The position numbers were made by a program, and so were the translations under genes. From contig OY725490.1 in assembly GCA_963281255.1 (NCBI GenBank), positions 2,294,001-2,358,000 of the forward strand: a DNA stretch of 64,000 nucleotides, given 5' to 3'. The stretch's first letter is position 1. Each line of letters opens with the position of its first letter. This document shows positions 1-64,000 of the stretch, piece after piece. The notes beneath the pieces are model-generated. The model was not told the origin of the DNA, did not search any database, and saw nothing but the letters and a program-made list of their open reading frames with translations. This DNA is from Aphrocallistes beatrix (taxonomy: Eukaryota > Porifera > Hexactinellida > Sceptrulophora > Aphrocallistidae).

Positions 1-82
1 TGAGTTAGCAAAATCCATTGTCCATCGATAATAATATAGAGAATATTATTTGATAAAATTGTACTTTATAATATGGTTATAG

Positions 83-3000
83 TGGATTGCAATGAAGATA
101 TGGTCATATTCTTAGAAGATAAGTGCAAAACCTTACAGGTAAGAATGGTGGATATACTAGTCAGGAATATTCTGGATTGTGTGTTATTGTTCTCATGCAG
201 GAACATGTTGATATCACAGACCTAGACATGATGGTAAGTTATTATTGCTCATGATCAGAATTTGAACGAATTTATCATTTTTCAATCATGTTTCTAGTCA
301 ATTAATTAGTATTGGGGTCAATTCTATTTATAGTAATGATCCTGCATTTATATGACTTCCCCGCCAAAAATGGTTCAGGGCTGGGGTTGGTTAACCGATA
401 TTCGGGGTCGGTTATTTTGGTTTCCCCCAGGACAGTTAACTGTTAACCGATGTCAATATTAATTAGTATAATTATGGATTTGTCGACTAATATTTAACCT
501 GATATTGAAAAATTTACAATTTTCAGTGGTCTTTGGCTAGAAAAATAGAAATAATATTGCAAAATTTTAGAAGTAATATTCATGAATCTCCATCGAAAAA
601 CAATGAAATTAGTCTAAATATTTAGAAAATAAAGCAGATCGGCTAACCGATCCAAGATTTTCTTAACCGTTAACCGTGATTGACGGCGGTTATCCGGTTA
701 TCCGGTTAACCGAATCCAGCCTTGAATGGTTAAACCAGAATGAATTATTACATAGGGCATTCCAAAAGTTCTCGTCCCAAATCTGTATCTCAAATGAGAG
801 TGAAAATAGGATATTTTCGATTTGTCCATTGTATTCCTTAAGGGATCAGCTTTCAATTTGTATATTGGTTTATTTTAAGAGGACAATTATTGTGGTTCCT
901 ATATTTGATTTTTATGCATCGGTTTAGGGTAGTGTCGAAAAGTTGGAATCTTTCCATTGAAAATGGCTTAAAACTAAATTTGGAGAATAAAAGTTGTGAA
1001 AATCATAGAATAAGGTCATTAAAAGGTGAAATAATTAAGAACCGATGTGAAAAAGTAATCGGGAGGTGTTCAATAGTATTGCTCGTGTTGAAAAAATATC
1101 ATGCCACTTTTAGTGGATTTTTTGTCAATTTTCGCCACTCAAAAAGTGGGACAAAAATGGTAGTAAACCACTTCAAAACATAGTATTCCCTCAGCTTCAA
1201 ACTATAATACTTCAGAGAATTCAATCTATATGTTAGTTGATGCGTAGAATTGGATGGCGGGATCAGTTTTAATCTAAATCTGCTCAGAACTGAAATATAT
1301 CAAAGGGAACCCCAAAAATCACGCTCAAAGGCCGATGCACAAAAATCTAATATAGGAACCACAATAATTGTCCTCTTAAAATAAACCAATATACAAATTG
1401 AAAGCTGATCCCTTAAGGAATACAATGGACAAATCGAAAATATCCTATTTTCACTCTCATTTGAGATACAGATTTGGGACGAGAACTTTTGGAATACCCT
1501 ATGTAATAACAAACAAACCTCTTTCAAGCCTATTTTTGGAATTTGTTTGCTTTATGAAACTATTGTAGACAAAAATGGATAAATAATTTATCATATAGAT
1601 TTGAAAATATTTATATTCAAAATCTACACTCCTAAAAACCGTAGAGAAGCTCCTTTAGTCGTATGATTTTACGCCCGAAAGTGTTGAGGAGCGTGAAAAT
1701 TTAGGCTATTAATACCAAATTTACCCTATATTATAATGCTATTTATAGATATAGGCGTATAAAAATGTATGGGTTTGAGACTAGGAGCATACTTCTGGAG
1801 GACTGTATATTGCCCTGGTTAGAAGCAGATATTCAATATATCCGAGCCAAAGCTGGATTCGGTTAACCGGTTCGGAAGACTAGCAATTGAAATACATGCA
1901 ATTTAAATAATTATCAAAAAAAGGTTATGAAATATCCTGTTAGGATCATCATATAAGAACATTTCATCTGCTATGTTTCGAAAAATAATACTCAGAATGA
2001 TATGAAATTTCTTTTGTAGCATAATAGTTGCATCCTTTCAAATAAAATAAGCTCTGTACCAAAGATTTGAGGCCAGAACAGGACAGCTTCTAAGTCCCAA
2101 TACCCTTAAGATGAAATACAATAGAAAAATAGAGAATTAGCGAACCATATTTTCCAGTAGCGATAGAACGTTGAAAATTTTTTAGCAATTCAACATAATT
2201 AAATAAAATCAAGAATCAAGTGCGAACTTTCTTTTTTTTTAATTGCCCTAATGTCTACGGGCATTCAATAAGTAGTCGTTATCATAGTATACCTTCCCCA
2301 AAACTAGTAATATAATTAATATCAATGCTGCAATTTCTCGAAATACTCTTCTTGAGCTGTATAACTAGTTTTAGCCTCTTAATCCAATCCAAAAAACTTT
2401 TTTGAAGTTTTCACGTGGTAAAGTCTCATCACCAGTCACGATCTCGAATAGTCTCCTGGAGTCGGTTCTATCGAAGTCAGAAAGCAACTTTTGAGCACAT
2501 TGAACCCTCTTAGTTTTCTGGGCCTGTGTTAGTACATGCGGGACCCACCGAGCGAAGATTTTCTTAAATTGCAAATTGTCACGCACACTGGTATGAGCGG
2601 TTCCCGTTGAGACCCCAACTGCATTAGCTATCTCCATCAATGAAATATGAGGGTCTTCTTCAAGTAATTCCGAAACCTCGAGGACCCATTTGTCACTGGC
2701 GCCGGAAATCGGCCTCCCTGCTCTTGGCTTATCTTCGATCGACTCTCTTCCCTCGCGAAAACGTCGGGCCCAGTCGACTATCGTGGAATATGGAAGAGTC
2801 ATATCATTATAAACATTCATCAAATCCTTGTGGATGTCGGTTGGAGAAAATTGGAGAAGTGTACGAATCTTTACATAGGCTCGCTGCTCTTTTGAAATCT
2901 GCACTCTCGGAAGCCATAATAAAAGCCAGTATATAAAAATGCCAAGCTAAGAATAGCCACAGTATAAAAACCAAAACTCAGAATTGAAAAAGTCAAGTAT

Positions 3001-6000
3001 CATTTGAAAGAGCATCGGTAGGGTTACATTAGATATGCTAACCTAATTCTGAATCAAATTGAACACCAAGATATATCACAATAACGAATACTTATTGAAC
3101 GCCCGTAGTAGATTAACAGTTAAGAGAATCTTAAATCGTTTAACCGATCTGCGTTATTTTCTAATTATTTACACTAATTTCATTGTTTTTCGAAGGAGAT
3201 TCATGAATATTACTTAAAATTTGATAATATATAATTTCCATTTTCTAAACAAATAGTATATTTTCCGACTGCTGAAGATTATTAAATTTTTTAATATCAG
3301 GTTAAAGATTAGTCCAAAATCCATATTTCTACTAATTAATATTGACGTCAGTTAACCGTTCAACCACCCTGGAGGAAATCGGAGGAAAATAGCAGAGTCC
3401 TAAAATCGGAGAACCAACGCCAGCCTTTTTCTAGTTAATAAAGCAGTTTTTTCCTTCAATTAAAGATATTCAATATGTTTGAGTTAATAAAGTAATAAAG
3501 ATACACCTTAAGAAATCATTACTGGAATTGTGGCACTGGTATCAGACAATTCGGTCTACTGAGAGATAACTTATCAATTGTAATCGGTTTTAAATATTCC
3601 TAGATTTTTGGCGATTACTCAGAAGAAGTGGAGAGAGTGTTATTGGTTTTAATTACAGACCTATCTTTAAATAGTTCAGAAGCAATCCGAATAGAGATTA
3701 ATGGAACTAGTAAGTAGAATACCGATGTAAACATCTTTAAATAAACAAACAAATGAGTGTTATATTCTTTAAACCTATCTAGCTGTTGTTTTGGTGAACT
3801 TACCAACTGGAGGTACTGCTTCAATCAATATTACCAGCAGCATCAGCATATCTACAGACCCTGATAGTTTTCCAAGTAAGAATTATTGACTACCTAACCT
3901 GTTGAATAGGAACATGTTAGTTCAAAATGTAGAAATGATTTCCAACTAGCTTAGTTTTGAATCTTAAAAAAAGTTACCATACATAATGTATTATTTTCAA
4001 TTTTACTGAGGAGTAAAATTTATTAGTTTATTTCTTAAACTCAGCGATACTTTACGCGAATGAAATTTGGTCACTACAAGTTCTATAGTGCATCAAAACT
4101 AATATACTATTGACTTTAACTTAACATTATATAGGCGATACAACATTAGCTGCTTTGGTGATGAATAGTGACTCAGAAGAAATATTACAAACTCTCACAG
4201 ATTCTACAATGTAAGAGTAGTGATGTGATATTTGTTACAATCATTTTATTTCTTCGATTAATCTACTAAGTAGGAGAAGCGAATTTTTCATCTATAAAAG
4301 GGATTTTCTAATAAACTAATCACTATTAAAAGAGTGAATCCTTGCTCAGTATTTTGTTTCAAGCCAATAGAAATGTTATTTCTATGTTATTATTCTGAAA
4401 TGCTTTGAAGGACTACATTCGTTAGAGTTGTCTGCCATTTGCTCAGTATTTATTGTGTGGTACTACATTAGTGTAATATATATTAGGAGGTATCACTCTG
4501 TTTTGTATCTAGGATGTTCATTAGAGATATCTGCATCCTGGTTTCAGACAATGAACTCTCCGGAACAATATCGCTGGTCTTCACATACGATACAGCATTG
4601 GTAATTCAATGTTCCATTAATTGTATCTTTGCTTATTGTTATTTACATCTGACTATTTAGTTTGGAGATGAGGATATAACCTGCAATTTCTATGACAACG
4701 TTACATCGTAAGTTTGAATTTGAATATTATGAAAAATTAATATAAATTGCTATTGAATACATATATTCAATGCATCGCCATTCTATCTCGCTATTTATAG
4801 TGTTTGGTCTTCAGAAGGAATTGAAACGGTTAGAAATGGAGATGTCATAGAATGTGTGACCAACCATTTCACTTCATTCGCGATACTGATTCGCATAAAA
4901 TATCAAGACAATATTGGGAGAGGAGAAGAACTAGCACTGTCCATTATCAGTTATATTCTCCTCTCTTCCTCTCTAATCGCACTCATCCTATCCATTCTCA
5001 TCTTCATTGTGATTCACAAGGAGTTCTTTCAAGTTGAAATGAACATAATTTATTTCAATTATGCACTTTCCCTAGCACTAGCCATTCTCGCTTTTATCTT
5101 TGGCATTCAGTTGACTTCCATTCACCCGATAGCTTGTAGTGTGTCCGTATTTCTGCTCCATTATTTCTGGCTAGCTGTCTTCAGTTGGAGTCTCTGTGTG
5201 TCGATTGAGATCATCTACTTACTATGGATCACGTCTCTGAACAGGAAGAATCTGTTTTGGTTCTTGCTTCCTCTTGGTTGGGGTCTTCCAGTGCCTATTG
5301 TGGTCATATCAATTGGTGTCCGTCACGACTCTTATCTCCATTCAACAGCTGACTTTTGCTTCCTTTCCTACTCCAACGGACTGATTTGGTCGTTCATTGG
5401 ACCTATCCTCGTACTGCTGTGTCTCAACCTGATAGCTCTCATCATGGCGTGCATAAAGATAGTTCTGATTGCAAAGAATGGAGACAAGCGTAGGAATGTC
5501 TCTAATTGGGAAGTAGCAAAGCAATCTGTGATTAACTCATCTTTTCTGTTTCCTGTGTTGGGAGCTCCTTGGATTCTTCTTCCAATTAGTTTACTTGTGA
5601 ACTCATTCGCTTCTACGACTCTTTTTGAGTGGATTTTCATTATCCTGAATAGTCCCAGTGGCATTCTGTTCTTCATTCTGTTTACGTTAAGGCACGATAT
5701 TGTAAGAGAGAGGCTGTTCAGAAGGAAAACAGAAACTTCTAACCAGCATTCGAATGAACTCAATTCAGTTCCTAAATATAACACTCCTCGCGTTATCCGC
5801 CCAAGAAAGAATGTCATTTCTTCCCAAACTTGTGAGTCTTATGTTTCAGGGATGTCTTCAAATGATACTCTCCCACCTAACAATATGCAAACCACCGAGA
5901 ATAACTCGAACACCATTTTCAAGAAGGTCAACTTGAAGTGTTTGAACAGCGATGCAATATCTGATGGAATTAATGGAACAGTAATTGAGAATTGTCAAGC

Positions 6001-6034
6001 GATTCAAGACGTTTTGAAGAAAAACTCATTTTGA
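83..6034 (+). CDS. Gene A: adhesion GPCR, 3' part (GAIN-like, GPS, single-exon 7TM); 5' end outside window
   Basis: Exons read from splice sites: 83-138, 201-233, 3604-3709, 3783-3875, 4135-4210, 4513-4600, 4661-4707, 4801-6034. Phases agree throughout and give 576 codons plus TGA. The first seven exons and their introns match gene B closely. The GPS lies across the exon 4661-4707/4801 junction: Cys-x-Phe, W-S-S-E-G, then C-V-T-N-H-F-T, with His and Thr at the expected cleavage point. Downstream is a class B2-type seven-helix domain with no intron, including L-N-S-P-S-G-I-L-F-F in helix 7, then a tail of about 115 residues rich in Ser/Asn. The 7TM is nearly identical to gene C, not to gene B, so this is a chimera. 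The second intron (234-3603) is swollen by transposons. Role inferred: surface receptor with autoproteolysed, tethered-agonist signalling; the ligand-binding end is off-window. An exon between 233 and 3604 could have been missed. Confidence 0.85.
376..724. mobile_element. hAT-like non-autonomous element in intron of gene A
   Basis: Ends are inverted: CAGGGCTGGGGTTGGTTAAC at 376 and, reverse-complemented from 724, CAAGGCTGGATTCGGTTAAC. The 7-bp AATGGTT flanks both sides (369-375 and 725-731), close to the 8-bp duplication made by hAT elements. No coding capacity. A partial reversed copy lies at 3112-3369 and a fragment of one end at about 1853-1880. Confidence 0.65.
745..1508. repeat. Long inverted repeat, about 178-bp arms
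   Basis: 745-922 and 1332-1508 are almost perfect reverse complements, separated by about 410 bp of AT-rich spacer. Each arm contains the same short open frame, which is why two similar short ORFs appear on opposite strands; neither looks like a gene. Probably a foldback transposon or two opposed copies of one element. Confidence 0.8.
1641..1819 (+). repeat. Dispersed MITE-like repeat, copy 1 of 3
   Basis: About 180 bp starting near an AGCTCCTTTAG motif and ending GGAGGACTGTATATTGCCC. Similar copies lie at 8619-8810 (reverse) and 49661-49848 (forward). All carry AGGAGCGTGAAAAT and a later AGGAGC-TA; no ORF. Superfamily not determined. Confidence 0.7.
2258..3105 (-). mobile_element. Mariner-type element, internally deleted
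   Basis: Terminal inverted repeats begin CGGGCATTCAATAAGTAGTC at 2258 and, from the other end, CGGGCGTTCAATAAGTATTC. Both ends abut TA (2256-2257 and 3106-3107), the mariner target duplication. At 848 bp it is shorter than a complete mariner, and the enclosed transposase is broken. Confidence 0.85.
2371..2904 (-). pseudogene. Mariner transposase remnant, N-terminal two-thirds
   Basis: The frame encodes paired helix-turn-helix DNA-binding regions (Q-R-A-Y-V-K-I-R-T-L-L near the start; I-V-D-W-A-R-R-F and R-A-G-R-P in the linker) and reaches the first catalytic motif, I-V-T-G-D-E-T, which holds the first Asp of the DDE/D triad. It then jumps to a short C-terminal-looking segment and stops, so the second and third acidic residues are missing. 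The only candidate ATG upstream (near 2917) is one base out of frame with it. Similar to mariner/SETMAR-like transposases; inactive. Confidence 0.85.
3112..3369 (-). repeat. Partial reversed copy of the 376-724 element
   Basis: Reverse complement of about 428-672, ending GTTCAACCACCCTG, which matches the CAGGG terminus. It is cut short at the mariner's right end. With 376-724 it forms an inverted pair about 2.4 kb apart that encloses the mariner and the 745-1508 inverted repeat. Confidence 0.7.
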
Positions 6035-6692
6035 GTTGTTTCAAAATGTCAAAATGTTCTTGAGTTATAATCCACTGAATAATTTCTCATCTTAATGATA
6101 CTGATATTTGAATAAGTTTGTGATATATTCACTCAATACTATTTGCTATTATGCTGTCATTTCATGTTTTGTTTGTTTTATAGTTAATTGCTGTGATATA
6201 CGTATATATTCAAGAAACTATTCCTTTAATACTCTAATTATAGTTGAATCGAATGTTTTCTGGAGGATACAAATGAAGGGATAAAATAGCAAATGATAGT
6301 ATGCTAAAAATTATGTCAAACACTCAGATGTGAATTTACGAGAAGGATAATTCTTGGTACGAAACGGGGCGGATAGAGTAGTCCTATTTGGTTTCAAATT
6401 CGTTTTCAATAAATTCAAAATTACTCAGTTTTGAGTCATCGACTTAATTCGAAGATAAGCGTTCCACTCAACTTTATGTAACCAAACTCTATTATGATCA
6501 TGCATAAATGTATTACTATTACTTACATAGAGTTTCTCCAACCTGAGACCACTTTATATGTGAATGTAAAAATAGACTATTGTATTTCCTAGTTGATTCA
6601 AACGCTTTCTAATCACAAATGGACATCTTATTAATTAAAATGCTACGATTTTTTTTGTGTCCGAAATGATTGAATAATTGGTAAGTCATAGC
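6035..6692. other. Intergenic, 3' flank of gene A
   Basis: AT-rich with no credible ORF. An AATAAA lies near 6407 and could serve as the poly(A) signal of gene A. No other structure seen. Confidence 0.5.
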
Positions 6693-7140
6693 CATAGGCG
6701 TCGGACCCACCCGGCTACCCGGCATGGGCCAGGCGGCCCTAAGGGGCTGCCCGGATCTACCCGGCCCTGCCCGGACTATGTCCGACTCTACCCGGACAAT
6801 GCCCAGTTCTACCCGGCATCGTCGGTTATGGGCTAGAAAGGCCCAGCGGGCCTATCTGGCTGGTACAAACTTACCCGATACATTCCCAAAGTCCTAGAAT
6901 CGTGTATCATGCAGTTTAACTACTGTATCCACTAAAACATAGCAACTGACATCATGACGGACGACCAGAGAAAGCAGAAAAGATAGTCGATTTCTATAGA
7001 GTTTTAGTTATGTCAGTGAATTGTGACTGTAATATTTATTTATGCCGTGAATGTAGCGGCCCCGGAATCGATTGGGCCGACCCCAGAGTCTTCGGGCCGA
7101 GCGGCCCGAAGGGCCAGCGGGCCCATTTCCGACGCCTATG
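6693..7140. mobile_element. GC-rich hAT-type non-autonomous element with 8-bp target duplication
   Basis: Inverted ends CATAGGCGTCGGA (6693) and TCCGACGCCTATG (7140). GTCATAGC occurs directly on both sides (6685-6692 and 7141-7148), a perfect 8-bp target site duplication typical of hAT. The ends resemble those of the coding hAT at 37694-40609 (GGCGTCGGA core), so that family may supply transposase. The interior is much more GC-rich than its surroundings, with repeated ACCCGG and GGGCC words. No transposase. Confidence 0.85.
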
Positions 7141-7469
7141 GTCATAGCGACACAAAAATTGCCATGTAAGTGTCAAATGACGAATTTACGAATAAGTTCG
7201 AAGATCAAAGCGAAAATTTCACACCGCAAAAAAATGGAAATCAATTGTTCACACCTTTTCTATACAATACTATATACGGCTTCACTTTCACTATAGAAAT
7301 CATTGTACGACACTATTGCAGGCTGTCATTGTTATTGATACTTCAAAGCAATAACTTATATAGATGTCTCAATTATATCATTGTGCATTGCAATAAAAAA
7401 GGTGTTTGTGTATATTTTCACACCTTTATATACATATTTTAATACCATTGATACCAGAGTTCGAATATC

Positions 7470-7680
7470 ATATTTTCGAATCTATATGATAAATTTTTTG
7501 TTTACTTTTGTTACATTAGATACATAAAGTAAACAAATCTCAAGAATATGCTAGAAACTTGCTTTCAACGGTTGACATGGGGTTTTCAGGTGTATAGATT
7601 TAGAATATTATATGAGAAATCATTTGTTAACTTTTATTTACAATATTCATAAAAGGCAAACAAATTCCCAAACTAGGCTA
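7470..7680 (-). repeat. Dispersed AT-rich repeat
   Basis: Contains GTTTACTTTTGTTACATTAG followed by AAGTAAACAAATCT and TTTCAACGGTTGACATG. Related segments occur at about 57165-57305 (same strand) and, reversed, at about 1500-1640 and 12553-12680. All adjoin other repeats, so this is a module shared by several element families. Confidence 0.6.
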
Positions 7681-7765
7681 GATTGCGCCCGCAGGGAGAC
7701 TCTGCGGGCACAAGTATCCGCAAGGCGCACAGCGCAAGCAAGCGAAGCGCACTTGTTGAATATTG
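7681..7765. repeat. GC-rich hairpin repeat
   Basis: GCCCGCAG ... CTGCGGGC forms a stem, followed by AAGCAAGCGAAGCGCACTTG. Related GC-rich blocks sit at about 57345-57395, 59845-59930, 62027-62110 and 62850-62875. Some may be SINE- or MITE-derived; origin unknown. Confidence 0.45.
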
Positions 7766-7925
7766 TAGCCGAGAACAAGTTCATATTATACACAGTGAAT
7801 TATCAGAATCTAGAACTATAAAGATGCAGTCCAGTGACTCGATCCTATATAGGAAAACACAACCATCTTCAATAGTATTATATTAGATTGTATTTATCAG
7901 GTGGCATAGGTAACTGAAAAGAATT

Positions 7926-8078
7926 ATAGTGGAGTCTCCGAATAACGGACACATTGGGGACATGGCTTTTGTCCGTTGTAGAGAGGTGTCCACTTCTCAG
8001 AGATTGCTTAACTATTACATCCGTATACCACAAAGTTTGTCTGTTGTAGTGGGGTTGTCCGATTTAGGAGACGCTATT
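7926..8078. repeat. Short MITE-like element
   Basis: Imperfect inverted ends: AGTCTCCGAATAACGGACA on the left and, reverse-complemented, CGTCTCCTAAATCGGACA on the right, with TA-rich flanks. About 150 bp, no coding. Confidence 0.55.
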
Positions 8079-8413
8079 ATATTGGCTTATACTAGAGAGT
8101 TGACAAAATAGTAGCAATATGTTACATGGATTATTATACACGTAGTGACGTTATTGAACTATGAGATTGGTAGATTCAGCCTGGTACACAAATCTCAATA
8201 ATTCAATACTCCAGGATGCTATAATGTTATGAAGTCATTAATTATAGAAAGGAGAAGGAGTGTTGAACTATTTAAGTGCAAATGCTTATCAATTAGTTGG
8301 ATAATACTATTATCTCATTTGAAATTCTATATTGTTAATCTCCATTGGATACCATTGCAGACGTGTATTTATATGCTCAGTTCCTAATCAATTGAATTAA
8401 CTCAGTTAATGTA

Positions 8414-8495
8414 ATGTCTCAGTGTATGCGTTTTGCATTGGGAATTTTATTATTTCTCTTCTATGTTCTTACAGTTGCACTAACTTGCGATGTTG
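8414..8495 (+). other. Gene B exon 1: start codon and signal peptide
   Basis: ATG at 8414 opens a 27-residue exon with a positively charged start (C-M-R-F) and a core of Ala, Leu, Ile, Phe and Val, then L-T-C-D-V: a typical secretory leader. It ends in phase 1 at a GTAAG donor, and all ectodomain exons that follow are also phase 1-1. A TATTTATAT sequence lies about 45 nt upstream and could be promoter-related, but this is weak. Confidence 0.8.
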
Positions 8496-11400
8496 GTAAG
8501 TTGAACTCAGCTGATGTTAAACAAGCCATAAATACACGAGTATGTTAGAATGCTATGCACAAGCATAATATCACATACGTATTGTAACGGTGTGAGAGTG
8601 CCAGCGGTCCCCCGCAAGATATTATACTGCCCTCCAGTGATACGCTCCTACTCTCAAACCCATAAATTTTCATACTCCTAAATCGATAAACTTCACTATA
8701 ATACTTGTATATAGCAAATTGGATAATATTCTGAATTTTTACGCTCCTAAACACTTTCGAGCTTAAAATCATGCGCCTAAAGGAGCGTCTCGCCCTCCTA
8801 GATAATCTCTTGGTCCTCCGGACTCCTATCATGGTGCCACAAATCGGGGAGGGGGACAAACTGAGGGGGGTGCCTAGATCTATGGCAATGGGTTATGAAA
8901 TGTGATTTGATAACTTTAATATTAGAATTAAAAAGAATTATTTCGAATTATTGAAATTGGAAACTCTGTTTCTATTCTTTCTCAATTGAATTTAAATTCC
9001 ATTGGCAGGAATCGAGGTTGAATATGAAGGCCAAGAAAAATACTGCGCAATGAATCAGAGTACGATTAACATTACCGTCGCAACTCCAAACATAGACCTG
9101 GAATGTCCCAGTGGTTATAATATTTCTCTCACCCCTGCTTCCCAGTCTGTACAAACAGAGAAGAACACCATTCTGAATGGAGGACATCTGAGCATTCAGG
9201 TGCTACGGTATGGACACACAGGAGAGTATGACTGTGTTTCTTCTCAATCCGACAGGAAGATCTCTATTTGGATTCAAGCTATAGGTAATTAGACTAGTCA
9301 TGCAATTACCAGAGTCTGTGTGGGCATAAATTATTTTCTATTTATAGAATAGTTCTAATATAAGAATCATTCAAACTTTACGATGCTGTGTTATTAGGTG
9401 TTGGAATGATAATCAGAGATAGGACAAATAATGGCGTGATTGAGTTCCATCAAGTTTTAAACAACTCAGTTGTTTACCTCTCTTGTGAGAAAGACTTTGG
9501 AATCTTATTCATTTGTGAGAGCAGTTACCAAAATATGAGATTTCCACTCCTGTCAAGTGGTACTTTCACTCCGAACACTCAACCAGCTAATACGAATGAA
9601 TTTGAGATTGCAAGTGATGGAGTTTTAAACGGAGATGAAACTGTTCTGACTTGTGAGCCAAAGGATGAACTTGGGATTGTACAGGAAATTGTGGTGACAG
9701 TCAAAGTAACAGGTAAGATGTGACAGAATAGCAATCAGTACTAAATCAATGCATTTTGATAAAGTAGAATAATTGATGCATTGCAAATCTGTCTAAACAC
9801 TAGTATTAATTGAATCATGACATTATATTCAAACTATCATGGTTTTAAACTGATTTGTGTGATTATTTAGAAAGGATTCCAGAGGAAGACTGCGAGGGAA
9901 TATTCCCAAGGACTTCAACTCCAAACTCAGAAGATACTGCCTGCGTCCTCGAGTTAGGAATCAGCGCCCCACCTGTAATACCATGTATTGGTAAGCTACA
10001 TAATACGACTCACAACATTCTTCAAATGAATATCATAATAACATCGACAAGTAGTATATACATAAACAATCTCACAAAAAGTTGCGAAAAAGCTTCATAC
10101 CATCACTTCTAATTACACACATAGACTGTTCTGCTGATTGGGATAAGATGGACGGAGTCTGCTACAGAGTTCTTACAAGCAATTCCAATTGGGATGATGC
10201 ACAAGCCAATTGTGAATCATTTGGAGGCCATCTCGCTGAGGTACCGAACTACTACGTGAACAAGATTGTAGCTAGCAAAGCGAACGGACAACAATGTTGG
10301 ATAGGACTGAGGAGAGATGATAATGGAGGTTATGAATGGAGAAGCGAGAGGAAAGTGAATGAGGATGAGTTCAGTGCTTGGAAGGATGGAGATATCGGAT
10401 CAGGGTCTGGAGACTGTGGATTCATGAGTACTAGCATTGGAGAATGGGAACTAAAGCCGTGCAATGATATAATACAATGCTCAGTCTGTATGAAAGGTAA
10501 ATCTAAGATAAAAGCATTATAGCACAGAAGTTAGATAGTCTCATAATTGCACTGAGTTCAGAATATATTGCTGTAATATGTTCCTACATTAACTACACAC
10601 GATGACAAATTCTCGGAGTATTGATAACTGAAGAGAATGTGTGGTGAATAATGAATGACTGTCCTATTTTTAGGTACAATATCTCCACCGCCACTTTCAA
10701 GACCGCAAGAAAACTGTGAGGGCGGCGTTGTAATTGCTAACAGGTGTTACCAGCTGTTCACGACAAGTCTTCCTTGGAAGTTCGCACAATTTGAATGTGA
10801 GCTGCTGGGAAGTAACTTGATCGAAATTCCAGATCAGAATATCAGTAACCTAGTAACGGACGAGTTGAGTCCGCCTGGAGAGTACTGGACAGGTTTGAGA
10901 AGAGAGGATGGAGCAGCTGATTTCACGTGGAGGAGTGGTCGTGAGTTGGAGGATGGATTCGATTCCTGGAAGGATGGTTACCCGGGTAGCATGCACGGAT
11001 GTGTGTCAACGAATCAGGATTTAATGTGGCAAGTTAAGCCTTGTAACGACAGGCTTGGATACCTCTGTCAGAATGGTTAGTTTTATCATTAACAAGCAGA
11101 GTACAAGTATGCAATATTATTATAACGAACAGATACATTATACTTCACTGAATACTTCTTTAATGCAATGTAGATAGGTTTTAGATATATTTGGGTTTAT
11201 ACTCCAAAATCCTGTTTTCAGAATATAATGGAATTTATTCACAATTATTTGTTTATAATTGATCTTGTTTCTAGGAACTTTCAACATAATATCACAGCAA
11301 ACACAAGCAATGCAAACAACCGAGACAACTGTGCAGCCAAGTAATTTTAAATTACATTAATTATTTACTAGTATTATCCAAGACTATGACCAACTAAATT

Positions 11401-14400
11401 GGAATGAATTTCTATCTACCAAAATAAAATTAGAGATGATGGTACATTTGCAGGCAAATATTGGTCAAAAGTCAGATTTAGTTTGTGTAAATGACCACAG
11501 TGGAAATATAAACTGGTAATAAATACATCTTGAGACGTTTATGTTAGAGCTTGCTCAGTGTGAGAATTTGAAATCTTTCTACTGGGAGCTGATACGTATT
11601 CAGCAGTTGAAATTACAAGTATATCATCTATACATATTTCATGAGATAACTTATATAATCGAATATGTGTAATTTTACAACTCTGGTTGTGTTTTTGAAG
11701 TTGCACAATCTATCTTTTGACTGACATTTCCTTTACCTTTTCATACTTGATTGTCTTGGATTGTCTTTGAGATTTAGATAGAATTATCTTTCTAAACATT
11801 AATTATAAAGCTAATATCGTATAACTTATTCCAACCAGTTACGCATATTTATTTCAATAGCAACGACACTACAAATTGCTACCTCCAGTTTTGTATCAAC
11901 AACATCCCAGAAACCAGAATCAACAGCTACTACCACTGCTCCTACAGTTCCTGTGTCCGAGAACCAGATCAAACCAAGTTAGTAGTAAATAGAAATGTTA
12001 ATACAGGTGACAGGTTCATCTTTGAAGTTGTTTGAATGATCAATCAACGAAACTGTTCATTGTAATTATTACTGCTTTAAAACCTGCCAATGCCATGGAG
12101 TCAATTCTATTTATAGTATTAACTCCATATTTGTTTACTTTCCCGCCCAAATAACACCGAAATTAGTAAAATCCATTGTCCATCGATGATAAGACGTATA
12201 GAGAATATTATTTGATAAAATTGTACTTTATAATATTGTTATAGTGGATTGCAATGAAGATATGGTCATATTCTTAGAAGATAAGTGCACAACCTTACAG
12301 GTAAGAATGTAAATATACTATGAATATTCTGGATTGTATGTTATTGTTCTCATGCAGGAACATGATGATGATATCACAGACGTAGACATGATGGTAAGTT
12401 ATTATTGCTCATGATTATAGCTTGAACGAATTTATCAGTTTTCAATAATGTTTCGAGTTGCAGTCATTAAATTAGTCTTGGGGTCAAATCTATTTATAGT
12501 AATGATCCTGCATTTATATGAATTCCCGCCAAAAACCGGAATGAGTTATTAATAACAATCAAGCCTATTTCAAACCAGTTTTTAGAATTTGTTTACTTCA
12601 TTTAACTATTGTAAACAAAAATGAACAAATAAATTAACATATAGATTTGACAATATGATATTCGAAATCTACACTCCTAAAATCCCTTGTCAACCTTTAG
12701 AAGCTTGCCTCTAGCCCATTTTTGTCCTTAGCCTATTTTGGGAATTTGTATATACAGTACATGCAGATACATCAGGGTTGCCGTGGGAATGGGAATCTGT
12801 GGGAATTCCCATAGGAAAACCCACAGATTTCCATATAGGATGGAAATGGGAATGACTTTAAGGCTATGGGTATTCCCATATGTGGGAATCTGTGGATTTA
12901 TGTGGGATTTCCTGTGAGATTCCGCGTAAGTTTCTGTGGGATTTCCTGTGGGTTTCTGTGGGATTCTGTAGGAATGGGATGGGAATTGAAATTCCATTCC
13001 CATGGCTACCCTGAGATACATGTACTATATGCATGTTTAAATGTGTATATACATCAGTGCTCTACAAATGCGGTGGTTTAGTGGCCACCAAAATTAAGTG
13101 ATAAACCTCGAAAATCCTGAACCCGGTGGCTAACTAAGCCACCAAATCCATCCTTTTTTTCAATTAAAGATATTCAGTTAATAATGTAGTGAAGATACAC
13201 CCTAAGAAATAATTCCTGGAATTGTGGTACTACAGTTTGTTTCAAAAGTAAGCAACGGCTGGCCAAATGCAATTACTCTAACTTAGCTGAATTAGAAATC
13301 GCTATATAAAAAATATATAAAAAAAAGTGGGAGACTTTTACCCCCGATTTCCTTGAAAATTTCATTCTCTCAATGCCGAAGCGATTGAAAAAGTGTATAA
13401 TTTCAAAAGGGAAAAAAATAAATTACTAAGCTTTGTAAAAAACAAAAACCTATCGATATTGAAACCATTACTAGTAGATTATTTATTCCTACTATCCAAA
13501 CCCATTCAAATATTTAGCTATGCATTTAGTGCCAGTACTTTTGAAACAAACTGTATCAGACAATTCGGTCTCAATTGTAATCGGTTTTAAATATTCCTAG
13601 ATTTTTGGCGACTACTCAGAAGAAGTGGAGAGAGTGTTATTGGTTTTAATCACAGACCTATCTTTAAATAGTTCAGAAGCAATCCGAATAGAGATTAATG
13701 GGACTAGTAAGTAGAACACCGATGTAAACATCTTTAAATAAACAAACAAATGAGTGTTACATTCTTTAAACCTATCTAGCTGTTGTTTTGGCGAACTTAC
13801 CTACTGGAGATAACGCTTCAATCAATATTACTAGCAGCATCAGCATATCTACAGACCCGGATAGTTTTGCAAGTAAGAATTACTAACTACCTAACCTGTT
13901 GAATAGGAACTTGTTAGTTCAAAATGTAGAAATGATTTCCAACTAGCTTAGTTTTGAATCTTAAAAATTTACCATACAAAATGTATTATTTTCAATTTTA
14001 CTAAGGAGTAAAATTTATTAGTTTATTTCTTAAACTCAGCGATACTTCACGCGAATGAAATTTGGTCACTACAAGTTCTATAGTGCATCAAAACTAATAT
14101 ACTATTGACTTTAACTTAACATTACATAGGCGATACAACATTAGCTGCTTTGGTGATGAGTAGTAGTGACTCAGAAGAAATATTACAAACTCTCACAGAT
14201 TCTACAATGTAAGAGTAGCGATGTGATATTTGTTGCAATCATTTTAATTCTTCGATTAATCTACTAAGTAGGAGAAGCGAATTTTTCATCTATAAACGCT
14301 ATTTCTATATAAACTAATCACTATTATAAGAGTGGATCCTTGCTGAGTATTTGTGGTCTCACAACTTAAGTTATTTTATGTTTCTAACCAATAGAAATGT

Positions 14401-17400
14401 TATTTCTATGTTATTATTCTGAAATGCTTTGAAGGACTACATTCGTTAGAGTTGTCTGCCATTTGCTCAGTATTTATTGTGTGGTACTACATTAGTGTAA
14501 TATATATTAGGATGTATCACTCTGTTTTGTATGTAGGATGTTCATTAGCGATATCTGCATCCTGGTTTCAGACAATGAACTCTCTGGAACAATATCGCTG
14601 GTCTTCACATACAATACAGCATTGGTAATTCAATGTTCCATTAATTGTATCTTTGTTTATTGTTATTTACATCTGACTATTTAGTTTGGGGATGAGGATA
14701 TAACCTGCAATTTCTATAACAACGTTACATCGTAAGTTTGAATTTGAATATTATGAAAAATTAATATAAATTGCTATTGAATACATATATTCAATGCATC
14801 GCCATTCTATTCTCGCTATTTATAGTGTTTGGTCTTCAGAAGGAATTGAAACGGTTAGAAGTGGAGATGTCATAGAATGTGTGACCAACCATTTCACTTC
14901 CTTTGCACTGCTTGTTACATTCGAAAAAAACAATTCTACAGCCGTGAGTATTAGAATTATATATCTCAATACTTGGGACAATTACAAACTGTTTTATTTA
15001 ATTTTACACGTAGATTAGCATTGTACATATATAATAGACCTCGTTGATACGAACAAGGATAATGCGAACAGATATTTTATCCTTTACGGATGAAAATACA
15101 TGTAAATCACTCCGGCTATAAGAATTCGGGAGAATTCGAACAGTGTTTTTATTAATGAGGTTCTACTGTGTATGAACACTTCTGATTCTGATACTTTTAA
15201 ACCAGCAACCTGATTAAACTCGATTGTAGATATAGGCAGTCAATATTTAATTATATTTTTGAAAAGAGCGAATAAATAAATGAAATTATCATTCTACTTA
15301 GTTCTAGTATATATATTAGTTTCTTCATTGTAAATATCTGATGGAGATTCTAGATACAGTCCATGATTGTAGGATGAAATGGAGAGAACGATTCAAGGAT
15401 ATCTCAGCATGGGACTGTGCATAGCATCTCTCATCTTTCTCGTGACTTCTCTAATTCTGTATGCATGTGTAGGGTGAGTTATAGAATTGCAATTCGATTT
15501 GAAACACACAAATAGAAATATTAACTATACGGTAATAAATGTTTTCACATAACATTACAACTGTATGCTTTGTAGAAAGAAGTTTTTCCTTCGAGATCTG
15601 AACATAATCCATCTGAACTACATCCTCGCTCTCATATTGGCTCTCGTCTCTTTCCTCGTCTATTCAGTTCTGTTTGCAGCTAAAATAGAAATTATGCCTT
15701 TCGTAAGTAAATATGTTTTACATTGGATAAAGTAATCGTAATATTTTTTCAATTTCATTTGGTTGAGAAGAATTACTAAACTATTCGTGTTGTTTAGAGC
15801 ATCGGATGCAAAGCTATAGCATTCCTGAATCACTACTTCTGGCTGAGTGTGTTCAGTTGGAACTTCTGTGAAGCGCTGCACATAATCCTAGCTCTCTACA
15901 GCTACAAGCTCTCCAACGCGAGGCACTACTGGTGGCTCATCATCGTAGGATGGGGTAGATATATGACTGCTTATTTCAATGTGGAAGAATTTTATGTATT
16001 TATAATCTTTGCGAAATATTTCAATGTAGAAGTTGCAAATGTGGAATATAATAACGTATATTGCATACAGTGGTCTCCATTAGACCGAAAATATCGAATG
16101 GTTACATCTGGACTAGCAATTTCTAAGATTGCTCGTTGATACATTTTGAAATTTTTTAAGATTCCTGTAAATGGAGAACAATTTTAATTTCTTTGATTTT
16201 AGGTTTTCCAGTTCCAATCGTGGTCATTACTCTTGGAGTTGCATACGATTACTACACAAACATGGAAGATAACATGTAAAGAAACGAGCATATTTATATC
16301 TCAGATATCTTCACTTGATTTATCAATATCCTCCAATAGATGCTTTCTAAATAGAGACAGAGGTGTCATTTTGGCATTTCTCGTTCCCATATACTTCTTA
16401 ATCCTGGTCAGTTATGATGCTACTACATCTTAAGAGCACAATAGACATACACATGTGATGTCTACAATATAATATACAGTATAATAAAGATTCTCTAATT
16501 GAATAGTTCCGTACTGGAGAGTTAATGAGCTGTTCATCTAGGTAAACACTGGGATTCTGATATTCGTGGTTGTAGTTACAATCTATGTTCAGAGAAAAAG
16601 AACTTTTAAGAAATATATTTGGTAAGAAATAATATTTAGTCTCACATCTTAAATGTGCCTATTAAACTTAGACGTTTATTGCCTTAAAGTAGTTTATTTT
16701 CCTTAACTTATAATTGAATGTGTGTGTCGTATAGTTCTCTGCTGTGTGGGACAGCTACCACACTGCCACTGCTAGGACTGCCCTGGGTGGCTGGAATCCT
16801 CCCCAACCTATCCGGTCTGCTACGAAACGACAGCATAGCATGGCTCAGCTACGTCTTCGTGGTAGTCAACGCTTCACAGGTAGTTACCTTGTTTGTCAGT
16901 AATTATTATGCAGAAAACAGTTTAATTTTGTGCCTGAGGGGGATACAAGCTGGCACTTGGGATCAGAGACTTGGTATATGTACAAGAATGTAGGCATTTT
17001 AGCTGGTAATAATTATAAGAGCAAATTATAGCTTGTTTGTAATAAATAATACAGTATGTAAAAGTAAATAACAAAAAGTATTCGTAAAAGTGCTGTTTTG
17101 GAAAACTACGTATAGTGAAATAAACCTACAGTCCATGGTTATAAACCTGTTCCTGTCTATTTAGGGAATCCTCTTCTTCTGCATTCACGTCATAAGGAAT
17201 GATCAGGTAACTCACATTTACTGCAAACCAAATGTATTATCATTATCCAGCATTTGTGAGTGCTTACACTGAGTCTTGATTCTTTCACGATAAGAATGGA
17301 AAGAAAATAACATCCAAGATAGAATATGCATCCAATAAAGTCTAAATAAATTCGGGGCTGTTCATATGTTTTGTTAATATCAAGAATCAAATTATGCTTT

Positions 17401-17861
17401 CTTTTTAGAATTAGTTAACTTTGTGTGACAACAAGTTATCATAATGTTATATATTGTATGTAATTAGGTTTTAGAGAAACTGTGTAAACTCTCACCTCCT
17501 GACACTAATGAGGAAGTAGAGAAGAATTCTCAGAACAAGGTAAAGTATTGAGCAACCTTCAGAGGCAAATATTGATTTTATGAGTCAATTATACTTGTAT
17601 TTATGAATTAAACAGTGACTGTTGCTAGAAGGCCACCTTGAACATGCAAATTTATGAATATTTTAGGATATCAACAATGGAACGAATGGAAATGGTCACA
17701 AGAAAATTTCAAAAGGAATGAGAACTCCGAATGACTTCTCTAACACGACTGAAGCTGGAAATTATTTGACTAAAGATAGCTCAACCTTCCTCACTCAGAG
17801 GATTGCAGACCTACCTTCCGACATTGCAATAGAAAATCCTACTTTCAAGAATAGTTATTAA
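8414..17861 (+). CDS. Gene B: adhesion GPCR with Ig-like and C-type lectin domains, 26 exons
   Basis: Exons: 8414-8495, 9009-9284, 9398-9712, 9871-9990, 10125-10496, 10674-11075, 11275-11340, 11861-11977, 12245-12300, 12358-12393, 13601-13706, 13780-13872, 14130-14208, 14537-14624, 14685-14731, 14826-14943, 15373-15473, 15576-15702, 15798-15954, 16203-16275, 16340-16406, 16542-16621, 16735-16879, 17165-17206, 17468-17539, 17667-17861. They sum to 3432 nt with every junction in phase (1143 aa plus TAA). Order: signal peptide (1-about 25), Ig-like 1 (28-119), Ig-like 2 (120-224), Cys-containing linker (to 264), CTLD 1 (to 388), CTLD 2 (to 522), Thr/Ser/Pro stalk (to 583), GAIN-like region and GPS (to about 780), 7TM (to about 1055), cytoplasmic tail. 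The ATG opens a hydrophobic leader in the first exon. Role inferred: plasma-membrane recognition receptor binding carbohydrate or protein ligands. The GAIN part is short, so an exon between 12393 and 13601 may be lost or missed. Confidence 0.88.
8619..8810 (-). repeat. Dispersed MITE-like repeat, copy 2 of 3 (intron 1 of gene B)
   Basis: Reverse-complement copy of the repeat at 1641-1819 and 49661-49848: TACTGCCCTCCAG at one end and AGGAGCGTCTCGCCCTCC at the other. Lies inside the first intron of gene B, where it creates no splice signals I can recognise. Confidence 0.7.
9009..9712 (+). other. Gene B exons 2-3: two Ig-like domains
   Basis: Exon 2 carries the Ig signature: L-E-C in strand B and H-T-G-E-Y-D-C in strand F, close to the D-x-G-x-Y-x-C consensus. 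Exon 3 has Y-L-S-C and a later L-T-C, consistent with a second, more divergent Ig fold. Both are symmetrical phase 1-1 exons, the usual form of shuffled extracellular modules. Exon 4 (9871-9990) is a Pro/Cys-containing linker. Confidence 0.7.
10125..11075 (+). other. Gene B exons 5-6: two C-type lectin-like domains
   Basis: Each exon is one CTLD. CTLD 1: C-Y-R-V opening, W-D-D-A-Q-A-N-C helix, C-W-I-G-L-R-R-D, F-S-A-W-K-D-G and a K-P-C-N-D ... C-S-V-C end. CTLD 2: C-Y-Q-L, F-E-C-E-L-L-G-S, Y-W-T-G-L-R-R-E-D, F-D-S-W-K-D-G-Y-P-G and K-P-C-N-D ... Y-L-C. The W-I-G-L/W-T-G-L core and paired Cys are intact. The calcium-site EPN or QPD and WND motifs are absent (K-P-C-N-D takes the place of WND), so calcium-dependent sugar binding is doubtful; protein or lipid ligands are possible. 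Confidence 0.88.
11275..11977 (+). other. Gene B exons 7-8: Thr/Ser/Pro stalk
   Basis: Two phase 1-1 exons (11275-11340 and 11861-11977) encode about 60 residues dominated by Thr, Ser, Pro, Ala and Gln, e.g. E-T-T-V-Q-P and S-T-A-T-T-T-A-P-T-V-P. This is the composition of an O-glycosylated spacer. It places the lectin modules away from the GAIN region. Gene C may have an analogous but much longer repeat-coded stalk. Confidence 0.75.
12553..12680 (+). repeat. Dispersed AT-rich repeat in intron of gene B
   Basis: Runs from AATAACAATCAAGCCTATTT to AATCTACACTCCTAAAA and matches about 1500-1640 in the homologous intron of gene A. Reversed relatives are at 7470-7680 and 57165-57305. Because both receptor introns hold it, it may predate the A/B duplication. 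Confidence 0.55.
12773..13013. mobile_element. hAT-type MITE with 8-bp target duplication
   Basis: Inverted ends CAGGGTTGCCGTGGGAATGG and, from the right, CAGGGTAGCCATGGGAATGG. AGATACAT is repeated at 12765-12772 and 13014-13021. The interior is a degenerate GGGAATCTGTGGG-like low-complexity run on both strands. 241 bp, non-coding; sits in the intron between gene B exons 10 and 11. Confidence 0.88.
13233..13553. mobile_element. Tc1/mariner-type MITE, absent from the paralogous intron of gene A
   Basis: Perfect inverted ends of 18 bp: CAGTTTGTTTCAAAAGTA at 13233 and its reverse complement ending at 13553, flanked by TA on both sides (13231-13232, 13554-13555). The homologous intron of gene A (about 3530-3550) has the uninterrupted site with one TA. 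321 bp, no transposase; short ORFs inside are chance. Confidence 0.92.
15034..15166. repeat. Short MITE-like element in intron of gene B
   Basis: Imperfect inverted ends TAGACCTCGTTGATACGAAC and, from the right, TAGAACCTCATTAATAAAAAC-like sequence, about 130 bp. It lies in the intron just after the GPS exon and is not present in gene A, which has no intron there. Confidence 0.5.
15373..17861 (+). other. Gene B exons 17-26: seven-helix domain and tail
   Basis: Helix 1 is in 15373-15473, helix 2 in 15576-15702, helix 3 in 15798-15954 (H-Y-F-W-L-S-V-F-S-W-N-F-C-E-A), helix 4 begins at the end of that exon and continues at 16203, helix 5 is in 16340-16621, helix 6 in 16735-16879 (L-L-G-L-P-W-V-A-G-I-L), helix 7 runs from there into 17165-17206 (V-N-A-S-Q-G-I-L-F-F). 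These match class B2 hallmarks. The last two exons encode a hydrophilic tail ending P-T-F-K-N-S-Y. In contrast to genes A and C this 7TM is split by eight introns. Confidence 0.85.
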
Positions 17862-19015
17862 GCTAAAAAATATTGTATGTCTTGAAATCTGTAATGCATA
17901 TTATTCTCAATAATTGTTAGATATGAAAGAACTTCTTCTCCAACACCTGCCTTACAGAGAGCAAAATTTTATACAATCTTAATTACGAGGCACCACGTAC
18001 AACACTATTAGGAGCATTTCTCACACATTATAGTATGATGGAGAGAATTTTATCTTTTGCGATTTAATTTAGTTATTTTACAACTCATGATTCGTTTGTT
18101 AGATAAAATATTTTTCTTCTTTTGAACACAACATGAACCATATTGAAGTCAACTCAAACCTAAAATATGCACATTTTGTGATCTTAATTGCCTGAGTTGT
18201 CTAAGTACTCATGCAATTAGACTGCAATATTATATCTTGGATCCAACCTATGAAGTGTTCAAATGCTGATCCTGTTCTACCACCTCCTGTCTACAATTAT
18301 ACATAAATGTCAGTGCCCGATATTCTGGTGGATTAGTGCCGATAGCCACTAAACGATAAGCCATCAAATTCCTGAGCTTGGTGGCTACTAAACCACTAAT
18401 TTTATTGAATTGCTGGTCTGAATGAAATGCTGGTATTTCAGTAACTTTACTGGTCCGCTGGTTTTGTCTGCAGACCAGTATTTGGCTGGCGACATGGGGT
18501 GTATGAATATAGTAGTAATATCCAGAATTTATTATAGCACACATTTTCTTCAGAATATGCGAAAATTATAAGAGGAATTTTAAACACTTGTGGTTTCATA
18601 CTGAATTTAGTTCCGATGCTTTCAAACTAAATAAATTATTCGCAAATCCCATCGTCACGTCAAAATCACAGAATTTCGCGCAAAAACAATTGTCTTCTAA
18701 AATTACACCTGAAATTTCAAAATTCTATGATGAATGATCTTTCTAATAAATTCTTAACTGATAAACAAACAAAAAAGACAAAAATTTTGTTTAATAATGT
18801 AGAACAGATATCATAAAGCATATTATATATTATCACAGATGTGTGAAGAAACATAAAATCCACCACGGAAATAAAATATTGTCGATCACAAATATTACAA
18901 AAAATTCATAAAATTAAACAAATGTTGAAATAGAGACGACATAAACTAGGGCTAATAGAGGGAGAAAGAAGCAGAATAAGAAGAGAGGATGAGTGTACTA
19001 CTAGGAGACTAAGAT
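17862..19015. other. Convergent intergenic region, gene B to NHL copy 1; template of a repeated flank
   Basis: AT-rich, no credible ORF. Blocks such as CAACACTATTAGGAGCATTT, the GTGGATTAGTG/CACTAATTTTA segment and GATGAGTGTACTACTAGGAG near 18985 recur before NHL copies 5, 6, 7 and 8 (31480-33000, 40740-41240, 45060-46755, 51540-52860). This shared flank shows that the duplicated unit spanned the receptor 3' end and the NHL gene. Confidence 0.65.
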
Positions 19016-20230
19016 TCAGTATTTCTGAAAGCAGTCATTCTTTACACCGCAGTTAACACATAAAATAGATCCACTGTTATCTAGTGCTATACCACGTGAG
19101 AACTTGAGATGTCCTCTTCCTAATGAGTGCTTGAGAATTCCATTAGGAGAGAATGTACGAATTTCTGATGGGTCTTCGCTTGAAATAAGAAAGTTACCTC
19201 TGGAATCAATTGTAAAAAAGCAGGCAGTAGTCATTGGTTCTTTCTGTCCTCTAAGCTTGATTGTGTTCTCAAGGCGACAATCCTTGTTATAGCAATAAAC
19301 TTCATTTTGTTTTAGAGATAGTATGTAGATAGAGTTAGCATGGATAGTGATGTCATATGGATATTTGATTTCTCCGTAAGCAAAATCTTTCAGGTATTTA
19401 AGTTCAGAATCGAATATGTTAATCCGTTGTATGCTAGGATCACACACATAAACCAAACCTTCCTCATAACACAGACCTTTTATATCACTGAAGCATCCTG
19501 GTGCAGTACCTCTTGAACCAGCTTTCTTCAAAAACTTTCCAGATTTATTGAACTTAAGTAAACATGTTTCTTGATCAGTCACGAATACTTCATTTTCTGA
19601 CAAACAAATTCCATGAGGAGCTTTCAAGTATTCATGAGTGAAAGATCGTAAATAATCTCCGTTAATACTCAAGACTTGAATACGATTGTTGCTATCATCC
19701 ACTACATAAACCTCGTTAGTGTTTCTATCAATCGATATTCCTCTAGGATTCATAAACTGTCCATTCTTACGACCTCGTGAACATTTTTTAAGAATTGGAT
19801 TTCCCCTCCCTACGTACTCAGAAAGTAACTCAATGAGATCTGTTTCTTCGATTCCTTTCAGGATTTGTTCGGATGGACAACGAAATTCAATCAGATTCAG
19901 ATTTACATTTACACTCGGAGCTTTCATTTCCTTTTTCGAACGGATCTTCGCTTCGAAGCTCTCTTTTATCGGATCCAGATCTTCTCCAAGTAGATTGCTG
20001 GTCATCACACTAACTGCATTATCTCTCACTATTCGGAGTTGCTTGATTGCTTCGTCTAGTTGTATGTTATTATCATGAGCTGACTTCACAGCTGACAGAC
20101 GAGATAACAAGTCTTGTTTACGTGTCTCTAAAGCTTGAAACAATTCTTCAAATGTTTGAAAGATTTCTCTTTCCAAAGCTTGAAACTTTCTATCGAAATC
20201 ACTTTCTCTCGTAACTCCTGCAGTTGCCAT
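19016..20230 (-). CDS. NHL copy 1: coiled-coil plus NHL-repeat protein, 404 aa
   Basis: Intronless coding exon starting MATAG. Residues about 8-75 are charged and Leu-rich, with heptad-like L-E-R-E-I-F-Q-T-F-E-E-L (coiled coil). From about 155 come six NHL-type blades, e.g. G-Q-F-M-N-P-R-G-I-S-I-D then V-Y-V-V-D-D-S-N-N-R-I-Q-V: a six-bladed propeller. It ends N-D-C-F-Q-K-Y, like most copies. No RING or B-box is present, so it resembles the C-terminal half of TRIM-NHL proteins. Role inferred: scaffold or RNA/protein binding, unproven. An acceptor (ATATAG) lies six bases upstream of the ATG, so a non-coding first exon is likely. It has a two-residue insert (N-L) near residue 112 relative to the other copies. 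Confidence 0.88.
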   Translation of the reverse strand: MATAGVTRESDFDRKFQALEREIFQTFEELFQALETRKQDLLSRLSAVKSAHDNNIQLDEAIKQLRIVRDNAVSVMTSNLLGEDLDPIKESFEAKIRSKKEMKAPSVNVNLNLIEFRCPSEQILKGIEETDLIELLSEYVGRGNPILKKCSRGRKNGQFMNPRGISIDRNTNEVYVVDDSNNRIQVLSINGDYLRSFTHEYLKAPHGICLSENEVFVTDQETCLLKFNKSGKFLKKAGSRGTAPGCFSDIKGLCYEEGLVYVCDPSIQRINIFDSELKYLKDFAYGEIKYPYDITIHANSIYILSLKQNEVYCYNKDCRLENTIKLRGQKEPMTTACFFTIDSRGNFLISSEDPSEIRTFSPNGILKHSLGRGHLKFSRGIALDNSGSILCVNCGVKNDCFQKY

Positions 20231-21865
20231 TAATCCTATATTGGATATGATAAAATATTTCCGAACGAAACTGGATCAGTAGCCCAAGTTTTCCCTTCCA
20301 TTACATTTTCGCATGACTATTGATTCAACTGATTTCATTTGTATTATAATAATGGGGATAAAGTTGAGTAAGTTTTTTTTTCTTTTTTGTACAGTAATAA
20401 ACTATACAATAAATAGTCAATTGATTTTCTGGATAAATTTTAGTAACACTTACATTTGCTTATTAGCATTTGTCTTCAATTATTTCACTTTAATGTTAGA
20501 ATTTGCATTTGTACATTTCTACTTGACACAAAAACGAATAAAACGAAAATAGCATAGGATTTAGGAGAGTATTTTGATAGGAAGTAATTTACAATGCTTC
20601 ATTAAACTAGGTTTTAGAGTATCATGAACTATTGATCTTGGTTACAGGATACGACAGACCATTATATATTGAATAAATAGGAAGGAGCACTCCTCAAAAC
20701 GTTCTCAATTTCAAAAAGGTTCTGTCATATTAAAAAGGTTGAGAAGCACTGATCTAAATATGGCTAAACAATAGCGACGGTTGTGTTTGAATCAAGTGCG
20801 AATAATCCTCATTTAGGCCCAAATAGCATCCGACTAATCACAAATACAATAACGGATTCAGACTAAGTTCAAATAACCACAAATATTCCCACAAACTAGC
20901 CTCCAAATGCTTGTGTGAAAGTATAGATATTTTTAGAACTAGTGAGCCATGAAATATTCCACCTTAGCTTTATAAGGATACTATGATTTTAAAGATTTCC
21001 GCTGAAAGTATGGAAATATGTACATTTGAAACCAAAACAACCTAACTACACATTCTAATCGAATAATTTCGAGCCCTTTAGCTCGAATATTTACTGCTAC
21101 TAGGTATGCGTAACTAATCAACTTCACAGATATAATGATGGTGGTTAATGACAATCTACGTAGAGTACATTATGACTGTAGCAACAACGAATTAAGTTGA
21201 GGACTCAAAACTGGGTAATTTTGAATTATAAAAAACGAATTTGAAACCGAATAGAGGAATACACAATGAATACATGCCTACTTCACCCGTCCCGTCCCGT
21301 ACCGAAAATTATTTATTCCTGTAAAGCCATATTTGAGTGCTTAACATCGAAGTACAAAGACCAGCATGACATCGTCTGCTATTCCTTCACTTTTGTCCTT
21401 CATAAAATATTTGTTTACACAGGATCATTCAATAAATACTAACTTATTTCTGGTTGAGCAGTGTATGAGCAGGGATTTTTCTATTTATAGTAGATGCCCA
21501 TAATAGTTTCAACCGGAATGACGTGACACATTCCAGGGGCAACCGTGGGATAATATATAAGATATACGTAATCACTAACTCGCATAACACTTAACCATCC
21601 CTGTTAAGCCATTGCTTAATCTAAGATCTTCCTCAGTGGTCCTGGAAGGATTTAGAAGTTATTTTGATATTCTAGGCACAGAGAAAATACTTTTTGGGAA
21701 AACTTAGCCGATTAATGCAATAAATCAATAATTGATACTCAATACAACTCACCTCAAATGAATTCCAAGGAATGATAACAAGAGTTTGATAGGTTAATAT
21801 TGTAATAAAGAAATGTTAGAAGTATAGTTAGAATGAATTATTGAAGCACATCATCAGTACAGTTG

Positions 21866-21881
21866 TTCTTATACTGAAACT
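21866..21881 (-). promoter_or_regulatory. Conserved TATA-like promoter core, NHL copy 1
   Basis: On the minus strand AGTTTCAGTATAAGAA, followed by ACAACTGTACT. Equivalent blocks occur upstream of copies 2, 3, 5, 6, 7 and 8 at a similar distance (about 110-125 bp) from a GAG|GTGAGT or GAG|GTCAGT donor. Conservation among otherwise diverged spacers suggests a core promoter and a short non-coding first exon. Prediction only. Confidence 0.55.
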
Positions 21882-22088
21882 AGTGTGAGACTATACTGTT
21901 TAGTCCAAAATAGAATCAACTACTAACATCTCAAATTACAAGAATAGTAAATCAAATATATTTACATTACTTCTCATAACAGCTATATAAACTCACCATC
22001 CTCCAATACTAATGCATTCTATTAGACATAAGAATATTGAGATATCGAAGCTTTTCATACTTAGAATTAGAATATTCAACACACATAG

Positions 22089-22164
22089 GCGATACAACGA
22101 TAAGTGCTTTGTAGATGAGTAATCACTCAGATGGAATACTACGAACTATCTTGGATCCTACAAT
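22089..22164 (+). pseudogene. Relic of receptor exon (homologous to gene B 14130-14208)
   Basis: Keeps the ACATAG acceptor and AATGTAAG donor and aligns with the D-T-T-L-A-A-L-V-M exon of genes A and B, but the frame reads D-T-T-I-S-A-L-stop. No neighbouring receptor exons remain. Same relic at 29848-29923 and 44012-44087. The Transib-like element inserted just after its donor. Confidence 0.8.
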
Positions 22165-22390
22165 GTAAGAAGCACAGTGGTTTGGGGCACGTATTTGGTA
22201 AAAGAATCTTGAACTCAGAAATACATTTACATATGATAATTAGCTTCCTAGATGTCTAAATATTATGTGTATCAAATATTGAGTGTATTGGAAGCCTATA
22301 TTTACAATACGACATCAAAGTATGTAGTCGATTTTGACTGTAGCTGAATACATATTTTGCGGTTTGAAAATATCAAAAAAATAAACATTC

Positions 22391-22506
22391 CTGCGGCCGT
22401 ATTCACTAAGAACTTAAGATCGATCTTAAGATCGATCTTAACTAAGATCGATCTTAAGACTTAAGATCGATCTTAGTGCTTAAGATCTTAGTGAATACGG
22501 CTGCAG
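22391..22506. mobile_element. Hairpin MITE nested in the Transib-like element
   Basis: CTGCGGCCGTATTCACTAAG at the left and CTTAGTGAATACGGCTGCAG at the right; the 116 bp between them consists of repeated TTAAGATCGATCTTA palindromes, so the whole element can fold into one long stem. Non-coding. Confidence 0.82.
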
Positions 22507-22955
22507 CTGATTTTGCTTTTTGAGTAAGATAGGATCGTTTCAACTTCAATAATATACAATACTCATTCTAAAATTGTTACATTTTAAGACTAAAACGACT
22601 GATTTTTTAATGTAGATTGTAATTTTTTGACTTTCCTTTTTGAGTCGAAAAAAGATACAGTTAATATAATTTTTACGTTTTGAAAATGGCCGCAAAAGTA
22701 AAAACCACCAAATACCAGTTGGAAATTGAGTATACTTACTCTCTAATGTCATATAGCCAACATGTTAAAATTATAAGACCCGATTCAATGCGCAACTTGA
22801 TCAAAGTTGCTACATTCCATTGTCTATTATTCGTTGCTAGGTTTCAACATATTAACCTACATATGCATCAATAACATATTTCTTATATAATACCATTTAT
22901 ATATTTGAAATAATCGATTACAACGTAATTTATACTTGAAAATCTACACAAGAAC

Positions 22956-23630
22956 ATGGCTGAAGGTCCCATTCTGAAAACCCGTCGTGATTTAGCGCAG
23001 ATTTTGGCTCAGAATGAGTTCAGCATTACTGTCACAGCTTCTAAAGTTTTAGAGCTGTTGAATCTTGACGAAACGAAACTTGTGACAATCACTTCTTTAT
23101 TGAGTAAGATCAAAATGAACATCAAAAGGTACAAAAGAAGTGTTGATTCACTGAATTCTGAGTGGTGGAATCACGAAATTCCATGGATCAATTCAGGTCT
23201 ATTAATTAACTCCTCAGATTTAGGAAAACTGTGTAAGGAAACATATATTTTAGTGCTAGATTCATTTCCATGGCCGAGCATCACGCCTACCTTACACAAG
23301 CTCCTAGCACACTCGGAAGAACTTATTCGAGAACATAATTCAGGATACGGATTGAAATCTCTTTCAGAAGAAGGTTCAGAAGCCTGCAACAAATTAGTGA
23401 GGAGATATCGAGAGAAGTTATCCCGTAAAAACAGCTTTGGATGCAATACCATCGATGTATTTGTGAGATTGTCGTCACAAAGCGACCCTGTATTGGTAGG
23501 CTATCGGAGGCATCTATCTTGTGTAAGATGTGGCCAATCGGAGAGAAGTAAATGCCATGTTGAGAGCCAACGAACTTCAAACATAGAGGCTCTCATTTCT
23601 TCATTGACAATTTCCAATATTGAAGATTAG
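22956..23630 (+). CDS. RAG1/Transib-family transposase C-terminal domain protein, 224 aa
   Basis: Uninterrupted ATG-to-TAG frame inside the Transib-like element. Residues about 108-160 contain T-L-H-K-L-L-A-H-S-E-E-L-I, then L-S-E-E-G-S-E-A-C-N-K-L-V-R-R-Y-R. In RAG1 the corresponding region carries the third catalytic acid (Glu962 in mouse) within an S-E-G-N-E-S-G-N-K motif followed by R-R-F-R; the match in order and spacing is good. A Cys-rich tail (C-V-R-C-G-Q-S-E-R-S-K-C-H) recalls the zinc-binding tails of RAG1-like transposases, but spacing differs. The first two catalytic Asp are absent, so it cannot transpose alone. An AATAAA follows at about 23661. The identification rests on recalled motif similarity, not a search. 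Confidence 0.72.
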   Translation: MAEGPILKTRRDLAQILAQNEFSITVTASKVLELLNLDETKLVTITSLLSKIKMNIKRYKRSVDSLNSEWWNHEIPWINSGLLINSSDLGKLCKETYILVLDSFPWPSITPTLHKLLAHSEELIREHNSGYGLKSLSEEGSEACNKLVRRYREKLSRKNSFGCNTIDVFVRLSSQSDPVLVGYRRHLSCVRCGQSERSKCHVESQRTSNIEALISSLTISNIED

Positions 23631-24164
23631 GTAAATATTCGTAAGAATTTATATTCCAATAAAGTAACTTGCTCAGTAATTTATACTCCAAATAAACAGC
23701 GCTTATTTTCAAAGTGACCCATGCGGTTTAGTCACCATTTAAACTATGAATTTCATTTAACAAATTGTCAGAAATTTGAAAGGATCACTAATAGTTCACG
23801 GTTTGTAAATATTGTATGATAATGAATCATGATCATGATGACATCAGCATCCTAAGATGGTTAGCATTATTGTGAAAAAAATAGTGTCACAACATAACTC
23901 ACATTTAGAGCAACCACTCTGTCAACTTTCAAACATATATGTCCCATATTGGCTAAGTAGCCACCTATTTTGCAAATTTTGATAAAATCCTGAAAGGTGA
24001 CAAATACGTCATAACTCTAAAAATAGAAGAGATATCAACTTTTTAAAATTTTATATCGATTCACAAGTATTGATAACCCATATATAAATAATACATTATT
24101 AGTCGCTAGGATATACCTAAATACCTAAAGTTTGCTAAATGCCATTTTGGACCATTGTGAGAAG

Positions 24165-24530
24165 CTAGCTAGATCATTATACAAGTACTGAGTATTGTAT
24201 TACAATAATAATACAGGATGTGTCTCTAACTGTATATCTATGGAAAAATTGCCTCAGTTAAGTATTAGAGAGCAGTTAACAATTAGATTGGTTTGTTAAT
24301 AGTGCTTATCTCGAATTATATTTACAAGGTGGGGGGCAACTTGAACATTATACATAACATAGAAACTGGTTTGTCCAACTTCGTTTAAATGAGTCTGGAA
24401 AGACAGCACTCTCTGGGGATAGAATTCACTTCCACTCATCACAGAGAAATCATTAAAATGCAAAATAATTAAGATAATCCGCCTTTCTTAAGCATGAGAG
24501 ATAACATTTAAATAAATGAGTATATAAGAT
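24165..24530. other. 3' flank of NHL copy 2
   Basis: AT-rich; matches the flank of copy 4 (29930-30326) and 44095-44485, including CAGGATGTGTCTCTAACTG and CCGCCTTTCTTAAGCATG. No ORF. Part of the duplicated unit, probably 3'UTR and downstream sequence of the NHL gene. Confidence 0.6.
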
Positions 24531-25737
24531 TCAGTATTTCTGAAAGCAGTCATTCTCTATACCGAAGTTAACACATATAATAGATCCACTGTTATCTAGT
24601 ACTATACCATGTAAGAACCCGAGATGTCCTCTTCCTAATGAGTGCTTGAGAACTCCATTAGGAGAGAATATACGAATTTCTGATGGATCTTCGTTTGAAA
24701 TAAGAAAGTTACCTCTGGAATCCATTGTAAAAAGTAGGCACTAGTTATTGGTACTTTTTGTCCGCTAAGATTGATTGTGTTCTGAAGAAGACAATCCTTG
24801 TTATAGCAATAAACTTCATTCTGATCTACAGATAGTATGTAGATAGAGTTAGCATGGATAGTGATGTCAAATGGAGATTTGATTTCTCCATAAGCAAAAT
24901 CTTTCAGGTATTTAAGTGCAGAATCGAATATGTTAATCTGTTGTAGGCCATTGTCACACACATAAATAAATACTTCCTCATAACATAGACCTTTTATATC
25001 ACTGAAGCATCCTGGTGTAGTACCTCTTGAACCAGTATTCTTCAAGAACTTTCCAGATTTATGGAACTTAAGTAAAACGTTTCTTGATCAGTCACGAATA
25101 CTTCATTGTCTGACAAACTAATTCCATAAGGAGCTTTCAAGTATTCATGTGTGAATGATCGCAAATAATTTCCGTTAATACTCATGACTTGAATACGATT
25201 GTTGCTCTGATCCACTACATAAACCTCGTTAGTGTTTCTATCAATCGATATTCCTCTAGGATTCATGAACTGTCCATTCTTACGACCTTGAGAACATTTT
25301 TTAAGAATTGGATTTTCCCTCCCTACGTACTCAGGAAGTAACTCAATGAGATCTGTTTCTTCGATTCCTTTCATGATTTGTTCGGATGGACAACGAAATT
25401 CAATCAGTTTGACATTCAAACTCTGAACTTTCATTTCCTCTTTCGAACGGATCTTCGCTTCGAAGCCTTCTTTTATCGGATCCAGATCTTCTCCTAGTAG
25501 ATTGCTGGTCATCACACTAACTGCATTATCTCTCACTATTCGGAGTTGCTTGATTGCTTCATCTAGTTGTATGTTATCATCATGAGCTGACTTCATAGCT
25601 GACAGACGAGATATCAAGTCTTGTTTACGTGTCTCTAAAGCTTGGAACAATTCTTCAAATGTTTGAAAGATTTCTCTTTCCAAATCTTGAAACTTTCTAT
25701 CGAAATCACTTCCTCTCGTAACTCCTGCAGTTGCCAT
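24531..25737 (-). pseudogene. NHL copy 2, frameshifted
   Basis: Starts MATAG and follows the other copies through the second NHL blade, then loses frame near 25075, where one A is missing from an A-run (AAAAC versus AAAAAC in copy 3). The frame resumes, then breaks again near 24733, where another A-run is one base short, and the last blades are read in a third frame to N-D-C-F-Q-K-Y. All blades are otherwise recognisable. Either a young pseudogene or two homopolymer sequencing errors. Confidence 0.8.
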
Positions 25738-25862
25738 TATTCCTATATTGGAGATTGTATGTGGTATTTCAATAGGATTTGTGTATCATTGACCTAAAAT
25801 TACTAAAAGACTTGCTATGTACTATTTTTGGATTTACGTATGTTGGGTTAATGTTTGTGATG

Positions 25863-26020
25863 ACGGTACGAGTACCAAATCATAAGTGAGGAATGGAAGA
25901 GGTAGATTCGACTGTCGGAGCTCCCCACTTATGGAAGTTCTACTGTACATTATTATCAGATTCTGCCCTATATTATATTCAGTCCATTTAATCCCACAAA
26001 CGCGATACGGAACGGACTAT
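25863..26020. repeat. Dispersed repeat around CGGAGCTCCCCACTTATGG
   Basis: Copies at about 34748-34905, 49487-49645 and 54190-54345 share GGAGCTCCCC-CTTA, TTCTACTGTA, TTATCAGA-TCTGTCC-like sequence and a CCCACAAACGCG end. Three of the four adjoin the 5' side of an NHL gene (copies 2, 5 and 8), so at least part spread with the tandem array. Non-coding, class unknown. Confidence 0.6.
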
Positions 26021-26293
26021 ATTAAGGGAATAATATTATGTCTAAATTAGTGCTGGACAACGAGTGTCAACTATACGCTCGCATATACGTTAACGAGGAT
26101 GGAATTTCTTATCTATTTTCCTAGAGTTTGTATTCATATCTGCTGGATTATCACGTGATATTACTTCGTCTTTAAACTTCTATTAATCGCCCTATGCATA
26201 TATTATTAAGTTTTAAGTCTGTCGATAAGTCTAATACTCGAAGGCAGAATCTCAAGATTGATTAGGCATAACTGATAACAGCCCTATAGTTCT

Positions 26294-26547
26294 GTTGCAT
26301 GAAAAAATGCCCCCCCCGTGAAAAAATGCCCCCACCATGGATATTCATGAGTTTAACACTAAATATTGCTGATACTATTTATATACGATACATTTATGAA
26401 AGTCATTATTATTACTTCACACTTTAATACACTTTAACTTCGAATAGAAGCCAAATAGCATTCAAAATGTTTTGTATAAGCATTGGCATACTTTAGAATA
26501 TCCATGGTGGGGGCATTTTTTCACGGGGGGGCATTTTTTCATGCAAC
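26294..26547. mobile_element. Long-TIR MITE with G/C-tract ends
   Basis: GTTGCATGAAAAAATGCCCC at the left and its reverse complement at the right; the inverted arms extend about 53 bp almost perfectly. AGTTCT is duplicated on both sides (26288-26293, 26548-26553). The corresponding place upstream of NHL copy 8 (near 54805, TATAGTTCTGTGAGCG) is uninterrupted. Non-coding, 254 bp. Confidence 0.88.
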
Positions 26548-26804
26548 AGTTCTGTGTGAGCGATCGCGTTGAGAGCTCGAGCTCTTGCTCATCACAGGGA
26601 AGAACTGTGGAAGTTTAGTTTTGGAAAATTTATTATTTTTAAGTGTGTCGATGTAATTAAACAATAATAAATATATTATCTTACAACTGACCTCAAATAA
26701 ATCACAGGAAACAATGGCAAATGTTGTACGTAGTTGAATGTTATCGATAAAGGAATATTAAATTTTGAACAAATATTAGTGTAAGCAACACAAGTACAGA
26801 TTTA

Positions 26805-26820
26805 TTCTTATACTGAAACT
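26805..26820 (-). promoter_or_regulatory. Conserved TATA-like promoter core, NHL copy 2
   Basis: AGTTTCAGTATAAGAA on the minus strand, with a predicted first-exon end at 26692 (GAG|GTCAGT). The gene it would drive is frameshifted. Confidence 0.5.
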
Positions 26821-27077
26821 GAGAGTAATTGTGTAGTACAGAAATTGGATATGCCTACTAACATCACAAATTACAAGGCTGGGAATCATAAGATTTACAA
26901 ACCACAACTTCGATTTTCAAGAGAAAAAGCTTTGGAATATATGAAATTGTTCGTTATCTGATAATTAAAAACATTTGTTATTCAGAACTATTGACAATTT
27001 TAAAAATTATAAATAGACAATAAATAAACTATTCCTAATAGAGCAGACAGAAACAGAATTTATCAAGATACAAATAT
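26821..27077. other. Spacer between promoter of copy 2 and 3' end of copy 3
   Basis: AT-rich; no ORF, no repeat recognised beyond short stretches shared with other spacers. Confidence 0.4.
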
Positions 27078-28289
27078 TCAGTATTTCTGGAAGCAGTCAT
27101 TCCCAGCTAGGCCATTGTTAATGCATAAAATAGATCCACTGTCCTCTAGGACTATTCCTCTTAAATTCTTGAGATGTCCTCTTCCTAACAACTGTTTGAG
27201 AACTCCATTAGGAGAAAATACACAAATTTCTGATGGATCTGAACTCGAAATAAGAAAGTTACCCCTGGGATCGATCGTAAGAAAGTATGCACTAGTTATT
27301 GGAACTTTCTGTCCTCTAAGCTTGATTGTGTTCTGAAGGAGACAATCCTTGTTATAGCAATAAATTTCATTTTGTTTTGTAGATAATATGTAGATAGAGT
27401 TAGCATGCATAGTGATGTCAAATGGAGATTTGATTTCTCCGTAAGCAAAATTTTTCAGGAATTTAAGTTCAGAATCGAATATGTTAATCAGTTTTATGCT
27501 ATTGTCACACACATAAACCAAACCTTCCTCATAGCACAGACCTTTTATAGCACTGAAGCATCCTGGTGTAGTACCTCTTGAACCAGCTTTCTTCAAGAAC
27601 TTTCCAGATTTATGGAACTTAAGCAAAAACGTTTCTTGATCAGTCACGAATACTTCATTGTCTGACAAACAAATTCCATAAGATGCTTTCAAGTGTTCAT
27701 GTGTGAATGATCGCAAATAATCTCCGTTAATACTCATGACTTGAATACGACTGTTGTTTACATCCACTACATAAACCTCGTTAGTGTTTCTATCAATCGA
27801 TATTCCATGGGGATTCATAAACTGTCCATTCTTATGACCTTGAGAACATTTTTTAAGAATTGGATTTTCCCTCCCTACGTACTCAGGAAGTAACTCAATG
27901 AGATCTGTTTCTTCGATTCCTTTCAGGATTTGTTCGGATTGACTACGAAATTCAATTAGATTCACATTCAAACTCGGAGCTTTCATTTCCTCTTTCGAAC
28001 GGATCTTCGCTTCGAAGCCTTCTTTTATCGGATCCAGATCTTCTCCTAGTAGATTGCTCGTCATCACACTAACTGCATTATCTCTCACTATTCGGAGTTG
28101 CTTGATTGCTTCATCTAGTTGTATGTTATTATCATGAGCTGACTTCACAGCTGACAGACGAGATAACAAGTCTTGTTTACGTGTCTCTAAAGCTTGGAAC
28201 AATTCTTCAAATGTTTGAAAGATTTCTCTTTCCAAATCTTGAAACTTTCTATCGAAATCGCTTCCTCTTGTAACTCCTGCAGTTGCCAT
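27078..28289 (-). CDS. NHL copy 3: coiled-coil plus NHL-repeat protein, 403 aa
   Basis: Intact frame from MATAG. The N-terminal 300 or so residues are nearly identical to copy 6, whereas the last blades differ: it has S-S-D-P-S-E-I-C-V-F, L-K-Q-L-L-G and the unusual end N-N-G-L-A-G-N-D-C-F-Q-K-Y. The acceptor is again just upstream of ATG, and a promoter-like block lies at 29628-29643. Confidence 0.87.
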   Translation of the reverse strand: MATAGVTRGSDFDRKFQDLEREIFQTFEELFQALETRKQDLLSRLSAVKSAHDNNIQLDEAIKQLRIVRDNAVSVMTSNLLGEDLDPIKEGFEAKIRSKEEMKAPSLNVNLIEFRSQSEQILKGIEETDLIELLPEYVGRENPILKKCSQGHKNGQFMNPHGISIDRNTNEVYVVDVNNSRIQVMSINGDYLRSFTHEHLKASYGICLSDNEVFVTDQETFLLKFHKSGKFLKKAGSRGTTPGCFSAIKGLCYEEGLVYVCDNSIKLINIFDSELKFLKNFAYGEIKSPFDITMHANSIYILSTKQNEIYCYNKDCLLQNTIKLRGQKVPITSAYFLTIDPRGNFLISSSDPSEICVFSPNGVLKQLLGRGHLKNLRGIVLEDSGSILCINNGLAGNDCFQKY

Positions 28290-29627
28290 TAATCCTATAT
28301 TGTATGTGATAAAATATTTCTGAACGAAATTGCATCACTAGTCCAAGTTTTCCCTTCCATTTCAATTTCGCATAAATATTGATTCAAATGATTCTATTTG
28401 TATATTATTATAATGTACATAAAGTTTAGCATTGCATCGTATTTATCAGATTCATCAGATAAGTTTTTTATCTTTTTCGACAGCAATAAATAAATATACA
28501 ATAAATTGTCAAACAATCAACTAATCAACATTATAGATATGATGATGATGACTAGTGACAATTTACAGTATATTTGAGCTGTGGGAATAAAAACGAATTT
28601 GAAACCAAATAGAGGAATAAATAATTAATGCTTCATACTTCCTTCGCCCCGTCCCATACCGAAACTATTTATTCCCGTAAAGTAATATTTCAATGAGTTG
28701 ACATTTTTGTCTGAAGTCAAAGTTTAGTGGGAGCCACGGCTAAAAGCCTCCCACATGCTAAAAATCATCTTTCTGTGACGATTTAATATCAAAGTACAAA
28801 GACCAGCATGCCATCGTCTGCTAGGCTATCCCCTTTTTGTCATTCATAAAACATTTGTTTATACAAGATTATTCAATAAATACTAACTCTTACTTCTGGT
28901 TGAGCAGTGTATGAGCAGTCACTGGGACTCGTGGGGGTTAAATATTCTTCGACATTCACTCATACTATAATTAGAGCACACAAAACAGAATATTCCTTCT
29001 TCAAAGTATCGTGGATTGTGAGGCACGATTCAAGTGACACAATTCGCTATGTTTAGTTTGACACATATTCATTGTTTTTAGAACGAGATTACAAAAGTAA
29101 TTTTCCATAACAATTATGATCCAATTTTTACATATTACAAAATGTAATAATTGGCAGTAATTAGAGGAAGAGAATAGTCTAAGTTAATGATCATTTTGAT
29201 TTCAAATAGAAATGTATATGCTTTCAAGTTTTTCAATCGCTTTGTTGATGTTTTCTATCTATTTGTAGATTGAGTTTGAATTATAAAATTGTGAGATTCT
29301 CATTTTGGATGCAGGCTGAGTTCGATTTAACCCGCATAACACTTAATTATTTCAGTTAAACCACTGCTCTTCCTAGATATAAATTCTTTCTCAGTGGTTC
29401 TAACCGATTTGTAAGAAATTATTTTGATATTCCAGGGCTCAGAGAAAAGGATGCATTGTTTGGAAAAAGTGCATTAATCTAATAAATCAATAATTGATAC
29501 TCAATACGACTCACCTCAAATGAATTTCAAGGAATGATAACAAGAGCTTGATAGGTTAATATTGTAATAAAGAAATGTTAGAAGTATAGTTAGAATGAAT
29601 TATTGAAGCACATCATCAGTACAGTTG

Positions 29628-29643
29628 TTCTTATACTGAAACT
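29628..29643 (-). promoter_or_regulatory. Conserved TATA-like promoter core, NHL copy 3
   Basis: AGTTTCAGTATAAGAA on the minus strand; predicted first exon ends at 29515 (GAG|GTGAGT), followed by a roughly 1.2-kb 5'UTR intron to the acceptor beside the ATG at 28289. Confidence 0.55.
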
Positions 29644-29847
29644 AGTGTGAGACTATACTGTTTAGTCCAAAATAGAATCAACTACTAACATCTCAAATTA
29701 CAAGAATAGTAAATCAAATTGATTTACATTACTTCTCATAACAGCTATATAAACTCATCATCTTACAATACTAATGCTCTCTATTAGACATAAGGATATT
29801 GAGATGTCGAACCTTTTGATACTTAAAAGAAGATTCAATACACACAG

Positions 29848-29923
29848 GCGATACAACGATAAGTGCTTTGTAGATGAGTAATCACTCAGATGGAATACTA
29901 CGAACAATCTTGGATCCTACAAT
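29848..29923 (+). pseudogene. Relic of receptor exon (as at 22089)
   Basis: GCGATACAACGATAAGTGC onward, with ACACAG acceptor and AATGTAAG donor kept but the same in-frame TAG. Followed directly by AGAAGCTAGC, the uninterrupted target of the Transib-like insertion seen in the first unit. Confidence 0.8.
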
Positions 29924-30330
29924 GTAAGAAGCTAGCTAGATCATTATACAAGTACTGAGTATTGTATTACAATAATAATACAGGATGTGTCTCTAACTGT
30001 ATATCTATGGAAAAATTGCCTCAGTTAAGTATTAGAGAGCAGTTAACAATTAGATTGGTTTGTTAATAGTGTTTCTCTCTAATTATATTTACAAGGTGGG
30101 GGGGGAAACTTGGACATTATACATAACATAGAAACTGATTTGTCCAACTTCGTTTAAATGAGTCTGGAAAGACAGCACTCTCTGGAATTCAGAATTCACT
30201 TCCACTCACCACAAAGAATACTATTCTAATGAAATTCTTAAATTTGGAAATCATTAAAATGCAAAATAATTAAGATAATCCGCCTTTCTTAAGCATGCGA
30301 GATAACATTTAAAAAATGAGTATATAAGAT

Positions 30331-31137
30331 TCAGTATTTCTGAAAGCAGTCATTCTCTATACCGAAGTTAACACATAAAATAGATCCACTGCCTAGTGCT
30401 ATACCCATTAAGGACTTGAGATGTCCTCTTCCTAATGAGTGCTTGAGAACTCCATTAGGAGAGAATATACGAATTTCTGATGGATCTTCGTTTGAAATAA
30501 GAAAGTTACCTCTGGAATCCATTGTAAAAAAGTAGGCACTAGTTTCATGTGTGAATGATCGCAAATAATTTCCGTTAATACTCATGACTTGAATACGATT
30601 GTTGCTCATATCCACTACATAAACCTCGTTAGTGTTTCTATCAATCGATATTCCAAATGGATTTATAAACTGTCCATCCTTATCACCACGTGAACATTTA
30701 GTAAGAATTGGATTTTCCCTCCCTACGTACTCAGGAAGTAACTCAATGAGATCTGTTTCTTCGATTCCTTTCAGGATTTGTTCGGATGGACAACGAAATT
30801 CAATCAAATTCACATTCAAACTCGGAACTTTCATTTCCTCTTTCGAACGGATCTTCGCTTCGAAGCTTTCTTTTATCGGATCCAGATCTTCTCCTAGTAG
30901 ATTGCTGGTCATCACACTAACTGCATTATCTCTCGCTATTCGGAGTTGCTTGATTGCTTCATCTAGTTGTATGTTATTATCATGAGCTGACTTCATGACT
31001 GACAGACGAGATAACAAGTCTTGTTTACGTGTCTCTAAAGCTTGGAACAATTCTTCAAATGTTTGAAAGATTTCTCTCTCCAAAGCTTGAAACTTTCTAT
31101 CGAAATCACTTTCTCTCGTAACTCTTGCAGTTGCCAT
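30331..31137 (-). CDS. NHL copy 4: internally deleted, 268 aa
   Basis: Frame is open from MATAG to F-Q-K-Y, but about 134 residues are missing: the first blade (ending R-S-F-T-H-E) is joined directly to T-S-A-Y-F-F-T-M-D-S-R-G in blade five. The deletion is in frame and short repeats (TT/TTCATG) lie at the joint. A closed six-bladed propeller cannot form from what remains. No conserved promoter block is found upstream, so this copy is probably silent. Confidence 0.6.
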   Translation of the reverse strand: MATARVTRESDFDRKFQALEREIFQTFEELFQALETRKQDLLSRLSVMKSAHDNNIQLDEAIKQLRIARDNAVSVMTSNLLGEDLDPIKESFEAKIRSKEEMKVPSLNVNLIEFRCPSEQILKGIEETDLIELLPEYVGRENPILTKCSRGDKDGQFINPFGISIDRNTNEVYVVDMSNNRIQVMSINGNYLRSFTHETSAYFFTMDSRGNFLISNEDPSEIRIFSPNGVLKHSLGRGHLKSLMGIALGSGSILCVNFGIENDCFQKY

Positions 31138-33004
31138 TAATCCTATATTGGATATGGTATAAACTATTTCTGGATCACCAGTCTAAGTATTTTTTCTATT
31201 ACAATTTCACACATGAATTTTGATTCAACTGATTTAGTACAGTGCTGGTCAAAAAGAATTGCTCAAAATCAATGTATGTCGTATAGTAAACGTCAAATAG
31301 TTTCAACTCACTAGATTAGTTTCTTTCTTGCGAAATCATATACATCTTATATATTAAAACTCTAGGATTTTTTTGTTTGTTTGTTTGTTTGTTTGTCCGA
31401 ATTGATTGAAGAATTGACAAGTCGTAGAGATACGAAAATTGGCATGTAGGTGTCAAATGGTGAATCTAGGATTAAGTTCGAAATGAAAGAACTTTTCCCA
31501 AACACCTGCCTTACAGAGAACTAAATTTATACTATCTTAATTACGAGATTATTCAAATTAAGCAAAATGAACAAACGACTGTTTCAGTCATTTGCAAAGA
31601 GAACTACTCACAAATACCGCTTTGTAGTTCGTTCGCTTCGGCTGCTTCATAGCACAGCACAACACTATTAGGAGCATTTCTCACACATTATACGTAGTAT
31701 GATGGATAGAATTTCATCCTTTGTGATTTAATTTAGCTATTTTACAACTCCTAAAATTTCGTTTATTCGATAAAATATTTTTCTTCTTTTGAACACAACA
31801 TGAACCATATTGAAGTCAACTCAAACATAAAATATGCACGTTTTGTGATCTTAATTGCCGGAGCTGTCTAAGTACTCATGCAATTAGACTGCAATATTAT
31901 ATCATGGATCAACCTATGAAGTGTTCAAATGCTGATCCTGTTCTACCACCTCCTGTCTGCAATTATACATAAATGTCAGTGCCAGAAAATCTGGTGGATT
32001 AGTGGCTGATATGTTGTAAGTGTTTGCAGGATTTTTCATATTTTAGACGATCAATAAATCTAAAAAATTATGCTTCTATGCAGAGACAGAGAAAGCTGTA
32101 CTGTAGATACACCATTTAGACTTTTTCATAGATTGCGTATTACAGGTATTTCTAAACCACAAATACCAATTTTTCAAATATGATATTTACTAAACCACTC
32201 TAGATTACTTCTGCTACCTTGAAATGAGAGCAAAATCTAGTTACCTTTGAGAGGAAAATGGCTCAAATTATTTTGTGAATTCAAATATATGATGCCAGCA
32301 AATGATTCGATAAAAACTATTTAAGTAGATCAATGCTCTCTCAAGGTAAATGTGCTTAACAGAGATAACCTACTAGTCATGATGTTCCAAAAAACCTGAA
32401 TGAAATGTTGGTATTTCAGTAACTTTGCTGGTCCGCTGGTTTTGTACCACAGACCAGTATTTGACTGGCCATTTGGGGTGTATGATTATAATATCCAGAA
32501 TTATGATAACGCACATTTTCTTCAGAATATGCGAAAATTGAAAGAAAAATAACCAAAAAAGAGTGTCAACACTTGTGGTTTAATACTGACTGAATTTAGA
32601 GGCGATGCTGCCAAACTAAATAAGTTATTAAGCAAATCCCATCGTTACGTCATAATCTCATAATTTCGTATGAAAACAATTGACTTTTAATATTACACCT
32701 GAATTCTCAAAATACTACGATGCATGATCTCTCCAATAAATTCTTAACTGATAAACAATAAAAAAGACAACAATTGTGTTTTAGTAGTGTAGAAGAGATA
32801 TCATATAGCACATATTTATCACAATAATGTGTGAAGAAACTGAAAATCCACCACGGAAATAAAATATTGTCGATCACAAATATAACATAAAATTCATAAA
32901 ATTAAACAAATGTTAAAATAGAGACTACATCGACTATGGCTAATAGAGGGAGAATGAGATAGAAATAAGAAGAGAGGATGAGTGTACTACTAGGAGACTA
33001 AGAT
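31138..33004. other. Spacer between NHL copies 4 and 5
   Basis: Holds a (TTTG)n microsatellite at about 31370-31397, a CAGTGCTGGTCAAAAAG fragment resembling a Tc1-type end near 31242, and from 31480 the flank shared with 17870-18990 (receptor 3' flank). Near 32040-32400 are A/T-rich blocks that also occur at 45770-46150. No ORF. Confidence 0.55.
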
Positions 33005-34213
33005 TCAGTATTTCTGAAAGCAGTCATTCTCTACACCGCAGTTAACACATATAATAGATCCACTGTTATCTAGTGCTATACCACGTGAGAACTCGAGATG
33101 TCCTCTTCCTAATGAGTGCTTGAGAACTCCATTAGGAGAGAATATATGAATTTCTGATGGATCTAAGTTTGAAATAAGAAAGTTACCTCTGGAATCTATT
33201 GTGAAAAAGCAAGCATCAGTCATTGGTGCTGTCTGTCCTCTAAGCTTGATTGTGTTCTGAAGGAGACAATCCTTGTTATAGCAATAAATTTCATTTTGTT
33301 TCGCAGATAGTATGTAGATAGAGTTAGCATGGATAGTGATGTCAAATGGAGATTTGATTTCTCCGTAAGCAAAATCTTTCAGGTATTTAAGTTCAGAATC
33401 GAATATGTTAATCTGTTGTAGGCTATTGTCACACACATAAACCAAACCTTCTTCATAGCACAGAGCTTGAATAGAACTGAAGCATCCTGGTGTATCACCT
33501 CTTGAACCAGTTTTCTTCAAGAACTTAGCAGATTTATGAAACTTAAGCAAGAACGATTCTTGATCAGTCACGAATACTTCATTGTCTGACAAACAAATTC
33601 CATAAGATGCTTTCAAGTATTTATGAGTGAATGATCGCAAATAATCTCCGTTAATACTCAAGACTTGAATACGATTGTTGTCCATATCCACTACATAAAC
33701 CTCGTTAGTGTTTCTATCAATCGATATTCCATGAGGATTCATGAACTGTCCATTCTTATCACCACGTGAACATTTTTTAAGAATTGGATTTTCCCTCCCT
33801 ACGTACTGAGGAAGTAACTCAATGAGATCTGTTTCTTCGATTCCTTTCAGGATTCGTTCGGATGGACAACGAAATTCAATTAGATTCACATTCAAACTCG
33901 GAACTTTCATTTCCTCTTTCGAACGGATCTTCGCTTCGAAGCTTTCTTTTATCGGATCCAGATCTTCTCCTAGTAGATTGCTGGTCATCACACTAACTGC
34001 ATTATCTCTCGCTATTCGGAGTTGCTTGATTGCTTCATCTAGTTGTATGTTATTATCATGAGCTGACTTCATGACTGACAGACGAGATAACAAGTCTTGT
34101 TTACGTGTCTCTAAAGCTTGGAACAATTCTTCAAATGTTTGAAATATTTCTCTCTCCAAAGCTTGAAACTTTCTATCGAAATCACTTTCTCTCGTAACTC
34201 CTGCAGTTGCCAT
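33005..34213 (-). CDS. NHL copy 5: coiled-coil plus NHL-repeat protein, 402 aa
   Basis: Intact; MATAG start, six blades, N-D-C-F-Q-K-Y end. It shares L-S-V-M-K-S and E-E-M-K-V-P-S with copy 4, its array neighbour, and R-G-Q-T-A-P-M-T with copy 6. In blade 1 it reads D-M-D-N-N-R-I-Q-V; the variable surface positions of the propeller differ among copies while the scaffold is constant. Predicted promoter at 37164-37179. Confidence 0.87.
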   Translation of the reverse strand: MATAGVTRESDFDRKFQALEREIFQTFEELFQALETRKQDLLSRLSVMKSAHDNNIQLDEAIKQLRIARDNAVSVMTSNLLGEDLDPIKESFEAKIRSKEEMKVPSLNVNLIEFRCPSERILKGIEETDLIELLPQYVGRENPILKKCSRGDKNGQFMNPHGISIDRNTNEVYVVDMDNNRIQVLSINGDYLRSFTHKYLKASYGICLSDNEVFVTDQESFLLKFHKSAKFLKKTGSRGDTPGCFSSIQALCYEEGLVYVCDNSLQQINIFDSELKYLKDFAYGEIKSPFDITIHANSIYILSAKQNEIYCYNKDCLLQNTIKLRGQTAPMTDACFFTIDSRGNFLISNLDPSEIHIFSPNGVLKHSLGRGHLEFSRGIALDNSGSIICVNCGVENDCFQKY

Positions 34214-34253
34214 TATCCTATATTGGAGATTGCATAAACCAATGTTGCAACTA

Positions 34254-34440
34254 TATAGAATAGTTCAATATTCGGTTGGACCAGATACAATTTGATAAAT
34301 AGTTGATATTTGGTTGAGATTGAGAACCGGATATCAGTATTCGCATTGGGTTGAACTAACCGAATATTAGCAGTAATTCTATTTGGTTTAGGAGCTATTC
34401 ATGAATACTGATATTCGGTTCAATCGGTTTCAACCTTGGT
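34254..34440. repeat. Repeat rich in ATATTCGGTT words
   Basis: Several partly inverted ATTCGGTT/AACCGAAT words; the TGAATACTGATATTCGGTTC portion recurs at 47990-48065 upstream of NHL copy 7. Likely a MITE fragment. Confidence 0.45.
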
Positions 34441-34929
34441 ATAAACTATTTCTGAATCACCAGTCTAAGTATTTTTTTCTATTACAATTTCACACATGAA
34501 TTTTGATTCAACTGAATTAGTATTATTTATAACGCATAGATCTCAACTTTGAGTGGCCCAAAGCGGGTCGCTTTAGTCACTAGCTACCATATCCACCAAG
34601 TTTTTGATTCTGGGATCCTAGTGACATTGCGAAACCAGGTTTAGTATTATTTTCTGAAACGTCACGTCTATGTTAAGAACTATTTGCATCAGAAATATGA
34701 GTTCCTAGGGAATTCTGGGTACTACAAGTATTTTGGATCATGTTGCTTTAATATATTAGGGTGTAAAATCACAAATGAGGAAGGGAAGCAGATACATTTT
34801 TGCTATCCCGAGCTCCCCGCTTATGGCATGGAGGTTCTACTGTATGTATTATTATCAGACTTTGTCCTTATGTTCAGTCTCATTTATCCCACAAACGCGG
34901 TATGAAGCAAACATATATGGGCATGCTTA

Positions 34930-35018
34930 ATTTACGGGACGGGACGAGTTAAGGTGCCTAATTTACGGGACGGGACGAGTCAAGATGCCAATCTACGGGA
35001 CGGAGTGCCGTCCTGTAG
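34930..35018 (+). repeat. Short tandem repeat with ACGGGACGGGACGAGT
   Basis: Three imperfect units of about 31 bp, each containing TACGGGACGG; the last is followed by its complement (CCGTCCTGTAG). Similar CCCGTCCCGT words occur near 21285, 28647 and 42811. Confidence 0.6.
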
Positions 35019-35023
35019 ATTGA

Positions 35024-35118
35024 ATAGATCCTTTCGTGTATACAGTGTACATGGATTTGATTAGATTAGAATTGTAAATAAAGGAAAAAAGATTTGGAAT
35101 CTTTTCTAATCATGGTGT
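35024..35118 (+). repeat. LTR-like fragment, copy 1
   Basis: AATAGATCCTTTCGTGTATA through GGAATCTTTTCTAATCA; a second copy at 50056-50160 is followed by ATGGTGTCGAAAC, which looks like a primer-binding context after an LTR. No ORF. Confidence 0.4.
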
Positions 35119-35129
35119 GATAAAACAGG

Positions 35130-36640
35130 AATTTTCCGTGATAAGGAAAACACTAAGTTTGATAGAATTCTAATTTGAGAAATGACAATACTAATAATGT
35201 TCGTAGTCAATATATACTAGAACATACACAAGCCTACAGTGTTACTAGAGCATACTCCTACTGAGGTGAATATGACTTGTTGATACTATCTAGGTAACCT
35301 AGTTACCTGACATCAGGTACCTCCCCCTCGAAGATGTGCTATCCACGAGTCAATCTGACTCGAATCTCTCTGGTTTCTTCTTAGCCCTAGTTGATCTTCT
35401 CAGGGTTACTTCCTCGTTCCTTCTCTGGTCTCTTACCACTGGTTCTATAGCCCGCGGGTCCGGCTGTCGTTGACCTTCCCGACTCTCTGTGGCTTCCCTT
35501 ATATATACCTGGGTAGGGGCTATCCAGTGTTCTACCGTCCCGGATGGCATGACTTTACACTCATCCAGATGTAACCATGTTGTCCTGGCTCTTTCCCTTC
35601 TCTCTTCACGTTTGTGTGCCTAAAGTCCACTACCCTGTATGGGCCCTGGTACATAGGGTTTAATCCATCCTCTCTCGTACAGTTTCTACGGTATACGCTC
35701 TCCCATACCTCAACTACAGTGGGCGTAAGAGCTGTTCTTCGGTTGTGGAAGCTTTTATACATTTCCTTCGCATGTCTGGTATTGGTTTCTGCTTGTCCCC
35801 ACAACTCTGCCGGGTGAGTAGGTACTGTGTCGCACCCCCCGATGTAACGGCTTCCCTTTGTCGTTGTCTTCTTAGTTAGCCTCTGCCACCACGTCAATTA
35901 GTGAACGTAATTTTGTACCGTACATCAGCTCGTGAGGCGTGAATTTGGTGCTTGCGTTTCGCAGGGAATTGTGAACGAAAGATGCTCTGAAGCACCCTGG
36001 GCCACTCCGTCTTCTCGCTTCTGTGCTCGGCCGAGTTGGCACCGTAGAGTTTGCTTCACACTTTGAATCGCCCTTTCTGCCTCCCCGTCTCCTGCTGGGT
36101 GATAAGGAGAGACCGTTTCTTTACTAACCCATACTTCAACACAGCTCCCGGATAGCTTTCCCGTCCACGTTCCTCCCCTGATCATTCAACAGTACTTTTG
36201 GGATTCCGTGTCTGTAAATCCATTCTATCATCAATGCTTCCTCGACCGACTCAGCCGTCTGATCATGCATGGCCACTGCCTCGATGTATTTCGAAAACAG
36301 GTCCACAATCATTGGAACGTAGCGATGTCCCCGTGAAGACCACGGTAGTGTTGCGATGATACCGTTCCTACTCATCTCGTCGATTTGTCTCCCAATCTCG
36401 GTCTCTGTGTCAGGAGAGACTCTCAATGAACGGTGTTTGATCGGCCGGTCATCGAGGGGAGTAATTCGGTGTTCTTATCTCTTTAGGCTGCCTGTAGTTC
36501 GTGGCGAATACCTCACTATGTTTTGCCAATATATTGTGTATGGCTTCTCGCTGTCTCCAGGGAAGCGCCGGATTAACATAGAATTTGGTGTCCTTAGAGT
36601 CAGTTATCTGCATGCACTCGGCTCTTGCCAACGGCTGTCC
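35130..36640 (-). mobile_element. Ty3/gypsy-type retrotransposon remnant
   Basis: Minus-strand fragments of one pol reading through several frames: reverse-transcriptase N-terminal region (36640 to about 36340; T-E-I-G-R-Q-I-D-E-M), then directly an integrase core (about 36330-35925; V-P-M-I-V-D-L-F-S-K-Y and L-N-D-Q-G-R-N), then an integrase C-terminal part and an R-R-S-T-R-A-K-K-K-P-E-R-F end near 35350. The RT catalytic part, RNase H and the first part of integrase are deleted. A purine run (GAGGGGGAGGT on the minus strand, about 35330-35318) precedes a likely 3' LTR start TGATG at 35315. Defective. Confidence 0.75.
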
Positions 36641-37163
36641 ACCATGAATTGAGAATCCTGTGTCCAGCCAGCCGTCACATTTGTTGCGTTTTTTATTTAG
36701 AAAATTGTCAGATTCTCCTTTAGGATGCAGGCTGCGTTCGCTTTAATTAACCACGGTTGCCCCTGGGATTTGTCTATTTATAGTAAATACCAAAATAGCT
36801 TAAACCGGAAATGACGTGACACATTCCAGGGGCAACCATGGGATATTATATGATTACTAACTCGCAAACACTTAACTATCCCTGTTAAGCCCTTACTCCA
36901 CCTGGATCCAAAATCTTTCTCAGTGGTCCTGGAAGGATTTTTAAGAAATTATTTTGATATTCTATAGCTCAGGGAAAAATACATTATTTGAAAACTTAGC
37001 CGATTAATCTAATAAACCAATAATTGATACTCAATACGACTCACCTCAAATGAATTTCAAGGAATGATAACAAGAGTTTGATAGGTTAATATTGTAATAA
37101 AGAAATGTTAGAAGTACTTAAGTAGTTAGAATGAATTATTGAAGCACATCATCAGTACAGTTG
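36641..37163. other. Spacer upstream of NHL copy 5
   Basis: Contains the TTGTCTATTTATAGTAAATA block that also occurs near 21480, and from 37010 the conserved NHL first-exon region (donor GAG|GTGAGT, exon end 37045). The intron of copy 5 would be about 2.8 kb because the retroelement lies inside it. Confidence 0.5.
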
Positions 37164-37179
37164 TTCTTATACTGAAACT
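37164..37179 (-). promoter_or_regulatory. Conserved TATA-like promoter core, NHL copy 5
   Basis: AGTTTCAGTATAAGAA on the minus strand, same arrangement as the other units. Confidence 0.5.
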
Positions 37180-37459
37180 AGTGTGAGACTATACTGTTTA
37201 GTCCAAAATAGAATCAACTACTAACATCTCAAATTACAAGAATAGTAAATCAAATTGAACTTTCAAAAAATATATCTGGTAAATACAGGTGTTTCATAAA
37301 TCATGAACGAAGCTAAATTGCTTTCATTTCACTTATGATTGGGATAACATGACGGTTTTAGTAACATTTAAAAGGAAATCCAGTCATTTATGAAAAATAA
37401 TGGAATAAGCATTTGGATTAAGAATTAATTTATTTCAATACCTACTCAATATATTCTAG

Positions 37460-37552
37460 GTGGCTGGAATCCTCCCCAACCTATCCGGTCTGCTACGAGA
37501 CGACAGCATAGCATGGCTCAGCTACGTCTTCGTGGTAGTCAACGCTTCACAG
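37460..37552 (+). pseudogene. Relic of receptor helix-6 exon (gene B 16735-16879)
   Basis: GTGGCTGGAATCCTCCCCAA to the CACAG|GTAGTT donor is almost identical to the 3' two-thirds of the gene B exon (V-A-G-I-L-P-N-L-S-G-L-L-R ... V-N-A-S-Q). The 5' third is gone and unrelated sequence ending TATTCTAG precedes it. The downstream intron continues to match gene B until the hAT insertion. Confidence 0.88.
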
Positions 37553-37693
37553 GTAGTTAGCTTGTTTGTTAGGAAATACTATGCAAAAACCCAGTTTAAT
37601 TTTGTGCCTGAAGAGGGTATAAGCAGGCATTTTGGATCAGAAACTTTGCATATGTACGAGAATGTAGGCATTTTAACTGGTAATAGGTATAAG

Positions 37694-40609
37694 CAGGGGC
37701 GTCGGAAGCTCGTATGTCATGGGGGGGATTAAAGAATAATAACATTATGAGATTCATTAACTTTAATTATTCATTCAGAATTTTGTATTTAAGAGCTAGG
37801 GAATTTGCCAAACTTCCTTTCGCGGCGTTCATTACTTATGAACGCTCTTGCTATTTTCAGACACTCTGTTTCCCCAGATTTTTCCCTCTCGATTGCGAGA
37901 ATGGAGAGTTGGGTCATTCTTGCTTGTGTCATTGTCGATCTGAGCCATGTTTTAAGCCGACGAAGTACACTAAAGCTTCGTTCGGCACTCGCTCCAGAGA
38001 CTCCAACTACCAATAGAATTGTCACTAGCCGTGTAATATTAGGTAGCATATCTCTCACCTCTTTAGTCAATGACTTCTACATTGAAATAAAGCATGTAAT
38101 CGACGTCACCGGTGACTTTTCTGACTTTACTAATCGCTTTAACATCTGAAGTTCGAATTGCAAATCTTCGACTGAAGATAAGTCATTCTTGTAAAAGGTG
38201 TACACAGATGATATCAAGCTATCTTTATTACCTTCTGTATTTATCACTGACAGGAAAAGCTGTTCAATATTACCTATCATACCCAAGTTAGTTTTATCGA
38301 AGGTATGTTTCAATTTTTCAACCAACACATCTAAGAACTCTATAAACTTTGCTCTCCAATGTTCATAGGGGGATAACTGTAAGGCTGGAGTATAACTTGT
38401 TAGATTAATGTCGTATTCTATTATTGGATTCTTTTTGCGGATACGGTTTTCTTTTGGAGGATGAATATCTAATTCTTCAGAGATTTTCAAGCAATTTTTG
38501 TAAATCTCGTTGAAATCAGTGTCGTTCATTCTCATATCAGACAGCTCATCAATGACATAATTAGCTGCTTCTATAGCTCCAAAGATTGTGGCTTCTTTGG
38601 ATTGTAGTGCCTTAGATAGCATTTCTACTCGTTTGAATATTGGAAGAAGCAAGTTAATTGAAAGTAGAGTCTCAAACTGATAAAGCCTAAGCTAGAAACC
38701 ACGAGCAGTAGCTGCAGTTTTGGCATCTGCAGTCTCAGCTAAGTCATGCATGACTTGAAGCAGGACATCATATTCGTTTCGGGTTGCTGATAAAAGTTTA
38801 CCACGAAGTACCCAACGAGTTGGACATGCTGGTCGTCGAACAGCAGAGTTTAGTTCGTCATCTGGATGAAGCTCACTGTGCAATTTCTTCACCAAATCAA
38901 ATCTTTTACGGCTGTCACGTATAAAATTCGATTGAGAATTCAAAAATTGCATCAAATCACAACTCCAACGACTGCTTTCGATAGTATGTTGCAGATCTAA
39001 ATTTAGACCGTGGTTTTTGCAATACACAAAAACAGCTTCTGGAACAATTTTCTGGATTTCTGCTCTCACGCCTTTATGAATTCCTATCATATTCGCTGCT
39101 CCATCATATATTTGACCGCGACAGTATGAAATATCAATATTAAGCCTTAGAAGTGCATCTTTAATGGTATCTGCAATCTTCTCTCCAGTAGTTGAAACCA
39201 TTGTGACTAAACCCAGAAAGTATTCGTTTACAGTGAAATCTGGAGCCACGCTTCTAAGAATCACTGACAACTGTTCCTGTCCTGTAATATCTGTTGTTCC
39301 ATCAGCACAAATCATAAAGTACTTGAAATTTCTTAATTCTTCAGAAATTCGTCGTTGAACATCATGAGCTAATAGCTGGATAATCTCATTTTGAATATCA
39401 GGTGACATGTATTCCAAACGGGTAGAAGAAAGACATTTGGAAAAACTAGTGCTATCAGTTGAGCGCAGTTTCATCAGCTTAATTAGTAAACCGGAGTCTG
39501 TATCATGGCCTCGAACTGGCAACGCACACTCACCCAGAAATTTCAGACTAGTTATTACTCCAACTAGGAAGCTCCGCCACTGTTCTTGCGAATTCAGCAT
39601 GGCTGCATCCAACTGAGTAGAGATAGTAGCTTGCTTCGTGACATACAGCTGTACTTCTACAGCAACCTTGTGTTGCCGTGATTTCTTGTGGTCATGAATT
39701 TTTCTATCGCTTTTTTCCAATTGCAAAATCCAATATTGCTATCAGTAAATGAAGGTTCAATTTTTAGATTATTAGGGAATTTTCGTTCTTGTAGTGTTTT
39801 GGAACATGGGTAACATATCACGATGTCGCGTTCGTGTACATAGTGCAAGAAATCAAAAGTTTCGAACCAATGTTTTTGGGGCTTTAAATTGATCAGATGA
39901 TTTTTCCCAAAGGTTCTGAAGGGTAAACGATTGCAGTCTAGAGGGACATAGCGTTCTGTGAGACCTAATGAATTCACTAAGTCAGCTTCACCAATCACGA
40001 TTTCATGCTCATCTAACTCCACAGATTCGACATATGGTTCTATTGATTCTTCGAAACCAAGATGGGCCTCTTGATCCGTATTATTAGTGAATCCACCTTG
40101 AGATTGACTGGCCTTCGGTATTTTGCACATCTCTACAAGCGATATTTGTCGATGTCTCTTACGATTATTACTACCAGATGGACAGGTCATGTTTCTTTAT
40201 TGTAGTTTTTAGAAATCGTCGAAATTAATTAAGCACAGAAACAACAAATCAATGATAAAATCGTAATCTGAGTTAATTTATATTAAGTTGAATCATTACT
40301 ACTGTCTCAGTAACAGTGTACTTTTTCATCACAGCAGATATGAAACAAATGGAAAACAATTTTATAAGTTATCAGTTATGTATACACACATAACAAGGTT
40401 TCAATCATCAACATATTCTATGATTTAAAGTATCAGGCTTCAAACCAGTTTTCAAATTGCAGACTGGTGTATGAGGTTTCCTATTCAAGCTAAGAAATTT
40501 GAAATTTGTTACTATCAAATCGCGATTACGCGTGGGGGGGATAATCCCCCCTCGTTTAAATTATGGGGGGGATGAATCACCCCCATCCCCCCCGCTTCCG
40601 ACGCCCCTG
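37694..40609 (-). mobile_element. Complete hAT transposon with 8-bp target duplication
   Basis: Perfect 16-bp inverted ends CAGGGGCGTCGGAAGC and an exact 8-bp duplication GGTATAAG (37686-37693, 40610-40617). The homologous intron of gene B (near 17008) has a single, uninterrupted ATTATAAGAGC. Subterminal G-runs lie near both ends. 2916 bp; the transposase on the minus strand is broken in three places. Confidence 0.95.
37789..40190 (-). pseudogene. hAT transposase (ZMYM1-like), one frameshift and two TAG stops
   Basis: Reading 40190 downward: N-terminal region with a TTF-type zinc-finger pattern (K-H-W-F-E-T-F, C-Y-P-C, H-x(n)-H), a frameshift near 39695, then the catalytic region (I-C-A-D-G-T-T-D-I; C-R-G-Q-I-Y-D-G-A-A-N-M; C-K-N-H-G-L-N-L), an in-frame TAG at 38692-38694, an alpha-helical insert, a second in-frame TAG at 38077-38079, and the C-terminal hAT dimerisation region (S-A-E-R-S-F-S-V-L-R-R-L-K). 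Everything else is collinear, so inactivation is recent. Confidence 0.9.
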
Positions 40610-40617
40610 GGTATAAG

Positions 40618-41244
40618 AGCAAAGTATTTGTATGAAATAATACAGTGTGTAAAAGTAAATAACAAAAAGTATTCATAAAAGTGCTGTTTTAGAAAACTAT
40701 AGCGAAATGAACCAACAGTCCATGGCTAACTCACAAATGTCGTTTTGTAGCTTTAGTTCGTTCGCTTCGGCTGTTTCATGGCACCACGCACAACACTATT
40801 AGGAGCATTTCTCACACATTATAGTATGATGGATAGAATTCTATCCTTTGTGATTTGTTTTTGCTATTATACAACTAATGATTCGTTTGTCAAATAAAAT
40901 AATATTTTTTATCTACGAAATACTATTGAGGTCAATAACAAAATATGTCATCCATTTATGTGTTTCAAAATTCTATTTGTGAAGCGTCTAATCAACGGGG
41001 ATTTATATGAGACCTACAATTTAGTCATAATCCCGCAATTGTACTAAAACAACAGAGCGCTATTGACTTTAGTTTTCTACCTGTGTGGTCTCTCTAATTA
41101 ATTCTGAACTAACAAACAACACAAGTATAACTAATAAATTATATTAATCAACTAACGCTAAATAAAGATTACATAGAGCATTAATATGAGGAAAAGAAAC
41201 AAAAATAAGAGGAGAGGATGAGTGTACTACTAGTAGACTAAGAT
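40618..41244. other. Receptor-derived intron remainder and flank of NHL copy 6
   Basis: 40618-40735 continues the gene B intron (GTAAAAGTAAATAACAAAAA) interrupted by the hAT; from 40745 the shared receptor/NHL flank follows to GATGAGTGTACTACTAG next to the stop codon of copy 6. No ORF. Confidence 0.65.
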
Positions 41245-42453
41245 TCAGTATTTCTGAAAGCAGTCATTCTCTACACCGCAGTTAACACATATAATAGATC
41301 CACTGTTATCTAGTGCTATACCCATTAAGGACTTGAGAAGTCCTCTTCCTAATGAGTGCTTGAGAACTCCATTAGGAGAGAATATACGAATTTCTGATGG
41401 ATCTGCGTTTGAAATAAGAAAGTTACCTCTGGAATCTACAGTCAAAAAGTAGGCACTAGTCATTGGTGCTGTCTGTCCTCTAAGCTTGATTGTGTTCTGA
41501 ATGCGGCAATCCTTGTTATAGCAATAAATTTCATTGTATTTTGTAGATAATATGTAGATAGAATTAGCATGCATAGTGATGTCAAATGGAGATTTGATTT
41601 CTCCGTAAGCAAAATTTTTCAGGAATTTAAGTTCAGAATCGAATATGTTAATCAGTTTTATGCTATTGTCACACACATAAACCAAACCTTCCTCATAGCA
41701 CAGACCTTTTATAGCACTGAAGCATCCTGGTGTAGTACCTCTTGAACCAGCTTTCTTCAAGAACTTTCCAGATTTATGGAACTTAAGCAAAAACGTTTCT
41801 TGATCAGTCACGAATACTTCATTGTCTGACAAACAAATTCCATAAGATGCTTTCAAGTGTTCATGTGTGAATGATCGCAAATAATCTCCGTTAATACTCA
41901 TGACTTGAATACGACTGTTGTTTACATCCACTACATAAACCTCGTTAGTGTTTCTATCAATCGATATTCCATGGGGATTCATAAACTGTCCATTCTTATG
42001 ACCTTGAGAACATTTTTTAAGAATTGGATTTTCCCTCCCTACGTACTCAGGAAGTAACTCAATGAGATCTGTTTCTTCGATTCCTTTCAGGATTTGTTCG
42101 GATTGACTACGAAATTCAATTAGATTCACATTCAAACTCGGAGCTTTCATTTCCTCTTTCGAACGGATCTTCGCTTCGAAGCCTTCTTTTATCGGATCCA
42201 GATCTTCTCCTAGTAGATTGCTCGTCATCACACTAACTGCATTATCTCTCACTATTCGGAGTTGCTTGATTGCTTCATCTAGTTGTATGTTATTATCATG
42301 AGCTGACTTCACAGCTGACAGACGAGATAACAAGTCTTGTTTACGTGTCTCTAAAGCTTGGAACAATTCTTCAAATGTTTGAAAGATTTCTCTTTCCAAA
42401 TCTTGAAACTTTCTATCGAAATCGCTTCCTCTTGTAACTCCTGCAGTTGCCAT
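41245..42453 (-). CDS. NHL copy 6: coiled-coil plus NHL-repeat protein, 402 aa
   Basis: Intact. Nearly identical to copy 3 from the start to about residue 303 (the duplicated segment), but the last two blades (R-G-Q-T-A-P-M-T; N-C-G-V-E-N-D-C-F-Q-K-Y) look like copies 5 and 8. It is thus a mosaic, by unequal crossover or gene conversion. Predicted promoter at 43792-43807. Confidence 0.87.
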   Translation of the reverse strand: MATAGVTRGSDFDRKFQDLEREIFQTFEELFQALETRKQDLLSRLSAVKSAHDNNIQLDEAIKQLRIVRDNAVSVMTSNLLGEDLDPIKEGFEAKIRSKEEMKAPSLNVNLIEFRSQSEQILKGIEETDLIELLPEYVGRENPILKKCSQGHKNGQFMNPHGISIDRNTNEVYVVDVNNSRIQVMSINGDYLRSFTHEHLKASYGICLSDNEVFVTDQETFLLKFHKSGKFLKKAGSRGTTPGCFSAIKGLCYEEGLVYVCDNSIKLINIFDSELKFLKNFAYGEIKSPFDITMHANSIYILSTKYNEIYCYNKDCRIQNTIKLRGQTAPMTSAYFLTVDSRGNFLISNADPSEIRIFSPNGVLKHSLGRGLLKSLMGIALDNSGSIICVNCGVENDCFQKY

Positions 42454-43791
42454 TAATCCTATATTGTATGTGATAAAATATTTCTGAACGAAATTGCATC
42501 ACTAGTCCAAGTTTTCCCTTCCATTTCAATTTCGCATAAATATTGATTCAAATGATTCTATTTGTATATTATTATAATGTACATAAAGTTTAGCATTGCA
42601 TCGTATTTATCAGATTCATCAGATAAGTTTTTTATCTTTTTCGACAGCAATAAATAAATATACAATAAATTGTCAAACAATCAACTAATCAACATTATAG
42701 ATATGATGATGATGACTAGTGACAATTTACAGTATATTTGAGCTGTGGGAATAAAAACGAATTTGAAACCAAATAGAGGAATAAATAATTAATGCTTCAT
42801 ACTTCCTTCGCCCCGTCCCATACCGAAACTATTTATTCCCGTAAAGTAATATTTCAATGAGTTGACATTTTTGTCTGAAGTCAAAGTTTAGTGGGAGCCA
42901 CGGCTAAAAGCCTCCCACATGCTAAAAATCATCTTTCTGTGACGATTTAATATCAAAGTACAAAGACCAGCATGCCATCGTCTGCTAGGCTATCCCCTTT
43001 TTGTCATTCATAAAACATTTGTTTATACAAGATTATTCAATAAATACTAACTCTTACTTCTGGTTGAGCAGTGTATGAGCAGTCACTGGGACTCGTGGGG
43101 GTTAAATATTCTTCGACATTCACTCATACTATAATTAGAGCACACAAAACAGAATATTCCTTCTTCAAAGTATCGTGGATTGTGAGGCACGATTCAAGTG
43201 ACACAATTCGCTATGTTTAGTTTGACACATATTCATTGTTTTTAGAACGAGATTACAAAAGTAATTTTCCATAACAATTATGATCCAATTTTTACATATT
43301 ACAAAATGTAATAATTGGCAGTAATTAGAGGAAGAGAATAGTCTAAGTTAATGATCATTTTGATTTCAAATAGAAATGTATATGCTTTCAAGTTTTTCAA
43401 TCGCTTTGTTGATGTTTTCTATCTATTTGTAGATTGAGTTTGAATTATAAAATTGTGAGATTCTCATTTTGGATGCAGGCTGAGTTCGATTTAACCCGCA
43501 TAACACTTAATTATTTCAGTTAAACCACTGCTCTTCCTAGATATAAATTCTTTCTCAGTGGTTCTAACCGATTTGTAAGAAATTATTTTGATATTCCAGG
43601 GCTCAGAGAAAAGGATGCATTGTTTGGAAAAAGTGCATTAATCTAATAAATCAATAATTGATACTCAATACGACTCACCTCAAATGAATTTCAAGGAATG
43701 ATAACAAGAGCTTGATAGGTTAATATTGTAATAAAGAAATGTTAGAAGTATAGTTAGAATGAATTATTGAAGCATATCATCAGTACAGTTG

Positions 43792-43807
43792 TTCTTATAC
43801 TGAAACT
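43792..43807 (-). promoter_or_regulatory. Conserved TATA-like promoter core, NHL copy 6
   Basis: AGTTTCAGTATAAGAA on the minus strand; first exon predicted to end at 43679 (GAG|GTGAGT). Confidence 0.55.
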
Positions 43808-44011
43808 AGTGTGAGACTATACTGTTTAGTCCAAAATAGAATCAACTACTAACATCTCAAATTACAAGAATAGTAAATCAAATTGATTTACATTACTTCT
43901 CATAACAGCTATATAAACTCATCATCTTACAATACTAATGCTCTCTATTAGACATAAGGATATTGAGATGTCGAACCTTTTGATACTTAAAAGAAGATTC
44001 AATACACACAG

Positions 44012-44087
44012 GCGATACAACGATAAGTGCTTTGTAGATGAGTAATCACTCAGATGGAATACTACGAACAATCTTGGATCCTACAAT
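44012..44087 (+). pseudogene. Relic of receptor exon (as at 22089)
   Basis: Third copy of the decayed D-T-T-x-x-A-L exon with the same in-frame TAG and intact-looking splice sites. Confidence 0.8.
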
Positions 44088-44533
44088 GTAAGAAGCTAGC
44101 TAGATCATTATACAAGTACTGAGTATTGTATTACAATAATAATACAGGATGTGTCTCTAACTGTATATCTATGAAAAAATTGCCTCAGATTAGCATTAGA
44201 GAGCAGTTAACAATTAGATTGGTTTGTTAATAGTGTTTCTCTCTAATTATATTTACAAGGGGGGGGGAAACTTGGACATTATACATAACATAGAAACTGA
44301 TTTGTCCAACTTCGTTTAAGTGAGTCTGGAAAGACAGCACTCTCTGAGGATAGAATTCACTTCCACTCCTCACAGAGAATACTTTTCTAATGAAATTCTT
44401 AAATTTGGAAATCATTAAAATGCAAAATAATTAAGATAATCCGCCTTTCTTAAGCATGAGAGATAACATTTAAATAAATGAGTATATTTATCTTTTAGAT
44501 ATCTTCATTATATTTATCATTATTCTCCAATAG

Positions 44534-44595
44534 ATGCTTTCTAAATAGAGACAGACATTTGGGCATTTCTCGTTCCCATATACTTCTTAATCCTG
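44534..44595 (+). pseudogene. Relic of receptor helix-5 exon (gene B 16340-16406)
   Basis: CAATAG|ATGCTTTCTAAATAGAGAC then, after a short deletion, GGGCATTTCTCGTTCCCATA and ATCCTG|GTCC. Preceded by the same intron sequence as in gene B. A small deletion breaks the frame; no other receptor exon adjoins. Confidence 0.85.
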
Positions 44596-46756
44596 GTCCG
44601 TTATGATGCTACTTCATCTTTAGAGCATAACAGACACATAGTAGTTAGTGCACTCAGTCGTTCGTGAAATAGAAGATCCGATCTTAGCTGATATTATGAT
44701 CAAAAATGTTCGGGGAAAATGATCGCGCTAAAAAAAGATTGCAGTAATAAGATTTAGTCTCACAGCTTAAGGCATCTTGGACAGAGATACGAGTACATGG
44801 CATATCGGATTCAAATCTAGATCATCAATGCAATATAAGTTTATATAAACAAATGAAGTGACATAGTCCATAGTTATATAGGTGAAGCTCTATACGCGGG
44901 ACTGATTGACATTTTCAATGCAAAATTACCTCTGAGCTGTGTTTGAATTTCGCAATACATTTCATTATATGACACATTATTTTGGAAATAAATTCGAAAA
45001 TATTTTAAATAGGCGTATAGAAGAGCGAGCTCCGAGTTTTGAGGAGCACTTAATGCTTTGCTCACAGCATTATTTGGAACATTTCTACACAATATAGTAG
45101 ATGGATATATTTTTATCCACTTTGTGATTTGACTTAGCTATTTACAACTCATGAATCGTTTATTAGATAAATTCTACTTCGTGAGATCTTATTTGCCGGA
45201 GCTGTCTAAGTGCTCATGTAATTAGACTGCAATATTATATCATGGATCCAACCTATGAAGTGTTCAAATGCTAATCCTGTTCTGCCACCTCCTGTCTACA
45301 ATTATACATAAATGTCAGTGCCCGACAGATTTGGTGGTTCAGTGGCGATGGCCACCAAAATATAACGATAAGCCATCAAATTCCTGAGTGTGGTGGCTGT
45401 CTAAACCACTAATTTTATTGAATTGCTGGTCTATTTATGCCGCGTATTTTGGACTTAGTGGCTGTTAGCCAGCAGAAGAACTAAAATACAGTCAGGATGG
45501 CTTATTATGAACCACCAGGGGGTGTTCATGATAGGAATATTTCATATTAAGCAGACTTGATTCAATACAAATCCTATGTGAATAATGTAATTGGGACCAG
45601 AAGGTTAGTTCATTGTAAACGAATATTCATATTACGCGACTCTAACTGTAGTAGCTAGATTGCCATCACTTTATATTGGTATTGTCGAGCATTGATATAT
45701 AAGTGCTTGCAGGGTTTATTGCTATGAGCAGTATGATGAACAGTAAATCAATCAATTCATATTTTAGACGATCAATAAATCTAAAGAAATTTTGCTTCTA
45801 AACTTTTGGTTAGTACAATCGTGGTACATCTAAATGCAGGGCTAGAGGAAGCTGTACGGTAGATATAGCGTTTAGACTTTTTCATAGATTTTGAATTACA
45901 GGTATTGCTAAACCACAAATATCACTTTTTCAAATATAATTTTTACTAAACCACTTTAGTTTACATCTGCCAGCCTTGAAATGAAAGCGAAATCTAGTTT
46001 CCTTTGAGAGGAAAATGGCTCAAATTATTTTGTGGAATTCAAATATATGATATTAGCAACCAATTCGATAAAAACTATTTAAGTAAATCAATGCTCTCTC
46101 AAGGTAAATGTGCTTACAGAGATAACCTACTGGTCATGATGAACCAAAAAACCTGAATGAAATGTTGGTATTTATTTACTTCTCGGGTCCGCGGGTTTTG
46201 TACAGCCGACCTTTGCTTGGCCACTTGGGGCGTAAGATTATGATATCCAGAATTTATTATAGCAGCCATTTTCTTCAGAATATGAAAAAATTATAAGAAA
46301 AATATTCAAAAACTCAAAGAATGTAAACACTAGTGGTTTCAAAATCATACTGACAGAATTTAGAGCCGATGCTGCCAAACTAAATGATATAATAAGCAGA
46401 TTCCTTGTTACGTCATAATCTTATTATTTCGCATAAAACAATTGACTTCTTAAATTAGACCTAAAATTTCAAAATTCTACGATTCATGGCCACTCCAATA
46501 AAATCTTAACTGACAAACAAACAAAAAAAGACAACAATTGTGTTTTAATAGTCTAGAACAGATATCATATAACACATATTTATCACAATAATGTGTGAAT
46601 CCACCACGGAAATAAAAAACTGTTAACTAGAAATATAACTAAAAATTCATAAAATTAAACAAATGTTAAATTAGAGACTACATAGACTATCACTAATAGA
46701 GGAGAAAAAAGCAGAAACAAGAAGAGAGGATGAGTGTACTACTAGGAGACTAAGAT
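44596..46756. other. Spacer before NHL copy 7
   Basis: AT-rich. 45060-46755 repeats the flank seen at 17990-19015 and 31670-33000. One block (GTGGTTCAGTGG/CCACTAATTTTA near 45330-45420) contains an imperfect inverted pair. No ORF that matches a known domain. Confidence 0.5.
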
Positions 46757-47947
46757 TCAGTATTTCTGAAAGCAGTCATTCTCTATACCGTAGTTAACAC
46801 ATATAATAGATCCACTGTTATCTATTGCTATACCATGCAAGGCCTTGAGATGTCCTCTTCCTAATGAGTGCTTGAGAACTCCATTAGGAGAGAATATACG
46901 AATTTCTGATGGATCTGAGTTTGAAATAAGAAAGTTACCTCTGGAATCTATTGTAAAAAAGAAAGCATTAGTCATTGGTTGTTTCTGTCCTCTAAGCTTG
47001 ATTGTGTTCTGAAGGAGACAATCCTTGTTATAGCAATAAACTTCATTGTCAGTTGCAGATAGTATGTAGATAGAGTTGGCATAGATCGTGATGTCATATG
47101 GAACTTTGATTTCTCCATTAGCAAATCTTTTCAGAAATTTAAGTTGGGAATCGAATATGCTAATCTGTTGTATCCTGAAGTCACACACATAACACAAACC
47201 TTTTATATCACTAAAGCATCCTGGTGCAGTACCTCTTGAACCAGCTTTCTTCAAGAACTTCCCAGATCTATGGAACTTAAGTAAAAACGCTTCTTGATCC
47301 GTCACGAATATTTCATTGTCTGACAAACAAATTCTGTGAGGTACTTTCAAGTATTCATGTGTGAATAATCGCAAATAATCCCCGTTAATACTCATGACTT
47401 GAATACGATTGTTGCTCGTATCTACCACATAAACCTCGTTAGTGTTTCTATCAATCGATATTCCTAACGGATTAATGAACTGTCCATTCTTATCACCACG
47501 TGAACATTTAGTAAGAATTGGATTTTCCCTCCCTACGTACTCAGGAAGTAACTCAATGAGATCTGTTTCTTCGATTCCTTTCAGGATTTGTTCGGATGGA
47601 CAACGAAATTCAAACAAATTCACATTTACACTCTGAACTTTCATTTCCTCTTTCGAACGGATTTTTGAATCGAAGCCTTCTTTTATCGGATCCAGATCTT
47701 CTCCTAGTAGATTGCTGGTCATCACACTAACTGCATTATCTCTCGCTATTCGGAGTTGCTTGATTGCTTCATCTAGTTGTATGTTATTATCATGAACTGA
47801 CTTTACAGCTGACAGACGAGATAACAAGTCTTGTTTACGTGTCTCTAAAGCTTGGAACAATTCTTCAAATGTTAGAAAGATTTCTCTCTCCAAATCTTGA
47901 AACTTTCTATCGAAATCACTTTCTCTCGTAACTCCTGCAGTTGCCAT
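46757..47947 (-). CDS. NHL copy 7: coiled-coil plus NHL-repeat protein, 396 aa
   Basis: Start set at the MATAG ATG (47947) as in the other copies; the frame is open further upstream but only from a TTG inside the predicted UTR. Six residues (E-E-G-L-V-Y) of blade 3 are deleted in frame (L-C-Y-V-C-D), which may strain that blade. It has S-K-I-R-S-K-E-E and many private substitutions, so it is an older copy. Promoter block at 50355-50370, 2.4 kb away because a MULE-like element and other repeats fill the intron. Confidence 0.85.
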   Translation of the reverse strand: MATAGVTRESDFDRKFQDLEREIFLTFEELFQALETRKQDLLSRLSAVKSVHDNNIQLDEAIKQLRIARDNAVSVMTSNLLGEDLDPIKEGFDSKIRSKEEMKVQSVNVNLFEFRCPSEQILKGIEETDLIELLPEYVGRENPILTKCSRGDKNGQFINPLGISIDRNTNEVYVVDTSNNRIQVMSINGDYLRLFTHEYLKVPHRICLSDNEIFVTDQEAFLLKFHRSGKFLKKAGSRGTAPGCFSDIKGLCYVCDFRIQQISIFDSQLKFLKRFANGEIKVPYDITIYANSIYILSATDNEVYCYNKDCLLQNTIKLRGQKQPMTNAFFFTIDSRGNFLISNSDPSEIRIFSPNGVLKHSLGRGHLKALHGIAIDNSGSIICVNYGIENDCFQKY

Positions 47948-48584
47948 TAATCCTATATTGGATACAATAAAACATTTCAATCTTAAGAATAATATTAGTA
48001 TTCGTATTCGGTTCAGGAACTATTCATGAATACTGATATTCGGTTCAATCGGTTACAACCTTGATATAAACTATTTCTGGATAACCAGTCTAAGTATTTA
48101 TTTCTATTACAATCTCGCATGAATTTTAATTCAACTGATTTAGTATTATAATAATGCATAGGTCTCAAGTTTGAGTGACCTGTCACTGGAAAATTGGTCC
48201 GGGGAACCAATTTTTTCAGGGAAAATCGGTCCTATGCTGAAATCTTGGTCCTAGTATGGACTAATTTCCCATGGAATTTTGGTCCGGGGGGGGGACCAAT
48301 TTTCATGGAAAATTGGTCCTAAGCTAAATGATATTAAGTCCCAGCGAACAGTTCATTTCGCCATCGAGCTGGTTTCAGGTGAAATCAATTTATGATTGTT
48401 TTTGTTTAATACTCAATTCTAATCCTTACTATTAAAACTCGATTAATGTTTATATATATATATATACATCCCAAAAGGTATCAACATAGTGCAATAAATA
48501 TAATATTTTAGAAATCCATTACTTGAAGTTATTAGATGAAACTTATTTATCGTTCGTAACAGGTCCTGTAATAAACACATAAAA

Positions 48585-48790
48585 AGGTGAAAAAGGTGAT
48601 GGCCGTTATACACAGTTTTAGGGTCAGAAAGGGACTACAAACGGGTGGCCGCTGGCCGCTGGCCGCGTTGAGCAGGTGACCGCTATACACAGGTTCAATA
48701 TTATGGAATTTCGGACGGGACTGTTCATTGGTGGCCGCTATAGACAGGTGACCGTTATATAGAGTGGCCGTTATAGCAGGTTCGACTGTA
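48585..48790. repeat. GTGGCCGTTATA-type repeat
   Basis: Repeated (G)TGGCCG-TATA-ACAGG words, ending GTTATAGCAGGTTCGACTGT. A second copy at about 54520-54715 lies upstream of NHL copy 8. Non-coding. Confidence 0.6.
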
Positions 48791-48997
48791 TATATATGTG
48801 TAACGAATTGATTGAAGAAACAGCCAGGCACAGAAAGCTGATTTTTGGTATGTGGGAGTCTTTTGGTTATTACAAGCAAGCGAATCGTGCTTGTAATAAT
48901 AATAATAATAAAATGGATATAAAATTAAATAAATCAATAATAATATGAAACGAACTGGTTGCTAATAATGGAATTTCGTTTATACTGGAGCGTAACA

Positions 48998-49195
48998 TCA
49001 GTTGCCAATTACTACAAGTAAGGATATATGCTGCTCTTGTTTGAATATTTCTACAATTTCGTAGATATTTACGTGGGCTATTCGAGCTATTCTTTTTAAT
49101 TTATTATGCCATCCCTCTAGATGATTATTCGTCCCAAGACAGTATAGGTGTGTTAGACATTCCATCAAGTGGGCGAAAACTTGCCTACCAACCAA
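48998..49195 (-). pseudogene. Mutator-like transposase C-terminal fragment
   Basis: Contains T-N-N-H-L-E-G-W-H-N-K-L followed by N-I-Y-E-I-V-E-I-F-K-Q-E-Q, the pattern found near the C-terminus of many MULE transposases (T-N-N-x-x-E-G-W-H-N). Only about 65 codons remain. Confidence 0.65.
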
Positions 49196-49660
49196 ATCTC
49201 TTGTTATTTTATAAATCTACTTATAGAGAGATGATAAGGTGCCAATGATTTAACGATTTGCCAGCCAAAGACCAATTTTCCATGAAAAAATTGGTCCCTC
49301 GGGCCAAAGCTTTCGTGACAGGCCAAATGCGGGTCACCATAGTCATTAGGTACCATATCCGCCTGATTTATGATTCTGGGAGTCTGGGAATCATTCCGAA
49401 ACGTCACACCTATATTAATAATCATTTGAGGAGTTCCTAGAGAGTTCTGGGCATGCACTATTTTGAATCATGTTGCCTCAATATCTTGTATTAGGGTGTA
49501 AATCACAAATGAGGAAGGGAGGGAGGTACATTTTTGCGATTCGGAGCTCCCCACTTATGGCATGGAGGTTCTACTGTATGTACTATTATCAGATTCTGTC
49601 CTTATGTTCAGTCTCATTTATCCCACATACGCGGAACGGAACAAACATATACTCTCATAC

Positions 49661-49848
49661 AGGAGATTATCTAGGAGCGCGAGACGCTCCTTTAGGCGTA
49701 TGATTTTAAGCCTTAAAGTGTTTAGGAGCGTGAAAATCCAGAATAATACCCTTTACCCTATTTTATAATGCAATTTATAGATTTAGGCGTATGAAAATTT
49801 AGGGATTTTAGATTAGGAGCGTATTTCTGGAGGGCTGTATAATACCCT
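49661..49848 (+). repeat. Dispersed MITE-like repeat, copy 3 of 3
   Basis: AGGAGATTATCTAGGAGCGC ... GGAGGGCTGTATAATACCC; same family as 1641-1819 and 8619-8810. Confidence 0.7.
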
Positions 49849-50055
49849 GCTCTCATATACGGAACGGACGATCAGGAAAGGAATAAAACGCGTGCTTGAA
49901 GGTCAAGAATTAAGAGATACGGATTTGTGTTTTCACTGATATACTTCAGTTGATTAAGAATCAATGGGAACTATTCTGAGGTATTCAGTTCACAATATTG
50001 AAGTCTGGTTCATGAGCAGATCCAGGTTCTAAAGGCAGTGGGAGAGAGCAAAAGT

Positions 50056-50185
50056 GAGTGAATAGATCCTTTCGTGTATACAGTGTGCACGGATTTGATT
50101 AGATTAGAATTTCAAATAAAGGAAAAATAAAGATTTGGAATCTTTTCTAATCACAGTATTACAAATGGTGTCGAAACAAATTTCG
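50056..50185 (+). repeat. LTR-like fragment, copy 2
   Basis: Matches 35024-35118 and continues into ACAAATGGTGTCGAAACAAA, resembling the LTR end plus primer-binding site of a retroelement; no internal ORFs follow. Confidence 0.4.
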
Positions 50186-50354
50186 CACCCAACCTCAAGG
50201 TCTCAAGTTCGAGCGCGGATCAAAAAATATATTATCTTACAACTGACCTCAAACAAATCCGAAGAAATGACAACAAATGTTTTAGTTGAATGATTTTGTT
50301 AGAAAAAATATTTAATGATTTGAACGAATATTAGTGTAAACACCAGTACAGCTA

Positions 50355-50370
50355 TTCTTATACTGAAACC
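50355..50370 (-). promoter_or_regulatory. Conserved TATA-like promoter core, NHL copy 7
   Basis: GGTTTCAGTATAAGAA on the minus strand; predicted first-exon end at 50248 (GAG|GTCAGT). Confidence 0.5.
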
Positions 50371-51174
50371 TCTGTGAAAGATCCAAAATACTTGTACGAG
50401 TAGAATATTATACCTACTAACATATCAAATTACAGGACTAGGAATCATAACAAACTTGCAACTACCTAGCTTGATTTCAGGTAATGAAAAGATTTCAGAT
50501 GATTGAAATTGCTCAAATACTGAATTTAACTTTGACTCAACTATGAAATTTGGATTTTATTCGTAGGTGTCGTAAAGTAGAATATTTCTCAAATGAAACT
50601 TCTGATGAATATTCTAATGCTTCGAAATATTTCATATTAAACGAATCTTGACATATATCACCTCAAATTGCAATCTAATCTATCACTAATTGAAGGTATC
50701 ATAATCTTGGATGGACACAACATTGTACTGCATCTTTGAAGTTCTCTAGATTATACACTGTGATAATTCACTGTGTATATTATGAACTTGTTCTCAGCTA
50801 TAATGAAATATGTACATTTTACTTTTGCAATCAGAAAGTGTATGAATCAGCTAGGAGATATAATATTCCATTTATATTTTTAGATATAAATTAATCTCAG
50901 TTAGGAGAAGCTCTATTGTAAGTAACACCAAATGCATTTATGAACGATTAAATATAGTTAAGAAATTAATCCCATATTTCGACTGAATCAGAAATCCAAG
51001 TTGTTTTTCTTCAGAATTATATTGCATCTTAAGAAGGAGAGTTCGTTATGGATACCTTCGTACATCCTCATCGTTTATTCAGGAATATAGCATTATCTTT
51101 GCTTAAAATCACAATTGTATCTGAGTAGATTATATTCCGACTAAGATAACAAATATGGTTCTAGCTGAGTGATT

Positions 51175-51489
51175 TCAGAGAACAAGGTAGAGTCTTGTGT
51201 AACTTCAGAGGCAAATTTTGATTTTAAGAGTAAATTAGATTTATGAATTAAACAGTGACTGTGGCTAGAAGGCCACCTTGTACATATAAATTTATGAGAA
51301 TTTTAAGATATCAACAATGGAGCGAATGGGAATGGTCACAAAAAAATTTCAAAAGGAATGAGAACTCCGAATGAATTCTCAAAAACCACTGAAGCTGGAC
51401 AATTATTTGACTAAAGATAGCTCAACCTTCCTCACTCAGAAGATTGGAGACCTACCTTTCAACATCAAAATAGAAAATCCTACTTTTTA
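51175..51489 (+). pseudogene. Relic of the last two receptor exons (gene B 17468-17861)
   Basis: CAGAGAACAAG|GTAGAG matches the end of gene B exon 25; after a collinear intron, ATATCAACAATGGAGCGAAT onward follows exon 26, but a one-base insertion (GGACAATTAT) shifts the frame and a TAG replaces the last codons. Directly followed by the shared flank and NHL copy 8. Confidence 0.85.
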
Positions 51490-52132
51490 GAATAGTCATT
51501 GAACTAAACTAATTGTATTTTTCGAAATCTGTAATACAAATTATTTCCAACAATTGTTAGATTTGAAAGAACTTCTTTCCCAACACCTGACTTTACAAAG
51601 AACCAAATTTATGTTTCTTAATTACGAGATTACACAAATTCAGCAAAACGAACTATTTCAATCATTTGGAAGGAAAACCGCTATGTAGCCTTTGTTCGTT
51701 TGTCTTGGTTATTTCGCTGCATTACTTTCTGACACACTTTGCGATTTGATTTAAATATTTTACAACTCATGATCCGTTTATTAAATAAAATATATCAATA
51801 TTTGAACTTTATTGAACCTTATTGAAACTATATTTTTGTGATCTTATTTGCCAAAACTATTGAATTGATCATGTTATTAGACGACAATACTATATATGCC
51901 TAGAATTTAATAGCAAACATCTTCAGAAATTACGAAAATTGTCAGAAAATTATTCAAAAATCAAAGAATGAACACGCATAGTGGTTCTATACTGACTGAA
52001 TTTAGTGCTGTGCTGGCAAAACTAAATTTAAAAAATACCATCGTTGCGTCATAATCCAATTATTTCGCACAGATAACGGTAGTCATTGATTTCTAAAAAT
52101 TTTACTGAAATTCCCAAATTCTACGATGCATG

Positions 52133-52602
52133 GTCCTGTCAGGCCAAAATTGGTCCGGGTCAAACTTGGTCAGGGGACCAGATTTGGCAGCCAAAATTGG
52201 TCCCCCCTGGCTAAATCCGGTCCCCCCCGGGCCAGTTTTGGTCGCCAAACTTGGTTCATGGCAAGGACGGTGTACCACATCCGTCCATATGTATGTATCT
52301 CCGTACGCTGCGAAATTTGAGTTTTCAAAAATTTAGTAGTCCCGATGTATTACAATATTCACATCTCACATGCCAAGTCAGCTGCACTATCGGTCTACCG
52401 ACAGACATTTTTTTAACATGAATAATGCCAACTTGAGTCATGATCAAAGCGGGCACAGCGTTGAAGGGAAATGGCGGGACGCAATAGTAAAACTTCTACA
52501 TACTTGTTGTAATGTCAGCACATCCTATGAGGAGGACTACTTTAGTGTACGTAATTAAATGACACAAAATTTAACCCAGACCAATTTTTTCGTGACAGTC
52601 CC
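52133..52602. mobile_element. MULE-like non-autonomous element
   Basis: Starts CCTGTCAGGCCAAAATTGGT and ends CAATTTTTTCGTGACAG, related to the ends at 48179-49322. The same place in other units (32720, 46490: GCATGATCTCTCCAATAAA) is uninterrupted. GC-rich at the left with tandem-like TTGGTC words; a 62-codon ORF inside has no recognisable domain. Confidence 0.6.
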
Positions 52603-52860
52603 TACAATAAATTCTTAACTGACAAACAAACAAAAAAGAACAGATATCATATAGCATATATTTATCACGAGCATGTGTGAAGAAAATCTATCACTGAGCA
52701 AATCAAGTAAATATTGTAGATCACAGAGGTAACTAAGTAAAACCAGCAGTTCATAAAATCAAACAAATTAAATAAAAGAGACTAAATAGACAATGATTAA
52801 TAGAGGGAGAAAGGAAGAAAATAAGAAGAGGGGATGAGTGTACTACTAAAAGACTAAGAT

Positions 52861-54069
52861 TTAGTATTTCTGAAAGCAGTCATTCTCTACACCGCAGTTA
52901 ACACATAAAATAGATCCACTGTTATCTAGTGCTATACCCTGTGAGAACTTGAGATGCCCTATTCCTAATGAGTGTTTTAGAACTCCATTAGGAGAGAATA
53001 TACGAATTTCTGATGGATCTGCGATTGAAATAAGAAAGTTATCTCTGGAATCAATCGTAAAAAAGTAGGCATCAGTCATTGGTTCTTTCTGTCCTCTAAG
53101 CTTGATTGTGTTCTGAAGGAGACAATCCTTGTTATAGCAATAAACTTCATTTTGTTTTAGAGATAGTATGTAGATAGAGTTAGCATGGATAGTGATGTCA
53201 TATGGATATTTGATTTCTCCGTAAGCAAATCTTTTCAGGTATTTAAGTTCAGAATCGAATATGTTAATCAGTTGTAGGCTATTGTCACACACATAAACCA
53301 AACCTTCCTCGTAACACAGACCATTTATAGCCATAAAGCATCCTGGTGTATTACCTCTTGAACCAGCTTTCTTCAAAAACTTTCCAGATTTATGGAACTT
53401 AACCAAAGACGTTTCTTCATCAGTCAAGAATACTTCATTGTCTGACAAACAAATTCCATAAGGAGCTTTCAAGTATTCATGAGTGAATGATCGTAAATAT
53501 TCGCCGTTAATACTCAAGACTTGAATACGATTGTTGCTCATATCCACTACATAAACCTCGTTAGTGTTTCTATCAATCGATATTCCTCCAGGATTCATAA
53601 ACTGTCCATTCTTATGACCTCTTGAACATTTTTTAAGAATTGGATTTTCCCTCCCTACGTACTCAGGAAGTAACTCAATGAGATCTGTTTCTTCGATTCC
53701 TTTCAGGATTTGTTCGGATTGACAACGGAATTCAATTAAATTCATATTTACACTCGGAGCTTTCATTTCTTCTTTCGAACGGATTTTAGCATCGAAGCCT
53801 TCTTTTATCGGATCCAGATCTTCTCCTAGTAGATTGCTGGTCATCACACTAACTGCATTATCTCTCGCTATTCGGAGTTGTTTGATTGCTTCATCTAGTT
53901 GTATGTTATTATCATGAGCTGACTTCACAGCTGACAGACGAGATAACAAGTCTTGTTTACGTGTCTCTAAAGCTTGGAACAATTCTTCAAATGTTTGAAA
54001 GATTTCTCTTTCCAAAGCTTGAAACTTTCTATCGAAATCGCTTCCTCTTGTAACTCCTGCAGTTGCCAT
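52861..54069 (-). CDS. NHL copy 8: coiled-coil plus NHL-repeat protein, 402 aa
   Basis: Intact; MATAG start, six blades, ends N-D-C-F-Q-K-Y. Variable propeller positions include V-F-L-T-D-E-E-T-S-L-V and G-C-F-M-A-I-N-G-L. The outermost copy of the array; no further copy follows to the right. An acceptor (ATATAG|GAATA) precedes the ATG; promoter block at 55031-55046. Confidence 0.87.
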   Translation of the reverse strand: MATAGVTRGSDFDRKFQALEREIFQTFEELFQALETRKQDLLSRLSAVKSAHDNNIQLDEAIKQLRIARDNAVSVMTSNLLGEDLDPIKEGFDAKIRSKEEMKAPSVNMNLIEFRCQSEQILKGIEETDLIELLPEYVGRENPILKKCSRGHKNGQFMNPGGISIDRNTNEVYVVDMSNNRIQVLSINGEYLRSFTHEYLKAPYGICLSDNEVFLTDEETSLVKFHKSGKFLKKAGSRGNTPGCFMAINGLCYEEGLVYVCDNSLQLINIFDSELKYLKRFAYGEIKYPYDITIHANSIYILSLKQNEVYCYNKDCLLQNTIKLRGQKEPMTDAYFFTIDSRDNFLISIADPSEIRIFSPNGVLKHSLGIGHLKFSQGIALDNSGSILCVNCGVENDCFQKY

Positions 54070-55030
54070 TATTCCTATATTGGAGATTGTATGTGGTATT
54101 TCAATAGGATTGTGTGTATCATTGACCTAAAATTACTAAAAGACTTGCTGTGTACTATTTTTTGATTTAGGTATGTTGGGTTAATGTTTGTGATGACGGT
54201 ACAAATCATAAGTGGGGAATGGAGGAAGTAGATTCTACCATCCGGAGCTCCCCACTTAAAAGAATTATACTGTACATTATTACCAGATTCTGCCCTATAT
54301 TATATTCAGTTTCATTTAATCCCACAAACGCGATAAGGAACGAATATCTGCACTAATCTACGGAATTAACTAAATTAAGGGATATAATATACGTATGTAC
54401 TGTGACGGTAATAGTACTGTTATTTCTATCGAATCTAAGTGGGAAGGTCGAATAATGAAACATAGTTACTACATATAGTTTCATTATTTGAAGTAATTTC
54501 ATGAAACTTGTTTATTGCTCGTAACAGGTCTTGTAATAAAAAGGTCAAAAAGGTGATGGCCGAAATAGACAGGTAGTGGCCGTTATAGACAGTTGATGGC
54601 CGTTATGCACAATTTTAGGTTCAGTAAGGGATTACAAACGGATGGCCGCTATACATAGGTTCAATATTATGGAATTTCGGACGGGACTCCGTTATAGCAG
54701 GTTCGACTGTACTTCTTTAAACGTCTATTCATCATCCTATACGTATATTATTAGTTTTAGGATTTCAAGTTTGATCACCATGAGGCACAGCCTGCTACAG
54801 TCCATAGTTCTGTGAGCGAGCGTGGGAAGAATGGTAGAAGTTTCCAGTTTGGGGAAATATGTTATATTTAAGTGTGCTGATGTAATTAAATAAAAATAAA
54901 AATATTATTTTACAACTGACCTCGAATAAATATCAGAAAACTATAACAAATGTTGTAGAGTTGAATGATATTGTAAAAAGAAATATTGAATAATTTGAAT
55001 GAATATTAGTGTGAAACACCAGTACAGTTA

Positions 55031-55046
55031 TTCTTATACTGAAACT
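55031..55046 (-). promoter_or_regulatory. Conserved TATA-like promoter core, NHL copy 8
   Basis: AGTTTCAGTATAAGAA on the minus strand; predicted first-exon end at 54921 (GAG|GTCAGT), giving a 5'UTR intron of about 850 bp. Confidence 0.55.
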
Positions 55047-55561
55047 CCGTCAGAGTATATTGTTTATTTCAGGATTTGAATATGCCTACTAATAATCAAA
55101 TTCAGGACTCAAACCGCAACCTTGATTTTTAGGTGGAAAACTTGGGATAATGGAAATTGCTCGTTATCTGAATCCAACACATCAAAACTCAGCTAGACTC
55201 AATTGTAAAATTGAGATTGGATTCGTAAGTGTCGTAAAGTGGAATATTTCTCAACGAAATTTCTGATGAATGATTTTATGATTCTATATCTTTTCTATTC
55301 AACGAATATTTATTAACATATTATGCTACCTCATAATTACAATCCAGCTTAGGCGCCAAGAGTGGGTACCTTGGGAGGACCCCCCAGGTATGGGGGCCGT
55401 GGTCCCGGGCAGTGGAGCAATGGAGCAAGCTGTGGTATGGCAGGACTTCACACAAACTTAAGGGTTACGACTAAACTCCAAAATTATGTTAATTGAGTCT
55501 AGATATTTATCACAAATACATATTTATTCCACTATAGTCCGAGATTTTCTTTTCCCTAGGT

Positions 55562-56354
55562 CAGTGCTTCTCAACCGGGGTTCCACGGAACCCTGGGGTT
55601 CGGCCAAAGTGATTTTAGGGTTCCCTGAAACTCGGGGGTTCCGTGAAATATTTTCATTCACTAGGTTGTCGATACCTATTCTGACAGAAAATTTAGAGCA
55701 CCTTGAACTAAACGTAAGCTGATTCAGAACTTGTCCATCTGCATTAGTTAAATACGTGTATACTACTTTTGTTCATACTAAAATCTACTACTTTATTATT
55801 CCTTTTATCAAGCGAAGTCAAGTATTTAACTATTTATTAACTATTGTCATTTAATCAATATAATGTGTTATCACGCATTAGTCAGTCCAAATGCTGAAAT
55901 GGTGCGCCACGCCTCTCAAAAATTCTTGGCAATTTAGGCGCATGATAAAGGAATCATGGGATCTTGCACCACAGTCGTAGCTTAACAAGCTTGTACTGTC
56001 TGTTGATGTCTTGATTTTAGCCGTTATGACTCGAAATCATCCGAAAATGGAAATAATACACTGAATGCAGGTTATATGCTTATTTAGGCATTAAATACGA
56101 TAGCGACGTATTTTCTTTGCGACGAATTTTCCGGCGATGAATTTTCCGTCATTCTTTTAATCAGCTTAATCAGTTTATATGCTTTAGATTTTAAGAATCT
56201 TAAATACAATTCAGCCTTTTTGATTTTGTATTCTTCAGTTATATAGTATGTTAGTGCAATTTGTACTAATATATATTCAAAAATATGAAAGGTTCCTCAA
56301 AACGTTTACAATTTTGAAAGAGTTCCGTGCTACTAAAAACGTTGAGAAGCACTG
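55562..56354. mobile_element. hAT-type non-autonomous element, CAGTGCTTCTCAAC ends
   Basis: CAGTGCTTCTCAACCGGGGT at the left and GTTGAGAAGCACTG at the right, with CCCTAGGT duplicated at 55554-55561 and 56355-56362. CAGTGKTTCTCAAC is a known terminal motif of hAT elements in many animals. 793 bp, no transposase. A terminal fragment of a related copy lies near 20695-20752. Confidence 0.92.
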
Positions 56355-56362
56355 CCCTAGGT

Positions 56363-57722
56363 AACAAAATAGCTGTATATCGATATTTGAGCGTCTAAGA
56401 TTAGCAAATTTTCTGGGGGGCAAACCCCCCTTACCGTCACTCGCTCTTGCACCTCCCCCTGGTTTTAGTTTATTCTCCAAAACTTGGCGCCTATTGGTCT
56501 TGCCTCTTCTTTCCATATTACACAGTTCTTTTGAGCCCCATCTCATCTGAAAATCACGTTAGGAAATATTTTAAATCTAAACCAACCGACACCAGAAAGA
56601 AGGATACTTTGACTTTGTACAACTGCCTCCCTAACAATTATGTGCATTTCGTGGACAGTTTGCTTAGTCATTATTTTCTGTTCTCTCATTTCATTTCTAT
56701 TCATACATTTCTTTGTAGGCACGTGATTGGTATGTGTCATACATTCCTATCTTACATTAATTTCTTGCTGTTCTAAATTTAATTATCTAACTGTTTTATT
56801 TCACTCTACCATTGCGTTTGTGATTTAACACATTCATTCTGCCAATGAAACTGATTTTTTCTTCATAATATTTGCATCATCATCATATTGATTCTCGCAC
56901 ACATTCTCTGTGTTCCTGTCACGTAAGTTTTCATTAAATTTGTTGTAAATGGCGAATAATATTTGGCATAGTCAAGCGCAATTAATTACTTTAAAAATTA
57001 ACCCTACACATTCGCATCATCAACTTCTTAACATAACTGCTAGCTGTAGCCTTCGAATATCTCTCAATCTGCTTATTCAAATAATAAAATACATCGACAC
57101 CGATTAATCGGGGCGTTAGAAATCGGTATTTCCCTCCCGATTGAACCGAGCTCACAATCAGGTCATTTATTTTTGTTTACTTTTGTTTAAAGTAGATACA
57201 TTAAGTAAACAAATCTAAAAAGTATGCTAGAAACTGACTTTCAACGGTTGACCTGTGATTTTCGAAGCGTAGATTCCTAATATTGCATTATCGAATCTAT
57301 CGATTTGGAACTTGTTGATATTCCCAGCGACTCAGCGAACATAAATGTTTCGCTAGCCGCGCTATGCAAGTACGCGAAGCGCGCTTGTACTTAAATATTT
57401 TGAAAGTATTTTAAAGCATGGCATAGAGGAGTGTGTTCCATTTTTAATATTTAGGAGCGTAGTTATCATTAGACTGCTTAATACCTTAATTTCTACTGAA
57501 TAGTATCAAAGTTAAGCGTCACAGAAAACATATGCACAATCAGTTTATTTCACATCAATAAAAAGCACAACAAGACAGAAATCCTAGCAAAATAATTCAA
57601 TACATACCAATAGTACGTGTCCAATGAAGTCAATGAAGAGAGCGATTAACTTAAAACTATACAACAAATAGTAAACATAGACCTGTTAAATAAGAACAAC
57701 TTCACTTCTTTCTTGAGTCGTC
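56363..57722. other. Intergenic between NHL array and gene C
   Basis: AT-rich. ORFs at 56277-56776 on both strands have no recognisable domain and overlap repeats. 57165-57305 is a copy of the AT-rich repeat at 7470-7680, followed by a small CGCGAAGCGCGCTTG hairpin block. 3'UTR of gene C presumably lies next to 57722. Confidence 0.5.
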
Positions 57723-60397
57723 TTAAACTGAATGGCTATTCTCTAGCACTAGATCTGGACCGCATTTCGCCTGACTGCTGATACGGTCCACGATTAACAT
57801 TTTACAAACGACGATGGAGTTGTACTCTGTGGCTGGAGAATCAGTAGGTGGGGAAATACCAGAAACCAGCTCCATAGAATTAGATTGACAGGATGTTGAT
57901 GGATAGTTTATCTTAAAACGAATTGCGTGAGGAGTATTGAATTTAGAAAGTGAATTCGTTAGATTGGAATTTGGATTTGAAGGATCATAGATTTTCCTTC
58001 TAAGTAACTTTTGCTTTACAATATCGTGCCTTAACGTAAACAGAATGAAGAACAGAATGCCACTGGGACTATTCAGGATAATGAAAAGCCACTCAAAAAG
58101 AGTCGTAGAAGCGAATGAATTGACAAGCAAACCAATTGGAAGAAGAATCCAAGGAGCTCCCAACACAGGAAACAGAAAAGATGAGTTAATCACAGATTGC
58201 TTTGCTACTTCCCAGTTAGAGACATTCCTACGCTTGTCTCCATTCTTTGCAATCACAACTATCTTTATGCACGCCATGATGAGAGCTATCAGGTTGAGAC
58301 ACAGCAGTACGAGGATAGGTCCAATGAACGACCAAATCAGTCCATTGGAGTAGGAAAGGAAGCAAAAGTCAGCTGTTGAATGGAGATAAGAGTCATGACG
58401 GACACCAATTGAAATGACCACAATAGGCACTGGAAGACCCCAACCAAGTGGAAACAAGAACCAAAACAGATTCTTCCTGTTCAGAGACGTGATCCAGAGT
58501 AAGTAGATGATCTCAATCGACACACAGAGACTCCAACTGAAGACAGCTAGCCAGAAATAATGGAGCAGAAATACGGACACACTACAAGCTATCGGGTGAA
58601 TGGAAGTCAACTGAATGCCAAAGATGAAGGTGAGAATGGCTAGTGCTAGGGAAAGCGCATAATTAAAATAAATTATGTTCATTTCAACTCGAAAGAACTC
58701 CTTGCCAATCACAATGAAGATGAGAATGGATAGGATGAGTGCGATTAGAGAGGAAGAGAGGAGAATATAACTGATAATGGACAGTGCTAGTTCTTCTCCT
58801 CTTCCTATTTCTTGATCTCTCTCACGGATCAGTATCCCGAATGAAGTGAGGTGATTAGACTCACACACAGTCAGATTCCCTTCTGAAGAGTTCAGATCCA
58901 AACCTTCTGACACAAAAATGGAATTCTGTAAATCTAGAAAGACACACTTCGCTTCTTGATTATTGTTGTCAGGCGTTAAAAAGCGCAAAAGAATAGGAGA
59001 CGGGAGGTTACTAATGGAACTATTAGCTGGCACTATCAAGGAGAGCAACTTGCTCCCGATTGAATAATTATTTATCGATTTAGATGAGCTAGAAACGACA
59101 GAGATTAAAGCGAGACTGTACTTAAATTCTCCTCCACTACTCAGAACTCGTAATACCGTACCTGGAATAGTTGCACTCTCAAATTCTGTAAAACTATCTG
59201 ATTGAGGAATTGTGAGCTCTCCTATGTTATTTGCATGCGGAATTCTTTGAGCTATAAAATCGAGACGATCTGAGCGGAATACAAGCTCTGTTACGTCTCC
59301 TTTTAAAAGGGTTAGTAATATTCTTCCCACATTTTCTATGCCTGATATCAATTTATTTGTATAGACTCCTACTTGTACAGTTCCATTTTGCTGTAATGAG
59401 AACCTACTCTCATCAGTCTTATGTATCTCCTGAATTCCGATTAGATTCGAAAGAGTGCCGACTACAAGGTTGATACTTTCATCAGATAGATTGAAAGAGA
59501 ACATCTCCAAATTTTCAATAAGTAATATGCTCGCATTTACTAATGTTCCAAATGTGCTATTTGCTTCAGCATTGCTATCATTTGATAAGATTTGCAATAG
59601 TTTGATTGCTCGGATAGTCTCTTGAAAGGTAGCATTTTCATTCTCGCTAGTCTCTTGAATGGTTATGATTTCTAAAAATAGAATGAATATAGCATGGTGT
59701 TTGAGACGATACCGGATTTTAGAAAAATAACATGCAAATAATTTTATTAAATGAATTTGATAAATTTTTAAAATCAGAATAAATCAGAAAAGCCTCACAG
59801 CATGGGAAATGCTCTTTTCAAATCTCAAACGTTTTCTATATATACAAGCGGGCTTCCCACGCTTGTGCTGCGCGGCTGGCGGACACTGTATCCGCCAGAG
59901 GCACTCTTTGGGCGTCTAAGCTCACATTAATTAATTATAAAGTAGATAACATCTCAAAATACTCATCATGTTTTGATGATAGTTGAATCATATGTGAGAA
60001 TATTAATATGCACAGCAATTATAATTTCAACCTTTTATCACCTGAAATGACTGAGTTATATTTGAGGAACTGAAATTTCTAATGATAAAAAAGGTGACAA
60101 TGACGTCATAATTCCATAATGAGTCGACATTTTGGTCTGAGCTCAGAACTTAGTGGAAGATAAAAGACTCCCACATGCCAAAAAAAAGCCTGGTAGTTTC
60201 TTCAATCAATTCGTTACAGATATATATACAGTTAACTCCGCTTAATAGGGTCACTGTTTAATCGGGTCACTTTTGGCAGGACCGGAATAGCTTTCACACA
60301 TAGAGGCTAATACAAAAATATTTTCGGTTAATAGGGTTCTGCGCTTAATCGGGTCAAAATACGCCCAGACCGATGTGACCCTATTAAGCGGAGTCGA

Positions 60398-60435
<38 letters not shown>

Positions 60436-61228
60436 ATTAATCGAGTTTTAATAGTAAGGATGAGGATTTACTTACTGTTGAGTTGCGTTCTGGCTCTGAA
60501 TTCATTTGAGCTTGGACCTTGAGAGACAGTGTTTACGACGGCTATAGTCACTATATACTCTTCATTATGAATCAGATTTGTAATTGTGTCACTGAAAGGT
60601 CCTGCCACATCAGTAGGGATAAATAGTGTCGTTGATACAGATGCCTCAGAGACTCTGTGAGATATGTTAAATCCTATCAGAGGACCATTTATTGTTGTAA
60701 AGTCATTCGCCCAATCGATTTGAATCTCAGTTGAAGATAGTACAGTCAGTGTTATGTCGATTGGTGGACCAGAAGGTGCTAAAAAATGTAAATCAGTCAT
60801 ACTCGAATTCTTTGCTGTGCTGTTTCTATATATAAAGTTCTTACCTATTGCAGGCAGAGGAGTGGGATCTATTAATACGCTAGGAGTTTCACCCACAGGA
60901 TTGAATGCAGAGACATTCACTTCATAATTATAGTTTGGCAGAATATTGTTCAATATAAGCACTTGGGAATCGGGAGGAAAGTTTTGAGTTTGTACATCTG
61001 TCATGGCTACTATTACATTGGTGCTGCTGCTGCTTCTTCTTCTTCTTGAAAAACCATTTAAACTTCCCTGCAACAGAAAACCCTGATAGACACAGCGATA
61101 ACCAATGAGTGGTCCATTGAGTATTGACTCTGAAATCGTAGGTATTGTAAGAGAAAGTCTGGTAGGACCTGCAGGTATGTCGACTACCTCTTCAGGATCA
61201 AATGGTAAAGCATCAGAATCCGGAGGAG
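57723..61228 (-). CDS. Gene C: adhesion GPCR with FN3 domains and single-exon GAIN-GPS-7TM; 5' end unresolved
   Basis: Exons on the minus strand: 61228-60845 (FN3), 60778-60476 (FN3), 59671-57723 (GAIN, GPS, 7TM, tail), all in phase: 877 codons plus stop. Both FN3 modules share N-G-P-L-I-G-Y/F; the first has an S-R-R-R-R-S-S-S-S run coded by triplet repeats. The long exon encodes the GAIN-type region, a GPS with C-V-F-L-D-L, then C-E-S-N-H-L-T-S-F (canonical H-L-T cleavage point), and seven helices. The GPS lacks the usual Trp and two Cys. From just after the GPS to helix 7 it is nearly identical to gene A, while the tails differ. Lack of introns over 1.9 kb is consistent with intron loss through an mRNA intermediate; gene B keeps introns in this region. 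Further exons lie upstream (see 61309 and 62921). Confidence 0.87.
59845..59930. repeat. GC-rich hairpin repeat in intron of gene C
   Basis: CGCTTGTGCTGCGCGGCTGG then CTGGCGGA-x(7)-TCCGCCAG, a perfect 8-bp stem. Related block at 62027-62110 (GCTTGCGCTGCGCGGCTGGC). Adjoining sequence (59940-60180) is also repeated, in diverged form, at 62120-62443. Confidence 0.55.
60229..60400. mobile_element. Tc1/mariner-type MITE, CTCCGCTTAATAGGGTC ends
   Basis: Inverted ends CAGTTAACTCCGCTTAATAG and, reversed, CAGTCGACTCCGCTTAATAG, each flanked by TA. 172 bp, within the intron between the second FN3 exon and the long exon of gene C. Followed by a (TA)16 microsatellite at 60401-60432. Confidence 0.85.
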
Positions 61229-61308
61229 CTATGAAAATTGAGCATAACACGATGACACAATAACATAAGTCATAGCCTACTATATATAAGGCCTAAGAGT
61301 AACTTTAC

Positions 61309-61350
61309 CAGGGATGCGGTAGAAGATGGATGAAGAAATACATGAGCTGC
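61309..61350 (-). other. Possible small exon of gene C
   Basis: On the minus strand TTTAAG|GCAGCTCATGTATTTC ... GCATCCCTG|GTAAAG. It is 42 nt, phase 1-1, matching both the upstream repeat exon and the FN3 exon, and would add S-S-C-I-S-S-S-I-F-Y-R-I-P. The acceptor lacks a good pyrimidine tract, so this is tentative. Confidence 0.25.
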
Positions 61351-62443
61351 CTTAAATCATTAACAAAGCACAATAGAGCTTAGGAATGTATTACCAGCAT
61401 ATATAAATATGGTGTCAAAGCACCCATATCCGTTGTGAAAATTTAGATTAGTCATCAAATGATTGCGCCACAGGCTATATTTGGGTCAAATTTAGTGATT
61501 TTCAGAGGCCGTTTAAGGGCACTTCTAAGTGTTTTTATAACAAAGTTTTTCGCATAGAACTGAGAAGTGAATGTGTTAATACTAAAAATTTGGAATTTTT
61601 TCATGGAATGTTCTTACATTCCAGTGTTGCTATGGAAACGTGTTTCGGTCAGTTGGGGCTATATCTTGAAAGTAGCGATAGCTAGACATTCAAATTTAAT
61701 CCCATTTGATAGCAAATAGGCTACTTCCTATTAAGCTATAATACAATTTCTATGTCTAAATTCAATGGATTACGAGATATTCGACAAATTACCAAATGTG
61801 ACCAATATGATAAATTGTCTAATAACTCGTAGTTTTGATATTTAAGATTCATATATACTCGTAAGTGAGCCAAAAGAAATTTTAGAATAATTTAGATGAA
61901 CGATTAAGACCACCAGTCAATGAAAACTAATATCCAAGATCTGTACAGCGTAAATTACTTTGTCCTTTGGAGTATTCGGAAAGTCATTGTTTCCTCTTTT
62001 CTATTTCTTAGATAACTTAATAACAACAAGCGCGCATCGCTAGCTTGCGCTGCGCGGCTGGCGGACAATTTGTGGCCACCGGAGGCGCACTTAGGGCACC
62101 TGTGGTCACCATTGATTAATGATATGGGAAATAACATCTCTAAATACGTCTGTCATAATGCTATAATCGATATCGCACGAAAAATCACCAAATTTGTCAA
62201 TTTTTAAAATTTTGATGCGTAATGATGACGTCATAACAGAGTGATGAGTCATCATTTTTTAATAGTATAATAGTTGGGTCATATGTGTGGTATATTAATA
62301 TACATAATCTATTAAAATTTCGGGCTTCTATCTCCTATAATGGCTGAGTTATGCTCGAATAACTGTATTGCTTAACTTTTACAAATGTGACAATGACGTC
62401 ATTATTCCATGATGAGCCGACATTTTCGTCTGAGCTCAGAACT
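61351..62443. other. Intron or intergenic sequence upstream of gene C FN3 exons
   Basis: No FN3, lectin or Ig exon recognised. 62027-62110 is the GC-rich hairpin repeat; 62120-62443 is a diverged copy of 59940-60180 (shared TGACAATGACGTCAT and TCTGAGCTCAGAACT). Ends at the assembly gap. Confidence 0.5.
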
Positions 62444-62643
62444 NNNNNNNNNNNNNNNNNNNNNNNNNNNNNNNNNNNNNNNNNNNNNNNNNNNNNNNNN
62501 NNNNNNNNNNNNNNNNNNNNNNNNNNNNNNNNNNNNNNNNNNNNNNNNNNNNNNNNNNNNNNNNNNNNNNNNNNNNNNNNNNNNNNNNNNNNNNNNNNNN
62601 NNNNNNNNNNNNNNNNNNNNNNNNNNNNNNNNNNNNNNNNNNN
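62444..62643. other. Assembly gap (200 N)
   Basis: Exactly 200 undetermined bases. The ORFs that cross it are artefacts. It lies inside a repeat, probably the reason the assembly broke. Confidence 0.99.
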
Positions 62644-62920
62644 CCCCTGGGTTGGCCATAATTTATCCAAAAGTCAGAAAATGAGCGAAATAGATACATT
62701 ACAAACCTAAAAGTGACAAAAATGACTTGATTGAGTATTATATTTGGATTTGTTTCAAACCATTTTGCTTACAACATTGAGCTAATGATTGTAATGGCTG
62801 GAAAGCTAGATGAGCTACCCACCATCACATATTCCTTTTGATTGTATTTAGCCAAGCAAGCGAAGTGTGCTTGTATTTCTAAAGTATAATATTATTATTT
62901 ACTAAAATTATACTAAATAC

Positions 62921-64000
62921 CTATTTGTGATGATAGTGTAGGTGATAGTGTAGGTGATGGTATAGCTGATAGTATAGTTGATAGTGGAGGTGATGGCGTA
63001 GCTGATAGTAGAGGTGATGGTGTAGCTGATGGTGTAGTTGATAGTGTAGGTGATGGTATAGCTGATAGTGTAGTTGATAGTGGAGGTGATGGTATAGCTG
63101 ATAGTGTAGTTGATAGTGGAGGTGATAGTGGAGGTGATGGTATAGCTGATAGTGTAGTTGATAGTGGAGGTGATAGTGGAGGTGATGGTATAGCTGATAG
63201 TGGAGGTGATGGTATAGCTGATGGTGTAGTTGATAGTGTAGTTGATGGTATAGCTGATAGTGTAGTTGATAGTGTAGCTGATAGTGTAGTTGATAGTGGA
63301 GGTGATAGTGGAGGTGATGGTGTAGCTGATAGTGTAGGTGATGGTATAGCTGATAGTGTAGTTGATAGTGTAGTTGATAGTGGAGGTGATGGTATAGCTG
63401 ATAGTGTAGCTGATAGTGTAGTTGATAGTGTAGTTGATAGTAGAGGTGATGGTATAGCTGATAGTGTAGTTGATAGTGGAGGTGATAGTGTAGGTGATAG
63501 TGTAGTTGATAGTGTAGTTGATAGTAGAGGTGATGGTATAGCTGATAGTGTAGCTGATGGTGTAGCTGATAGTGTAGCTGATAGTGTAGTTGATAGTGTA
63601 GCTGATGGTGTAGCTGATGGTGTAGCTGATAGTGTAGTTGATAGTGTAGTTGATGGTATAGCTGATAGTGTAGTTGATAGTGGAGGTGATGGTATAGCTG
63701 ATAGTGTAGTTGATAGTGGAGGTGATGGTATAGCTGATGGTGTAGTTGATAGTGTAGTTGATGGTATAGCTGATAGTGTAGTTGATAGTGTAGCTGATAG
63801 TGTAGTTGATAGTGGAGGTGATGGTATAGCTGATAGTGTAGGTGATGGTATAGCTGATGGTGTAGTTGATAGTGTAGGTGATGGTATAGCTGATAGTGTA
63901 GTTGATAGTGTAGCTGATAGTGTAGTTGATAGTAGAGGTGATGGTGTAGCTGATAGTGTAGTTGATAGTGGAGGTGATAGTGGAGGTGATGGTGTAGCTG
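62921..64000 (-). CDS. Candidate Ser/Thr/Pro-repeat (mucin-like) exon of gene C, extends beyond window
   Basis: On the minus strand the minisatellite reads as an open frame of tetrapeptides [A/T/P]-S-[L/P]-[T/I/P], for example L-S-T-T, P-S-A-T and L-S-P-P, with no stop over about 1.07 kb. Next to its end the frame runs L-S-S-Q-I and reaches a CAAATAG|GTATTT donor at 62921 in phase 1, the same phase as the FN3 exons of gene C. Ser is invariant at one position and Thr and Pro are frequent, as in O-glycosylated stalks; gene B has a shorter Thr/Ser stalk in the same place. No start codon is visible because the exon continues out of the window. It could equally be a non-coding minisatellite in an intron. 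Confidence 0.42.
   Translation of the reverse strand, partial: QLHHHLHYHLHYQLHYQLHHHLYYQLHYQLHYQLHYQLYHHLHYQLHHQLYHHLHYQLYHHLHYQLHYQLHYQLHYQLYHQLHYQLHHQLYHHLHYQLHYQLYHHLHYQLHYQLYHQLHYQLHYQLHHQLHHQLHYQLHYQLHYQLHHQLHYQLYHHLYYQLHYQLHYHLHYHLHYQLHYQLYHHLYYQLHYQLHYQLHYQLYHHLHYQLHYQLHYQLYHHLHYQLHHHLHYHLHYQLHYQLHYQLHYQLYHQLHYQLHHQLYHHLHYQLYHHLHYHLHYQLHYQLYHHLHYHLHYQLHYQLYHHLHYQLHYQLYHHLHYQLHHQLHHHLYYQLRHHLHYQLYYQLYHHLHYHLHYHHK
62931..64000. repeat. 12-bp minisatellite, at least 89 units
   Basis: Unit GNTGATRGTRKA with variation almost wholly at five positions. Every 60-base line from 62941 to the end begins in the same register (GGTGAT, GCTGAT or GTTGAT), so no indel that is not a multiple of 12 occurs. 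Higher-order repeats (blocks of several variants in the same order) are visible, pointing to expansion by slippage or unequal exchange. Confidence 0.97.

Follow-up and report, generated by a model that had tools for sequence, protein, structure and literature searches.

An internally deleted, non-autonomous Transib transposon and its recently mobile relatives in a genome most likely from a glass sponge

A transposon copy of the Transib superfamily lies in the window, by which we mean the whole stretch of 64,000 nucleotides of DNA that was analyzed. We hold with high confidence that this element, which is non-autonomous and has suffered an internal deletion, belongs to a low-copy family, here called family A; the genome most likely comes from a glass sponge. 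The copy at 22173-24159 is real, young and ordinary for a DNA transposon. Glass sponges are among the earliest-branching animal groups. RAG1, the antibody-gene recombinase thought to have descended from the Transib family, has its closest relatives outside RAG in Transib elements. The main worth of the window copy is the proof of recent movement provided by empty sister sites and the pointer to a full-length parent. Of greater interest is the wider Transib population of the genome, which has intact frames and features resembling those of RAG1 and deserves a specialist look.

The element starts with CACAGTGG and ends, on the reverse strand, with CACAATGG; CACWRTG is the terminus motif of the Transib superfamily. 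An earlier note on this DNA had described ends resembling the heptamer of recombination signal sequences (RSS) together with an exact AGAAG target site duplication (TSD), and both were confirmed (Table 1). The window was scanned for the pattern CAC[AT][AG]TGG...CCA[CT][AT]GTG with the ends 300-4500 bp apart and identical 5-bp flanks; the sole match was the element itself, and 300 mononucleotide shuffles yielded none. The two sister units said to lack the insertion were found as well: the uninterrupted 16-mer AATGTAAGAAGCTAGC occurs at 29921 and 44085 with 0 mismatches (the window has a third match, which carries 2 mismatches and falls on the 3' junction of the element itself). Joined to each other, the flanks of the element align to 29635-30218 with 94.5% identity over 587 bp (4 gap openings) and to 43799-44379 with 94.5% identity over 584 bp (2 gap openings). 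The pair of ends CACAGTGG/CACAATGG named in the note is present in the window copy, but CACAATGG is a private change of that copy, the other three double-ended copies found having CACAGTGG at both ends. CACAGTG stands at both ends in three of the four family A copies, the window copy carrying CACAGTG/CACAATG, and only about 9 bp are common to the two termini of the family. The boundaries of the other genomic copies were also checked, and perfect 5-bp TSDs (AGAAG, ATAGG, TAGTG and CAAGA) flank all four double-ended copies found.

Table 1. Positions of the elements and their parts (coordinates given without a contig or locus refer to the window)
Feature	Position	Strand	Length	TSD	Remarks
Transib element (family A), non-autonomous	22173..24159	+	1987 bp		both ends and TSD
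Left TSD	22168..22172	.		AGAAG	read from the sequence
Right TSD	24160..24164	.		AGAAG	read from the sequence
5' terminal inverted repeat CACAGTGGT, RSS heptamer CACAGTG	22173..22181	+			read from the sequence
3' terminal inverted repeat CACAATGGT	24151..24159	-			CACAGTGGT in the other three double-ended copies found
Nested palindromic MITE with internal AAGATCGATCTT repeats	22394..22506	.	113 bp		gap in the other three copies; C12 shows its empty site
3-bp duplication of the MITE	22391-22393 and 22507-22509			CTG	
ORF: about 77 aa of transposase N-terminus fused in frame to C-terminal part with third catalytic Glu	22956..23630	+	224 aa		
Internal-deletion junction with TCAA short repeat	23186..23190	+			1451 alignment columns against the full-length copy
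RAG1-profile segment, containing LSEEGSEACNKLVRRYR with the third catalytic residue	23277..23429	+			profile positions 555-602, residues 108-158
Remnant of CCGHC zinc knuckle (CTT1-like tail) without GHT	23520..23555	+			CVRCGQS-ERSKC
Empty site, sister tandem unit	29921..29936	+			16-mer match and flank alignment
Second empty site, sister tandem unit	44085..44100	+			16-mer match and flank alignment
C12 copy of family A	C12:481592-483474		1883 bp	ATAGG	
C3b copy of family A	C3:1718905-1720784		1880 bp	TAGTG	
Nearly full-length parent copy of family A	C2:5356663-5359992		3330 bp	CAAGA	
Family C element	L050		3065 bp	exact	one double-ended copy; ends found by requiring a TSD
Family D element	L053		3005 bp	exact	one double-ended copy; ends found by requiring a TSD

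The host genome was searched as 28 contigs (100.5 Mb). Since only 40 of the 374 candidates from the DNA search with family A were scored, the copy count is a lower bound: beyond the window copy there are at least three double-ended copies and at least one 3' fragment. Divergence among the four double-ended copies is 0.05-1.07%. Compared with the full-length copy on contig C2, three of the four (window, C12 and C3b) have the same 1451-bp deletion. C12 and C3b differ from each other at 1 position in 1880 and from the window copy at 12 in 1869 and 13 in 1866, respectively; differences to the full-length copy number 20 in 1869 for the window copy, 16 in 1879 for C12 and 17 in 1876 for C3b. A 4-bp frame-breaking insertion is common to C12 and C3b, which occupy different sites with different TSDs. 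A copy that no longer encodes even the shortened frame has thus moved, which means mobilization in trans. The window copy alone has eight substitutions, one of them converting the 3' CACAGTG to CACAATG, a 2-bp and a 1-bp indel, a 9-bp loss and a 116-bp insertion. The latter consists of a 113-bp palindromic MITE and its 3-bp CTG duplication; relatives of the MITE were found at at least 34 other places in the genome (91-100% identity over about 85-100 bp). Going only by the length of its TSD, we tentatively take it to be of the PIF/Harbinger type.

In the full-length copy on C2 the transposase frame is broken, leaving two open pieces that overlap, one of 512 aa and one of 247 aa. The larger piece contains the motifs DGLDGSG and SMFDGKM of the two catalytic Asp, and the Glu region lies in the smaller one. 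The earlier note had proposed looking for full-length copies that bear the upstream Asp; the DNA search recovered both motifs, in a copy with a broken frame. No intact autonomous copy of family A is among the copies found, this one being the only full-length member, and the source of transposase would accordingly have to be a lost, unassembled or unscored copy, or else cross-mobilization.

The ORF at 22956-23630 comprises 224 codons and a stop. It had been described as an intact C-terminal transposase frame; the frame exists and keeps the Glu region, but it is a fusion generated by the internal deletion rather than an intact frame. Both catalytic Asp were removed by the 1451-bp deletion, so that the D-D-E triad is not encoded and the window copy is a non-autonomous member of the Transib superfamily. 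The assignment of these Asp and Glu residues as catalytic is based on alignments to relatives. In alignments to relatives the deletion also took regions matching the parts of RAG1 that we take to be its nonamer-binding and zinc-binding domains. Through the 9-bp loss, Gly-His-Thr of the zinc knuckle is gone from the window copy. TCAA is found on both sides of the deletion junction in the full-length parent, suggesting repair at microhomology. The 224-aa ORF is presumably a left-over frame and not a working transposase.

According to the explanation we prefer, the 1451-bp deletion of the middle of the transposase gene would have arisen when a gap was wrongly repaired at a short microhomology. 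The deleted form would have been excised and reinserted in trans by transposase from another copy, in a cut-and-paste reaction via the CACAGTG ends. It now occupies three genomic sites, at each of which it is flanked by a different perfect 5-bp duplication, and the window copy has entered one unit of a tandem array in which two sister units keep the empty site. Ds-like elements and the KP-like P elements are known internally deleted derivatives of DNA transposons. The family A derivatives resemble such elements in the in-frame internal deletion, the retained ends and the several copies moved in trans, and differ from them in having a Transib transposase and Transib ends. The 224-aa fusion protein might instead have been kept as a regulator, a dominant-negative or end-binding repressor comparable to internally deleted P elements, as its in-frame deletion and its retained C-terminal region would allow. 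We consider this very unlikely: by chance alone roughly one deletion in three keeps the frame, both sister deletion copies have lost the frame, the zinc-knuckle Gly-His is missing from the window copy, and the fusion protein is devoid of the region resembling the nonamer-binding domain (NBD). That the open frame belongs to a domesticated or fixed host gene derived from Transib is extremely improbable given the intact ends and TSD, the empty sister units, the near-identical copies elsewhere and the MITE nested upstream of the frame.

Membership in the Transib/RAG superfamily, as asserted in the earlier note, is favored by the profile check. The 224-aa protein scored 20.6 bits against the Pfam profile of RAG1 (cut-off 25) and had no match in PHROGs. 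Among structurally solved relatives the window ORF matched HzTransib best (E 1.6e-10), followed by RAG1L (9.7e-6) and vertebrate RAG1 (0.018). A profile built from three further families of this genome, B, C and D, gave the same order (HzTransib 7e-41, RAG1L 2.6e-13, mouse RAG1 5.1e-13), and its match to mouse RAG1 starts in a stretch that we take to be the nonamer-binding domain. HzTransib (PDB 6pqn) is presumably from Helicoverpa zea, and the RAG1L used in the structure comparison is, we assume, that of amphioxus. The element is a Transib, with a predicted transposase nearer to Transib than to RAG1L. The note's reading as a RAG-type transposon (RAG1L-RAG2L) was not supported, since Transib fits better and one full-length element from each of families A-D contains no second ORF of at least 130 aa (counted in stop-to-stop frames, which a gene in short exons would escape). 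A RAG2-like neighbor, for which the note had proposed a search, is likewise missing between the element ends by this measure. In the full-length family A copy no ORF of at least 115 aa exists beyond the two transposase pieces. The space beside the transposase amounts to 638 + 533 bp in family A and 699 + 523 bp in family B, leaving little room for an exon-split RAG2-like gene. In the whole genome the RAG1 profile had 19 matches, none above the cut-off and all 19 in Transib-like places, the controls having matched in 0 of 14 genomes with no known RAG1L among the sequences scored; a search with PF03089 (RAG2) found nothing, as was also the case in its control genomes, so that this negative carries no weight by itself.

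One could still read the element as a RAG-like (RAGL) transposon, a RAG1L-RAG2L element that has lost RAG2L and in which the window ORF is the tail of RAG1L. Like ProtoRAG and other RAGL elements, the sponge elements have heptamer-like ends and 5-bp TSDs. The tail of the full-length copy carries the CCGHC motif (CVRCGQSGHTERSKC), which the available sections of one study describe as conserved in RAG1L (PMC7204232), and the motif is present in families A-C. The spacing between the second Asp and the Glu in families B, C and D (254, 253 and 257 residues) also resembles that of RAG1L (252) and not that of HzTransib (211). The same tail and zinc-binding region have, however, been reported for Subgroup I Transibs (PMC9435367). 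Moreover, HzTransib gives a better score than RAG1L or RAG1 with both the window ORF and the family profile, and the full-length elements examined, one from each of the four families, contain no second ORF of at least 130 aa, which speaks against RAGL membership. On the ranking of the matches and this lack of a second ORF the RAGL reading was rejected, and we regard it as highly improbable. With Transibs and HzTransib, by contrast, the elements have in common ends of the CACWRTG type, 5-bp TSDs, a single transposase gene and the best sequence match. They depart from HzTransib in the length of the transposase stretch (712-725 aa in families B-D against 497 aa in the solved chain), in the Asp-Glu spacing of these families and in the CCGHC tail of families A-C, and the window copy differs further in being a deletion derivative.

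Transib families have been recently mobile in this genome, and they include longer relatives with intact frames. With 150 of 167 candidates scored, the window protein matched at least 150 stretches of the genome at E <= 1; the weakest of these matches are not significant. For a 712-aa relative, of whose 399 candidates 63 were scored, at least 75 stretches matched at E <= 1e-5, and one element may account for several of them. Five of the nine family B loci fetched (L043, L044, L045, L047 and L048) are double-ended and 3412-3425 bp long, and L046, L049, L051 and L052 are cut or rearranged. The TSD is exact in four of these five copies and has one extra base in the fifth. An uninterrupted frame of 734 codons is present in three of the five (L043-L045), and the other four double-ended copies are 99.27-99.77% identical to L043. 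The near-identical copies with intact frames make this family suited to biochemical testing. Opposite profile positions 410-457 of families B-D, at most 13 HzTransib residues are found and RAG1L is aligned throughout, as compared by sequence alone. The end-finding rule used gave no ends for loci L075-L077; at L054 it gave only one candidate pair, with 5-bp flanks that do not match.

Both ends of family B contain CACAGTGGTTTA followed by AAAGAATAGG, the two blocks being separated by 5 bp at one end and by 14 bp at the opposite end. Family C has the identical 5/14 layout with AGGGAGTTG. At the resulting 9-bp offset 10 of 10 bases are common to the two ends in B, 9 of 10 in C, 7 of 10 in D and 5 of 10 in A. 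This offset had been noticed by eye before the test, and the fair control is therefore the best match at any offset, which was reached by 1 of 200 shuffles for B and 2 of 200 for C (0 of 200 each at +9 alone). For family D the +9 repeat was not significant (21 of 200 shuffles), and the ends of three family A copies showed no bipartite repeat (120-138 of 200 shuffles at +9, 80-92 of 200 at any offset).

A CCGHC-type tail (CxxCxxxGHx5C) was found in family A (the full-length and two deletion copies) and in families B and C. To count tails, 30 loci were checked and 6 without a readable Glu motif were left out; 15 of the 24 scorable loci have the tail, although some of these overlap one element and one has a stop inside the motif. 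The remaining nine are the window copy, one truncated B copy and seven D-like loci. Tail-less Transib loci (L053, L054, L029-L031, L033, L034, L036, L037, L075 and L076) coexist with tailed ones in the genome, and L053 has kept the RAG1L-like Asp-Glu spacing without a tail.

Transibs have been split into Subgroup II and a RAG1L-like Subgroup I; the latter, which has ctenophore, Hydra and bacterial members, retains the CTT1 tail, asymmetric ends and the alpha11-alpha12 region (Tao et al., 2022, PMC9435367). In the same work the ends of AanRAGL are given with spacers of 4 and 13 bp, a difference of 9 (PMC9435367). In its available part, Martin et al. (2020, PMC7204232) present the CCGHC tail as a RAG1L feature; since it occurs in RAG1L and in Subgroup I Transibs, the tail alone must not define RAGL. 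The sponge families resemble Subgroup I in the CTT1-like CCGHC tail (A-C) and, by sequence, appear to do so in a zinc-binding region of RAG1L length (B-D) and in asymmetric bipartite ends (B and C). They differ in that the sponge tail reads Cx2Cx3GHx5C, with one extra residue compared with the published x4, in that family A is without a clear bipartite end and in that family D is without a tail. As far as sequence can tell, families B and C appear to fit Subgroup I on tail, alpha11-alpha12 region and ends. Family A fits by its predicted tail and not by its ends, and the window copy itself has lost the tail. Two scans of the genome_contigs collection for prokaryotic Transib relatives that could serve for rooting found none.

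The origin of bipartite unequal ends and of the C-terminal tail is an open question, and this genome presents families with and without each of them side by side. We see an even chance that a glass sponge harbors recently mobile Transibs which keep much of the RAG1-type kit without RAG2, as living intermediates that already possess a precursor of the 12/23 asymmetry. If so, this kit would consist of an NBD-like region, a zinc-binding region of RAG1 length, the CCGHC tail and two-block ends with spacers differing by 9 bp. Hundreds of metazoan Transibs are mentioned by Tao et al. (PMC9435367). The literature covered, which does not take in Repbase and many papers, has no work joining Transib with hexactinellids, and by term counts the word Transib is absent from the main text of two glass sponge genome papers, one of them PMC10282587. 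The families described here add members to a known superfamily and have probably not been reported from this host before.

The mitochondrial contig (C28, L074) encodes nad3, cox1 and cox2 in this order on one strand. Over 459 aligned codons of its COX1, TGA reads as Trp (11 of 12 at conserved Trp positions), and the 11 AGA codons fall on conserved Ser (5), Gly (3), Ala (2) and Asn (1), never on Arg or Lys. ATA stands at Ile in 17 of 36 cases and at Met in 2 of 36, four of the five AAA codons stand at Lys, and TGG does not occur. With AGA read as Ser a bilaterian host was considered as well; it was set aside because ATA reads as Ile, AAA as Lys, cox1 does not use TGG and nad3 lies before cox1, which agrees with the glass sponge Aphrocallistes vastus. 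According to the paper on A. vastus mitochondria, AGR codes for Ser in all three glass sponges then known, AUA is strongly used for Ile and UGG rarely if ever, and nad3 has moved to a place beside cox1 in A. vastus (PMC2267718). These features support the sponge host considered in the note, very probably a hexactinellid near Aphrocallistes. For A. vastus an assembly of 80 Mb has been published (PMC10282587).

The tandem array of the window extends over 19019-54126 on the minus strand and comprises eight related ORFs, six of 417-421 codons and two of 247 and 283. NHL repeats were detected in the ORF at 19022-20230, the only one scanned. Identity among the repeated blocks here is about 85-98%, and the Transib copy lies between two array ORFs. 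Flanking the NHL-type array are two genes of the adhesion-GPCR type (GPS and 7tm_2) at 4757-6028 (plus strand) and 57726-59783 (minus strand), which share a 93% identical inverted stretch (4869-5792 against 58849-57926). A DUF4371 match at 38695-39738 on the minus strand is perhaps a remnant of a hAT-like transposase, as we presume. From 62931 to the window edge at 64000 runs a long tandem repeat that is open in several frames on both strands.
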